A stretch of DNA of 45,133 bases from Candidatus Uhrbacteria bacterium (GTDB lineage Bacteria; Patescibacteriota; Patescibacteriia; UBA9934), in the NCBI GenBank assembly GCA_018673485.1, contig JABHCP010000008.1, positions 1 through 45,133 of the forward strand, written 5' to 3'. This document shows positions 1 through 45,133 of this stretch, piece by piece. The notes beneath the pieces are model-generated. The model was given only the letters and a program-made list of their open reading frames with translations, searched no databases and was not told the DNA's origin. Each line of letters begins with the position of its first letter. Position 1 is the stretch's first letter. Both the position numbers and the translations under genes were made by a program.

Positions 1-88
1 CTCGTACTTCTGTGAACGTTTCTTGCGGTAAGCTTCGTATGCCATAAATGAGGTATTTAAGAGCAATTCTTTGCCCAAACAACCTCAT
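1..88 (-). CDS. partial ORF running out of the window (5' end of a repeated gene?)
   Basis: On the minus strand an ATG at 88-86 opens a frame beginning MRLFGQRIALKYLIYGIR that stays open to the window edge. The identical frame occurs at 45039-45133. I do not recognise the protein. A short upstream frame (11 codons) ends in a TGATG overlap with this start, which would suit translational coupling. It could be the start of a multicopy mobile gene such as a transposase, but no transposase motif is visible in 29 codons. Confidence 0.3.
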   Translation of the reverse strand, partial: MRLFGQRIALKYLIYGIRSLPQETFTEVR

Positions 89-132
89 CACAGTTTATAT
101 GAACCGTCTACGATGTATCTCATCTTTTTCAG
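1..132. repeat. left copy of 132-bp terminal inverted repeat
   Basis: Bases 1-132 are the exact reverse complement of 44995-45126. The window extends 7 bases further at the right end. The inner border lies 5 bases from a 13-bp hairpin (138-168). Each copy holds the first part of the same open frame reading outward, so this may be the 5' end of a repeated gene where the assembly stopped, or true terminal inverted repeats. Confidence 0.9.
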
Positions 133-137
133 GATAC

Positions 138-168
138 ATAAAACAACCAAATTAATTGGTTGTTTTAT
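138..168. terminator. bidirectional intrinsic terminator
   Basis: A perfect 13-bp stem with a 5-base loop, flanked by A-rich and T-rich arms, lies 77 bases past the stop of the minus-strand gene ending at 245. It probably ends the transglutaminase operon and may also serve the outward gene at the left end. Confidence 0.6.
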
Positions 169-244
169 GGTTCCCGCTACTGGACGCATTCAGAACAGCA
201 AAATGGCAGGAGTTACAGACGATGATGGCTCAGTTTGCTTGAGA

Positions 245-1510
245 CTACAAGCGATCAATCAAGGCATCAACTTCTGTTACTACTTCATCATCAGACTTGT
301 GCAGAATGATTCTTGCAGACTCACGTGCATCTCGATACTTGCGTAAGTTTTCATCAATTTCTTGATCTCCTGAATCAAAATGATCACTTTCACCCAAAAG
401 AAATGCTCGCAGCTCTCCTTTTCTTGCTCGTATGCGTTGCATCATTCCATCAATAGACCTCGCTTTTTCACCAGCTTGACGTAAGTGTTCCTGCCCTGCG
501 TGAATCTGTTTCCATAATTCGGATTCCGCACCAAAATCAGGACTTTTTCGAAAATCTTGCAATCCACCTTCCAAATGATCCTTCACTCTACGCAATTTTT
601 GAGCTTCTTCTCGTGTAATACCTGTTTCTGCAAGCGCAGCAATTGCTTCGGACTGAATCTTTTCAAGCTCATCCGCCGTGGCCGTGTTTTGAAGAACATC
701 ATCAAAGGCTCCTTCGGCTGCATCTGGTAATTCTTCCATGTTCCCAGCGTAATTCTCAACGATCAATCGCCAATTTTCCTTCGTTGTCGGCAAGAAACGA
801 AATGGTATTTCAGGCGTTTGTTTGCGCAGGCCGTAAACATTGAAGTCCTCACGTTCCTCGTAATCAACAACATCGCTGACATCTTCAAGAACTCCATTTC
901 GTCCATCTGCATAGATGATTCTTCCATCAGCAAGTTTTGCAACTACCAGAGCATGCCCATATGGGTTCACGTAATCGGCATCAATGCCCGTTCTTCTTGA
1001 AGTAGCCTCAATCATCGTTGTAAGAAGAGCGGCGCTGCCAGAGCAGTTGTTTTTCTTTGTTTTTGCTGTTTGTTCGATAGCGGAGTCCCATGTACCCACA
1101 TCCATTTCTTTGAGCATGGAAACAAGGTCACGTAATAGATCAAGCTGCATGACACCACGCTCTTCATCTTCTCCGTCAAAATCATCAAAGTTTTGGATGT
1201 GCTTTTGCAACACATCACGGAAGGTTGCTGATCCACCTTCAATCTCGATAGGTAAATCAAGAACTTCTTGTGTTGGCTTGGCAAACAGGTCAACAAACAT
1301 CCGTAACGCACTTCGTTCAAGCTCTCGTTGTTCGGCTGTCATTTCTTGATGATCAAGACCTTCGATTCTTGCCTCAAATGAAGACACGTACTGACTCGTG
1401 TCCGTTTCGACGCTTTGTTCACCTTCGACAACACATGTTTCGCATCGACTCGGAAAATTACCATGCGGACACATACCCGTTGCTTTCTGAAAATCCATAC
1501 CTTCTTTCAT
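245..1510 (-). CDS. transglutaminase-like cysteine protease-fold protein
   Basis: About 421 residues from the ATG at 1510. An upstream extension to 1699 is possible but would overlap the preceding gene by 170 bases, so I prefer the shorter form. Near the N-terminus is CPHGNFPSRCETC (C14, H16, C23, C26), a small metal-binding-like motif. The middle has a transglutaminase-type triad: C156 in NNCSGSA, H186 in PYGHALVV and D202 in YADGRNG. The C-terminal half is charged and helical. It is last in a three-gene minus-strand run (2716 to 245). The fold call rests on the C-H-D pattern; substrate and role are unknown. Protease, deamidase or inactive scaffold are all possible. Confidence 0.6.
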   Translation of the reverse strand: MKEGMDFQKATGMCPHGNFPSRCETCVVEGEQSVETDTSQYVSSFEARIEGLDHQEMTAEQRELERSALRMFVDLFAKPTQEVLDLPIEIEGGSATFRDVLQKHIQNFDDFDGEDEERGVMQLDLLRDLVSMLKEMDVGTWDSAIEQTAKTKKNNCSGSAALLTTMIEATSRRTGIDADYVNPYGHALVVAKLADGRIIYADGRNGVLEDVSDVVDYEEREDFNVYGLRKQTPEIPFRFLPTTKENWRLIVENYAGNMEELPDAAEGAFDDVLQNTATADELEKIQSEAIAALAETGITREEAQKLRRVKDHLEGGLQDFRKSPDFGAESELWKQIHAGQEHLRQAGEKARSIDGMMQRIRARKGELRAFLLGESDHFDSGDQEIDENLRKYRDARESARIILHKSDDEVVTEVDALIDRL

Positions 1511-1529
1511 ATTTTTTGCGCTATTTTCT

Positions 1530-2042
1530 TCACAATGCTCTGACAAACTCCACACGTCCCTGAATGAGCAATTCAACGGTGTGTCTTTCAGGATGAAGGA
1601 TTTTGCCTTCCCAGTAGGCTTGAACCATACGTTTTTGTGCTTCTTCCGCATCCATCCCCTGAAACATGGCCTTGTTCTTCCACTCATCCCATTGACCAAT
1701 GATGCTGCACGCTGCGTTGTACAAGTCCATATCGCCTTTGTGCAGTAGATCCAGCCTCGTCACTTCATGTTCAGTCAATACGCCACCCGACTCCATTCGT
1801 CCACTTTGCTGAAACCATCGGGCAGTTTCAGGATCTTCAAAAGCAAAGATTGAGGTAAGACGATCAGGCTTTTGTGAAAATCCGTCAATTCTTACTTGTT
1901 CAAAAAGTTGTTCATGGTCTCGTTTTGATTGATTTGCAACAAAACCACTTGCCATTATGCTGTACTCTTTCGGTCGTAACGAGTCTCGGATTTTGATGAT
2001 TGGTCGATTTGGAACCTCAACTCGATACACTTTCATACCCAT
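1530..2042 (-). CDS. hypothetical protein (170 aa)
   Basis: I do not recognise this family. The protein starts MGMKVYRVEVPNRP, with a second ATG at 2036. It has no membrane segment or signal peptide and is rich in charged residues. The start codon overlaps the stop of the transporter gene upstream (TAATG), which implies translational coupling. A mid-region string FAFEDPETARWF followed by a helical C-terminus faintly recalls small ADP-ribosyltransferase-like folds, but no catalytic R/S/E set can be assigned, so that remains a guess. Its constant partner here is a predicted queuosine-precursor transporter. Confidence 0.7.
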   Translation of the reverse strand: MGMKVYRVEVPNRPIIKIRDSLRPKEYSIMASGFVANQSKRDHEQLFEQVRIDGFSQKPDRLTSIFAFEDPETARWFQQSGRMESGGVLTEHEVTRLDLLHKGDMDLYNAACSIIGQWDEWKNKAMFQGMDAEEAQKRMVQAYWEGKILHPERHTVELLIQGRVEFVRAL

Positions 2043-2716
2043 TACACTTGAAGTGAAATCGGATTGAAATCAGTATCCGTATCGTAGTGATCTTCGTTTT
2101 CAACCTTCTTCACCCATTTCACTACAATGTATGTAACAGGTGTAAGTACCACTTCTACCGCTACCTTCAATAACCATGCTGCAACAATTGATGTCAATAA
2201 AACATTGTTCGGAAGTATCGCATAAAGTGCGATGACATAGAAAAGAGCCGTATTTCCAAGCTGACCAACGATCGTAGAGCTGATAGTACGCATCCAAAGA
2301 AACTTTCCCTTAGTCCAAACTTTCATCTTTGCGAGTGTGTAGTTGTTCAAAATGTCACCAACAAATACAGCAATCCATCCACCAAGCAATACACGTGGCA
2401 CAATGCCAAATACGGACTGATAGGCTTCGTTTGCATCAAATACCACGGAAGGCGGCAGGTAGACGACTAACTGGTAAATCAGTCCAGCAAGTATCGAGCA
2501 GAGCATCGTGATCAAAAGAACTCTTCTTGCCTTAGCATACCCGTAGACCTCCGTTACGATATCTGAAATTATGTAAACAATCGGAAAATAAAGAATCGTA
2601 GCCGATACTGGGTACGAAAATACGTCAATGATCTTTCCAGCGGTGACGTCAGAAATAAGCTGGAAGGCTATGTTCAAGGCTGTAAAAAGCCCAAGCAACT
2701 TGAATTGTTTTTGCAT
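2042..2716 (-). CDS. yhhQ: YhhQ/VUT-family queuosine precursor transporter
   Basis: This 224-residue integral membrane protein has about six hydrophobic segments. The family-typical region FPIVYIISDIVTEVYGYAKARR is visible after the second segment, and GDILNNYTLAKMK and VGQLGNTALFY match later family motifs. E. coli YhhQ imports preQ0/preQ1 for queuosine synthesis. The gene is first of three on the minus strand. In an organism with little biosynthesis, salvage of a 7-deazaguanine base for tRNA, or for DNA modification, is plausible. Nothing in the window identifies the user enzyme. Confidence 0.85.
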   Translation of the reverse strand: MQKQFKLLGLFTALNIAFQLISDVTAGKIIDVFSYPVSATILYFPIVYIISDIVTEVYGYAKARRVLLITMLCSILAGLIYQLVVYLPPSVVFDANEAYQSVFGIVPRVLLGGWIAVFVGDILNNYTLAKMKVWTKGKFLWMRTISSTIVGQLGNTALFYVIALYAILPNNVLLTSIVAAWLLKVAVEVVLTPVTYIVVKWVKKVENEDHYDTDTDFNPISLQV

Positions 2717-2749
2717 ATTGCATTTTTATCACATCATTTGAATACTCAA

Positions 2750-2758
2750 AGTATAGCA
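2750..2758 (-). promoter_or_regulatory. extended -10 promoter for the yhhQ run
   Basis: On the minus strand the sequence reads TGCTATACT, an extended -10 element, about 34 bases before the transporter start. No good -35 is present. The divergent plus-strand gene begins at 2805, so this space must serve both directions. Confidence 0.4.
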
Positions 2759-2804
2759 AAAATGCACTTTTCTCGGTAGTATTACATTGAATTGACCAAA
2801 AGAT

Positions 2805-3905
2805 GTGACCAAAACCGTAATCGACAGCTTGCAGCGACTCCATGATGCTTTCATCAACGAACCTGATGACTGGTTTTTCTTTTTGGGCTTGGCCGAGTAC
2901 ATGCAGTTTGCTCGTAGCAATGATCTCACCGCAGCCATCATTGAAGAAGCGGTTATACAAACCATGCATGATTTTGACGAAAAGATTGAAGAAGCCGAAA
3001 AGACTGTCGAAGAAGAGTCTCTTGCAGCCTACAAGGTCATTCAGGAGCGTATCGAAACAAACAAGATTGAAGACGGTAGGTTGCCCAAGATTGGTGAAGA
3101 ATTACAGGCCTATACAGATGGTCGCATACAAAGCACAGCCACAAAAGGCGAATGTTTTCACCGCTGTGTAAGACGTATCATTGAAGTTCTGCGTAAGTTG
3201 AATCAAGACGAATTGGTGTGTGAATACTTCGTCCCACTTGAAGGCGATCCGCAGTACATTCGAGTGTTCAAAATCTCGCCAAGTTTGGAGCATCTCGAAG
3301 ATCTACGCAAAGAAAAAGAACAGTCAAAGAGAACGGAAATGTGGGGTAGCTATTGGGAGCTTGAACGGGCAAGATGGACGATCAAAGACGGCTTAGAGTA
3401 TTTCAAGAGTCAGACAGGCTTGCGAGGTTCTTTGAATCGCATGAACGCAAGTATGATGCTCTCGGAAATGGCTGAAATGGAACGCCGCTTACCAAACCGA
3501 AAGACAACCATTTTCAAAAAGGAAGAGTTTGCTTTTCATGCCCGACGGTTTCATAACTACTTGCTGAATATGCTTATACGAGTGCCTGAAAGCGTAGTCA
3601 GCAATTCTTTAGCACCAAGCTACAACAACGGTATCCTGCGCTTTGCAGAACACGAAATGGAATTACGAAAGCCAGAAAAGCATGTTTTGGTTATTTCAAA
3701 ATTGTTTGGAAATCCGCATAAACCCGTACCAGCAGATAAGATGTTTGCCCACGTGTACGAAGAAGAGCGAGGAAAGGGTGACTGGAAGAAAATGTATAGC
3801 CTGATTGACCGCATCAATGACAAGATCGGCAAAAAGATTGGTGTGTTTGATTTGATTGACCACGACAAACAAGTTATTCGAGTCAAGAAGGACTACCTGA
3901 CATAA
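2805..3905 (+). CDS. helical protein with winged-helix-like C-terminus, function unknown
   Basis: This 366-residue protein most likely starts at GTG 2805; an in-frame TGA at 2793 rules out an earlier start. The N-terminal two thirds are charged and helical (EEAEKTVEEESLAAYK and similar). The last 70 residues, from NPHKPVPADKMFAHVYEE through RINDKIGKKIGVFDLI to YLT, have the spacing of a winged-helix DNA-binding domain seen at the end of many Patescibacteria orphan proteins. It stands alone at the head of the plus-strand half of the putative element and could be a replication or control factor; that is inference. Confidence 0.65.
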   Translation: MTKTVIDSLQRLHDAFINEPDDWFFFLGLAEYMQFARSNDLTAAIIEEAVIQTMHDFDEKIEEAEKTVEEESLAAYKVIQERIETNKIEDGRLPKIGEELQAYTDGRIQSTATKGECFHRCVRRIIEVLRKLNQDELVCEYFVPLEGDPQYIRVFKISPSLEHLEDLRKEKEQSKRTEMWGSYWELERARWTIKDGLEYFKSQTGLRGSLNRMNASMMLSEMAEMERRLPNRKTTIFKKEEFAFHARRFHNYLLNMLIRVPESVVSNSLAPSYNNGILRFAEHEMELRKPEKHVLVISKLFGNPHKPVPADKMFAHVYEEERGKGDWKKMYSLIDRINDKIGKKIGVFDLIDHDKQVIRVKKDYLT

Positions 3906-3944
3906 CGTCCCGAAAATCCCGAAACGTTTCGTGAGCATCAATTG

Positions 3945-3976
3945 AGTACCGTGTTTCTATAATGAATCACGGTACT
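3945..3976 (+). terminator. inverted repeat, possible terminator or operator
   Basis: AGTACCGTG and CACGGTACT form a 9-bp stem around a 14-base loop that contains TATAAT (3958-3963), followed by TTTTG. It lies 40 bases after the stop of the 2805 gene. The nested -10-like hexamer makes an operator role an alternative. Confidence 0.45.
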
Positions 3977-4132
3977 TTTGTGTCTAACGAAGTAGTAACA
4001 AAACAAGAACGAATACCTGTCGATCCACATATCGTCGAGTTCTTTGCGTTGCTTGCTGAACTTGGAAAAAAGTACACACCTGAAATCTATGAAGATAAAC
4101 GAAGTACAGATTATCCCAATACGGCCTCGTGA
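3962..4132 (+). CDS. small ORF, 56 aa, unknown
   Basis: The frame begins MNHGTFVSNE at ATG 3962 and ends at TGA 4132, overlapping the SpoVG-like gene start (4089) in another frame. A GTG at 3980 is an alternative start. The peptide is hydrophilic, with a helix-like PHIVEFFALLAELGKKY. Because a TATAAT sits on top of its ATG, translation from this ATG would need transcription from further upstream. It may be only a leader peptide or chance ORF. Confidence 0.35.
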   Translation: MNHGTFVSNEVVTKQERIPVDPHIVEFFALLAELGKKYTPEIYEDKRSTDYPNTAS

Positions 4133-4352
4133 GGGACTGGTTGGTTTTGCAAGCATAACGCTGGACGACGGTCTACACCTTGGCTCTATCGGTATTCACA
4201 AGAGACTTGATGGCAGCGGCTATCGCATTACCTACCCAACCAAAAAGATCGGTTCAATAGATACGCACATCTATCACCCGACCACCAATGCGGCCAGCAA
4301 AATGATCGAGCAGGCCATCGCAGATAAAGCGGAAGAATTGCTCGGCCTGTAA
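4089..4352 (+). CDS. spoVG: SpoVG-family nucleic-acid-binding protein
   Basis: Starting at ATG 4089 the 87-residue product reads MKINEVQIIPIRP, then FASITLDDGLHLGSIGI, then RITYPTKK and IYHPTTNAASKMIEQAI, which follows the SpoVG layout (two beta strands, conserved P-S/T-K, H-P-x-N/T and a C-terminal helix). An upstream in-frame ATG at 4044 gives an unlikely 15-residue extension. SpoVG proteins bind DNA or RNA and are often carried on phages and plasmids of low-GC bacteria. Here it precedes a replication protein by 30 bases, consistent with a plasmid- or phage-like module. Confidence 0.75.
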   Translation: MKINEVQIIPIRPREGLVGFASITLDDGLHLGSIGIHKRLDGSGYRITYPTKKIGSIDTHIYHPTTNAASKMIEQAIADKAEELLGL

Positions 4353-4382
4353 GAATGTAAAAGATGTAATAAAAATGTAGCT

Positions 4383-5537
4383 ATGATTGACACCGTTGTA
4401 ATTATGCTTGACTACGGACACTACTACATCACCGATCCTCAGCGGTTCTCGCCAGCATTGATGGTTCGTGATGAAAAGAACATTCCTTTTACAAAGCATG
4501 TAAACAATCCAACAAAAGCTCAAAAGGAACAGGGCTACTATCCACGACTGACGCTTCATCATCGTTCAAGAGGTGCAAAGTTCCAGCAGCCTTTATTGAT
4601 TGAGTTCTCAGCGCCAAAGCTACTGTATGGCAATAACCTCGATGAGCTGAATGAGGATGATTTTGATGCTGTTGTAGCTACCATCAAAAGACGTTGCGAT
4701 GAGATGGGAGTAAAGATTTGGGGCGGCTCTATCGACAATGCCCATGTGTCTACTATCCATTTTGGTAAAAACATTGAACTGCAAGGTGGCTATACCAGCA
4801 CACTTGCCATTCAAGAAATCGCCAAACTCCATGGCTCTACACAGCAGGATCATAATAAGGCAGATTTTCGCAACGAAGGTCATGCCTATCAGATCTACAC
4901 GAAAAGCCGCTCGGTCGTTCTGTACGACAAGATGGCGGACATCAACAAGCCAAAGAGCCGAGCAATAGACAAAGACAAGATCGTAGCTCAAATGTCACTT
5001 TTCGATGTTCTCAAAGAGCAGAACAAGCCTCCTGAAATTCTGCGTATGGAAGTGCGCTATACCAACCGTCGTGTCCTGAAAAAAGAACTTGCCAAGCTCG
5101 GTATCAACACCGAGCTGATATTCAAACAGCTATTCAAGAAAAACATCGCCCAGAAGGTTGTACAGGCACAATGGCAACAGATCTATGACCCACGAGTACG
5201 CTTCACCCTCTCAATGGAGCGTAAGCCGCAAGCAGTCCTCAAAGAGCTACTGATCGTACATCCAAACATGACGCCAAAGCGTGCAATAGAGCTGATTGGT
5301 ATGTACGCACTTGCTCGTGATGATGCTGGCTTGCTTGGTATACGAACAGCCATTCAGTCCCTTCGACCAAAGACAAATTGGCATCACTTCAAAAAGCGGC
5401 TGGAAGCATTTCAAGATCCTCCGTTTCCGCTAACTGTTCACGGTTTCGTGGACGACATCGAGTCACAAATCAAATCATTCAAATCTCTTCGCTATTCAGT
5501 TGCTGACAACAGCGATGTGCGAGATAATCAATTATAA
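4383..5537 (+). CDS. phage/plasmid replication protein (gene II/X, Rep_trans-like)
   Basis: The 384-residue product shows the pattern of filamentous-phage gene II/X and related rolling-circle initiators: YYPRLTLHHR and LLIEFSAPKLLYGNN early, then DNAHVSTIHFGKN, a Y-x-x-Y-x-K-like segment HAYQIYTKSRSVVLYDK with the typical tyrosine-Asp-Lys, and EILRMEVRYTNRRVLKKEL. Such proteins nick a double-strand origin. The gene sits between a SpoVG-like gene and a serine recombinase, with 13 bases to the latter. Both its start and the recombinase start follow a TAAGAATGTAA string rather than a Shine-Dalgarno. The nicking tyrosine is not proven from sequence alone. Confidence 0.65.
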   Translation: MIDTVVIMLDYGHYYITDPQRFSPALMVRDEKNIPFTKHVNNPTKAQKEQGYYPRLTLHHRSRGAKFQQPLLIEFSAPKLLYGNNLDELNEDDFDAVVATIKRRCDEMGVKIWGGSIDNAHVSTIHFGKNIELQGGYTSTLAIQEIAKLHGSTQQDHNKADFRNEGHAYQIYTKSRSVVLYDKMADINKPKSRAIDKDKIVAQMSLFDVLKEQNKPPEILRMEVRYTNRRVLKKELAKLGINTELIFKQLFKKNIAQKVVQAQWQQIYDPRVRFTLSMERKPQAVLKELLIVHPNMTPKRAIELIGMYALARDDAGLLGIRTAIQSLRPKTNWHHFKKRLEAFQDPPFPLTVHGFVDDIESQIKSFKSLRYSVADNSDVRDNQL

Positions 5538-5549
5538 GAATGTAATACT

Positions 5550-7133
5550 ATGCGTGGAATCATACTTGCCAGAGTCTCAACCGACGAACAAATGCAAACA
5601 GGGCAATCAATCCCTGCTCAACTTGAACGTGCGAGGCTCTACTCCGCAAACAAATCACTTCATATTGCCGACGACGACGAATACCAATTCGATGAGTCTT
5701 CACTTTTGGATCATCGAAAGAAGTTTGAAGCTGTTCTCGACAAGATCCGTAAGTCGAAACAGCCGATAGCTCTTGTTGTTGAAACCGTTGACCGTCTTCA
5801 ACGGAGCTTCAAGGAATCAGTTGAGCTGGACGCACTTCGTAAGTCGGGAAAGCTGGAACTGCATTTCATCCGAGAAAATCTCATCATTCACAAGGACTCA
5901 ACAGGATCAGAGATTCAGCGTTGGGATCTGGCTGTCTTTACGGCCAAGGCCTATGTATTGAGTATCAGCGATAACGTAAAGCGTACGTTGGAACGTAAAA
6001 TCCGTGATGGACAATGGGCTGGCTATGCTTACGTCGGCTACACCAACGAACGTAGCAGCGATGACAGAGAAGGTTTGATCGTAGCTGATCCACTTCGGCG
6101 GCATTTCATCGTACGTGCCTATAATTTGTACGTCACAGGCCTTGAATCGCTCGCCAGCGTACGTCAGAAGCTCATAGACGAGGGTTTTCGCACTCGTAAG
6201 GACAACGAGCCATCAAAGAGCCAGATTGAGCGAATCCTGAAAAATAAGTTCTACTACGGAATCATGACGATCAAGGGCAAAGAATACCCTCATAAGTACG
6301 AACCGCTGATTTCACGGGAGCTGTACGACAAGGTTCAAAATGTCTTTGCAGGTAAAACCAGTCGTCCGAATAAGACCCTAACGAAGTATGATTTTGTTTT
6401 CAAAGGATTGATTCGTTGTGGTCACCCTGATTGTGGATGTTCTGTAACGCATGAACGCAAGAAAAAGAAATACAACATGTACAGCTGCACGAACTCAAAA
6501 CAAGTGCATGAAGGTCGTAAGTACATCAATGAAGATGACTTTTTGAAGCAGGTGTACGGCGTATTTGCCGATCTAACGCTTTCAAACGAACAAGTTGAGG
6601 AAATCACCGAAGAGGTAAAAAAATCACAGGAATCGAAGAATCTGTACCACACCAATGCCTTGAAGGAATTGCGTACAAAATACGATGCTTGCCAAAATAA
6701 AGTTGATCGCCTTCTCGACCTTTATGTCGATAAGAGTATTACCAAGGCGGACTATGACAGAAAGTTGAAACAGTACAAAGAAGAGCAGTACGAAATCGGC
6801 CAGCAAATCCAAGACCACACGCAAGCTGATGAAAACTACTATCTGTCCGCAACACAGCTACTAAACGTTGCTCGCAACGCTGAAAAAATCTTTGAGCGTT
6901 CGGAACCGCACGAAAAACGCCAACTTCTCAATTTCGTATTTCAGAACTTCGTTTTGAAAGATCGTGAACTGGTCTACGAAGTCAGAAGCCCAATGAAATC
7001 AATCATTTCCTGCAAGCAAGAAGCATCACGCAAACATAAAACGACCAGTATTTCTACTGATCGTCCTATGTGGCTCCCGGACAGGGATTCGAACCCCGAT
7101 TTTCTGGACCAGAACCAGACGTCCTGCCATTAG
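5550..7133 (+). CDS. large serine recombinase / integrase
   Basis: The 527-residue frame starts MRGIILARVSTDEQ with the catalytic serine at residue 10. The resolvase domain is followed by a recombinase domain (KSQIERILKNKFYYGIM) and a zinc ribbon with CGHPDCGC and YSCTN, then a long coiled coil. It ends in the family-typical LNFVFQNFVLKDRELVYEV. After that the frame continues through a hairpin and most of the antisense strand of tRNA-Gln, producing WLPDRDSNPDF before the TAG at 7131. The genuine conserved protein probably ends near residue 490; the tail looks acquired at the attachment site. Confidence 0.9.
   Translation: MRGIILARVSTDEQMQTGQSIPAQLERARLYSANKSLHIADDDEYQFDESSLLDHRKKFEAVLDKIRKSKQPIALVVETVDRLQRSFKESVELDALRKSGKLELHFIRENLIIHKDSTGSEIQRWDLAVFTAKAYVLSISDNVKRTLERKIRDGQWAGYAYVGYTNERSSDDREGLIVADPLRRHFIVRAYNLYVTGLESLASVRQKLIDEGFRTRKDNEPSKSQIERILKNKFYYGIMTIKGKEYPHKYEPLISRELYDKVQNVFAGKTSRPNKTLTKYDFVFKGLIRCGHPDCGCSVTHERKKKKYNMYSCTNSKQVHEGRKYINEDDFLKQVYGVFADLTLSNEQVEEITEEVKKSQESKNLYHTNALKELRTKYDACQNKVDRLLDLYVDKSITKADYDRKLKQYKEEQYEIGQQIQDHTQADENYYLSATQLLNVARNAEKIFERSEPHEKRQLLNFVFQNFVLKDRELVYEVRSPMKSIISCKQEASRKHKTTSISTDRPMWLPDRDSNPDFLDQNQTSCH
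7036..7064 (-). terminator. intrinsic terminator of tRNA-Gln
   Basis: Bases 7041-7050 and 7055-7064 pair with one mismatch around a 4-base loop. On the minus strand the stem is followed by TTTTATGTTTG. It lies 7 bases past the tRNA 3' end and is inside the recombinase reading frame. Confidence 0.65.
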
Positions 7134-7144
7134 ACGATCCAGGA
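7071..7144 (-). tRNA. tRNA-Gln (anticodon CTG)
   Basis: The 74-base cloverleaf has acceptor TCCTGGA/TCCGGGA (one G-U pair), discriminator G, encoded CCA, anticodon stem TCTGG/CCAGA with loop TTCTGGT, and T-loop TTCGAAT. The first 63 bases of its 3' side on the plus strand are also the last codons of the serine recombinase frame. This placement fits use as an integration site. Confidence 0.95.
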
Positions 7145-7237
7145 GTGTAGCGAGGGCTTGAAAGACTGCATGCAGATTTTCAGTCCCGAGCGCAACGATA
7201 TGGATACGTAAGTATCCAAGAATATTTACCCGCGTGG

Positions 7238-7266
7238 ATAATACTAAAAAATAACGTTTAAGTCAA
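7238..7266 (-). promoter_or_regulatory. promoter of tRNA-Gln
   Basis: Minus strand: TTGACT (7266-7261), 17-base spacer, TATTAT (7243-7238). The start should lie about 85 bases before the mature tRNA. A TGGATAC/GTATCCA inverted repeat at 7201-7218 falls in this leader. Confidence 0.7.
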
Positions 7267-7281
7267 TATATGATACACTTG

Positions 7282-7749
7282 ATGAATATGGGAGACGCCC
7301 CACACAATAAATTGGATTATGATCAGATTACAGATCAAATCTATGTTGGTACTAATTTTTGTTGCCAGGTTCATTTTGATAAAGAGCTGTTAGATCTTGG
7401 TATCTATGCAGACATATCGCTCGAAGGTGAACGAGTCGATGCGCCGTTTGGTGTTGATTATTATCTTTGGTTGCCAGTACCAGACACACAGGCTCCAAAG
7501 CAGGATCAACTCATGCAAGGAGCAAATGCCATTAAATCATTAATCGACGCAGGTAAAAAAATATATATCCACTGCATGAATGGCCACGGACGTGGACCAA
7601 CACTCGCGGCGGGGTATCTAATCTCAACTGGGATGAGCACAGAAGAAGCTGTTGATTTGCTTCATAAAAAACGACGCGGATCACACATATTATCGATTCA
7701 ACAAAAAGCCTTAAAGCAATTTCAACAAACAATCAAAAAACAGGACTAA
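7282..7749 (+). CDS. dual-specificity protein phosphatase family
   Basis: About 155 residues. The PTP loop IHCMNGHGRGPT carries the HC-x5-R signature (Cys nucleophile, Arg binding phosphate) and is preceded by a conserved acidic loop region (LPVPDTQAPKQDQL). The length suits a minimal DUSP domain. ATGs at 7270, 7282 and 7288 are possible; a TATGAT hexamer at 7269-7274 would put transcription near 7281, favouring a leaderless start at 7282 or 7288. No substrate can be inferred. The gene is alone, converging on the 7768 gene over a terminator. Confidence 0.8.
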   Translation: MNMGDAPHNKLDYDQITDQIYVGTNFCCQVHFDKELLDLGIYADISLEGERVDAPFGVDYYLWLPVPDTQAPKQDQLMQGANAIKSLIDAGKKIYIHCMNGHGRGPTLAAGYLISTGMSTEEAVDLLHKKRRGSHILSIQQKALKQFQQTIKKQD

Positions 7750-7762
7750 GCCCTGTTTTTTT
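7735..7762 (+). terminator. intrinsic terminator
   Basis: AAAAAACAGG and CCTGTTTTTT pair across a 7-base loop containing the phosphatase stop codon. The symmetric A/T arms allow it to work for the converging minus-strand gene ending at 7768 too. Confidence 0.75.
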
Positions 7763-7767
7763 CTTTA

Positions 7768-8097
7768 CTAAGCAATTTTTTTCTTTTCGCCATCAATTCT
7801 TTCCTCAACCTTACTTTCACGAAGCTCACCTTTAGGCTCACTCTCATGCATTGGCTCAAAGTCAGCCTCTGCTACTTCAGTCTGAGATTCACGCTCTTGA
7901 GCTTCACTTTTAAGCTCACCAGCTTTTTCGTGTGCGATCTCGGCAGTATCATAGACCTCAGCATAAGCTGTATCTTGCTCGATACTCTCAGATCGCGCTG
8001 GTTCATCAGTGTCTTCCAATCGAACAGGCTTTACACCATCACCAGTGCCAACCATCGCGATTAACCCCATTCCTTGTAACCATTTCTTTATTCCCAT
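7768..8097 (-). CDS. hypothetical charged protein (109 aa)
   Basis: I do not recognise this protein. A short hydrophobic start (MGIKKWLQGMGLIAMVG) is followed by a Glu/Lys-rich, low-complexity tail with predicted helix and no cysteines. It follows dnaX by 22 bases on the same strand and may be cotranscribed with it. It could be a membrane-tethered or simply disordered protein. Confidence 0.55.
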   Translation of the reverse strand: MGIKKWLQGMGLIAMVGTGDGVKPVRLEDTDEPARSESIEQDTAYAEVYDTAEIAHEKAGELKSEAQERESQTEVAEADFEPMHESEPKGELRESKVEERIDGEKKKIA

Positions 8098-8119
8098 ATT
8101 TTATAATTAATTCTTTTTC

Positions 8120-9649
8120 TTATTCTACCACTGATCCGCCGAATTCGGCAGCGAGATTTTGTACTGGAACGCTCGCCTTCTCTTTTGGAACATGCTTCAC
8201 AATAACTGACACCTTGTTTGGCATCACACGCGCTATTCCCTCAGATATGGCATCTAGATTTTTACGCTGATTTACAGTGTCGACATGAAACTGCAATTCA
8301 AATCCTAAAAGAAGCACCCCGTCCTCGATCTCAATGAGTTGAGCGTCTTTAAGCGCCAATGGCAATGCAATGTTTGTTTTTGATACTTCATCACAGCATC
8401 GCTTCCACTTTGGTCGCAGTTCTTCAATGCTAAATACGGAGCTCATGTCCGTATTTTTTTCCTCCGTTCTAGGTTCTGAAGCTTCTATCTTATCCACAGG
8501 CTTTTCATCTGGCTCTTTTCTCGACTCGACGACTGGTTCTTGTTTGACTTCGATCTTAGGTTCAGGCTGATCGACGGCAACCCCCTCTACCTCCCCCTTG
8601 GGAAGTGGGAGATTTGTTTTGCTCGATCCGCAAATCTCTATGATGGCAATTTCAAGTGGTAGGTGCGGGATTGTCTCGGGTGCGTGTGTGATTCTTGCTT
8701 TTAGGAATGATTCGAGGGCTGATCTGAACCATGCAATCTTATTTGCATCTTTGCCTAAATTCTCCATCATCATTATTCTGCACTCTTCGATTAGATCATC
8801 GTTTAATCGCTTAACTGAGCCACCTGACTCAACAAAGCTTTGTAGTGATTCAATAGCTGACTTAGCATTAGACTCGGTGCATGATCCTAGAATCTCACTG
8901 ACAGTTTGTGTGTTTGTGCGCGGTAAAACAATAGAAGCGATCTCTTGCGTTATATTTTTCTCACCAAGCGCCATGATCTGACTTAGAAGACTCTCAGCGT
9001 CGCGCAAACACCCCTCAGATAGCTTGGCGATAGTTTTTAGCACCTCATCATCAACTTCAACATTCTCAGCTTTTAAAATCGAATTTAAACGCTCAACAGT
9101 TTCATCTGCTGTAAGACGATGAAAATCAAATCGCTGGCAACGTGAGATGATTGTCTGTGGAATCTTATGCAACTCCGTAGTTGCCAACACAAAAATTCCA
9201 TATTCAGGTGGTTCTTCAAGTGTCTTCAAAAGCGCATTAAACGCGCTTGCTGAAAGCATGTGAACCTCATCAATAATAAAAACTTTATGCGATCCACTTG
9301 TTGGGGCAAACCTTATTGCCTCAATAATATTCTCACGAACGTTATCCACACCCGTATTACTTGCCGCATCGATCTCTACCACATCAAGCGCCCCATTATC
9401 ATCAAACGCTTTGCAATGCTTACACTTTCCACAAGCCTCAGACTTCCCTGCCCGATCCTCACAATTAGCAGTCTTTGCCAATAATCGTGCAATCGTTGTC
9501 TTTCCAATCCCACGTGGCCCGGCAAACAAATAAGCATGCGCGATTTTATCATCAGCCACTTGATTTTGAATAGTTTGAACAACATGCTTCTGCCCAAAAA
9601 CATCACTAAATTGTGACGGTCGATACGTTCGTGATAATCCTTTACTCAT
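8120..9649 (-). CDS. dnaX: DNA polymerase III subunit gamma/tau
   Basis: The 509-residue clamp-loader ATPase has Walker A GPRGIGKT (residues 44-51), a zinc site with C63, C73, C76 and C79, the Walker B region VFIIDEVHML and sensor FVLATTELHKIP, and RCQRFDFHRL. Domain III follows. From about residue 345 a linker rich in P, E and K leads to a C-terminal domain. The linker contains LPLPKGEVEGV, encoded by a dispersed repeat at 8579-8613. The start at 9649 has no Shine-Dalgarno. The protein drives sliding-clamp loading at the replication fork. Confidence 0.95.
   Translation of the reverse strand: MSKGLSRTYRPSQFSDVFGQKHVVQTIQNQVADDKIAHAYLFAGPRGIGKTTIARLLAKTANCEDRAGKSEACGKCKHCKAFDDNGALDVVEIDAASNTGVDNVRENIIEAIRFAPTSGSHKVFIIDEVHMLSASAFNALLKTLEEPPEYGIFVLATTELHKIPQTIISRCQRFDFHRLTADETVERLNSILKAENVEVDDEVLKTIAKLSEGCLRDAESLLSQIMALGEKNITQEIASIVLPRTNTQTVSEILGSCTESNAKSAIESLQSFVESGGSVKRLNDDLIEECRIMMMENLGKDANKIAWFRSALESFLKARITHAPETIPHLPLEIAIIEICGSSKTNLPLPKGEVEGVAVDQPEPKIEVKQEPVVESRKEPDEKPVDKIEASEPRTEEKNTDMSSVFSIEELRPKWKRCCDEVSKTNIALPLALKDAQLIEIEDGVLLLGFELQFHVDTVNQRKNLDAISEGIARVMPNKVSVIVKHVPKEKASVPVQNLAAEFGGSVVE
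8579..8613. repeat. dispersed GC-rich repeat inside dnaX
   Basis: The imperfect hairpin ACCTCCCCCTTGGGAAGTGGGAG belongs to the same family as 17121-17158, 20884-20945 and 20968-21001 (pattern CTCCCCTxxCCCCTCC...GGAGGGGG). It is in frame and adds about 11 residues to the DnaX linker. Confidence 0.65.
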
Positions 9650-9683
9650 ACGCGCTGTATTTTACCACACTGCGACTTGTGCG

Positions 9684-9712
9684 TTGACAAAACTTAAATT
9701 TTAGGCTAATAT
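9684..9712 (+). promoter_or_regulatory. sigma-70-type promoter
   Basis: TTGACA (9684-9689), 17-base spacer, TAATAT (9707-9712), then GGAGGT at about 9730 and GTG at 9741. This is one of the strongest promoter matches in the window. Confidence 0.8.
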
Positions 9713-9740
9713 CTGATGTTCGCAAACCTGGAGGTACTTC

Positions 9741-10268
9741 GTGGACAAGTTTATCAACTGGACTATGCAACGCGCCACACCGGCCGAAGCAGTCAAGCTC
9801 ATACTCGTCAGCCTGGTGGGACTCATTGCCTACGGGCAGATCAAGCTCCTCGTCGCAATGTTCATCGTGCAAGTCCCGCCGCCAGAGTCTTACCCTGAGA
9901 TGATTGGCGACATGATCATTGCCATGATTTTCTTCATCCCCATTCCAGCGATGGCTGAGGAACTACTCGGCAGAATGCTCCCAACTCTCATCGCCCTGCT
10001 CATCTTTAGTAGGCATCGCTCCGCAATCCTGCCGCTTATGATACTCTCACCGCTCGTATTTGCACTACTGCATGCTCTGGGCCCAATGAGTGCCATCATG
10101 GCTCTGTGGACCTACCTCCCTTTGGGGATCGTGTTACAGGTCATCTACCTCAAGTGCGGCGGCTGGAAAGGAAGCGGCGGAATCCTGACTGGGCTCCTGA
10201 GCTGCTGGGCCGTGCACATAGTGTACAACTGGGCATCCTTTGCATCGATGGTGCTCTACGCACAGTAG
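9741..10268 (+). CDS. CPBP/CAAX-type intramembrane protease homologue
   Basis: The 175-residue polytopic membrane protein has the CPBP metalloprotease motifs: EELLGR (EExxxR) near residue 73, FALLHALG with a candidate metal ligand near residue 110, and HIVYNW near the end. The GTG start follows GGAGGT at correct spacing. The gene is GC-rich, monocistronic, with its own promoter and a strong terminator (10288-10311), unlike its AT-richer neighbours. Family members cleave prenylated or bacteriocin-type substrates or act in self-immunity. The substrate here is unknown. Confidence 0.7.
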   Translation: MDKFINWTMQRATPAEAVKLILVSLVGLIAYGQIKLLVAMFIVQVPPPESYPEMIGDMIIAMIFFIPIPAMAEELLGRMLPTLIALLIFSRHRSAILPLMILSPLVFALLHALGPMSAIMALWTYLPLGIVLQVIYLKCGGWKGSGGILTGLLSCWAVHIVYNWASFASMVLYAQ

Positions 10269-10287
10269 CAACGACCGACCAAACGAA

Positions 10288-10311
10288 AACCGCACCCCTT
10301 GAGGTGCGGTT
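10288..10311. terminator. bidirectional intrinsic terminator
   Basis: AACCGCACC and GGTGCGGTT form a 9-bp stem with a 6-base loop between two converging genes. T-runs are modest, with GGTTTTCG on the minus strand. Confidence 0.75.
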
Positions 10312-10323
10312 CAATGCTTTAAT

Positions 10324-12825
10324 TTATTTCGCTGTTGGCATTGGTGGCTTTGCAGCTGGTGGCTTTTTAGCTCCGATTCCAGCGCGTAGTGCGATTTCGC
10401 GTTCTACCAAGTCCTTTGGTCTACCGTATGTTAGTCGTGAGACCTCTCTGAGCGCTTGTGTAAGCTTTGGATTATGCTTTCCTGGCCATTCAGCCTTTAG
10501 TGTAAATGGCTTGCTCTGAGACATGTTGACAATAATTCTAGCGTTCCACATAAACTCTTCGTTGTTCATCAAATCGTAACCAGAAAGTGTTGGCTCATAG
10601 ATCTTTGAGAGTATCTCAACATCCTCGGGACCAATTCGGGACACAAGCGTTGTTCCAACGTTACCCAAAATTGCATCACGAGTTTCTGTCTTTCCATCTT
10701 TTACAAGCTGCCCCATGTACTGGTGAGCGAGGATGAGGTTCAAACGATATTTTCGTGCCTCAGACAGGATCGTCGCAATAGATGGAGTGATAAAGTTCTG
10801 AAACTCATCCATGTAAAGGAAGAAGTCTCTTCGATCTTTTTCTTCCATGTCAGCACGTCCAAATGCAGCCATCTGCAACTTTGAAACGATAATGAGTCCC
10901 AACAGGTTACCGTTAACATCACCTATCTTTCCTTTTGAAAGATTAACCAACAAGATCTTTCCTTCGTCCATTATCTCTCTGAAGTTGAAGGCTGATCGTG
11001 ATTGTCCAATAATATTTCGCATCATCTCGTTTTCTACAAAACGACCAACTTTCGAAACTAAATAACCACTCATTTCAGATTTATGATAATCGCTCTTATT
11101 ATCCATTTCATCATCCCAGAAAGATGTAACCATTGGGTCTGTTACCTTTTTTCTCCACTTTTTCTGAAATGCATCGTCAGTTACCATACGAGGGATTTCG
11201 GCTAAAGTGCCAGGATTTTCTGGATCTGCCATCAACGTCAACATATAGTTACGCATGCTGTGCTCAAACATTGGACCAATCATCTCAGGTGGAAACAACA
11301 TTAGAAATATAGAAATCATCTCCTGCACTGCAAAATCACGATCAGCCTCAGTCTTTGCCTCCAACATATTCAGTCCCATTGGCCGGTCTGTGTCAGACGG
11401 GTTGAAATAAACCACGTCGTCGATTCTATCCTTTGGAATCTGACCCATGATTTGATCAACAAGATCTCCATGAGGATCGATCACTGCAACACCTTTTCCA
11501 TTTTTAATATCCTGAATGGCCATTGAACGCAAAAATACAGATTTACCAGTTCCAGTTTTTCCAAGAACATACATGTGGCGAGTTCTATCCTCGTTTTGCA
11601 TGAACACATTAGTCTTATGTCCGCGATAAACATTATGACCGATCTTAAAATCTCCCGCATCTGGAACCTCTGGTGGAACTGGAGCGTTTCGCGCCAACAT
11701 CCAACGTATGTTTGGGGTCTCTGTGGTTGGAATCGGTAAATGCCACAATCCAGCAAGCTCTTCGGTATTTAGTATGATTCCGTTAGATTCGCTGAACTTT
11801 CTATATATAAAATCTTTCACTAAACTGTTACGCCGTGGAATTGATTTTGAAAACGAATTTCCGTACTCATATATATTGTACTGATTGTATGCCTGCAAAA
11901 CCTGATTTAAATACATTGTTGCAGTATCAGCGCTCTGTGCACTTGCGACTATTCTAATATTAACGTCGAGTCCTGCCTTACTAGCCTTAGTCTCGATTCC
12001 CTCCATCATTTTCTGCTCAGTAGCTGAAAGTTGCTTTGGCTCATCTGGTTTATCATCCTTGCTTTCAATCTGTGACTTCAACAGCTTGCCCCACCCAGAA
12101 TTTCCGCCTTTTTTGGCGTCCTTGTAGGTCATGCCCTTCTTCATGTTCTTAACAACCTTTTTCCCAAGATCGCGCCAGTTTCCTCTTGCAGAACGAATAA
12201 CATACTGCACCGCCAGTCCATCACCTTCTGGAACCTTGGATAGCGCATTGGTAATCGCATTTAATGGATCACCCTCCATCTCTGGATATGTCTTGATTGG
12301 TAACGCATTCTCTCGCTTCAAATTCAAATAACCACCAACAATAGTTCCACTTGGTGCAAAGATATTATAATCCTTTACAGGCTCGATAGCAGCCGCGCTA
12401 TATTGAGCATGCAACTGTTGCTCAACAAAATTCTGCATGTACTTTGGCACCGTAATGTAAAAAGTTATCAACTTAGCATGCGCTACCATTTCTAGTGCTA
12501 TTTCATCTGTACGGCCATAAAGCCAAGGTTTGAGTCCCTTTTGTGGCTTGAGTCCACCGATAGCTGCAAAGAATGTCTCAGCGATCGCAATGTCTTCCTT
12601 GATATCTGAAGTTTTCTCGTCTGCCCTGCTCTCTGCTTCACTTTTAAATTTTGGCACTGTGACCATCATTGTAACGCTCGAAAACTCACCACCACGCATC
12701 ATTTGTCTTTTGCGCAAAACTGAACGAAGTATGAATAAGGCAACTATGAAGATCGCAAAAACAAAAACAATCCCAAACAACAAGTATAAAAGTGCCGATG
12801 GATTATTTATGTACTCATCAATCAT
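10324..12825 (-). CDS. VirD4/TraG-like ATPase with fused N-terminal membrane module
   Basis: The 833-residue protein has one N-terminal membrane segment (residues 10-34), a large soluble region, then a P-loop ATPase: Walker A LGKTGTGKS (421-429), VAVIDPHGDLVDQI, the Walker B FFLYMDEFQNF, and ARKYRLNLILAHQYMGQL. This layout matches conjugation coupling proteins. The region before Walker A is homologous to the separate protein at 31604-33205, and the ATPase half to the protein at 29195-31516, so this is the fused version of a system that is split elsewhere in the window. It overlaps the upstream gene by 4 bases (ATGA). A role in DNA or protein transfer across the membrane is inferred. Confidence 0.8.
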   Translation of the reverse strand: MIDEYINNPSALLYLLFGIVFVFAIFIVALFILRSVLRKRQMMRGGEFSSVTMMVTVPKFKSEAESRADEKTSDIKEDIAIAETFFAAIGGLKPQKGLKPWLYGRTDEIALEMVAHAKLITFYITVPKYMQNFVEQQLHAQYSAAAIEPVKDYNIFAPSGTIVGGYLNLKRENALPIKTYPEMEGDPLNAITNALSKVPEGDGLAVQYVIRSARGNWRDLGKKVVKNMKKGMTYKDAKKGGNSGWGKLLKSQIESKDDKPDEPKQLSATEQKMMEGIETKASKAGLDVNIRIVASAQSADTATMYLNQVLQAYNQYNIYEYGNSFSKSIPRRNSLVKDFIYRKFSESNGIILNTEELAGLWHLPIPTTETPNIRWMLARNAPVPPEVPDAGDFKIGHNVYRGHKTNVFMQNEDRTRHMYVLGKTGTGKSVFLRSMAIQDIKNGKGVAVIDPHGDLVDQIMGQIPKDRIDDVVYFNPSDTDRPMGLNMLEAKTEADRDFAVQEMISIFLMLFPPEMIGPMFEHSMRNYMLTLMADPENPGTLAEIPRMVTDDAFQKKWRKKVTDPMVTSFWDDEMDNKSDYHKSEMSGYLVSKVGRFVENEMMRNIIGQSRSAFNFREIMDEGKILLVNLSKGKIGDVNGNLLGLIIVSKLQMAAFGRADMEEKDRRDFFLYMDEFQNFITPSIATILSEARKYRLNLILAHQYMGQLVKDGKTETRDAILGNVGTTLVSRIGPEDVEILSKIYEPTLSGYDLMNNEEFMWNARIIVNMSQSKPFTLKAEWPGKHNPKLTQALREVSRLTYGRPKDLVEREIALRAGIGAKKPPAAKPPMPTAK

Positions 12826-13352
12826 ACTTTGTCAGAAAGTCGTTTTTTATAATCTTTTGTGTACTGAACTATTTTATCAGCCTTGATCTTTGCCTCCTGA
12901 TCAATAAAATATTTATTCACACCTGGAATCATCTGCAGCCATTCACGAATCCAATTAAGTGCTTTGCCAATCTTAAACTTCCCGGTTGATACCATCTCAC
13001 GAATTTTTTGTGCGACCTCCTCACCTCTTTGTTTGAATTCTAGTTTTCTAGCATCTGGCAACTCCAAAAAAATATCAGTGAGATCGTCTGCTAAAATCTG
13101 CTCAAGATCAACTAATATTTCCTCTTTCTTTATTGGGATCTGACTTGGTGGTTCCGGTGTTACGCTTACAGCCGGGGTCTCGGCGACCTCCTGTGGCTTT
13201 TCTTTCTCAACAGGCTTCTCGACTTCCAATTTTCTCTCATCCTCCTTAACTTCCTTCACCTCCTTAACCTCTTTTTTATCCAACCCTAAATCCAACCCCT
13301 TCTCTTGGGCCTTCTCAATTTTCTTAACAACTTTTACCTCCTCATCTGGCAT
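12822..13352 (-). CDS. hypothetical partner of the VirD4-like ATPase (176 aa)
   Basis: The N-terminal half is Lys/Glu/Val low complexity with a Pro-rich patch (ETPAVSVTPEPPSQ). The C-terminal half is helical (DARKLEFKQRGEEVAQKIREM). No membrane segment is present. The ATGA overlap with the ATPase gene implies coupled translation and a functional partnership. I do not recognise a family. Confidence 0.6.
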   Translation of the reverse strand: MPDEEVKVVKKIEKAQEKGLDLGLDKKEVKEVKEVKEDERKLEVEKPVEKEKPQEVAETPAVSVTPEPPSQIPIKKEEILVDLEQILADDLTDIFLELPDARKLEFKQRGEEVAQKIREMVSTGKFKIGKALNWIREWLQMIPGVNKYFIDQEAKIKADKIVQYTKDYKKRLSDKV

Positions 13353-13413
13353 GGATTTATTATATCAAAAGTATCCAGTAAACAGTAGGCGGCATGCAAT
13401 ATATAGTTGATAA

Positions 13414-13455
13414 AATGTTTCACTAAGGTCCCGATCGGGACCTTAGTGAAACATT
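13414..13455. repeat. 42-bp perfect palindrome centred on CGATCG
   Basis: Each arm is 21 bases with no mismatch; the centre is CCCGATCGGG. It lies 44 bases past the stop of the Nudix gene on the minus strand, where the stem is followed by TTATC, so a terminator function is possible. Confidence 0.85.
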
Positions 13456-13498
13456 CTCTTCATTTAATTTTTGTAATCATGACCCTCGACGCAGCTTA

Positions 13499-14068
13499 CT
13501 ACGCTAATTTTTCCAACTCTTCACAAATCGAACTGAACTCATTCAAATTCCCTGCCCACATGTCTGGCTCTTGTAACATTGAGTCCTCGACCTCTTCCTG
13601 GCTCATCCATCGTACTTCTTGCACTTCAGCATCGTTGAAAGTGAGCTTGGACTCGTCCTTATCCCCTTTGTAAAAAAATACGTAATTAAACTCTCGGTTC
13701 TTTTTGCTTTGTGAAACTGATCTTCTAACTGAGCCTTCAATTAAATCATCAATTTCGATCTTCACACCGATCTCCTGATTCATCTCGGCCTTAACCGCGT
13801 CTTCTATACTTTGCGTATATTCTATATGGCCACCAAAACGTGTGTCCCAGCGATTGGGAGACGAATCCTTGTCCTTGGCGCGCAAATGAACTAAGAAATC
13901 AAAAGAGTCTTTTGCTGGCTTTATGTAATAAATATGCACTACCCTGTGCCATTTACCATCCCGGTGAGCATCACTCTTTAAAATCACGCCTATTGGATTA
14001 TTATTCTCATCAACTTCCTCGATTGTTTCGTTTGTACTCGACATATTTGCATTTAATTTACGTACCAT
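13499..14068 (-). CDS. Nudix-like protein with degenerate Nudix box
   Basis: About 181-189 residues; ATG 14044 (MSSTNETIEEVDENN) is as likely as 14068. The fold pattern fits IDI-like Nudix hydrolases: EEVDENNNPIGV, HIYYI, RWDTRFGGHIEY and FFYKG. The Nudix box GHIEYTQ-x7-AEMNQEIGV departs from G-x5-E-x7-REUxEExGU at three conserved places (E to Q, R to A, first E of EE to Q). It may have lost or changed its pyrophosphohydrolase activity. It is alone, between a repeat-containing spacer and a palindrome. Confidence 0.75.
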   Translation of the reverse strand: MVRKLNANMSSTNETIEEVDENNNPIGVILKSDAHRDGKWHRVVHIYYIKPAKDSFDFLVHLRAKDKDSSPNRWDTRFGGHIEYTQSIEDAVKAEMNQEIGVKIEIDDLIEGSVRRSVSQSKKNREFNYVFFYKGDKDESKLTFNDAEVQEVRWMSQEEVEDSMLQEPDMWAGNLNEFSSICEELEKLA

Positions 14069-14092
14069 CTCGAGCAGAGCGAGAGATCTTCT
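14064..14092. repeat. dispersed AGATCTCTC/CGAGATGG repeat, copy 1
   Basis: The sequence CCATCTCGAGC...GAGAGATCTTCTTA resembles 23560-23590 (inside grpE) and 37101-37143. It overlaps the possible upstream start of the Nudix gene. Confidence 0.5.
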
Positions 14093-14163
14093 TAGTTAGA
14101 TCGAATCGAGAGGATTTCTCCGATGCGTCGAAATGGAAAGCCGGTCAATCAAAATGCACCGCG

Positions 14164-15546
14164 TTAAACTAATGACTCGAGAACCTGACCTGTCTCCAAA
14201 TCCTTAACTTCAAATCCATGCTCTTTAATTTGATCACGAATTTGGTCTGATACCTCCCAATTCTTCTCCTCTCGTGCTTTTTTACGAAGTTCGAGCAAAT
14301 CATGAACCTCATCAGGAACTTCTAGTTTTTCTTTTTTCAAATCTGCAAATCCCAATCCAAACACCTCATCAAACTTAAGGGCAGTTGCATACTTCATCTC
14401 ATCCGGAACCTGATCATCCTTGAGCATCAGCCACAAATCAGATAACGCACCAGGAATATCAAGATCGTCATTGATGTGCTCAATAAACTTTTTCAAATAA
14501 CCCTCGCTCACCTCATCACCACGAGGAAGTTCGATAATCATCTTGCGAAGCTTGTTCAAAGCGTTCTGCGCAGCCTCGATTGATTCCCAGGTAAAGTTCT
14601 GCGTCTGCTTGTAATGTGCGCCCAATAAGAAGTATCGATACGCTAATGGCTCAAATCCCTTATCTTGAATATCGTCGATCGAATATACATTTCCTAGTGA
14701 CTTGGACATCTTCCCACCATCAACCTGCAAAAACTCGTTGTGCATCCAGATGTTAGCCAAAGGCTTACCGCGCGCCGCTTCAGTTTGCGCGATCTCATTT
14801 GTATGGTGAACCGGAATGTGATCGATTCCACCAGTGTGAATATCAAACGGCACTCCAAGATATTCCTCGCTCATTGCAGAACACTCAATGTGCCAACCTG
14901 GAAAACCAATTCCCCAAGGTGACTCCCACTCCATTTGTCGCTGTTCATCTTTTGGCGAAAACTTCCACAGCGCAAAATCTGTCGCATTTTTCTTTTCAGG
15001 ATTCTTCTCTACTCGCGCACCTTCTTGCTTGTCGTCAAGTTTCTGTCCGCTGAGTTTGCCGTAATCATCAAGCTTTGATGTGTCAAAGTAGATTCCGTCA
15101 GAAGTTTTATAGGTGAATCCTTTTTCTTCGAGCGTCTTGATCAAATCAACCTGTTGCTCGATGTGTGCCGTTGCTTTTGGCATCACGTTAGGTGTAATGA
15201 TATTCAATCGCTCTAAATCTTGCATGAAAAACTCTGTATACTTTTCTGCAATATCCCACGCTGTCTCACCAGTCTTTCTAGAAGTCTTCTCCATCTTATC
15301 TTCGCCGTCATCGCCGTCATCAACTAAATGCCCAACATCGGTAATATTCATTACATGCTTTACCTCATATCCATTAATCGTAAACGCTCGCTTTAGAAGA
15401 TCGTTAAAAACATTGGCTCTATGATTACCAATATGTGCGCGTAAATAAACTGTCGGACCACAAGAGTAAAAACCAACTTTTCCATCAATTATAGGCTTAA
15501 AATCTTCCTTCTGACGCGTTAGCGTGTTGTACAGTTTCATATTCAT
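14164..15546 (-). CDS. cysS: cysteinyl-tRNA synthetase
   Basis: The 460-residue class I synthetase has C29 in YSCGPTVY (zinc ligand), the HIGH-type motif HIGN (38-41), ECSAMSEEYLG and VHHTNEIAQTEA carrying the other zinc ligands, and the KMSKSLGN loop. The C-terminal anticodon-binding region is present. ATGs at 15546 and 15540 both fit; neither has a Shine-Dalgarno. It charges tRNA-Cys in the cytoplasm. Confidence 0.96.
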   Translation of the reverse strand: MNMKLYNTLTRQKEDFKPIIDGKVGFYSCGPTVYLRAHIGNHRANVFNDLLKRAFTINGYEVKHVMNITDVGHLVDDGDDGEDKMEKTSRKTGETAWDIAEKYTEFFMQDLERLNIITPNVMPKATAHIEQQVDLIKTLEEKGFTYKTSDGIYFDTSKLDDYGKLSGQKLDDKQEGARVEKNPEKKNATDFALWKFSPKDEQRQMEWESPWGIGFPGWHIECSAMSEEYLGVPFDIHTGGIDHIPVHHTNEIAQTEAARGKPLANIWMHNEFLQVDGGKMSKSLGNVYSIDDIQDKGFEPLAYRYFLLGAHYKQTQNFTWESIEAAQNALNKLRKMIIELPRGDEVSEGYLKKFIEHINDDLDIPGALSDLWLMLKDDQVPDEMKYATALKFDEVFGLGFADLKKEKLEVPDEVHDLLELRKKAREEKNWEVSDQIRDQIKEHGFEVKDLETGQVLESLV

Positions 15547-15569
15547 AGTAAAAATATTATAGCAAGAAA

Positions 15570-15587
15570 CGCCACCCCGAGGTAGCG
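15570..15587 (-). terminator. intrinsic terminator
   Basis: CGCCACC/GGTAGCG stem (one G-U pair) with a 4-base loop directly follows the stop codon of the 15588 gene and is followed by TTTCTTGC on the minus strand. Confidence 0.65.
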
Positions 15588-16226
15588 CTACGCAGGAAGA
15601 ATTCGAATTGTAGCGAGTCCTGACTCATGCACATTGGCATATGCTAATCGCCACGAATCGTCGATATGAGCTAGTCCGATCCAGCCAATGCGGTCGTCTT
15701 GCCCTTCACGCCGATCATGGAAAAATCCGATCGTCCTTACTGTGAACCAGCGCCCTAGCGGGTGCATAGGCTCAAGAATTTCTAGAACGATATCTGAATT
15801 TCTGGCATAAATCATGGAGGCGGTGATCATATCGAGCCGACCAAAGCTTACGACTGCTACGTACTCAACTGACAAATTCAGACTCTCGGCAAGCTCGTGC
15901 ATCTCGTAACGCACAAGTGCCATCACATTTGCCGGATCCAACATCTGCCCGATCTCGTAGGCAAATCGCTGCTGGTGGTAATGGCAGCGCAGGGTGCTTA
16001 GCGAACTGTGCTCACGAGGTAGCCTACCAAAGAACTTGAAATGACTCTTACCATCTTGCTGCCATTTCATTATGCCCGTGATGCAAACTCTGTAGTGCCC
16101 GCGATCTGTACCGATGTATACACCCCTTGTTTCCCCTCGCAGCCCGGAATAGGCGGCAAAGACAAGGGTTTCAAAGTCTGGAATCTGAGTCATAGTGACC
16201 CATGACTTGAAACTTCTTCTTACCAT
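15588..16226 (-). CDS. GC-rich orphan protein (212 aa)
   Basis: I do not recognise this protein. The ATG at 16226 is preceded by GGAGGGGGAT, a strong Shine-Dalgarno, and TTGACA lies at 16295-16290 (minus strand). It appears soluble, with mixed alpha/beta composition, two cysteines and many aromatic residues (TRGVYIGTDRGHYRVCITGI, GRWFTVRTIGFF). Codons end in G or C more often than in the neighbours. The gene is monocistronic with its own terminator. It belongs to the orphan set described in the findings. Confidence 0.7.
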   Translation of the reverse strand: MVRRSFKSWVTMTQIPDFETLVFAAYSGLRGETRGVYIGTDRGHYRVCITGIMKWQQDGKSHFKFFGRLPREHSSLSTLRCHYHQQRFAYEIGQMLDPANVMALVRYEMHELAESLNLSVEYVAVVSFGRLDMITASMIYARNSDIVLEILEPMHPLGRWFTVRTIGFFHDRREGQDDRIGWIGLAHIDDSWRLAYANVHESGLATIRILPA

Positions 16227-16310
16227 ATCCCCCTCCAGGAATTGAAATTAAAAGAACCGGGAATTTATCCTGGCACTAAAATCACTAATTGTCAATACGT
16301 AAACACAAAC

Positions 16311-16330
16311 GGCGTCTCAGGTGAGACGCC
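16311..16330 (-). terminator. intrinsic terminator
   Basis: GGCGTCTCA and TGAGACGCC pair nearly completely. On the minus strand it is followed by GTTTGTGTTT and lies 30 bases past the 16360 gene. Confidence 0.75.
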
Positions 16331-16359
16331 GCACGAACGCGGGACGAACAAGGGCCATG

Positions 16360-16968
16360 CTACGCGCAGAGCGCGATGAAGACCGTAGGCTCGTCCTTCT
16401 TGAACCCGAGGCCAAGAGCTTCCTGCTGGACTATGAGCAGCGCCTTGTAATGCCCGAACTCATCATAACTTGCCGTAAGAGCCAATAGAATAGATAGAAA
16501 AATACTGTCCCCAAACCCGTTACTCAAGTGGCCCTCAATGTCTCCGAGGCCTTCATGAATGATGCACCAAAAGCTGTTTTCAAAAACTCCACTAAAGCTA
16601 CGCGAAAAGCTTTCACGAAGACTCTCGTTAAGGTTATATCGGACGCTAGGCAAGAGGCTCTTATCAAAACCATTACCGATGCTATCCGAAAGACTTCTCC
16701 TATAAACCTTCTGTGTCATCCAACGCGGTCGCTGCACGAGGCATGTGCAGCTTGCGAAAACAACCTCCGTGATCTCCTTACCCGTGGCCGCTGCCACAGC
16801 AGCACGGTAGCGCCCCTTATCAATCTCACCCTCAGGTTTGAGTGTAAAGGTGCCGATCTGCGCGATCCGTACCCAGGGTGCGAGCATCTGCTCGACTTCG
16901 GGCCAGATCTCCTGCCGGCCCTGTTGGATGAAAAGTTCCTTGAGAGGGGTCAGGTCGACTTTGGTCAT
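16360..16968 (-). CDS. GC-rich orphan protein with Ser-repeat segment (202 aa)
   Basis: The start at ATG 16968 is fixed by GGAGG seven bases upstream; a longer frame to 17013 lacks this. The middle has a recurring Ser-hydrophobic pattern (RRSLSDSIGNGFDKSLL, then NESLRESFSRSFSGVF), giving an amphipathic repeat with serines every 3-4 residues. The C-terminus is more hydrophobic. I do not recognise a family. It has its own promoter (17036-17064), an overlapping inverted repeat, and a terminator, so it forms an independent unit. Confidence 0.7.
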   Translation of the reverse strand: MTKVDLTPLKELFIQQGRQEIWPEVEQMLAPWVRIAQIGTFTLKPEGEIDKGRYRAAVAAATGKEITEVVFASCTCLVQRPRWMTQKVYRRSLSDSIGNGFDKSLLPSVRYNLNESLRESFSRSFSGVFENSFWCIIHEGLGDIEGHLSNGFGDSIFLSILLALTASYDEFGHYKALLIVQQEALGLGFKKDEPTVFIALCA

Positions 16969-17035
16969 GGTAGCCTCCAGGCTTGGGTTTGAAAGGGCGG
17001 TCACTCCTGGCATTATGCGCCAGAGAGAAGAAATA

Positions 17036-17064
17036 AATTTAATACAAAAAACTCATTGTGTCAA
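17036..17064 (-). promoter_or_regulatory. promoter with overlapping operator-like inverted repeat
   Basis: Minus strand: TTGACA (17064-17059), 17-base spacer, TAAATT (17041-17036). The -35 lies inside CTCATTG-TGT-CAATGAG (17052-17068), a 7-bp dyad that could bind a regulator. Confidence 0.6.
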
Positions 17065-17120
17065 TGAGTGTACTGTGAGACAAAAAAACGTCAATTGATG
17101 ACGATTTAATCAAAATAACG

Positions 17121-17158
17121 GCGACCTCCCCTAGCCCCTCCTTGGGAAGGAGGGGGAA
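17121..17158. repeat. dispersed GC-rich repeat, intergenic copy
   Basis: CTCCCCTAGCCCCTCC and GGAAGGAGGGGGAA form a hairpin of the same family found in dnaX and before dnaK. It abuts the stop codon of the 17159 gene. Confidence 0.7.
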
Positions 17159-17689
17159 TTAAGTCTCACCGCGTATCAAAACCATTAGGCTAACTGGAAC
17201 CAATGCCCAGACGGTTATTTGAATATCGCCTATAAATGCGGATCGAACTAGTGGTGAAAAATTTGCTGCCATTTCTTCACCGACAAAGCTAGCGATAATC
17301 ACAAGTATAAGTCCGGAAATTCCAATACAGAATGTGGCCGACTCCAGTCCGGTTGGTACGATGTAGGGTTCAAAAAAGCCATTTGATTTAAGAACAAAGA
17401 ACACAATCAAAAGTATTGCGAAAAATACAATCGTAGAGGCAATCCCAGCGTCAGTCTCTATCAAACCTTCAAGCCAAGCAATGTAAGGCACAAACGCCAT
17501 CACAAATCCTGCAACGTAAACTGAAACCAAGAGCGGAACAATGTAATCCTTCCCCAGCGTAAACCCGTACGCGCAGACTAAAATTATCACACCAATCACA
17601 ACCAAAGCATCCCACGTAAAGTACGACGTGTTTTGCACAAATTCTGTGACCCCTTCAATGGAGTCAATATCCAAAAAATCCTCCTGCAT
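17159..17689 (-). CDS. polytopic membrane protein, unknown
   Basis: About 176 residues from ATG 17689, with roughly five hydrophobic segments (DALVVIGVIILVCAYG, IVPLLVSVYVAGFVMAF, IASTIVFFAILLIVFFVL, ATFCIGISGLILVIIASF and VWALVPVSLMVL). No transporter motif is recognisable. An extended -10 TGGTATAAT ends 7 bases before the ATG, so the mRNA may be leaderless. Immediately after the ATG comes CAGGAGG, which could instead serve a TTG start at 17674 (LDIDSIEG). Confidence 0.65.
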   Translation of the reverse strand: MQEDFLDIDSIEGVTEFVQNTSYFTWDALVVIGVIILVCAYGFTLGKDYIVPLLVSVYVAGFVMAFVPYIAWLEGLIETDAGIASTIVFFAILLIVFFVLKSNGFFEPYIVPTGLESATFCIGISGLILVIIASFVGEEMAANFSPLVRSAFIGDIQITVWALVPVSLMVLIRGET

Positions 17690-17695
17690 ATATTT

Positions 17696-17704
17696 ATTAT
17701 ACCA
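17696..17704 (-). promoter_or_regulatory. extended -10 promoter giving a leaderless transcript
   Basis: Minus strand TGGTATAAT with the hexamer at 17701-17696. The expected start falls at about 17689, the A of the ATG. It is divergent from the promoter at 17708-17735. Confidence 0.55.
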
Positions 17705-17707
17705 GAA

Positions 17708-17735
17708 TTGACGCAAAATTTATAAATGGTACGAT
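17708..17735 (+). promoter_or_regulatory. promoter of the 17765 orphan gene
   Basis: TTGACG (17708-17713), 16-base spacer, TACGAT (17730-17735), followed by AGGAGG at 17755-17760. Confidence 0.6.
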
Positions 17736-17764
17736 CACCGAGCACCCCATACTCAGGAGGAATG

Positions 17765-18337
17765 ATGTCGACAGCTGCAAATATTCGCGACAAGATCCTT
17801 CCAGAGATTGGGGATCACATGTACCTTATCGGGAGCTCGATCGCAACGCTCAAAGCAGAAATCGAACTTATTAAAGGTATCGGCTTTGAAGGTGACTCGT
17901 TTGTAGTGCAAAGACAAAGTCTTGTAAAATTGCACATCGGTTCAAGGATGATACTACGCACGCTACGCCACATTGCCAGACGTTGCCGAAGGGACACCGT
18001 CTTTGACGTACTTGTCGCCGAATCGAACCTACCTAGCTACAATCCTGAGTTCACCACAGCTACAATATGGAAAATGGTGGCACATACGTTAAACGGTGCT
18101 CTCTATAATACGGGCGAGCAACGGATGTCCAAAGCCCTCAATGAGGTGCTCACCCCCGCTACATTATTTGCTGATGCCCTACAAGTTCAATCAAGCGTAT
18201 GTATCGGCATGCAATACGCTGCCATCGATACCTCTGAGTTGCAGACCATCGAAAACGCATTCGAACTACTTGAAGAGCAAGTCGGCATGCTATGGGACCT
18301 TTTCATGGCTCTGCACGACACGATCTCGACCCACTAA
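17765..18337 (+). CDS. GC-rich orphan helical protein (190 aa)
   Basis: The start at 17765 (MSTAANIRDK) fits the AGGAGG at 17755-17760 better than the adjacent ATG at 17762. The product is soluble and nearly all helical, with two cysteines late in the chain, and no family I recognise. Internal similarity is weak. It is a single gene with its own promoter and a hairpin after the stop, GC-rich relative to dnaJ and the membrane-protein gene beside it. Confidence 0.7.
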   Translation: MSTAANIRDKILPEIGDHMYLIGSSIATLKAEIELIKGIGFEGDSFVVQRQSLVKLHIGSRMILRTLRHIARRCRRDTVFDVLVAESNLPSYNPEFTTATIWKMVAHTLNGALYNTGEQRMSKALNEVLTPATLFADALQVQSSVCIGMQYAAIDTSELQTIENAFELLEEQVGMLWDLFMALHDTISTH

Positions 18338-18340
18338 CGT

Positions 18341-18373
18341 CCACGGCCCAACCAGGTCGTGGCTTTCGCTTTA
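18341..18373 (+). terminator. weak terminator after the 17765 gene
   Basis: CCACG and CGTGG pair across a 12-base interval, followed by CTTTCGCTTT. Confidence 0.4.
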
Positions 18374-18397
18374 TTGAGAATCATCACGCAAACGCAA

Positions 18398-18421
18398 AAC
18401 CCAGGCTCTCATGCCTGGGTT
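18398..18421. terminator. intrinsic terminator between converging genes
   Basis: AACCCAGGC and GCCTGGGTT form a 9-bp stem with a 6-base loop. On the minus strand TTTTGCGTTT follows, serving dnaJ. Confidence 0.8.
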
Positions 18422-18435
18422 ATTGCTTTGTAAAT

Positions 18436-19503
18436 TTATTTCTCGTTCAAATCTAGATCTTCCAATAGTTTCTTCTGGTTACGAGTAACCTTCTTCGGTG
18501 TTACCACCAGCATGACCACAATCATATCTCCACGTCCTCGTGCTTTTGGAACACCCTTACCTCGCAGTCTGAGTTTATCACCACTTTGCGTTCCTGCTGG
18601 AACCTTGAGCTTTACTTTACCTTCAAGTGTCTCAACTTCGACCTCATCACCGAGTGCAGCCTGCGTGAATCCAATTTTGTGATTTGTGAATATATGCTCG
18701 CCAACACGCTCAAAGCGTGGATCTGTCTTTACATATAAAACTACGTATAGATCTCCCGCAACACCAGATGCGCCGATTGACTCACCCTGACCACGAACAC
18801 GGATCTTCATTCCGTTTTCTACTCCTGCCGGCACATCAACACGCAATGACTTCTTTCCATATTCCATTCCGCTACCGTCACATGTTGAACACTTTTTCTC
18901 TGGAGTCTCACCCTGACCAGTGCAAGACTCGCACGCAACGCGTGATCTGATTGCGCCTAAAATAGTTTGTTGCATTTTCTCCTGCACTCCAGAGCCTGAA
19001 CACGTAGTACACGTCTTCATAGAGCTCCCAGGCTCCGCACCAAGTCCGCCACAACGTTCACAACCATTATTCTTTGAAACCTGAATCTCCTTTTCAACTC
19101 CAAACACAGCTTCCTTAAAACTCAACTGCATATCAACTTGAATGTGCGACCCCTGTGCCTGACGAGTCCTTCTGTCACCTCCGCCAAACATTCCAGAAAA
19201 CATATCACCCAAATCTTCAAAGTTAACTCCCTGGCCACCAAAACCTTGTCCGCCGCCAGAGAAACCCCCAAATCCTCCACCACCACCGCCTGCTTGATCA
19301 AAAGAACTACCAAACTGATCATACTGCGACCGCTTAGTCTCATCTGAAAGCACCTGATAGGCCTCATTCACCTCCTTAAACTTCTCCTGATCCCCACCCT
19401 TATCCGGATGATGCTCATGAGCCAACTTCCGAAAAGCCTTCTTAACCTCATCCTTCGAAGCACCCTTCTCAACGTTTAATGTATTGTAGTAGTCTTTGCT
19501 CAT
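18436..19503 (-). CDS. dnaJ: chaperone DnaJ
   Basis: 355 residues. The J domain carries HPD at residues 32-34. A Gly-rich segment follows, then four zinc motifs: CERCGGLG, CTTCSGSG, CESCTGQG and CSTCDGSG, and the C-terminal substrate-binding domains ending before a short helix. It stimulates DnaK ATPase and delivers unfolded clients. It lies on the same strand as dnaK but three small genes and several palindromes separate them, so it may have its own transcription. Confidence 0.97.
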   Translation of the reverse strand: MSKDYYNTLNVEKGASKDEVKKAFRKLAHEHHPDKGGDQEKFKEVNEAYQVLSDETKRSQYDQFGSSFDQAGGGGGGFGGFSGGGQGFGGQGVNFEDLGDMFSGMFGGGDRRTRQAQGSHIQVDMQLSFKEAVFGVEKEIQVSKNNGCERCGGLGAEPGSSMKTCTTCSGSGVQEKMQQTILGAIRSRVACESCTGQGETPEKKCSTCDGSGMEYGKKSLRVDVPAGVENGMKIRVRGQGESIGASGVAGDLYVVLYVKTDPRFERVGEHIFTNHKIGFTQAALGDEVEVETLEGKVKLKVPAGTQSGDKLRLRGKGVPKARGRGDMIVVMLVVTPKKVTRNQKKLLEDLDLNEK

Positions 19504-19505
19504 AG

Positions 19506-19997
19506 CTACTTCTGTGACCTCTTTTGTTTTCTGAAACTGAAGAATTTAATAATAGAATAAATTGCGAATGTCCAAAATAATGTTGGCAATGTGATCATCA
19601 ACAAACCAATTATGTATAAATTTCCTACCCAAAATACATAAACATTCTCTGGATTTTGAATAACCCAATCTACCCACGGTCGCGCGATTTCAATAATATC
19701 AATATTCAATACCGAATTAATTGCTGCAAATGCAATCGCAAGCGGAATAATTGTAATTAAATTCCAAATTAGATTTGAAGGACCAACCCATGTAAGCCAA
19801 AAGATCATATTCGATGACCCTGGCATTGAACCCGCAAACTGAGGGATACCTAAAAGTAATACTGAGTACAAAGCCGATATAACAAGGCAGACGATCAATA
19901 CCTTAAAAAGCAGGGCTCTATTCAGTCTACCACTCTCACCACGCAACTGAAACGCCCATGGTAAAAATTTTGTATTATCTAATTTATTCATAATCAT
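19506..19997 (-). CDS. membrane protein, unknown (163 aa)
   Basis: About four hydrophobic segments (VLIVCLVISALYSVLLLG, IWNLITIIPLAIAFAAI, FWVGNLYIIGLLMITL, LFWTFAIYSIIKFF) with a positive C-terminus FRKQKRSQK. I do not recognise a family. It ends 3 bases before dnaJ, implying cotranscription. The start may be at 19997 or, two codons later, 19991. Confidence 0.65.
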   Translation of the reverse strand: MIMNKLDNTKFLPWAFQLRGESGRLNRALLFKVLIVCLVISALYSVLLLGIPQFAGSMPGSSNMIFWLTWVGPSNLIWNLITIIPLAIAFAAINSVLNIDIIEIARPWVDWVIQNPENVYVFWVGNLYIIGLLMITLPTLFWTFAIYSIIKFFSFRKQKRSQK

Positions 19998-20043
19998 CGC
20001 AATTACATTTTTAATTTTTACTCATATTCGTTGACCATTTCAG

Positions 20044-20089
20044 CATTTATTACACATCTGAGTCGATCGACTCAGATGTGTAATAAATG
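20044..20089. repeat. 46-bp perfect palindrome, arm type A
   Basis: Arms of 23 bases meet at CGATCG. The inner 40 bases recur exactly at 28275-28314. It lies upstream of the 19506 gene. Confidence 0.9.
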
Positions 20090-20115
20090 TCTTAAACACA
20101 GGTCTTCACATCGGA

Positions 20116-20155
20116 TGACTTCACATAAGGTCCGATCGGACCTTATGTGAAGTCA
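20116..20155. repeat. 40-bp perfect palindrome, arm type B
   Basis: Centre GGTCCGATCGGACC, arms of 20 bases without mismatch. The centre and part of the arms resemble those at 44950-44993 and 13414-13455. Confidence 0.9.
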
Positions 20156-20237
20156 CTTCGTTATTTTAAAATCTCTATTTACTGCCTTTCTTACTTAAGG
20201 TTAGACACTTATCTGCACAATTCTTACACTATCAAAC

Positions 20238-20273
20238 TTTTCATTCCATGTTCGATCGAACATGGAATGAAAA
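20238..20273. repeat. 36-bp perfect palindrome, arm type C
   Basis: Centre GTTCGATCGAAC, arms of 18 bases. The same palindrome, 4 bases longer, occurs at 28316-28355, again close to a type A copy. It directly abuts the stop of the 20274 gene. Confidence 0.9.
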
Positions 20274-20483
20274 CTATTTCAGAAATGTTTTTTTCTCACT
20301 TTTCTCCACAATCTTCGCCTTAGCGTCGATTATCTTTTCTTTTCCTTTAGTCTCCACCTTCTTCCAAATCCAATTCCGAACGACCTTTAGGCTAAGAAGC
20401 CACATTGCGAATGATCCGATCGGAACCGCGATTCGCAGAAGAATACTCCTCTTTTGTTTTTCTTTCTTATTGAACATATGCAT
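20274..20483 (-). CDS. small membrane protein (69 aa)
   Basis: One hydrophobic segment (RIAVPIGSFAMWLLSLKVV) between a basic N-terminus and a Lys-rich helical tail (IIDAKAKIVEKSEKK). ATGs at 20483 and 20477 are possible. It follows the VWC-like gene by 18 bases on the same strand. Function is unknown. Confidence 0.55.
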   Translation of the reverse strand: MHMFNKKEKQKRSILLRIAVPIGSFAMWLLSLKVVRNWIWKKVETKGKEKIIDAKAKIVEKSEKKTFLK

Positions 20484-20500
20484 GGGGTTAATTGGGATTA

Positions 20501-20851
20501 CTAAAAATCACAAGCCTTTTCTGTACAAATCCATTCACTCCCCACATTACATGAGCACCAATTACATCCGTCAAAATACTCGTCACCTTCGTAATATGTC
20601 TCACCATCCGCTTCACAAGTTGTGAAATCACTCAAAGACGGTATGAACTGCTGGTTAAGCGCATCAAGATCAGAAGTATCAATAATTTCTGAATCATCAA
20701 AGTCTTCAATAAAGTCACCAAACTGCTCCATAAGCTGATCAGCCTCACGCTCTATCTGATACCCAAGGTACCAACGTCCAGCAAACCAACCAATAACTAA
20801 CGCAACAAGAACCAATAAAGCAACGGCAGCAACATGTGTCTGTTTATTCAT
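20501..20851 (-). CDS. membrane-anchored protein with VWC/pacifastin-like Cys domain
   Basis: 116 residues from ATG 20851 (MNKQTHVAAVAL). One N-terminal membrane anchor (VALLVLVALVIGWFAG) precedes an acidic stalk and a small domain with six cysteines in a C-x(n)-C-x2-C-x-C-x6-C-x4-C order: EADGETYYEGDEYFDGC then NWCSC then WICTEKAC. This resembles von Willebrand C or pacifastin repeats, which are disulfide-bonded and extracellular. A longer frame to 20959 would include translated repeat DNA and is unlikely. Confidence 0.65.
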   Translation of the reverse strand: MNKQTHVAAVALLVLVALVIGWFAGRWYLGYQIEREADQLMEQFGDFIEDFDDSEIIDTSDLDALNQQFIPSLSDFTTCEADGETYYEGDEYFDGCNWCSCNVGSEWICTEKACDF

Positions 20852-20883
20852 ATTTGAGTTTATGATTTTATTATCAACTTCGA

Positions 20884-20945
20884 CGGCACCCCCCCCTATC
20901 TCCCCCTTGCCTGCCTGCCGGCGAGGCGGGGGAAAGGGGAGGACC
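20884..20945. repeat. dispersed GC-rich repeat, intergenic copy
   Basis: The C-rich arm CCCCCCTATCTCCCCCTTG and the G-rich arm GCGGGGGAAAGGGGAGG flank a CCTGCCTGCCGGCGAGG core. It belongs to the family also found in dnaX. Confidence 0.65.
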
Positions 20946-20967
20946 CAAATCGAATTCAATCTAGTCT

Positions 20968-21001
20968 CCCCTCCTCTTTTAAGGAGGGGCTGGGGGTGGT
21001 T
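20968..21001. repeat. dispersed GC-rich repeat after dnaK
   Basis: CTCCCCTCCT and AGGAGGGGCT pair, followed by GGGGGTGG. It lies just past the dnaK stop and may act as its terminator. Confidence 0.6.
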
Positions 21002-21007
21002 ATTTGT

Positions 21008-22948
21008 TTATAGATTAGCTTCCGATCCCTGATCACCTTCATCCTTCTTCTCCTCTTCCTTAACCTCCTCAAAGTCTGCGTCTTTTACGTCTTCACCTTC
21101 TGGCTTTGCGTCAGATCCTTCGGCAGCACTTTGAGCTTCGGCTGCTTGGTCGGCTTGGTACATTTTTGCGCCTACTTCTTGTGCGATCTTTGAGAGCTCT
21201 TCTGATACTGCTTTGATTTTGTCTGTGTCTTCGCTGTCTTTTACGTCCTTAAGTGCGTCAATCTTTTCTTGCACCTGTTTTGCTTCAGCTTCGTCGATTT
21301 TATCTTTACCATCAATAAGCATCTTTTCTGCAGTATACACCATGGTGTCAGCGACGTTTCTAATCTCAACGCCCTCTTTTTTCTTCTTGTCCTCGTCAGC
21401 GTGCACTTCTGCATCTTGTTTCATCTTTTCAACTTCATCGTCAGACAATCCTGATGATGCTTGGATTGTAATTTTTTGTTCTTTACCAGTTCCCTTGTCC
21501 TTTGCAGAAACATTAAGGATTCCGTTAGCATCGATATCGAAGCTTACCTCAACCTGTGGGATTCCTCGTGGTGCTGGTGGGATTCCGTCGAGCATGAATC
21601 GTCCTAGAACCTTGTTGTCTGCCGCCATCTGCCGTTCACCTTGGTGAACTTTAATTTCAACTGAAGGCTGGCTATCCGCTGCTGTTGAGAAAATTTGGCT
21701 CTTAGTTGTTGGAATAGTTGTGTTGCGTTCGATAAGTTTTGTGAATACTCCACCCATTGTTTCGATACCAAGTGAGAGCGGTGTTACGTCGAGCAATAGA
21801 ACGTCCTTAACATCACCTTGCAAAACTCCAGCCTGAATCGCTGCACCCATGGCAACAACTTCGTCTGGGTTAACTGTTGCATTTGGCTTCTTACCAAAGA
21901 ATTCTTCCACCTTCTTGGTGATAATCGGCATTCGTGTCATTCCTCCGACCAAGATAATCTCCTCGATCTCTGAGGTCTGCAACTTTGCATCGCCAAGCGC
22001 TTGCTTAACTGGTTCAAGGGTCTTCTCCACAAGCGGCATGATTAGCTCCTCAAGCTTTGCTCGAGTTAGCGTCATTACCAAGTGCTTTGGTCCTTCAGCG
22101 CCGGATGTGATGAATGGTTGATTGATCTCAGTCTGCGCTGCTGTGGATAACTCAATCTTTGCACGCTCTGCTGCGTCTTTCACGCGCTGCATTGCCAAAG
22201 GGTCACCAGCAAGGTCTACTCCTTCTTGAGCTTTGAATTCTCTAGTAATCCAATCAATTACCGCTTTGTCAAAGTCATCCCCTCCAAGGTGAGTGTCACC
22301 ATTTGTTGAAAGAACCTCAACTGTGTTCTCTGAAACATCAAGCACTGAAACGTCGAACGTTCCACCACCCAAGTCATATACCAAAACCTGCTGACCAACC
22401 TTTTTATCAAATCCGTAAGCAAGTGCAGCTGCAGTTGGCTCGTTAATAATTCGCAAAACCTTCAGTCCTGCAATCTCACCCGCATCTTTGGTCGCCTGAC
22501 GCTGAGCGTCATCAAAGTATGCTGGAACAGTAATCACAGCCTCGGTGATAGTTTCACCAGTCTTCTCCTCAGCATCAGCTTTCATCTTTTGCAAAACCAT
22601 AGCTCCAATCTGCTGAGGTGTGTACTCCTCATCTCCCATCTTGATTCCAACACCTTCACCACGTGCGACAATCTCGTAAGGCATGTGCTCCATATCATAC
22701 TTAATCTCATCGTCGTTAAACCGACGACCGATCAATCGCTTAATAGAATAAAGTGTGTTCTTTGGATTGGTAACTGCCTGACGCTTTGCCGGAGTTCCAG
22801 CCAAACGCTCCGCATTCTTTGTAAGTGCCACCATTGAAGGTGTTGTTCGTGACCCTTCCTTATTCTCCAAGATCTTTGGCGATCCACCCTCCATCACAGC
22901 CATAGCTGAGTTAGTAGTCCCTAAATCTATTCCTAATATTTTTGACAT
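21008..22948 (-). CDS. dnaK: chaperone DnaK (Hsp70)
   Basis: 646 residues from ATG 22948 ([16 protein letters not shown]). The ATPase domain shows phosphate loops GIDLGTTNS and [15 protein letters not shown], and [10 protein letters not shown]. The linker [15 protein letters not shown] is present, as are the substrate domain and an acidic Ala/Glu-rich tail ending in EANL. It is third in the hrcA-grpE-dnaK run and should be under CIRCE control. A longer frame from 22969 adds MGANQNI and is less likely. Confidence 0.98.
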
Positions 22949-22993
22949 AATGTTTTGGTTAGCACCCATCCCGAGGAGCCCAAAGGCGACGAG

Positions 22994-23048
22994 GGATCCC
23001 GCTGTTTACGTCGACGTTCGATCGAACGTTGAGCAATTTACGGGATCC
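22994..23048. repeat. nested hairpin between grpE and dnaK
   Basis: GGATCCCG (22994-23001) pairs with CGGGATCC (23041-23048), and inside is a 16-bp palindrome ACGTTCGATCGAACGT (23014-23029) centred on CGATCG. It may terminate or process the operon mRNA, or insulate dnaK. Confidence 0.6.
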
Positions 23049-23103
23049 TTCGGCCCGTAGGACGGACCTCTGGATCGTTGATTGTATTTTGTTATTTTAT
23101 TTA

Positions 23104-23628
23104 TTATTTTAATTTATTTACTATCACCTTAGCTGGTCTCAACACACGTTCTCCTATTTTCCATCCGGTTTGTTGAACTTCGATAATCTCACTTGGACTT
23201 CGATCTTCTTCTTCACGCTCTTCAACTGCTTCGTGCAAGCTCAGATCGAATTCAATCGAAGTGTCTATCTTTTCAAGTCCCATTTCATCAAGCACATCTT
23301 CGAACTGTTTTTTGATGAAGGTGACGCCTTGCAACCATGTTTCGAGCGACTTATCCTTCGATACATCGGGCGCGTGGTTCACTGCCTGGTCGAAGTTATC
23401 CATCACGGGCAATAGGTTGAAGACTAGTTCGATCTTGATTTGATCTCGATTATAAGACTTGGTCTTATCAATGTCGGCCTTCATATTCTCGTAATCAGCC
23501 AGTGCACGTTTCCACCCAGACAGATACTCCACGCACTTCTCGCACTCGCTAGTCTCACCATCTCGAACGGAGTGAGAGATCTTCTTACTTTCATCTTTCA
23601 ACTTTTCACTTTTGTCTTTCTTTTTCAT
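23104..23628 (-). CDS. grpE: nucleotide exchange factor GrpE
   Basis: 174 residues: a disordered Lys/Glu N-terminus, a long coiled coil (LADYENMKADIDKTKSYN), then the conserved LLPVMDNFDQAV, GVTFIKKQFEDVLDEMGLEKI and the beta domain ending TGWKIGERVLRPAKVIV. The N-terminal segment SHSVRDGETSE is encoded by a dispersed repeat (23560-23590). It resets DnaK by ADP release. It begins 4 bases after hrcA stops. Confidence 0.95.
   Translation of the reverse strand: MKKKDKSEKLKDESKKISHSVRDGETSECEKCVEYLSGWKRALADYENMKADIDKTKSYNRDQIKIELVFNLLPVMDNFDQAVNHAPDVSKDKSLETWLQGVTFIKKQFEDVLDEMGLEKIDTSIEFDLSLHEAVEEREEEDRSPSEIIEVQQTGWKIGERVLRPAKVIVNKLK
23560..23590. repeat. dispersed AGATCTCTC/CGAGATGG repeat inside grpE
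   Basis: CCATCTCGAACGGAGTGAGAG followed by ATCTTCTTAC matches the copies near 14064 and 37101. It lies in the disordered N-terminus of GrpE, in frame. Confidence 0.5.
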
Positions 23629-23631
23629 AAT

Positions 23632-24327
23632 CTACACATCTAATATGTCTTTTGCCTGCTCAAGTAAGCAGATATTTTTTTCATAATTCATTCGCATTGG
23701 GCCAATCAGTCCAAGTGTTCCGATCATTCCATTTGGAAGTTTGTACTTAACCATCATGGTTGCGACTTGTTCTCCAAAAGGATTCTCTCCACCAATCCAT
23801 ATATTTACATCATCCTCGATGTCTCCGAATATATCCCGCAAAGTCTGGTCGATCCCATCGACAACGCTCGACAATGCACGCAGTGTTGCCACGTCACTGA
23901 ACTCGGGCTTATCAAAGAGTTTCGAGATTCCTGTGTAATGATTCCAGCCGGTGTCGAGTGATGCTACTGCAGTCTCACCTGAAAGTTTTGTAAGGCACTG
24001 CGCCATCTCACGAACTAGCTGACGGGGTGTTTGAGCAGACGAAACTGCTTGCTTCATCTTCAAACTTGTTTTATTTGTCCGCGCTCTGTTAACAAATGTC
24101 TCAAGATAAATTCTGTAACCTTCCTCAGTCGGAACCCGACCAGATGAAGTGTGGGGTTGCCTGAGCAATCCTTCTGATTCAAGCAGAACCATATCATTTC
24201 GAATGGTCGCCGGAGATACAGAAAACGCGTACTTGGAAACCAATATACGCGAAGCAACGGGTTGTGCTGTTTGCACATACTCCTCGACAATTGCTGACAA
24301 TATTTTGAGCTGACGTTCGTTTAACAC
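23632..24327 (-). CDS. hrcA: heat-inducible repressor HrcA, short form
   Basis: 231 residues from GTG 24327, against about 340 in typical HrcA. The N-terminal winged helix is clear (RQLKILSAIVEEYVQTAQPV, then SPATIRNDMVLLESEGLL and HTSSGRVPTEEGYR). A shortened GAF-like region with the dimer motif LPNGMIGTLGLIGPMRMNY closes the protein; the inserted dimerisation domain appears reduced. HrcA represses its own operon by binding CIRCE, kept active by chaperonin. A CIRCE-like operator lies 11 bases upstream. Confidence 0.9.
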   Translation of the reverse strand: MLNERQLKILSAIVEEYVQTAQPVASRILVSKYAFSVSPATIRNDMVLLESEGLLRQPHTSSGRVPTEEGYRIYLETFVNRARTNKTSLKMKQAVSSAQTPRQLVREMAQCLTKLSGETAVASLDTGWNHYTGISKLFDKPEFSDVATLRALSSVVDGIDQTLRDIFGDIEDDVNIWIGGENPFGEQVATMMVKYKLPNGMIGTLGLIGPMRMNYEKNICLLEQAKDILDV

Positions 24328-24337
24328 AGTAATAAAA

Positions 24338-24364
24338 TTAGCAGTCTATATTGTAGACTGCTAA
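24338..24364. promoter_or_regulatory. CIRCE-like operator
   Basis: TTAGCAGTC-N9-GACTGCTAA, a perfect 9-9-9 dyad. Canonical CIRCE is TTAGCACTC-N9-GAGTGCTAA; this copy has the same substitution on both arms. It overlaps the spacer and -10 of the hrcA promoter. Confidence 0.85.
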
Positions 24365-24378
24365 TTTCTTCATGTCAA
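24350..24378 (-). promoter_or_regulatory. hrcA-grpE-dnaK promoter
   Basis: Minus strand: TTGACA (24378-24373), 17-base spacer, TACAAT (24355-24350). The CIRCE-like operator covers the -10, as expected for HrcA repression. Confidence 0.85.
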
Positions 24379-24389
24379 GTTTTCTATGC

Positions 24390-24887
24390 TTATGCAGCCT
24401 TCTTCATCACAACCTCTCTTAGGTGCCCCTGTCCAAGAGCCTGATCAAGCTCGTCCATTGCACCGTAGAGCGTTGCTTCATCTTCATCTGATAACCCAGG
24501 CACATCTAATTCATTAAATTTATTTCTTGCATCATTATATGTTCTAGTGATCGCATCTTGATCGTCTCCACCTTCCGATACTAATCTTCGAACTCTTTCC
24601 AGAGCATGCATCGCAGCACCAAATTTTGGACTATCTTCTAAAGAGCTGGCAATCTCAGCCGCATTATCAACAGCAGACTCTCGCGCAACCCGATCCTCTC
24701 TTTCCTGACGTGCATTTTCTTCAGCCAACTCGCCCTCAGCATGCACGGTATGCTCATCAGATCCTAATTTTTCCTGAACTGAAGCCTCTGCTGCCCCCTC
24801 CGCTTTTGCGCGTTCTACTGGAGTACCTCCACTATCCCCAGAATGCATCTTTCGTCTTATTCTATCCATCATCGATTCTCTACCCAT
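24390..24887 (-). CDS. hypothetical acidic helical protein (165 aa)
   Basis: Starts MGRESMMDRIRRKM; ATG 24872 is an alternative. The chain is charged, Ala/Glu-rich and probably coiled or disordered, without Cys or membrane segments. It ends 11 bases before the hrcA -35. I do not recognise a family. Confidence 0.55.
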   Translation of the reverse strand: MGRESMMDRIRRKMHSGDSGGTPVERAKAEGAAEASVQEKLGSDEHTVHAEGELAEENARQEREDRVARESAVDNAAEIASSLEDSPKFGAAMHALERVRRLVSEGGDDQDAITRTYNDARNKFNELDVPGLSDEDEATLYGAMDELDQALGQGHLREVVMKKAA

Positions 24888-24932
24888 ATAATCTATATTA
24901 ATACTTTTCTTGATCTTATCACAAAGATCGCA

Positions 24933-26603
24933 CTATTCAACTGCCCATTTGTGCTTTTTGGCAGATGCAAGCCAAGAATTCTTTTTAAGCTTCTTACTCT
25001 TGAGCATTTGCGAGAACAGCTCTCCGCTCATAAGTCCTGGAACCATCACGAATGTGGCACCGGCTTTATACAACTTTTTAGCGTCATCTACCGTTTTTGC
25101 CGTAACCACAACTGATGCTTTGGACTTTTTGAACTGTAAATATTCCATCATGTCTTTGTTGGCACTCACATCTGGGATTGTCGAAATAACGAGCTCGGCC
25201 TTTTCTGCTTGAATATAATTTAAGAAATCACGATTTGCCATGTCACCGTACATATGCGGGATCTGCTCCTGCTCTAGGTCATCGATCACAACAGGATCCA
25301 AGTCAATTACCAAGAAATCCTTCTTTGTGGCCTTAATCGATTCCAAGATAGATGTACCCATATCATGGCACCCAAATAATACAACTGGAGGCGTCGCCTT
25401 TCTCTTCTTATGATCCTTTTTATTTGGGACGTGTTCTAACCATCCAAACAAAGGCTCGATCTTTTCGTAAATCTCTTCATTATACTTAATGGCATACGAC
25501 GAGATTGTGATTGTAATCATCGCTACGATGGTTGCGATCGATAAAGCTTCCATACCAACCAAATCCGCGGCAATAGCGGCTGTGAGCAGGATAAACGAGA
25601 ATTCACTAACTTGCGCCATGGTTACACCTGAGAGGAATCCAGTACGCGGATGATAACCAAATACTCTAAGCACGAATATCACAATCAGTGGATTTCCGAT
25701 TAGAATGAACGCACTGATTGCAAGCGCGATTGGAAGCGATGACATGATCGTATCAATCGGCAACTGAGTTCCCAAAAATATGAAAAACAGAATTAGGAAA
25801 AAGTCACGCAAAGGACGGATTCGCGACTCAATCTCGCGTCTAAATCCTGTTCCAGCTAACGCAATACCAGCTAAAAGTGCCCCCGTCTCGATCCCGAATC
25901 CAAAGAATGTTAGTCCACTGGCAAGTGCAAAGCACCACGCAATGGCTATTAAAAATAATTGCTCACCAGAACGCGCCGCTGTTTTAAAGACATGTGGCAG
26001 AACATAACGTGCCATAAACCACAAAACGATCAGAACAACTAATAACTTCAAAAGTGAAATACCGACAATTACATATATACTTCCAGATCCCTGACTAAAT
26101 GCTCCAAGCCCCAACAAAATCAGCATGGCGATTAAATCCTGAACGATCAAAATACCAACGCTAATCCTTCCGTAGAATCTATCGATATCTTGCTTATCAG
26201 AAAGCAGCTTTACGATAATAATCGTACTCGAGAATGAAAAGGCAATTCCCATGAACAGCGCTTCCATAAAACCAAACCCAAGTAAATATGAAATTCCAAA
26301 ACCAGCAGCACTAGTAACTATCACTTGACCAAGCCCCGAGAAAACCGCAATTTTTCCAACATCTTTTATATTGCGCCAGTTCAAATGCAAACCAACTAAA
26401 AATAGTAGGAATGCAATTCCAATCTTCGCCAACACATCGAACACTTCTGACGACTCAGCAAAACCAAAAATAGCAGGACCGACCAACAGTCCAGTTACAA
26501 TATAAGCAATGATAAGTGGCTGTCTTAAAATTCTTGCTATAAAAGAAAGCAAGCCCGCAGTTACGATTACAATTGCTATTTCAAAAAATAATAGATCCTC
26601 CAT
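24933..26603 (-). CDS. Kef/CPA2-type cation:proton antiporter with TrkA-N domain
   Basis: 556 residues. The N-terminal 390 residues form about 12 membrane segments with the CPA2 signatures LLVGPAIFGF and FGIETGALLAGIALAGTG. The C-terminal Rossmann domain (PPVVLFGCHDMGTSILESI, then FLVIDLDP) matches TrkA-N/KTN nucleotide-binding domains that gate K+ or Na+ antiport; the GxGxxG loop is altered to GCHDMG. It ends in a Lys-rich tail. The start has no Shine-Dalgarno. It is likely to control potassium or pH at the inner membrane. Confidence 0.88.
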   Translation of the reverse strand: MEDLLFFEIAIVIVTAGLLSFIARILRQPLIIAYIVTGLLVGPAIFGFAESSEVFDVLAKIGIAFLLFLVGLHLNWRNIKDVGKIAVFSGLGQVIVTSAAGFGISYLLGFGFMEALFMGIAFSFSSTIIIVKLLSDKQDIDRFYGRISVGILIVQDLIAMLILLGLGAFSQGSGSIYVIVGISLLKLLVVLIVLWFMARYVLPHVFKTAARSGEQLFLIAIAWCFALASGLTFFGFGIETGALLAGIALAGTGFRREIESRIRPLRDFFLILFFIFLGTQLPIDTIMSSLPIALAISAFILIGNPLIVIFVLRVFGYHPRTGFLSGVTMAQVSEFSFILLTAAIAADLVGMEALSIATIVAMITITISSYAIKYNEEIYEKIEPLFGWLEHVPNKKDHKKRKATPPVVLFGCHDMGTSILESIKATKKDFLVIDLDPVVIDDLEQEQIPHMYGDMANRDFLNYIQAEKAELVISTIPDVSANKDMMEYLQFKKSKASVVVTAKTVDDAKKLYKAGATFVMVPGLMSGELFSQMLKSKKLKKNSWLASAKKHKWAVE

Positions 26604-26607
26604 AGTC

Positions 26608-26637
26608 TTGATTATTATATCATAAACTAGCTATACT
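26608..26637 (+). promoter_or_regulatory. promoter giving a very short leader
   Basis: TTGATT (26608-26613), 18-base spacer, TATACT (26632-26637). The expected start at about 26644 is 2 bases before the ATG, so the transcript is close to leaderless. Confidence 0.6.
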
Positions 26638-26645
26638 GTTCATAT

Positions 26646-27740
26646 ATGAAAATGCACAGACACGTCGTACTAACGTCCATAATTATAGTGATTTTACTCG
26701 CCGCCCTGGCCTTATTCTTTTTCTGGATTGAAGAGACAATTCCTCAGAATAATGAAGCTGAAAACACACCAGACGAAGTCGTCATTGATAATAGCCAGGA
26801 ACCAGAGGATCAGCTCTACCTAACAATCATGACCCACATGGAGCAAAGTTTCATGGACGACAAAGATGAGGATGTATTCTTGGAACACGTTGAGCAGTTG
26901 CGATATGCCATGGAACTAGCCCAAGAAGTTGGCGCTATCCTAAGCATTGAATCAGAAAAACCATTTGCCATTGCAAATAGAGCCTGGAGTGTACCTATCC
27001 TGCGTGAAATATTGGAACACGGTCATGGTGTGCAAACACATTGCGATCTAGGGTCACGCTATACCGGCGTTGATCTAACAGCCGAGGAATACTCAGAAGC
27101 GTTTAAAGAAAATAAAATACTTGTAGACGGATTGATCGGCGAAGAGAATAATATTGGCTGTTCGGGAGGTGCCGGAATAAATGACTGGGTAACAGCCGCA
27201 TCTCTGGCGGGATTTAAGTATTTGAATGGGATTGTAGCTGGACACTTACTTGCAATGGACTATGAAAACAGACCAGGTGAAAAATGGACCGATGATTATA
27301 TAAGTAACGAAGGGTGGCATGACAACTTACCTGAAGATCTTTACGAAAGCATCTATCCGATTCCCTTGGCAGATAGTAATGACCTGATCGCCGATGATGA
27401 CCCGGTGATTATTATAATGTCGGGAACTATTGGTCCACTATATTATCAATATGAAGATGGTGACCTGTGTATAAAAAATGGCAATTGCGAATTAACTTCT
27501 GAGGACATCGACACTGCTGTGAGCACTATTCTAGACATCGCTGAGCACTACGATTCAGAACGCGGAGTAGCTAAAATAACCATATACGTGCAGTCGGTGC
27601 TATATGATGAAGAAAATGAAATGGTCCTAAAATACTTCTTCTCCGAAATGGCAAAGCTTGAAGAACAAAACATCATACAATTCGGAACTCATAAAGAAAT
27701 CTACGAAGCATACATAGAACAAACTGGATTTGATTTGTAA
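26646..27740 (+). CDS. membrane-anchored deacetylase-like protein
   Basis: 364 residues with an N-terminal anchor (VVLTSIIIVILLAALALFFFW), then an acidic linker and a soluble domain outside the membrane. The motifs LTIMTHMEQSF and HGHGVQTHCD sit where polysaccharide deacetylase (NodB-like) or related beta/alpha barrels bind metal, and the final FGTHKEIYEAY is common to such barrels. The catalytic Asp set is not certain, so the enzyme class is tentative. It may modify cell-envelope sugars. Confidence 0.5.
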   Translation: MKMHRHVVLTSIIIVILLAALALFFFWIEETIPQNNEAENTPDEVVIDNSQEPEDQLYLTIMTHMEQSFMDDKDEDVFLEHVEQLRYAMELAQEVGAILSIESEKPFAIANRAWSVPILREILEHGHGVQTHCDLGSRYTGVDLTAEEYSEAFKENKILVDGLIGEENNIGCSGGAGINDWVTAASLAGFKYLNGIVAGHLLAMDYENRPGEKWTDDYISNEGWHDNLPEDLYESIYPIPLADSNDLIADDDPVIIIMSGTIGPLYYQYEDGDLCIKNGNCELTSEDIDTAVSTILDIAEHYDSERGVAKITIYVQSVLYDEENEMVLKYFFSEMAKLEEQNIIQFGTHKEIYEAYIEQTGFDL

Positions 27741-27786
27741 CCACGCCTCGCACAAACAAAAACTAATAGAATTAGCATATTTCATT

Positions 27787-27816
27787 CAAGGTTGAACCTT
27801 TAAAGGTTCAACCTTG
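27787..27816. repeat. 30-bp perfect palindrome, centre TTTAAA
   Basis: Arms of 15 bases (AAGGTTGAACCTTT) without mismatch, 46 bases after the 26646 gene. It differs in centre from the CGATCG group and may be a terminator. Confidence 0.85.
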
Positions 27817-27882
27817 TGCTTATAAGCCATATTCTAGCACTCGGTGTTCTAATGCTATCAAATGACCTCGAGGGATCATTGC

Positions 27883-27910
27883 TTGATATTTTTCTTTAAT
27901 ATGATATAGT
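27883..27910 (+). promoter_or_regulatory. promoter of tRNA-Glu
   Basis: TTGATA (27883-27888), 16-base spacer, TATAGT (27905-27910), 15 bases before the tRNA. Confidence 0.65.
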
Positions 27911-27925
27911 TTTCGCGCTAGATAA

Positions 27926-28000
27926 GGCCCCATCGTCTAGCGGCTAGGACGCTGGCCTCTCACGCCGGAAACCGGGGTTCGATTCCCCGTGGGGTCACCA
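27926..28000 (+). tRNA. tRNA-Glu (anticodon CTC)
   Basis: 75 bases with acceptor GGCCCCA/TGGGGTC (one G-U), discriminator A, encoded CCA, anticodon stem CTGGC/GCCGG with loop CTCTCAC, and T-loop TTCGATT. Its last 17 bases recur at 28171-28187. Confidence 0.95.
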
Positions 28001-28028
28001 CAAAAACCACTCGAATGAGTGGTTTTTG
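28001..28028 (+). terminator. intrinsic terminator of tRNA-Glu
   Basis: CAAAAACCACTC and GAGTGGTTTTTG form a perfect 12-bp stem with loop GAAT. Confidence 0.8.
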
Positions 28029-28033
28029 TGTAA

Positions 28034-28187
28034 TCCACGAGGGAATCGAACAGGGGGATAGTAAGGGGGAGAATCCCCCTTATATTGCTGGGGGTGACAG
28101 TGAGGAGTCACTGACAAACGCCAGAGGGGTGGAAACCCCATGGAGAGGAATGTAATGACGATGTGAGACATCTCCGTGGGGTCACCA
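28034..28187 (+). other. structured non-coding segment flanked by a tRNA 3'-end duplication
   Basis: This stretch holds no convincing ORF. It starts with an inverted partial copy of the tRNA T-arm (CCACGAGGGAATCGAAC), contains hairpins AAGGGGGA/TCCCCCTT, GTGAC/GTCAC, GGGG/CCCC and CCCCATGGAGA/TCTCCGTGGGG, and ends with a 16-of-17-base copy of the tRNA-Glu 3' end including CCA. It may be a small integrated element, or an RNA processed by tRNA enzymes. I could not match it to tmRNA, RNase P or SRP RNA. Confidence 0.45.
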
Positions 28188-28222
28188 TAAAATCCTTCAG
28201 CCTTATGATAAGGGATTTTATG
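28186..28222 (+). terminator. hairpin after the tRNA-end duplication
   Basis: CATAAAATCC and GGATTTTATG form a 10-bp stem with a 17-base loop. Confidence 0.45.
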
Positions 28223-28274
28223 ATACTACTGAGAATGAGGACATAATTTCAGCCTCAGGGTTTCGTGCTTTATG

Positions 28275-28314
28275 TTATTACACATCTGAGTCGATCGACT
28301 CAGATGTGTAATAA
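28275..28314. repeat. 40-bp perfect palindrome, arm type A copy
   Basis: Identical over 40 bases to the core of 20044-20089, centre GTCGATCGAC. It stands one base from the type C palindrome that follows. Confidence 0.9.
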
Positions 28315-28315
28315 A

Positions 28316-28355
28316 TATTTTCATTCCATGTTCGATCGAACATGGAATGAAAATA
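28316..28355. repeat. 40-bp perfect palindrome, arm type C copy
   Basis: The same palindrome as 20238-20273, extended by 2 bases at each end. It lies 50 bases past the uppP stop on the minus strand. Confidence 0.9.
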
Positions 28356-28404
28356 AAATCAAAACCCTGCGGTTTTTAACACACAGGGTTCAAACATCAA
28401 TTTC

Positions 28405-29193
28405 TTATAAAAATACCAAAAGTAGGACTCCTAGAATAATTCTATACACTGCAAATCCGAAAAATGATCCTTTTTCTAAAAACTTAAGTAAAACTTTAAT
28501 TGCTACTATTCCGGATAAAAGGGCTGCGATACAACCGATGATCAATGCGCTTACCTCGATATCTAACCCAGTCTCAATCGCATCGAACATTGTTAATACT
28601 CCTGCGCCCAAAATTGCAGGGATGGAAAGCAAAAATGAGAACCTTGCTGCTCGTACTCGATCAACTTTAGCAAACAATCCAGCCGTCATTGTAATTCCTG
28701 CACGGGACGTTCCGGGAATCAAAGCAATCGCTTGCGCGCACCCGATAAAGATTGCTTGCAACCAACGTATATTCTGCACTTTTTTTACAAGACCCTTTTT
28801 CTTTTTCAAATAAACATCGGCCGCGTAAAGCACGATACCCCAAAAAATAAGTGAATACCCTACGATCTGTGTTGTCCTTAAAGCATCCAATAAGTCCCCT
28901 CTCAACCAAAGTCCAAATATTACAGCTGGAATAGTCGCGACAACAATCTTGAGTCCAACTGAATTTAACCACTTCTTCGAGAAAAACTCACGAATAATAT
29001 CTAATATCTCACCTCTTAACACCCATACTACCGCCACGAGAGTCGCGATATGAACAGCAACGTCAAAGCTTAAACTATCAACTTGGATACCAAAAAGCTC
29101 GCGCACCACGATAAGATGCCCTGAGCTTGAAACTGGAAGAAATTCAGTGATACCTTGAACCACACCAGCAATAATAGCCTGAAAAAACGTCAT
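28405..29193 (-). CDS. uppP: undecaprenyl-diphosphatase
   Basis: 262 residues, polytopic, with the BacA/UppP signatures TEFLPVSSSGHL near the N-terminus and ALIPGTSRAGITM in the middle. It recycles the lipid carrier for peptidoglycan and other envelope polymers by removing a phosphate on the outer face. AAGGAGG precedes the start, provided by the 3' end of the upstream ATPase gene, which stops one base before. The two genes are therefore likely cotranscribed. Confidence 0.95.
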   Translation of the reverse strand: MTFFQAIIAGVVQGITEFLPVSSSGHLIVVRELFGIQVDSLSFDVAVHIATLVAVVWVLRGEILDIIREFFSKKWLNSVGLKIVVATIPAVIFGLWLRGDLLDALRTTQIVGYSLIFWGIVLYAADVYLKKKKGLVKKVQNIRWLQAIFIGCAQAIALIPGTSRAGITMTAGLFAKVDRVRAARFSFLLSIPAILGAGVLTMFDAIETGLDIEVSALIIGCIAALLSGIVAIKVLLKFLEKGSFFGFAVYRIILGVLLLVFL

Positions 29194-29194
29194 A

Positions 29195-31516
29195 CTATTC
29201 CTCCTTGAATGTTACACGCTCATTTGGTAAAACCGCCTGTGGACTATTATCTTTCTTTGTATCTGGCGATGCGCTAGGCGTGCTCGGTGCGCTTAATCGT
29301 TGATCACTTCGATCCGAGCTCTGGCTAGACTGTCTTTGAGGCTCTGAACTTCTTGATCTGTCTGACGACTTTTTACTCCGATTCCTACGCCGTCGATTAC
29401 GCTTTTTTGGTTCTGATGAATCAGATGATCCACTATTTGATCTTTGATTGTCTCGCGGCCTATCAGGTTTCTTTTCAGAGCTTTGTGCCTTTTCCTCGAC
29501 CTTAGGCTCATCAGGCTTCTTATCGGCAAATTTTTCAACTTTATCCCCATCTCGACGTTTAGGAGAGATCTTCTGATTCTCTTCATCGTTCTTGGGCTCT
29601 GAAGTATCAGGCTTGACCTCTGTCTTCTGCTCGACTTTCGTTTTCTCAACTGCGCTTGGAACCTTAATCTGACTCTTGATATCTGTCTTCTGCTCGACTT
29701 TAACCTCGTCAACCGCCTTCCCCTCGACTGCGCTCGGGACCTTCGGCTGACGCCTAGGTTCTGACTTCTGCCCAACCATTTCACGCGCCTGCACTTCTGG
29801 CTTCTCTCTCTTTGGCTCAGGCCTTCTTTCTTTTTTTTCTTTAATTTTATCGTCTGACAAAGCACTTAGACCAACAGACTTACCCGTATCTTTTTGAATC
29901 ACTTCCCCATCATCAACCTTTGGTGGTGTCGCAACAACTCTTTTCGTTTCTTCTCTACGCCCTCGCTGCTCTCCACCTCTTTTTTTCCCGCTCTTTCTTT
30001 CCTCCATTATAATTGGATGGCAGTCTTCACAATAAATAGGTCGCGACCGATCAAGCTCAACTGGCAATGGGAAAGCCTTAGAGCAACGCGTACAAGTGTA
30101 CTCGTGTGAAAAACGCGCCTTCTTTGCATCCTTCTTTCCCTGCTTAGCCTTTTCATACTCCTGCTCAATATCAACATCTTTACCAAATCCACTCCACACC
30201 TCAACTTTTTCTTCAATTTTTTCCTTCTCACCAGAATAACGCTCACGTGACTGCTCGATAACCTTTTGTTCAGATCCAGTTCTTACTGCAATAGGCGGCA
30301 AGGTAAGTGCCGAAAATGGCTGAGATGTAACTCCATCAATCATCAATTTAAGATAAATTGAGAATTTTGGAAGATTGATCATGTCGTTTGGTAGGAATCT
30401 TGGCATGAACTCCTCCTCCATAAATGCCGCATCAGGCCCACCAACTCTAAACGAAATCAATGTACCAACGTTACCAAATACTGCATCACGCACTTCTTCT
30501 GTAAGTTGCGCGATGTACTGATGAGCCATTACCAAGTTTAGGCGATACTTACGCGCCTCAGACAAAATAGATGCAAATGATTCCACAGCGAAATTCTGGA
30601 ACTCATCAACGAACATATAAAAATCTTGACGTTCTTCCTCTGGCATATCTACACGCTCCATCGCTGACATCTGTAACTTTGTAATTAACAGCCCACCCAA
30701 TAGTCTTGATGAGTCTTCTCCAATACGACCTTTGGAGAGGTTCACAAGTAAAATCTTTTGACCGTCCATGATCTCACGCATATTCATTGATGACTTTGCC
30801 TGCGCTACGATATTTCGAATAATGCTCGCTGAAAGGAACTGACCAACCTTGTTCTGAATCGGAGCTACTGCCTCTGATGCAAACTTAGACTGATAGCTCT
30901 CAAACTCCATCACCCAAAACTGCTTTACGATTGGATCTTTTACGTTTGATATTATTTCCTTTCTGTATTTATCGTCTGAAAGCATTCTGTTAATTCCCAA
31001 AAGAGTAGTATTTGGTGTATCCATCAACGCCAAAATTGTATTATTAAGAATATATTCCATTCGAGCAGACCAAACACCTTCCCACAGCTTTTTAAATACT
31101 GACATCATTCCTGCTGCAACCAAGTGCTTCATCTTTTCGTCAACAGATTCTAAAATATTAAATCCAATTGGATATTCAATATCAGCCGGATTAAAGTATA
31201 CAACATCGTTGATTCTCCAACTTGGAATGTAATCAAGTATTTTCTCAGCTGTGTCTCCATGAGGGTCGATGTAAGCACAACCATGCCCAGCATAAATATC
31301 TGAGAGAATCATGTTTTCAAGTAGGGTTGTTTTACCCATACCTGTTTTTCCAACAACGTAAACATGCCGACGACGATCGTCTGTTTTTATACCAAAAGTT
31401 TGCAACTTATTTCTAAAGTTGACTTTTCCAAAGTAGATTACATCATTTTCGTGATCATGCGGATATCGCATTGGCATAGGTATTGTTTTATCGCTTCGCT
31501 TGCTGAAATTGTTCAA
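29195..31516 (-). CDS. VirD4/TraG-like ATPase, split form, with zinc ribbon and disordered tail
   Basis: 773 residues. The first 400 match the ATPase half of the 10324 protein: VVGKTGMGKTT (Walker A), CAYIDPHGDTAEKIL, FYMFVDEFQNF (Walker B) and ARKYRLNLVMAHQYIAQL. A zinc ribbon (CTRCSKAFPLPVELDRS, then YCEDC) follows near residue 470. The last 250 residues are Lys/Glu/Ser/Pro-rich and disordered, with repeated KVPSAVE strings encoded by a dispersed repeat. The likely start is 31516, or an ATG a few codons inside (MPMRYPHDHE). The missing N-terminal module is the next gene upstream (31604). Confidence 0.8.
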   Translation of the reverse strand: MNNFSKRSDKTIPMPMRYPHDHENDVIYFGKVNFRNKLQTFGIKTDDRRRHVYVVGKTGMGKTTLLENMILSDIYAGHGCAYIDPHGDTAEKILDYIPSWRINDVVYFNPADIEYPIGFNILESVDEKMKHLVAAGMMSVFKKLWEGVWSARMEYILNNTILALMDTPNTTLLGINRMLSDDKYRKEIISNVKDPIVKQFWVMEFESYQSKFASEAVAPIQNKVGQFLSASIIRNIVAQAKSSMNMREIMDGQKILLVNLSKGRIGEDSSRLLGGLLITKLQMSAMERVDMPEEERQDFYMFVDEFQNFAVESFASILSEARKYRLNLVMAHQYIAQLTEEVRDAVFGNVGTLISFRVGGPDAAFMEEEFMPRFLPNDMINLPKFSIYLKLMIDGVTSQPFSALTLPPIAVRTGSEQKVIEQSRERYSGEKEKIEEKVEVWSGFGKDVDIEQEYEKAKQGKKDAKKARFSHEYTCTRCSKAFPLPVELDRSRPIYCEDCHPIIMEERKSGKKRGGEQRGRREETKRVVATPPKVDDGEVIQKDTGKSVGLSALSDDKIKEKKERRPEPKREKPEVQAREMVGQKSEPRRQPKVPSAVEGKAVDEVKVEQKTDIKSQIKVPSAVEKTKVEQKTEVKPDTSEPKNDEENQKISPKRRDGDKVEKFADKKPDEPKVEEKAQSSEKKPDRPRDNQRSNSGSSDSSEPKKRNRRRRNRSKKSSDRSRSSEPQRQSSQSSDRSDQRLSAPSTPSASPDTKKDNSPQAVLPNERVTFKEE

Positions 31517-31537
31517 TCACTCGTTTATCACTCGTTT

Positions 31538-31573
31538 GTTTAAAGTGTTTACTTCGATATAAACATTTTAAAC
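31538..31573. repeat. imperfect palindrome GTTTAAAGTGTTTA type
   Basis: A 36-base dyad with three mismatches between the two halves of the split ATPase system. The same palindrome family occurs at 38193-38230. Confidence 0.7.
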
Positions 31574-31603
31574 GTCTTCAACATTTAAACCCTCACTTAA
31601 ACT

Positions 31604-33205
31604 TCAAACAGGAATATTGCCCGGTGTTCCACTATCTGACACCTCGACGTCGGAAATATCTAGCCCAGGAGGTAGTGGTGCTGGCATTCCAGCTTGGAAC
31701 GTTGGTTGATCAGGGGCAAGAACCTTATCTACTTCCGATTCTGTAACAGGCTCTGGAACAGTGATTTGCTCAGTTACCGCTCTAGGCTCTCCAGTTGGCG
31801 CAGTTGGTGTTGGAGACTCGGGTACAAATTCCTCGACTGGCTCGATCATCACAGGCAATGACCCTGCAACATCTGACGATGCTCGTTCAATGTTTGGTAA
31901 AATTGAATTCTCATCAAGCGCAAATCCAAGTTCTTGTGGAGCCTCAGCCATACGTGCGCCAAGTGAAGTAAGTACAGGCGTGCGAGCATCAGCTGGTGGA
32001 AAGTGCCACAAAGTCGCTAGTTCGGATGAAGAAAGAATGTAAGGCGTTGTACCGCCTGTAATCAATCTATTCTTGTACCTCGAGACAATCTTACGTTGCT
32101 TGCCTGGCATCTGCCATTCCTGCCAAAAATAGTCATCCTTAGTTGTGACGTTCCCTGTCAAGCTAAATTTATTCATTCCTGAGTCATACTGCGCGAACAT
32201 CCCCTTGGTCATTGATGCAATTGTACCTTTACGGAAAACCTCTTTTTTAGCACAATAAACCATTCGGATCTTTGAAGTCCAACCAATTTCTTTTGATTTT
32301 TCATTCACCGCTTTCAATGTGTCTTGCTCGCTCGGAGTCATCTTCCACATTCTAAAGTCATCTCCTGCGCTTTCAGCGTCAGCACCAATCTCTACACCAG
32401 TAATCTGTGAGAGTACACCCCCAGGTATCCAACCAACAGAGCTCTCTATTAGCCCCTTCTTTTTCTTCTCTTCAATTCCATACATCTTGCGCATCCACTT
32501 AAGTGATTCCTTGCGCCAATCCTGGCTATCAGGGCCAATAATCAATAACTGAATCCAATAATGCTCACCCGGGCGCATTTTACCCATCATCTCGAGCATT
32601 GGCAGAATTGGATCTTTAAATCTAAGGTCCTTCTCTCCAACATGCTCAAAATCTTCATAACGCCTAACCGGAAACATTGCGTCTTTTGATAAACTCAACT
32701 CAGTTCCAAAGCAATCATATTCCTCGTTTGGAAAATCATTTGGGATCAAATCAACGTAATCCTTAACTTCTACAATTTGTGCCTCTGGATACTGAGCGTA
32801 AAGCGACGCCTCGACAAGATCACGGTATTTTTTTACACAACGAATGTAGTACTGAATCTGACCTCCATTACTTACAATTTCGAAAGTGAAGTATGCCTGA
32901 AACTTTCCCCAAAACCATTTTTCTTTCCAGGTAATCGCTGACTTGCTTCCAGAAAGGTTGTTGAAAAAATTCATCATTCCTTTTGGGGTTTGCACTGCAT
33001 CTTGTGGAATTGTAACCGCAAGCAAGTCCCACTCAAGCTTTGCCCAATACTGACCTTGCTTAGCGTCAAGCCAAAGTTCAATAAACCCCCAAACTAGAAC
33101 TGCGAAAATTGGGAACCAAGCAAAATATTTCAAAATATCAACACCGAGCTGATCCGCCGGAGTTGTTGCAAGGTAATTTAGAAACCAATCGTAAATACCT
33201 CCCAT
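31604..33205 (-). CDS. membrane partner of the split VirD4-like ATPase
   Basis: 533 residues with one N-terminal membrane segment (YFAWFPIFAVLVWGFIELW) and a soluble region. Residues around YILSSSELATLWHFPPADARTP align with IILNTEELAGLWHLPIPTTETP just before Walker A in the fused protein at 10324, and WKEKWFWGKFQAYFTFEIVSN parallels its earlier region. The final 110 residues are Pro/Glu/Thr-rich. It supplies the N-terminal half for the ATPase encoded downstream. It has no known enzyme motif. Confidence 0.7.
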   Translation of the reverse strand: MGGIYDWFLNYLATTPADQLGVDILKYFAWFPIFAVLVWGFIELWLDAKQGQYWAKLEWDLLAVTIPQDAVQTPKGMMNFFNNLSGSKSAITWKEKWFWGKFQAYFTFEIVSNGGQIQYYIRCVKKYRDLVEASLYAQYPEAQIVEVKDYVDLIPNDFPNEEYDCFGTELSLSKDAMFPVRRYEDFEHVGEKDLRFKDPILPMLEMMGKMRPGEHYWIQLLIIGPDSQDWRKESLKWMRKMYGIEEKKKKGLIESSVGWIPGGVLSQITGVEIGADAESAGDDFRMWKMTPSEQDTLKAVNEKSKEIGWTSKIRMVYCAKKEVFRKGTIASMTKGMFAQYDSGMNKFSLTGNVTTKDDYFWQEWQMPGKQRKIVSRYKNRLITGGTTPYILSSSELATLWHFPPADARTPVLTSLGARMAEAPQELGFALDENSILPNIERASSDVAGSLPVMIEPVEEFVPESPTPTAPTGEPRAVTEQITVPEPVTESEVDKVLAPDQPTFQAGMPAPLPPGLDISDVEVSDSGTPGNIPV

Positions 33206-33750
33206 AACTAGTTAATATTATAACACGTTGAGCCTGTGAAGTTCGAATTCGAAATTATAACTTGGGGATACATAAACAAGTCATATTGACACCAAGCACT
33301 CCAACATATGATATTAATTTGCTGTTGGAAGTCGGGCCATCTACTCGAAGGTTCGATCGACTCGGCATCATCACGACCAATCCATCTACGGAGCATCCAT
33401 GCAGAGCTGTATTCCTCCGCCCAACACGGGCATCACCACCAACACCAAACCCGCGGATGTGATGGAGCTCTAGCGCCGCCGCGTTGGAACCATCTAACGA
33501 GGGAGTGGTTACCCTCACACGAACTCGACCCAACAACGCTGCCCGCCGCGACCCAACTAGTGAGCCCGACGCAACTCGCCATGAGATGCTTCCGCCCACC
33601 AAGTCGGTCGTCATGCCGCAGCCTTCCCAGACGGTTCTAGGACCAGATGGGGCCTTCTCGCCCGGCGCTTGCACTTGCTCGCGCTGGGCGACCTGTTTTC
33701 TAATTAACAACCTATCAACATCAACTCTTGACACAACCTTTTATAAATGA
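33206..33750. other. GC-rich stretch without a convincing gene
   Basis: Between the split ATPase module and the tRNA leader lies about 545 bases with high GC in the middle (33340-33700), flanked by AT-rich ends. Only the doubtful frames listed separately are open. I find no match to rRNA, tmRNA or RNase P signatures. Confidence 0.5.
33255..33734 (-). CDS. doubtful GC-rich ORF (159 aa)
   Basis: GTG 33734 begins a frame open for 159 codons, starting MSRVDVDRLLIRKQ. The composition (Gly, Val, Arg-rich with scattered Cys) does not look like a stable protein. Two plus-strand frames (33262-33462 and 33484-33750) cover the same DNA. Codon bias and Shine-Dalgarno support are poor. The region is GC-rich with stems such as CGCCCGGCGC/GCGCTGGGCG and could be a structured RNA. 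Confidence 0.25.
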   Translation of the reverse strand: MSRVDVDRLLIRKQVAQREQVQAPGEKAPSGPRTVWEGCGMTTDLVGGSISWRVASGSLVGSRRAALLGRVRVRVTTPSLDGSNAAALELHHIRGFGVGGDARVGRRNTALHGCSVDGLVVMMPSRSNLRVDGPTSNSKLISYVGVLGVNMTCLCIPKL

Positions 33751-33762
33751 GGTAATGGGAGT

Positions 33763-33803
33763 ACTTGAGTGAGGTTCAAATGTGAATCAACCTTCAGTGA
33801 CAA
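33763..33803 (+). promoter_or_regulatory. tRNA leader with segments complementary to the tRNA anticodon arm
   Basis: 33763-33776 is the exact complement of tRNA bases 33877-33890 (14 bp), and 33788-33803 is complementary to 33890-33905 (16 bp, one G-U). The order is permuted, so both pairings together would form a pseudoknot. The two segments can also pair weakly with each other. A TTGACA lies upstream at 33728-33733. Confidence 0.5.
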
Positions 33804-33838
33804 AAATAAATCAAGGACGCGAATCCTTGGTTTATTTT
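33803..33838 (+). terminator. intrinsic terminator upstream of the tRNA
   Basis: A 15-bp stem (AAAATAAATCAAGGA with its complement, one G-U) with a 6-base loop ends in TTTATTTT. It sits between the promoter region and the tRNA start, as an attenuator would. Confidence 0.7.
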
Positions 33839-33855
33839 ATTATCCTGAGCTTATC

Positions 33856-33932
33856 GGGCTCGTGGAGGTAATTGGTAACCTCACTCAAGTTGTCACTGAG
33901 GGTTGCGGGTTCGAATCCCGCCGAGTCCACCA
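33856..33932 (+). tRNA. tRNA, probably Thr (TGT); Asp (GTC) possible
   Basis: 77 bases with acceptor GGGCTCG/CGAGTCC, discriminator A, CCA, D-stem GAGG/CCTC and T-arm GCGGG-TTCGAAT-CCCGC. The anticodon stem CTCAA/CTGAG has an A-C mismatch next to the loop GTTGTCA, giving TGT with unusual G32 and C37. If the extra A is bulged, loop and anticodon shift to TTGTCA and GTC. The isotype is therefore uncertain. Confidence 0.8.
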
Positions 33933-33948
33933 ACATATCTCAGGACCA

Positions 33949-33977
33949 ACAAATCCCTGCATAACGCAGGGATTTGT
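33949..33977 (+). terminator. intrinsic terminator after the tRNA
   Basis: ACAAATCCCTGC and GCAGGGATTTGT form a 12-bp stem with loop ATAAC, followed by GTTTATTT. Confidence 0.8.
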
Positions 33978-34000
33978 GTTTATTTGATATGTCAATTGCT

Positions 34001-34915
34001 TTACTCAACCGCTTCTTCGCGTTGGCGCTTCCACTCTTCCCATTTTACAAGCAGTGGGCTTGCTAGGAAGATTGATGAATATGCACCGGAAAGAACTCCA
34101 ATAATCAACGCGAGAATGAACGGTTTCACAGTCTCTCCTCCAAACAAGAAGATTGCCATTAAAACCAACAATGTTGTGAATGATGTATTTATTGATCGAG
34201 CAAAGCTCTGGACAACACTCATGTTCACAATCTCATCAAATGGCTTTGAACTATTGCGGTTATTAACTAGGTTCTCACGAGTTCGATCGAATATTACGAT
34301 TGTATCGTTAATTGAATAACCCAGAATCGTCAGTAATGCCGCCACAAAGGCAGTGTTAATTTCATACCCAAGGAAATGTCCTAAGGCTGCAAATATACCT
34401 AGTGGCAAGATTACATCATGCGCTGCGGCGACGATCGTTAGAACTCCGTACTTCCAACTCTTTACCGGCTCTGACACTTTACGAAATGCCCAAGCGACAT
34501 AGATCACGATCAAAACCAAAAGGATGAGAATAGCTTTCATCGATGTAGCCTTCAACTCACTTCCAATCACTGACCCAATCGCCTCATATCTATTTTCTTC
34601 AAATGAACCAATTTGAGACTCAAGATCAGATATAAGCTGTGTGTGTTGTTCTTGAGTTAGCTCTTCTAATCGAACGAGGAACTCTGTATCACTGCTCTGC
34701 TGTACGGTTGCTGATAATTCTGACGTTTCATACACTGCTCGAACTTGGTCGATAGTTACAGTTTCATCGAAAGAAATATCCATGAGTGCTCCACCGGTAA
34801 AATCGATTCCAACGTTGAGCCCGAAGACCAAAACACTAATAATTGATGCAGCCATTAAGACTCCCGAAATAGTGAGCCAGATTTTTGATTTACCTATAAC
34901 GTCTAAATATTTCAT
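34001..34915 (-). CDS. secF: protein translocase subunit SecF
   Basis: 304 residues, six membrane segments and one large outer domain. Family motifs: VGIDFTGGALMDI near the N-terminus, EAIGSVIGSELKA, LGYSINDTIVIFDRTRENL and the end GAYSSIFLASPLLVKWE. It works with SecD to use the proton gradient in releasing exported proteins. It follows secD by 3 bases. Confidence 0.96.
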   Translation of the reverse strand: MKYLDVIGKSKIWLTISGVLMAASIISVLVFGLNVGIDFTGGALMDISFDETVTIDQVRAVYETSELSATVQQSSDTEFLVRLEELTQEQHTQLISDLESQIGSFEENRYEAIGSVIGSELKATSMKAILILLVLIVIYVAWAFRKVSEPVKSWKYGVLTIVAAAHDVILPLGIFAALGHFLGYEINTAFVAALLTILGYSINDTIVIFDRTRENLVNNRNSSKPFDEIVNMSVVQSFARSINTSFTTLLVLMAIFLFGGETVKPFILALIIGVLSGAYSSIFLASPLLVKWEEWKRQREEAVE

Positions 34916-34918
34916 ATT

Positions 34919-36952
34919 TTATTTCTTACGAATTCCGTACAACCAGTGCTTTTGCGCTGGCTTCCAACCACTTACCCATTGAAGCAGAATACGCGTTACA
35001 AAGATTGCAGTCATCATTGAAACCAAGATTCCAATTGCTAGAGTTAGAGCAAATCCCTTAATAAACCCACTCAGTGTAAACAATACACCAGCCGCAATCA
35101 AGGTTGTTATGTTTCCGTCGCGAATTGAAGTCCAGGCACGTCGGAATCCTTCGTCAATCGCTGTTGATAAGTCACGTCCGCTCTTGAGCTCTTCTTTCAG
35201 ACGTTCAAAGATCAGAACGTTTGCGTCCACCGCCATTCCAAGTGACAGAATAAATCCAGCGATTCCAGAAAGCGTCATTGTTACTCCAAGCCACTTGTAA
35301 AGCGCTAGGTTAACTGATGTGTAAACAATTAATGCAATGATCGCGAGCAATCCAGATAATCTGTAATACGCAACCATGAATAGTGCCAGTAAAATAATTC
35401 CGATCATCGCCGCCTGAATACTACTTTCAAGTGAAACCTTTCCAAGTGTTGGCCCGACGGTCTGCTGGCTTAGTAGCTCGATTGGCACAGGAAGTGCACC
35501 AGCGTTTAAGCGCTGAGCTAATAACTTTGCCTCCTCAACTGTAAAGTCTCCGCTAATAGTTGCTTCACCTCCGTAAATAACATCTTGCACAACTGGAGTT
35601 GAGATCGCGGTGCCATCGAGGAAAATTCCAATTACTTCACCCACGTACTGCTCGGTCATTTCTTCAAACAATTGAGCGCCATCACCGTCAAAGTTTAATA
35701 GTACGTACGGAATTGTAGTATTTTGATCGAATCCAACTGCAGCTCTTTCAACGTTCTTTCCAGAAAGCTCAGTGTTTTCCCATGGATCAAGGTCCAAAAT
35801 GTCAGACTCTGTAGTCCACGGCATCTCGATGTGTGAAATCTCATACTGAGTTTCTGATCGTGAATCTGATCGATAAATAACGTGATAACCAAACTGAGTC
35901 TCGACTACACCTGAGATCGCGCCGTCTGAAAGTACAAATGCTGCGTCCTCAAAAGGTTCAACCATCATTCCTTCCACAACCCAATCTAAGTAACCTCCAC
36001 TTGGTCCACTTGGACCATCTGAATACTCAATTGCCTTATCTGCAAAGTTCGACGCCGTCACCTCAGAGGCAACCTGCTCTGCTAAAGTCCAGGCTTCATC
36101 AGTAGATCGATCTGCCTCACAACCTTCAGACTCGCTGTGACAAATTAAAATATGTGAAAGTTCGACCTCCTCTGATTCTTGAGTCGCAGTATAATTTACA
36201 ATATGCAATGTTGAATTGTATTCATACAATCCATCAATTACGCCTTCCCCAAGTCGATCATCCTGTATCTCTTGTGCGAGCTCGCCAAAGGCTGGATCGT
36301 TCTCATTGATATATCCGTAATACCCTTTACTAAGTGATGTACTTGAAATTGAAAGCTCTCGCGCCAACTCACCAAAATCCTCACCCGCAAGCGCTCTATC
36401 AAGTGCTTCAAGCGCTGCTGATTCTTCTTGTGTTTGAGCTTCGTCCATCTGTGTCTGCTCATCTGCTGTTAGTTCAACATCCTCATCGAATGTCGCTTTC
36501 AATGTTTTAAACTCTAAAATCGGCGTTTCACCAATCAAACCTACCGCCTGCTCTACATCAAAAATACCAGCAAGCTCAACAATGATTCTATAATGATCAC
36601 CATTAATATTAGTTTGAACAATTGGCTCGGAAACTCCAAAAGCATTAACACGCCTTTCAATAACATCACGCACTCCCTCAATGGCAGTACCGCGATCAGT
36701 TGACTCGATATCAGACATGTCAGCCTCATAAACCAAGTGAACGCCACCTTGGAGGTCTAATCCCAATTTGAAGTCCTCTTCATTAAACTCAGGCATATTC
36801 ATGCCCACAGTATCCTCTATGCTACGCGCTGCTGTGTTCCAAATATTAGGAAATGCAGCTGAGCCTGTTAAAACAAAAACAACGGCTATGGCAACCAATG
36901 CACTATAAAGCCCTCGTCGTGTACGAAACCCTCGTTTTTTATCCATAATCAA
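34919..36952 (-). CDS. secD: SecD with inserted parvulin-type prolyl isomerase region
   Basis: 677 residues. Standard parts are TM1 (about 14-34), FKLGLDLQGGVHLVYEADM, IEGVRDVIERRVNAFGVSEP, and the C-terminal five membrane segments with AMAVDANVLIFERLKEE. Between the end of the first half of the P1 domain (ILEFKT, 145-150) and its resumption (NTELSGKNVERAAVG, about 393) lie some 240 extra residues. Residues 264-362 read as parvulin: VELSHILI, then GPSGGYLDWVVEGMMVEPFEDAAF, then VVETQFGYHVIY. Residues 180-255 look like a degenerate second copy. It should place a folding domain on the outer face of the export machinery. Confidence 0.92.
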   Translation of the reverse strand: MIMDKKRGFRTRRGLYSALVAIAVVFVLTGSAAFPNIWNTAARSIEDTVGMNMPEFNEEDFKLGLDLQGGVHLVYEADMSDIESTDRGTAIEGVRDVIERRVNAFGVSEPIVQTNINGDHYRIIVELAGIFDVEQAVGLIGETPILEFKTLKATFDEDVELTADEQTQMDEAQTQEESAALEALDRALAGEDFGELARELSISSTSLSKGYYGYINENDPAFGELAQEIQDDRLGEGVIDGLYEYNSTLHIVNYTATQESEEVELSHILICHSESEGCEADRSTDEAWTLAEQVASEVTASNFADKAIEYSDGPSGPSGGYLDWVVEGMMVEPFEDAAFVLSDGAISGVVETQFGYHVIYRSDSRSETQYEISHIEMPWTTESDILDLDPWENTELSGKNVERAAVGFDQNTTIPYVLLNFDGDGAQLFEEMTEQYVGEVIGIFLDGTAISTPVVQDVIYGGEATISGDFTVEEAKLLAQRLNAGALPVPIELLSQQTVGPTLGKVSLESSIQAAMIGIILLALFMVAYYRLSGLLAIIALIVYTSVNLALYKWLGVTMTLSGIAGFILSLGMAVDANVLIFERLKEELKSGRDLSTAIDEGFRRAWTSIRDGNITTLIAAGVLFTLSGFIKGFALTLAIGILVSMMTAIFVTRILLQWVSGWKPAQKHWLYGIRKK

Positions 36953-37100
36953 ATAAGTGAATAACGACGCTATTTTACGTTATACCAGAGTTCATTGCAA
37001 GCGATCTATGGATAACAACAAACACCAGATATTAGCTTAGCGGCCTATAACTCACCATTTCGACATCAAGGAGAAATCTACTAGTTTTGATCGAATATTA

Positions 37101-37143
37101 GAAGATCTCTCACCCCTTCGGGGATTCGAGATGGAGATCTTAT
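37101..37143. repeat. dispersed AGATCTCTC/CGAGATGG repeat, copy 3
   Basis: AGATCTC (37104-37110) and GAGATCT (37134-37140) flank a central CCCCTTCGGGG hairpin and GATTCGAGATG. It follows the stop of the 37157 gene on the minus strand. Confidence 0.6.
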
Positions 37144-37156
37144 TTCATGGGATTTA

Positions 37157-37504
37157 CTAATCTTTTACAAATTTCACTGAAAATAATGGCACCCAGCGTT
37201 GATCATATTCGTCCAATATCTCCACTGACTGTTTGTCTGTAAACATATTTAATGCAATGTCAGCGAGCAACTCTTGGTCAGTTTGAATCTCAATTTTAAG
37301 CTCATCAAGCTCTTGAGGACTAGCAGTGTGACCCTTAATTTCATTTTCAATAGACTTACGTTCATCACGAAGCTTCTTCATTTCCTCAGTAAGTTCTCGA
37401 TATCGAGTGTCCTGCACAAGCTCATCGCGAATCATCTTTGTAATTTCGCGCTTCTTCATTTTTGACTCGTGTAATCTCAAGTAAACCTTCTCAAGTGATT
37501 GCAT
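37157..37504 (-). CDS. small coiled-coil protein (115 aa)
   Basis: The first 70 residues are an uninterrupted Lys/Glu/Leu helix (SKMKKREITKMIRDELVQ, LTEEMKKLRDERKSIENEI) with heptad spacing. The C-terminal part is mixed. There is no membrane segment. It resembles small conserved proteins of unknown function in Patescibacteria; I cannot name a family. Confidence 0.6.
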   Translation of the reverse strand: MQSLEKVYLRLHESKMKKREITKMIRDELVQDTRYRELTEEMKKLRDERKSIENEIKGHTASPQELDELKIEIQTDQELLADIALNMFTDKQSVEILDEYDQRWVPLFSVKFVKD

Positions 37505-37587
37505 AGGAAAAAATTAATGTTGAAAGATAAAAGTAAAAAGTGTCACGCGCGCAATTATATCACACCCCGCGAATTAGCATGGGAAAC

Positions 37588-37718
37588 GAGCTTAGCCAAA
37601 TCAGCTAAGCTCCATGGGCTTAGCCATATCGTCTAGGCCTAGAACATGATCTTTTTATAATTTCACACTAAGATTAGGTATTAAAATTTTAGGCTTAGCC
37701 ATTTGGGCTAAGCCTAAA
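37588..37718. repeat. three degenerate GGCTTAGCC inverted repeats upstream of a promoter
   Basis: GAGCTTAGC-7-GCTAAGCTC (37588-37612), a decayed copy GGGCTTAGCCATATCGTCTAGGCC (37616-37640) and a 13-bp stem TTTAGGCTTAGCC/GGCTAAGCCTAAA (37688-37718). The last ends 2 bases before the -35 of the Cys-rich gene. These may be operators or stacked terminators. Confidence 0.65.
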
Positions 37719-37720
37719 TC

Positions 37721-37749
37721 TTGACAAAAGCACTATTTTCTGGTTTAAT
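37721..37749 (+). promoter_or_regulatory. promoter of the Cys-rich orphan
   Basis: TTGACA (37721-37726), 17-base spacer, TTTAAT (37744-37749). The leader then holds GCCCT/AGGGC and AAAGGAGATG before the ATG. Confidence 0.8.
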
Positions 37750-37816
37750 GCCCTGTCTCGACAAGGGCACTTTTGCCCAGCTGATCGACCCTAACTCGGT
37801 CGAAAGGAGATGAAGA

Positions 37817-38089
37817 ATGTCGAACCCCACCGATCTGCCCGATAAGATCTGCGCCTGTACCCACGACGACCAGGTCTGCAAGATCTGTGCCCCCGAGCGT
37901 CGCTCGGCTATGCTCAGCACCCACCCTGGTCCTGAGCGCCGTGCCACGCCTCGCGTCGCAGTTCTACCGGTCCGTGAGGGCTGCAGAATTGATGACAGGA
38001 AACGAATCTGGTGCCGTCAAATCACATGTACCGTCTGCAGCAACTGCGGAGTCTGCGATACTGACGATCCCTCGATCTACGCCCCCTAG
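37817..38089 (+). CDS. Cys-rich small GC-rich orphan (90 aa)
   Basis: An excellent Shine-Dalgarno (AAAGGAG) lies 7 bases before ATG 37817. Ten cysteines are arranged as C12-x-C14, C21-x2-C24, then C56, C66 and C71-x2-C74-x2-C77-x2-C80, with His residues near the first set. No signal peptide is present, so intracellular zinc or iron-sulfur binding is more likely than disulfides. Family unknown. It is an independent unit with strong promoter, three upstream inverted repeats and a 14-bp terminator, suggesting high or regulated expression. Confidence 0.65.
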   Translation: MSNPTDLPDKICACTHDDQVCKICAPERRSAMLSTHPGPERRATPRVAVLPVREGCRIDDRKRIWCRQITCTVCSNCGVCDTDDPSIYAP

Positions 38090-38124
38090 ACGAGCTCTCA
38101 TAGCTCGCAACGTGCAAACCTTAA

Positions 38125-38166
38125 CCGCCCGGTCCACTTCATAGTGGACCGGGCGGCCTGTTTTTT
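38125..38166 (+). terminator. strong intrinsic terminator
   Basis: CCGCCCGGTCCACT and its complement form a perfect 14-bp stem with loop TCAT, followed by CCTGTTTTTT. Confidence 0.9.
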
Positions 38167-38192
38167 ATAAAAAAGGGTTTAAATGTCTAAGT

Positions 38193-38230
38193 TGTTTAAT
38201 GTGTTTATTTCGAAATAAACACTTTAAACA
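38193..38230. repeat. 38-bp palindrome GTTTAATGTGTTTA type
   Basis: One mismatched pair; the centre is TTTCGAAA. It belongs with 31538-31573. It lies 40 bases past the stop of the permease gene on the minus strand. Confidence 0.8.
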
Positions 38231-38269
38231 GCTTCAACGAGTGAGGCCAAAGGTTGAACGATTAAACAT

Positions 38270-39508
38270 CTATTCGTATCGTAGTGCCTCGATTGGATCT
38301 AGGTTTGCTGCGCGCTTTGCGGGGTAGACACCAAAGGCTACACCTACTCCAGTTGCAACTACAACTCCGGCTATGATTCCACTAACTGGAATATTCAATG
38401 CCCAATCATCCAAGAAAAATCCAGCACCAAAGGCAATCACTACGGATGCGAATATACCCATTAAAACTCCAACTATTCCACCGATCATTGTCAAAAGTAC
38501 GGCCTCGGCTAAAAACTGCTGCAAAATCTCGTTCTTTGTGGCACCAATTGATTTACGCAAACCAATCTCACGCGTTCGCTCAGTAACAGAAACAAGCATG
38601 ATATTCATAATTCCGATACCACCAACCACAAGTGAAATTGCTGCAATTGAAGCCAGCAGAATCGTTAGCACGTCTCCCACAACTCCAATGATATCCTCTG
38701 CGTCGTTTTGTGATGAAACAAAGAAATCATCATTATCCTGCGAACGTTCTGGGTTATCGATATTGTGCTCATCACGCAAAACAAATCTAACTTCATCTTT
38801 TGCAAAATCCAAATCAACGCCATCGTTTGCGCGCAAGGTTAAGTAACTTACAAAATCAACACCCATCAAGTCACGTTGCATTGTTGTAACTGGAATGTTA
38901 ACACGCGTATCCAAATCCTGAAAAAACCGCGTTCCCTGCTCATCAAATACTCCAATAATTCTAAATTGGATATTATCAATTTTAATCTTTTGACCAGTGG
39001 GATCCTGATCGCCGTACATATCCTCGGCAATCTCCTTTCCCAAAACTGCTACTCGCGAATAGCTATCAATTTCTGATTCAGTGAAAAATCGTCCGTAAAT
39101 AAACTCGGCTGGAAAAATATCTAAATACTGCTCATTCGTTCCCTCAACACTTGCGAACTGATTTTCTTCCTCATGCGACACAGTGTACGTGGAACTCAAA
39201 ATTGAACTTGTCGCTAAAAACAATCCAGTATCAGCAACAGCTTCTTCATCATCCATTGTCATACTCTGCTCAATGAAAGGATTTGGTGGACCGGAAGTTG
39301 GGTCACCCGCACTAGGCTCTACAAATATCAAATCCGAACCAAGATCCGCAATCTCAGAAAGAATCAAACCTTCGGCACTTTTACCAATTGACAGCATCAA
39401 AATCACGCTCGCAATTCCAATCACGATTCCAAGAATCGTCAAGGCACTACGCGACTTGTTACGTCGAATAGATATTGTCGATGATGATATTAAATCTTTC
39501 CAAAGCAT
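38270..39508 (-). CDS. MacB-like ABC transporter permease (FtsX fold)
   Basis: 412 residues: an N-terminal membrane segment ([16 protein letters not shown]), an outer domain of about 220 residues, and three C-terminal segments with the FtsX signature ([42 protein letters not shown]). MacB-type permeases work as mechanotransmitters on envelope substrates. It forms an exporter with the ATPase at 39636 and the adaptor at 40366. The spacer to the ATPase (39509-39635) holds a dispersed repeat. Confidence 0.9.
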
Positions 39509-39540
39509 TTGTTTGTTGAAATTATTTTAGTAGATCCCCT

Positions 39541-39612
39541 ACCTACCGGCTGGCAGGTTCGACTCCCTTCGACCCGTCTGACGGGTCTCTGGTCGCTCAG
39601 GATGACGGTGTG
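39541..39612. repeat. dispersed repeat between permease and ATPase genes
   Basis: The string TTCGACCCGTCTGACGGGTC (ACCCGTC/GACGGGT hairpin) followed by GTCGCTCAGGATGACGG belongs to a class of CTTCGAC...CTCAGGATGACG elements. Related TCGACTGCGCTCGGGACC occurs inside the 29195 gene. Confidence 0.5.
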
Positions 39613-39635
39613 TGGAGCAAATCTATCCGCTACCG

Positions 39636-40373
39636 TCACTTATGAAACTTTCCTGTCCGCCTTTTATGACCATTTGTATCTGATACGATCTTTCCATCAC
39701 GAATTGATACTATGCGCTCTGCATATTCTGCCGCTTCTTGTTCATGGGTAATCATAATGATTGTACGACCGGTCTTGTGCAAATCCTGAAACATCATTAA
39801 TACCTCTTCACCAGTTTTTGTATCTAAGTTCCCGGTTGGCTCATCTGCAAAAACAATACTTGGATTATTCGCAACAGCACGAGCAATAGCCACACGCTGT
39901 CGCTCACCTCCTGAAAGCTGGTTCGACAAATGATCAAGTCGATGGTCCAATCCAACAGTCTTTAATGCCTTCTTGGCCATTATGCGTCGCTCGTCCTCTG
40001 GAATCTGTTCGTAGATCATTGGTAAAGCCACGTTTTCCAAAACTGATGTTCGTGGCAAAAGATTGAATGATTGAAACACAAATCCAACTTCTTTACGCCT
40101 CATGATTGCCTTTTGATCATCACTTAATCCTGATACATCATGACTATTGAACTTATAATATCCAGAACTAATTGAATCTAGAAATCCCAAAATGTGCATG
40201 AGGGTAGATTTTCCACTTCCTGAAGGCCCCATAATTGCTACAAACTCACCTTCGTTTATAGTCAAAGAGACGCCGTGCAAAACCTTTGTCACGACATCTT
40301 CATTTACATATTGCTTGTAAATATCTTTGAGTTCAATCAAAGGCTTTTTTGCCTTATCAGACATACTAATCAT
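39636..40373 (-). CDS. ABC transporter ATPase (MacB/LolD type)
   Basis: 245 residues with Walker [11 protein letters not shown]-loop [10 protein letters not shown], signature [19 protein letters not shown], Walker [13 protein letters not shown] and switch [14 protein letters not shown]. It starts at 40373 (MISMSDK) or 40364 (MSDK). It overlaps the adaptor gene by 8 bases. It powers the permease at 38270. Confidence 0.95.
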
Positions 40374-42222
40374 TTATAGCTGTAATAACTCGATCTCCTT
40401 CCTCAAGTCCTGAAATCAACTCAACATATCCACCGTCTGCTCGCAGTCCGGTCACAATTGTTTGCTCCTCGTATTCATCTCCATTTGGCACACGAACATA
40501 ACGCGTTCCATCTGAATGTTCATATACAGCTCTCTGTTGAATATACAATGCGTTACTCTTTGTCTCTGTAGTGATTACCACGTCCGCTGACATTCCTGAC
40601 TTAAGTGCTAAATCAATATCTTCATTTACATAAATCTCAACACCATAATAAACAACACCTTCTATATCACTTTCACCTGGATTAATCTTGCCAACACGAG
40701 CTGGGACCTCAATGTCATCTCCATATGCATCAAAAGTAACGATGGCCTCGTCGTCCAATGTAAGTTTTACAATATCAGCCTCAGGAACGTCGACCAACAC
40801 TCTATATTGCTCAATACTTGATTGAACTCCGGCAACAGTTGCTCCCAGAACAACTGGCTCACCCATACTCAAATCCATATGAGTAACAATCCCGTCAAAC
40901 GGTGCTGTGATCTCAGACTTTTCAAATCGAGCTTCAGCTGCCGCTAACTGTGCTTGAGCTTGTCCTACCTGTGCATAATAAGCTGCGGTATCAACTGATC
41001 GCTTTTCTACAGTCAATGAGTCATACTCAGCTTGTCGTAAATCTAAAGTCGCTTGTGCTATCGCTACGCTTGAGCTAGCGCTTGAAACAGCTTGCGCATA
41101 ATCCTGTTGTGCCGCTTCGTATGCGTACGCTGCTGTATCGTCAGCGTCGTCTGAACCAATTACGGTTGAGTCGATAAGCTGACGTTGCGCCAACAGTGCT
41201 GTTTCCTCTGTTTGAATAGTGTCTCGCTCAGTATCAATCGCTGCCTTATACGTTGCGATATCACTCAAGCTAAGTGCTGTGCTGTCTGATTTTGTAGCGT
41301 CGAGCACTCTTCGAGTGTAGAGCAATGTTTCTGAAGTATAATCCAATGCTTCCTCAACTTTATCGGCTGCTGCATACATCTCATCTGATGTTGAATCTGC
41401 AGTAAGAGCGTAGACTAAATCCTCACTAGCGTCACGCATGTCTGCTGCATAAGCGTAATAATTCTTGGCTGATGTGTACTGTTGCGGGTCTGTTGCTGAA
41501 AGGACATTTTCAAAGTCTTGGTTTGTAAGACTATTTTCAACTCCTAAAATTTCATCTGCTGCACTGAGCGCGCTTCGCACATCAATCACAGCTCCAAAAA
41601 GTAAGTTTTCTAGATCCTCATACACTTGTTCTGAATCCTCACCACTGTCCGCAAGAGTATTTTCAAGATCGCCCTCTGATGCTTGCAAAGCAACAAGTGC
41701 CTCTGCAACATTTAATTCAGCCAACTCTGTTTTCAATCCAAGGTCCGCAGTTGCACTATCCAAACTTGCCTGTGCTGCCGCGATCTCTTGGTCTGTGGCT
41801 CCAGCTAAGAACTGATTGAGGTTTGCCTCGGCTAAATATGCCGCCTGCTGTGAAGCTGACAGATCTGCCAAAAGCTCTCCACTTACAAGTACAGCCATAG
41901 TCTGACCCTCCACGACCTCGTCGCCTGCTTGCACGAACACATAGCTCACCGTTCCACTCATCTCAAAAGCTAAATCTGCCTCTTGAAAAGACTCAAGTTC
42001 ACCTGATACTTCCACAGTCTGAATAAGATCACCCTTTTGCACTTCTGCGTATGTAAATATATCTTCTGACCCGCCACTTGCAAGAACCCCACCAGCAATC
42101 AATAAAACAATAAAACCACCAACAATCCACCATCGTCGGCGATCCAAAAAGCCTAAAAATCCAGACTTTTTCTTAATTTCCACTGGAAGTGCTGGAACCT
42201 CCTTATTTTCGATATTTTCCAT
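40366..42222 (-). CDS. MacA/HlyD-like membrane adaptor with very long helical hairpin
   Basis: About 618 residues from ATG 42222 (MENIENKEVPAL). The longer frame to 42273 starts inside the predicted -10 region, so it is unlikely. One membrane segment (WWIVGGFIVLLIAGGVL), lipoyl/barrel halves (FTYAEVQKGDLIQTVEVSGEL, then FEKSEITAPFDGIVTHMDL) and the adaptor beta domains at the end. Between them lie about 330 Ala/Asp/Ser-rich helical residues, much longer than the roughly 100 of MacA. In a cell without a known outer membrane its reach is puzzling. Confidence 0.88.
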   Translation of the reverse strand: MENIENKEVPALPVEIKKKSGFLGFLDRRRWWIVGGFIVLLIAGGVLASGGSEDIFTYAEVQKGDLIQTVEVSGELESFQEADLAFEMSGTVSYVFVQAGDEVVEGQTMAVLVSGELLADLSASQQAAYLAEANLNQFLAGATDQEIAAAQASLDSATADLGLKTELAELNVAEALVALQASEGDLENTLADSGEDSEQVYEDLENLLFGAVIDVRSALSAADEILGVENSLTNQDFENVLSATDPQQYTSAKNYYAYAADMRDASEDLVYALTADSTSDEMYAAADKVEEALDYTSETLLYTRRVLDATKSDSTALSLSDIATYKAAIDTERDTIQTEETALLAQRQLIDSTVIGSDDADDTAAYAYEAAQQDYAQAVSSASSSVAIAQATLDLRQAEYDSLTVEKRSVDTAAYYAQVGQAQAQLAAAEARFEKSEITAPFDGIVTHMDLSMGEPVVLGATVAGVQSSIEQYRVLVDVPEADIVKLTLDDEAIVTFDAYGDDIEVPARVGKINPGESDIEGVVYYGVEIYVNEDIDLALKSGMSADVVITTETKSNALYIQQRAVYEHSDGTRYVRVPNGDEYEEQTIVTGLRADGGYVELISGLEEGDRVITAIND

Positions 42223-42274
42223 AAGAGCGATACTTTGCTCCTGTTTTTGAGTTTTGTCAATAAACAACAGCATT

Positions 42275-42283
42275 ATTATACCC
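42275..42283 (-). promoter_or_regulatory. -10 promoter of the exporter operon
   Basis: Minus strand GGGTATAAT (hexamer 42280-42275), with no convincing -35. It overlaps the divergent promoter at 42289, so both cannot be used freely at once. Confidence 0.5.
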
Positions 42284-42288
42284 TATCA

Positions 42289-42317
42289 TTGACAAAAATG
42301 CGATTATGTGATAGATT
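42289..42317 (+). promoter_or_regulatory. promoter, copy 1 of a duplicated 38-bp promoter
   Basis: TTGACA, 17-base spacer, TAGATT. The 38 bases from 42289 are identical to those from 43066. Confidence 0.85.
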
Positions 42318-42377
42318 ACTGCGTCAACAAAGCTAAAACATTTCCTCAGAGGGCGGTATACAGCCGCCGGAGACTTA

Positions 42378-42944
42378 ATGAAGCGAATCATCGCTCTCAC
42401 CTTCGTGCTCGTCATGAGCACTATGTTCAACCCCCTACCCGTCATGGCTGAAACGCCAACGGCAGACAAGGCGGCAGGGGTCTGTAGCCCGATGCCAACC
42501 CTGGACAAACAGGCTGTGACCTCCGCCCTTGCCGCGGGTGAGCAGGTCACGCCGATGGTCGAGGTGGCCATCGAGGCCCTCCAGGACTGTAACGGCAAGA
42601 TCCAAGCCGTGCTGGACTGGGTCGGACCTGACAACTCAGAGGAGCTGAAGCGACTGAAGGCACAAAAGGCCTTCGTTGCAGAGCAGCTGGCTACTCTGCA
42701 GCTCATGCTCCTCATGGATTCCAAGCTCGAGAATCTGCGCAAGCTCTTGTACCCCGACGAGCTCCTAAAGATCGTATTCGGCCTGGACTCCAAGTTCGTA
42801 CGGGAGTTCAGGGACTCTCCCACTCAAGCTTGTGAGGACCATCAGCTTTCGGAAGAAGAGTGCGAAAAGCTCAAGAACCTTCCTAAGCAGACCAGTCTAT
42901 ACGACCTCGTAATGGAAGCACGGACAGTCCTGCTCGATCGCTGA
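42378..42944 (+). CDS. secreted GC-rich orphan with C-x34-C module (188 aa)
   Basis: A signal peptide (MKRIIALTFVLVMSTMFNP, cleavage near VMA-ET) precedes the mature chain. C36 and C71 are 35 residues apart and bracket a helical segment beginning CSPMPTLD and ending ALQDC. A second pair, C152 and C162, lies near the C-terminus. The same module occurs twice in the protein at 43159. GGAGA precedes the ATG. The fold is probably a disulfide-closed helical hairpin. I know of no named family. Confidence 0.75.
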   Translation: MKRIIALTFVLVMSTMFNPLPVMAETPTADKAAGVCSPMPTLDKQAVTSALAAGEQVTPMVEVAIEALQDCNGKIQAVLDWVGPDNSEELKRLKAQKAFVAEQLATLQLMLLMDSKLENLRKLLYPDELLKIVFGLDSKFVREFRDSPTQACEDHQLSEEECEKLKNLPKQTSLYDLVMEARTVLLDR

Positions 42945-42977
42945 ACTAGACCGATCGCACAACGACTCGCTCCAGAT

Positions 42978-43020
42978 CCCCACCTTGCCCCTCGCGTCAT
43001 GCGGTGGGGCTCTTCGTTTG
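42978..43020 (+). terminator. intrinsic terminator
   Basis: CCCCACC and GGTGGGG pair across an 18-base interval, followed by CTCTTCGTTTGTG. Confidence 0.65.
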
Positions 43021-43065
43021 TGTTTAATATTTAATCAATATTGACTAGATATAGTAGCCCTATGC

Positions 43066-43094
43066 TTGACAAAAATGCGATTATGTGATAGATT
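43066..43094 (+). promoter_or_regulatory. promoter, copy 2 of the duplicated promoter
   Basis: TTGACA, 17-base spacer, TAGATT; identity to 42289 extends 9 bases beyond the -10. The following leader is also similar (AGCTGAAACATTC against AGCTAAAACATTT). Confidence 0.85.
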
Positions 43095-43158
43095 ACTGCG
43101 TCAGCCTAGCTGAAACATTCCCCCAAGAGAGTGGCCTAAAGCCGCCGAAGGAAACCAA

Positions 43159-43908
43159 ATGATGCGGACCACCGCCATCATGAGCGCGCTCGTCCTGAGC
43201 GCAGTGTTCAACCCCCAGCAGGCGCGCGCCGAGTTCGACATGCTGCGCGATCACGCGGAGAGCGTCGATCTCGAGGCGGCCTGCGGGCCGATCCCGCAGA
43301 TCGACAGTGAACTGCTGATGGCGGCCTTCGAGGCCAACCTGCCCATCTCCGAGTTCATCGACCCCACCCTGCAGGCCCTGCGCGCCTGCGATGCTCGGCA
43401 TCGCACCCTGAAGGCCGAGCTCAAGGAGCAGGCCGGTGGTCGGTTCTCTGAGCAGACCAACCCGGCGATCCTGGCGCAGTGGCGTCACTCGGTCGACATC
43501 AGCCTGGCGCTGAGCTACTACATGACCGAGCTCAGCGGACTGTCCATGCGCGACAGCTACACCCATCTGATGGGTGAGCCCAGCGTCAAGGACTGCATGG
43601 CTTCCGTGCCGCCCCTGGACCGCGAGGCCCTCAAGGCAGGCGTGCAGGTCAGCGACGACATCGAGCCCCTGCTCAACGCCACCCGCACCAAGTTGCAGGA
43701 ATGCAGCAAGCTGGCGGCACAGACGGCCGATCGTCGCTACGAAGCGCTGGTCCAGACTGCTGAGGCCATGGGCCACGGTGACTCCGTGACGGAGAAAGCC
43801 GAGCAAGCCTGGAGCAACGCCCTCCTCCAGAGCTTCGTCATCGACGAAGCTCTCAGCGAGCTTGCGTTCGTGGAGATCAGCTACGGCCTCAGCCAACTCC
43901 AGAACTAG
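43159..43908 (+). CDS. secreted GC-rich orphan with two C-x34/35-C modules (249 aa)
   Basis: A signal peptide (MMRTTAIMSALVLSAVFNP, cleavage near ARA-EF) is followed by two modules: C42 to C77 (CGPIPQID ... ALRAC) and C146 to C182 (CMASVPPLD ... KLQEC). Both align with the single module of the 42378 protein. The rest is helical. GAAGGA precedes the ATG. Together with the duplicated promoter this shows a tandem gene duplication followed by strong divergence. Confidence 0.75.
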   Translation: MMRTTAIMSALVLSAVFNPQQARAEFDMLRDHAESVDLEAACGPIPQIDSELLMAAFEANLPISEFIDPTLQALRACDARHRTLKAELKEQAGGRFSEQTNPAILAQWRHSVDISLALSYYMTELSGLSMRDSYTHLMGEPSVKDCMASVPPLDREALKAGVQVSDDIEPLLNATRTKLQECSKLAAQTADRRYEALVQTAEAMGHGDSVTEKAEQAWSNALLQSFVIDEALSELAFVEISYGLSQLQN

Positions 43909-43981
43909 TCCGACATCTTGGAACTGTAACGGTCATGACAAAGGCGCCTAATAAGTGCGCATGACCCGAGTTCCCCTCCGA

Positions 43982-44010
43982 CCCCGTCACACTGTGACGG
44001 GGTTTCGCAT
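43982..44010 (+). terminator. intrinsic terminator
   Basis: CCCCGTCACA and TGTGACGGGG pair, followed by TTTCGCATT. Confidence 0.85.
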
Positions 44011-44014
44011 TACA

Positions 44015-44043
44015 TTGACTTTTTAGTATATTTACCCTATGTT
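44015..44043 (+). promoter_or_regulatory. promoter of the 44090 gene
   Basis: TTGACT, 17-base spacer, TATGTT. The -10 overlaps an ATG at 44039, so that ATG cannot be the start. Confidence 0.7.
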
Positions 44044-44089
44044 TATATCTGCTTTGCGCAACACCGTGCGGCAGTTCCGGGAGGACATT

Positions 44090-44854
44090 ATGCACAGCCC
44101 CTTCATTCGTCTACTCACGCTCATCGCCTTCATCACCTTCCCCTCTGCGCTCTGGGCGCAAGGCCACATGACACCGACCATCAACGACAGCGACGTCGAA
44201 GCTGTGATCGCCGAACTCGACTGGACCAATCTCGACAGCAAGATCGGCCAGTACTGCAACGACATGCAGACCAAGGCCGACCTGCAGATGTGCCACGCCT
44301 ACGAGGGCGCGCTCCTGCTGTCGCTCAGTGAGGGTGCCAAACAGCTGAGTCTCCAAATTCAGCTCATGGCGGCCAGCGACTACAGCGAATCCGTGAACGT
44401 CATGAACACACCGCAGAGCTTCGACTACTACATCGAAGTAGTGGACAACTGGGTGATCGCGATCGAAGGCTACGCTGACGACCTGGAGAAAAAAGCCCAG
44501 GTCTACGGTCCTATGGTCTCCAAGGCTGGCAGCCCAATCGAAGCCACCAAGGTGATGCTCACGGAGGGCCAGCTCGCGCAGGCCGACGCCGCCGTGCTGG
44601 AGTTCATCAAGGATGTGCGCTACGAGCATGCCTTTGGTATCGTGATGGCTCAAGTAGCCGGCTTCGATATCAACCAGGCACGACGCAAAGTAGACTTCTT
44701 GAACATCGACGACCTCGACATCGGGGCTCTGGAGATTCTGGGCTACACCTTCCGATCCGAAGAGCCCAGCCGCTACGAACAGCTGTACTCTCCGCACCCA
44801 CCATGGCACGGCACGGTCGACCCACCTGCCAAAGGTAGCGACCGTCGGCGCTAG
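44090..44854 (+). CDS. secreted GC-rich orphan (254 aa)
   Basis: ATG 44090 (MHSPFIRLLTLIAFITFPSA) follows GGGAGG by 7 bases. The signal peptide is cleaved near LWA-QG. The mature protein is helical, with a C-x11-C pair (QYCNDMQTKADLQMCHAYEG) and no copy of the C-x34-C module. The tail after residue 235 is Pro/Arg-rich. It completes a row of three secreted orphans with similar terminators. Confidence 0.7.
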   Translation: MHSPFIRLLTLIAFITFPSALWAQGHMTPTINDSDVEAVIAELDWTNLDSKIGQYCNDMQTKADLQMCHAYEGALLLSLSEGAKQLSLQIQLMAASDYSESVNVMNTPQSFDYYIEVVDNWVIAIEGYADDLEKKAQVYGPMVSKAGSPIEATKVMLTEGQLAQADAAVLEFIKDVRYEHAFGIVMAQVAGFDINQARRKVDFLNIDDLDIGALEILGYTFRSEEPSRYEQLYSPHPPWHGTVDPPAKGSDRRR

Positions 44855-44878
44855 TGCCCATCAAGTCCGCTCCTCAAA

Positions 44879-44903
44879 CCCCGTCATCTGGCGGGGTTTC
44901 GCG
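44879..44903 (+). terminator. intrinsic terminator
   Basis: CCCCGTC and GGCGGGG pair (one G-U) with loop ATCT, followed by TTTCGC. It resembles the terminator at 43982. Confidence 0.75.
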
Positions 44904-44949
44904 CATAATTTCGCACCAAACTTGATACGATCGACTCAAATATGAACAA

Positions 44950-44993
44950 GGTGGCTTCACTAAAGGTCCGATCGGACCTTTAGTGAAGCCACC
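44950..44993. repeat. 44-bp perfect palindrome centred on CGATCG
   Basis: Arms of 22 bases without mismatch. It ends one base before the terminal inverted repeat begins. The centre GGTCCGATCGGACC is shared with 20116-20155. Confidence 0.9.
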
Positions 44994-44994
44994 A

Positions 44995-45126
44995 CTGAAA
45001 AAGATGAGATACATCGTAGACGGTTCATATAAACTGTGATGAGGTTGTTTGGGCAAAGAATTGCTCTTAAATACCTCATTTATGGCATACGAAGCTTACC
45101 GCAAGAAACGTTCACAGAAGTACGAG
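44995..45126. repeat. right copy of 132-bp terminal inverted repeat
   Basis: Exact reverse complement of 1-132; see the left copy. Confidence 0.9.
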
Positions 45127-45133
45127 CCAGCGC
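45039..45133 (+). CDS. partial ORF running out of the window (second copy)
   Basis: ATG 45039 opens the same frame as 88-1 on the minus strand, continuing three codons further (EVRAS) and still open. It is preceded by an 11-codon frame from 45004 ending TGATG. Confidence 0.3.
   Translation, partial: MRLFGQRIALKYLIYGIRSLPQETFTEVRAS

What the first reader, a model, noticed from the sequence alone, without database searches (positions are those of the whole stretch)
42289..43908. Tandem secreted paralogues with a repeated C-x34-C module
Two signal-peptide proteins share a module starting C-x-P-x-P-x-[LI]-D and closing with L-[QR]-x-C, 34 to 35 residues between cysteines. The first protein has one copy, the second two. 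The module looks like a disulfide-closed helical hairpin and fits no family I know. Identical promoters confirm duplication while the proteins have diverged far, as expected for surface proteins under diversifying selection.
Basis: partly seen in the sequence, partly recalled or inferred. Interest (0 to 1): 0.7.

Follow-up and report, generated by a model that had tools for sequence, protein, structure and literature searches.

The report
Orphan secreted proteins in GC-rich island
Two neighbouring genes of a tiny-genome bacterium encode related, probably exported, all-helical proteins that match no known family, and they belong to a larger, fast-changing set of unusually GC-rich single-gene units that share one distinctive type of promoter.

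Summary
The two signal-peptide ORFs and the cysteine spacing (34, 34, 35) are real. P1 and the first P2 module are clearly homologous, and so are their promoters, leaders and signal peptides. The third copy is weak: it breaks the C-x-P-x-P motif (E = 0.012 in a small database). Only the C-x34-C core is alike in sequence; low-confidence models (pLDDT 62-64) suggest an all-helical unit of about 100 residues, not a closed hairpin. No homologue turned up. Diversifying selection is unsupported (synonymous sites saturated, no orthologues).

The context matters more. P1-P3 are single-gene units of GC3 0.72-0.88 (neighbours about 0.4) in an island between macA and secA, cut in the assembly by an insertion sequence. 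A same-genus species has a different GC-rich set there; another genome has none. The promoter class (TTGACAAAA-N6-TTNTGTNATA) occurs 15 times in this genome (reversed control 0); 12 sites precede GC-rich units. In five other genomes of the family 7 of 8 sites do, five with signal-peptide or lipoprotein N-termini.

Best reading: lineage-specific exported cargo of a promoter-marked, GC-rich accessory gene class; a role at the cell surface is inferred only.

The parts
42289..42317 (+). Promoter of P1, TTGACA-17-TAGATT with TG before the -10; class TTGACAAAA-N6-TTNTGTNATA
42378..42944 (+). P1, 188 aa, signal-peptide protein, GC3 0.72, no known family for the module
42378..42449 (+). P1 predicted signal peptide (MKRIIALTFVLVMSTMFNPLPVMA), by eye; alike in P2
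42483..42590 (+). Module M1, C36 to C71 (C-x34-C)
   Evidence: z 9.6 against M2a
42786..42890 (+). C-terminal stretch resembling the NHLP/Os1348 (NF038399) helical mini-domain, below its curated cut-off; holds C152 and C162
   Evidence: E 8e-6 / 2e-6; 25.8-27.7 bits against cut-off 40; shuffles and reversal not matched
42990..43019 (+). Terminator-like hairpin of P1
   Evidence: terminator counts in this region not above shuffles
43066..43094 (+). Promoter of P2, same core as P1
43159..43908 (+). P2, 249 aa, signal-peptide protein, GC3 0.88, no known family
43282..43389 (+). Module M2a, C42 to C77
43594..43704 (+). Probable module M2b, C146 to C182 (C-x35-C), weakly supported
43980..44006 (+). 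Hairpin CCCCGTCA-CAC-TGTGACGGGG followed by TTTCGC, likely terminator of P2
   Evidence: by eye; similar to the hairpin after P3 (D6/D7)
44015..44043 (+). Promoter-like site of P3 (TTGACT-17-TATGTT)
44090..44854 (+). P3, 254 aa, third signal-peptide GC-rich orphan, unrelated to P1/P2
44878..44900 (+). Likely terminator hairpin of P3
44950..44993 (.). 44-nt perfect palindrome, dispersed in many copies in the genome
44995..45133 (+). Left end of an insertion sequence (same boundary at window start, C1 and C8); a transposase C-terminus lies at the end of C6
40366..42273 (-). macA-like membrane-fusion gene, the conserved left border of the island

Best explanation
P1 and P2 are lineage-specific exported proteins carried as single-gene cargo in a hypervariable, GC-rich island between macA and secA. 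Shown: each gene has its own promoter, P1 and P2 of one recurrent class; the ORFs have foreign composition; P1 and P2 share promoter, leader, signal peptide and one C-x34-C module by duplication; the content of the site differs between species and the contig is cut there by an insertion sequence; promoters of this class precede GC-rich orphan units through this genome and in five other genomes of the family. Inferred: strong transcription, Sec export, oxidation of the module cysteines by the VKOR pathway so that each bond staples a short N-terminal segment onto a long helix of a roughly 100-residue helical unit, and a job at or outside the cell surface, such as contact with a host or neighbouring cells. 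Gene turnover comes from gain and loss of whole promoter-gene-terminator units plus local duplication.
For: GC3 0.72-0.88 against about 0.4 for neighbours. secA is followed by GC-rich units at the end of C6; C6 ends in a transposase C-terminus with a matching inverted repeat and C17 in an insertion-sequence start. Same-genus G001 has macA - GC-rich island - secA with a different signal-peptide gene, while two other small island genes are homologous to units on C6 (z 20.3 and 14.4). G008 has one GC-rich signal-peptide gene beside macA; G009 has none. Promoter class: 15 sites against 0 reversed; 12 of 15 followed by GC >= 0.53 where 2.2% of window background reaches that; 7 of 8 sites in five other family genomes likewise at GC >= 0.54, five with signal-peptide or lipoprotein N-termini by eye. 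VKOR present. Consistent all-helical models.
Against: Export, expression and disulfides are unproven. Structure models are of low confidence. The join of C17 and C6 is inferred from synteny and insertion-sequence ends, not from reads. P1-P3 themselves have no relatives, so their turnover is seen only through the site. Not all units of the promoter class encode exported proteins. Background GC came from this contig only, the sites are not fully independent, and one of the sites in other genomes (L054) lies in a generally GC-rich locus.
Confidence: 0.62

Rival explanations
1. Surface antigens or adhesins under diversifying selection.
For: Signal peptides, duplication and strong divergence of mature parts; the site differs between species.
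Against: Synonymous sites saturated and pN below pS; no orthologues to test; no membrane or wall anchor seen; whole-gene replacement rather than codon change explains the variation at the site.
Confidence: 0.15
2. Secreted antagonistic or host-manipulating effectors, P1 with an NHLP-like tail and macAB next door as exporter.
For: P1 C-terminus matches NF038399 at E 2e-6, shuffles do not; macAB-type genes adjoin.
Against: Score is below the curated cut-off; no modification enzyme was noted beside it; Sec-type leaders make MacAB export unnecessary; macA is kept in G009, which lacks the island.
Confidence: 0.15
3. Assembly or binning artefact: a GC-rich contaminant fused to the contig end.
For: Location at a contig end, abrupt GC change, 2.6% estimated contamination.
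Against: The promoter class is spread over many contigs; G001 has a GC-rich island at the same site inside a contig; C6 joins such units to secA.
Confidence: 0.04
4. M2b is a chance match, so there are only two modules (one per protein) and no internal repeat.
For: Motif broken; a pre-selected unrelated protein outscores it.
Against: Beats every shuffle of its own sequence; similar helix order in the model.
Confidence: 0.3

Closest known systems
Genomic islands rich in orphan genes
   Same: Foreign composition, variable content at a fixed site, insertion sequence inside
   Different: GC-rich in a lower-GC genome, and built of single-gene units with their own promoters, many of one shared class, on many contigs
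Integron gene cassettes
   Same: Arrays of small single-gene units with high turnover
   Different: Units carry their own promoters and lie in both orientations; integrase and attC were not searched for
Disulfide-stapled helical hairpins (CHCH twin CX9C, alpha-hairpinins)
   Same: Cysteine-bearing helical module
   Different: One cysteine pair per module, 34-35 apart, second cysteine in mid-helix in the model
NHLP/Os1348 leader-like mini-domain (NF038399)
   Same: P1 residues 137-171 match, E 2e-6
   Different: Below curated cut-off; at the C-terminus of a signal-peptide protein, with a cysteine pair

Membership tests
NHLP/Os1348 family (NF038399) | Score above the curated cut-off (40 bits) | tested here: not met
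   25.8 and 27.7 bits
NHLP/Os1348 family (NF038399) | RiPP leader with nearby modification enzymes | not tested
   None noted among neighbours, but no systematic search was made
CHCH / alpha-hairpinin | Two CXnC motifs giving two bonds per hairpin | tested here: not met
   Single C...C pair per module
Any Pfam, NCBIfam, PHROG or PDB family for the P1/P2 modules | Significant profile or sequence match | tested here: not met
   (PDB by sequence for P2 only); Foldseek nothing at E <= 0.001
Genomic island / hypervariable site | Composition differs from the genome | tested here: met
Genomic island / hypervariable site | Different or empty content at the syntenic site in relatives | tested here: met
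   G001, G008, G009
Integron cassette array | attC recombination sites and an integrase | not tested
   No search was made
Exported disulfide-bonded protein | Oxidised cysteines outside the membrane | not testable with these tools
   Only indirect: signal peptides, paired cysteines, VKOR present

The most novel reading that the evidence does not exclude
This bacterial family keeps a dispersed, fast-turning accessory gene set in which GC-rich orphan genes, often exported, are each placed under one near-stereotyped promoter (an ACAAAA-N6-TTTTGT dyad across -35 and extended -10). The set would act as one regulon and as a standing supply of new surface or contact proteins, with the P1/P2 Cys module as one of its newest inventions.
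Probability: 0.3. Interest if true: 0.72.

Novelty: new variant of a known kind. Interest (0 to 1): 0.5.

Why it matters
How such cells interact with hosts is a long-open question; a pattern that lists candidate contact proteins makes it testable. It would also pose a clear puzzle: how GC-rich coding sequence repeatedly comes to sit behind a host-type AT-rich promoter.

Tried and rejected
Homologues of P1/P2: none in order genomes (73), class sample (381; three hits at E about 0.005 are chance level; the two inspected closely are a C39-peptidase-like protein and a reading frame inside a large protein), GTDB pattern scan, viral contigs, plasmids (P2 only) or phages. The GTDB scan also failed to find macA relatives, so its null is weak. 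P3: none. Extending the repeat beyond Cys2 by sequence failed. Contamination was considered and rejected. dN/dS is uninformative. Fold searches gave only generic helical bundles. Paper searches found nothing on this gene class.

Full report
What is there. The window is the whole of contig C17 (45,133 b) of a 1.03-Mb, 99%-complete genome. From about 42,280 to 44,900 GC rises to 0.5-0.6 from 0.43, and three + strand genes follow: P1 42378-42944, P2 43159-43908 and P3 44090-44854. Their GC3 is 0.72, 0.88 and 0.79; most other genes on the contig lie near 0.4. P1 and P2 have the cysteines described, spaced 34, 34 and 35.

Strength of the repeat. M1 and M2a are homologous beyond reasonable doubt (z 9.6), and their genes share promoter, leader and signal peptide. 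M2b is only probable: its opening motif differs, it scores E = 0.012 against an M1+M2a profile, and one unrelated protein that had been pre-selected from 381 genomes scores higher. After Cys2 there is no sequence similarity. AlphaFold, with two-sequence alignments and mean pLDDT 62-64, gives the same helix order in P1 and both halves of P2: short helix with Cys1, turn, short helix, long helix with Cys2 inside, long helix. This suggests a unit of about 100 residues and argues against a simple end-closed hairpin, with low confidence. P1 has a further C-terminal stretch like the NHLP/Os1348 mini-domain, below the curated cut-off but not reproduced by eight shuffles or a reversal.

No relatives. 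Profile searches in Pfam, NCBIfam and PHROGs, a PDB sequence search for P2, 73 order genomes, 381 class genomes, GTDB, viral, plasmid and phage collections gave nothing credible. The module family is, on this evidence, confined to this one genome.

Selection. Between P1 and P2, pS is 0.59, the same as for randomly paired codons, and pN is 0.41. Synonymous sites are saturated, so the paralogues cannot show diversifying selection; the claim remains untested rather than disproved.

The island. In G001, of the same genus, macA and secA flank a 2.2-kb GC-rich stretch with a 246-aa signal-peptide protein unrelated to P1/P2 and two other small genes. In G009 macA adjoins secA directly; in G008 one GC-rich signal-peptide gene sits beside macA, but secA is not next to it. 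In the window's own genome secA is on C6, followed by GC-rich units with their own promoters and hairpins, two of them homologous to units of the G001 island (z 20.3 and 14.4). C6 ends in the C-terminus of a transposase (motif read by eye) with an inverted repeat (AAGATGA-N2-ACATCGTAGAC) matching the one at the end of C17; C17 ends in the start of an insertion sequence whose boundary recurs at the C17 start, the C1 start and the C8 end. The simplest order is macA - P1 - P2 - P3 - insertion sequence - further units - secA. This join is inferred.

A promoter class marks such genes. TTGACAAAA-N6-TTNTGTNATA (one mismatch allowed) occurs 15 times in the genome and never in reversed form. Twelve of the 15 are followed by 400 bases of GC 0.53 or more, a level that 2.2% of windows on this contig reach. 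The stricter pattern in five other genomes of the family gave 8 sites, 7 of them before units of GC 0.54 or more, with five N-termini that read as signal peptides or lipoproteins; one of the seven (L054) lies in a locus that is GC-rich throughout. A repeat-rich lipoprotein (DADAD repeats) follows such a promoter in both G000 (C8) and G001. The pattern was seeded from the P1/P2 promoters and two other sites, and neighbouring sites are not independent, so an exact p-value should not be leaned on; the size of the effect and its recurrence in other genomes carry the claim.

How it probably works. Shown: gene structure, composition, duplication, variable site, promoter class. Inferred: the proteins are strongly made, leave through Sec, and have their module cysteines paired by the VKOR pathway, whose gene is present. 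Their task at or outside the surface is a guess from export, turnover and the lifestyle usual for such small genomes.

Verdict. Real paralogues and a new orphan module, one clear duplication and one probable repeat.

Noticed in passing
L017 3286-5130 (genome contig C20): Three successive units, each with a promoter of the same class; terminator-like GC-rich hairpins with T-runs were seen by eye at their ends. No convincing ORF, GC about 0.55, no Rfam match at E <= 1, no tRNA/tmRNA; the first two fold far better than shuffles (z -4.6 and -5.8): candidate unknown structured RNAs.
   Followed up: partly
window 44950-44993: 44-nt perfect palindrome dispersed at about a dozen places in the genome, including 20116-20162 of this window; possibly a bidirectional terminator or repeat element.
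   Followed up: no
window 1-132 and 44995-45133: Both ends of the contig are the same insertion-sequence end, as are the C1 start and C8 end; it explains the assembly breaks.
   Followed up: yes
L026 from 146 (contig C8) and L055 from 1500 (G001): GC-rich lipoprotein genes with long DADADT-type repeats behind the same promoter class in two species.
   Followed up: no
L068 6511-9690 (contig C6): Small helical orphan family in the island (L068 6511, 7032, 7790 and a G001 gene) and a 97-aa cysteine-containing protein shared with G001.
   Followed up: partly
window 34919-36952: One ORF joins PPIC-type rotamase and SecD/SecF domains, an unusual fusion.
   Followed up: no
window 9741-10268, 15588-17013, 17726-18337: Further ORFs with raised GC3 (0.52-0.70); the three of them scanned (15588-16226, 16360-17013, 17726-18337) have no clear Pfam family; may be more units of the same kind.
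   Followed up: no
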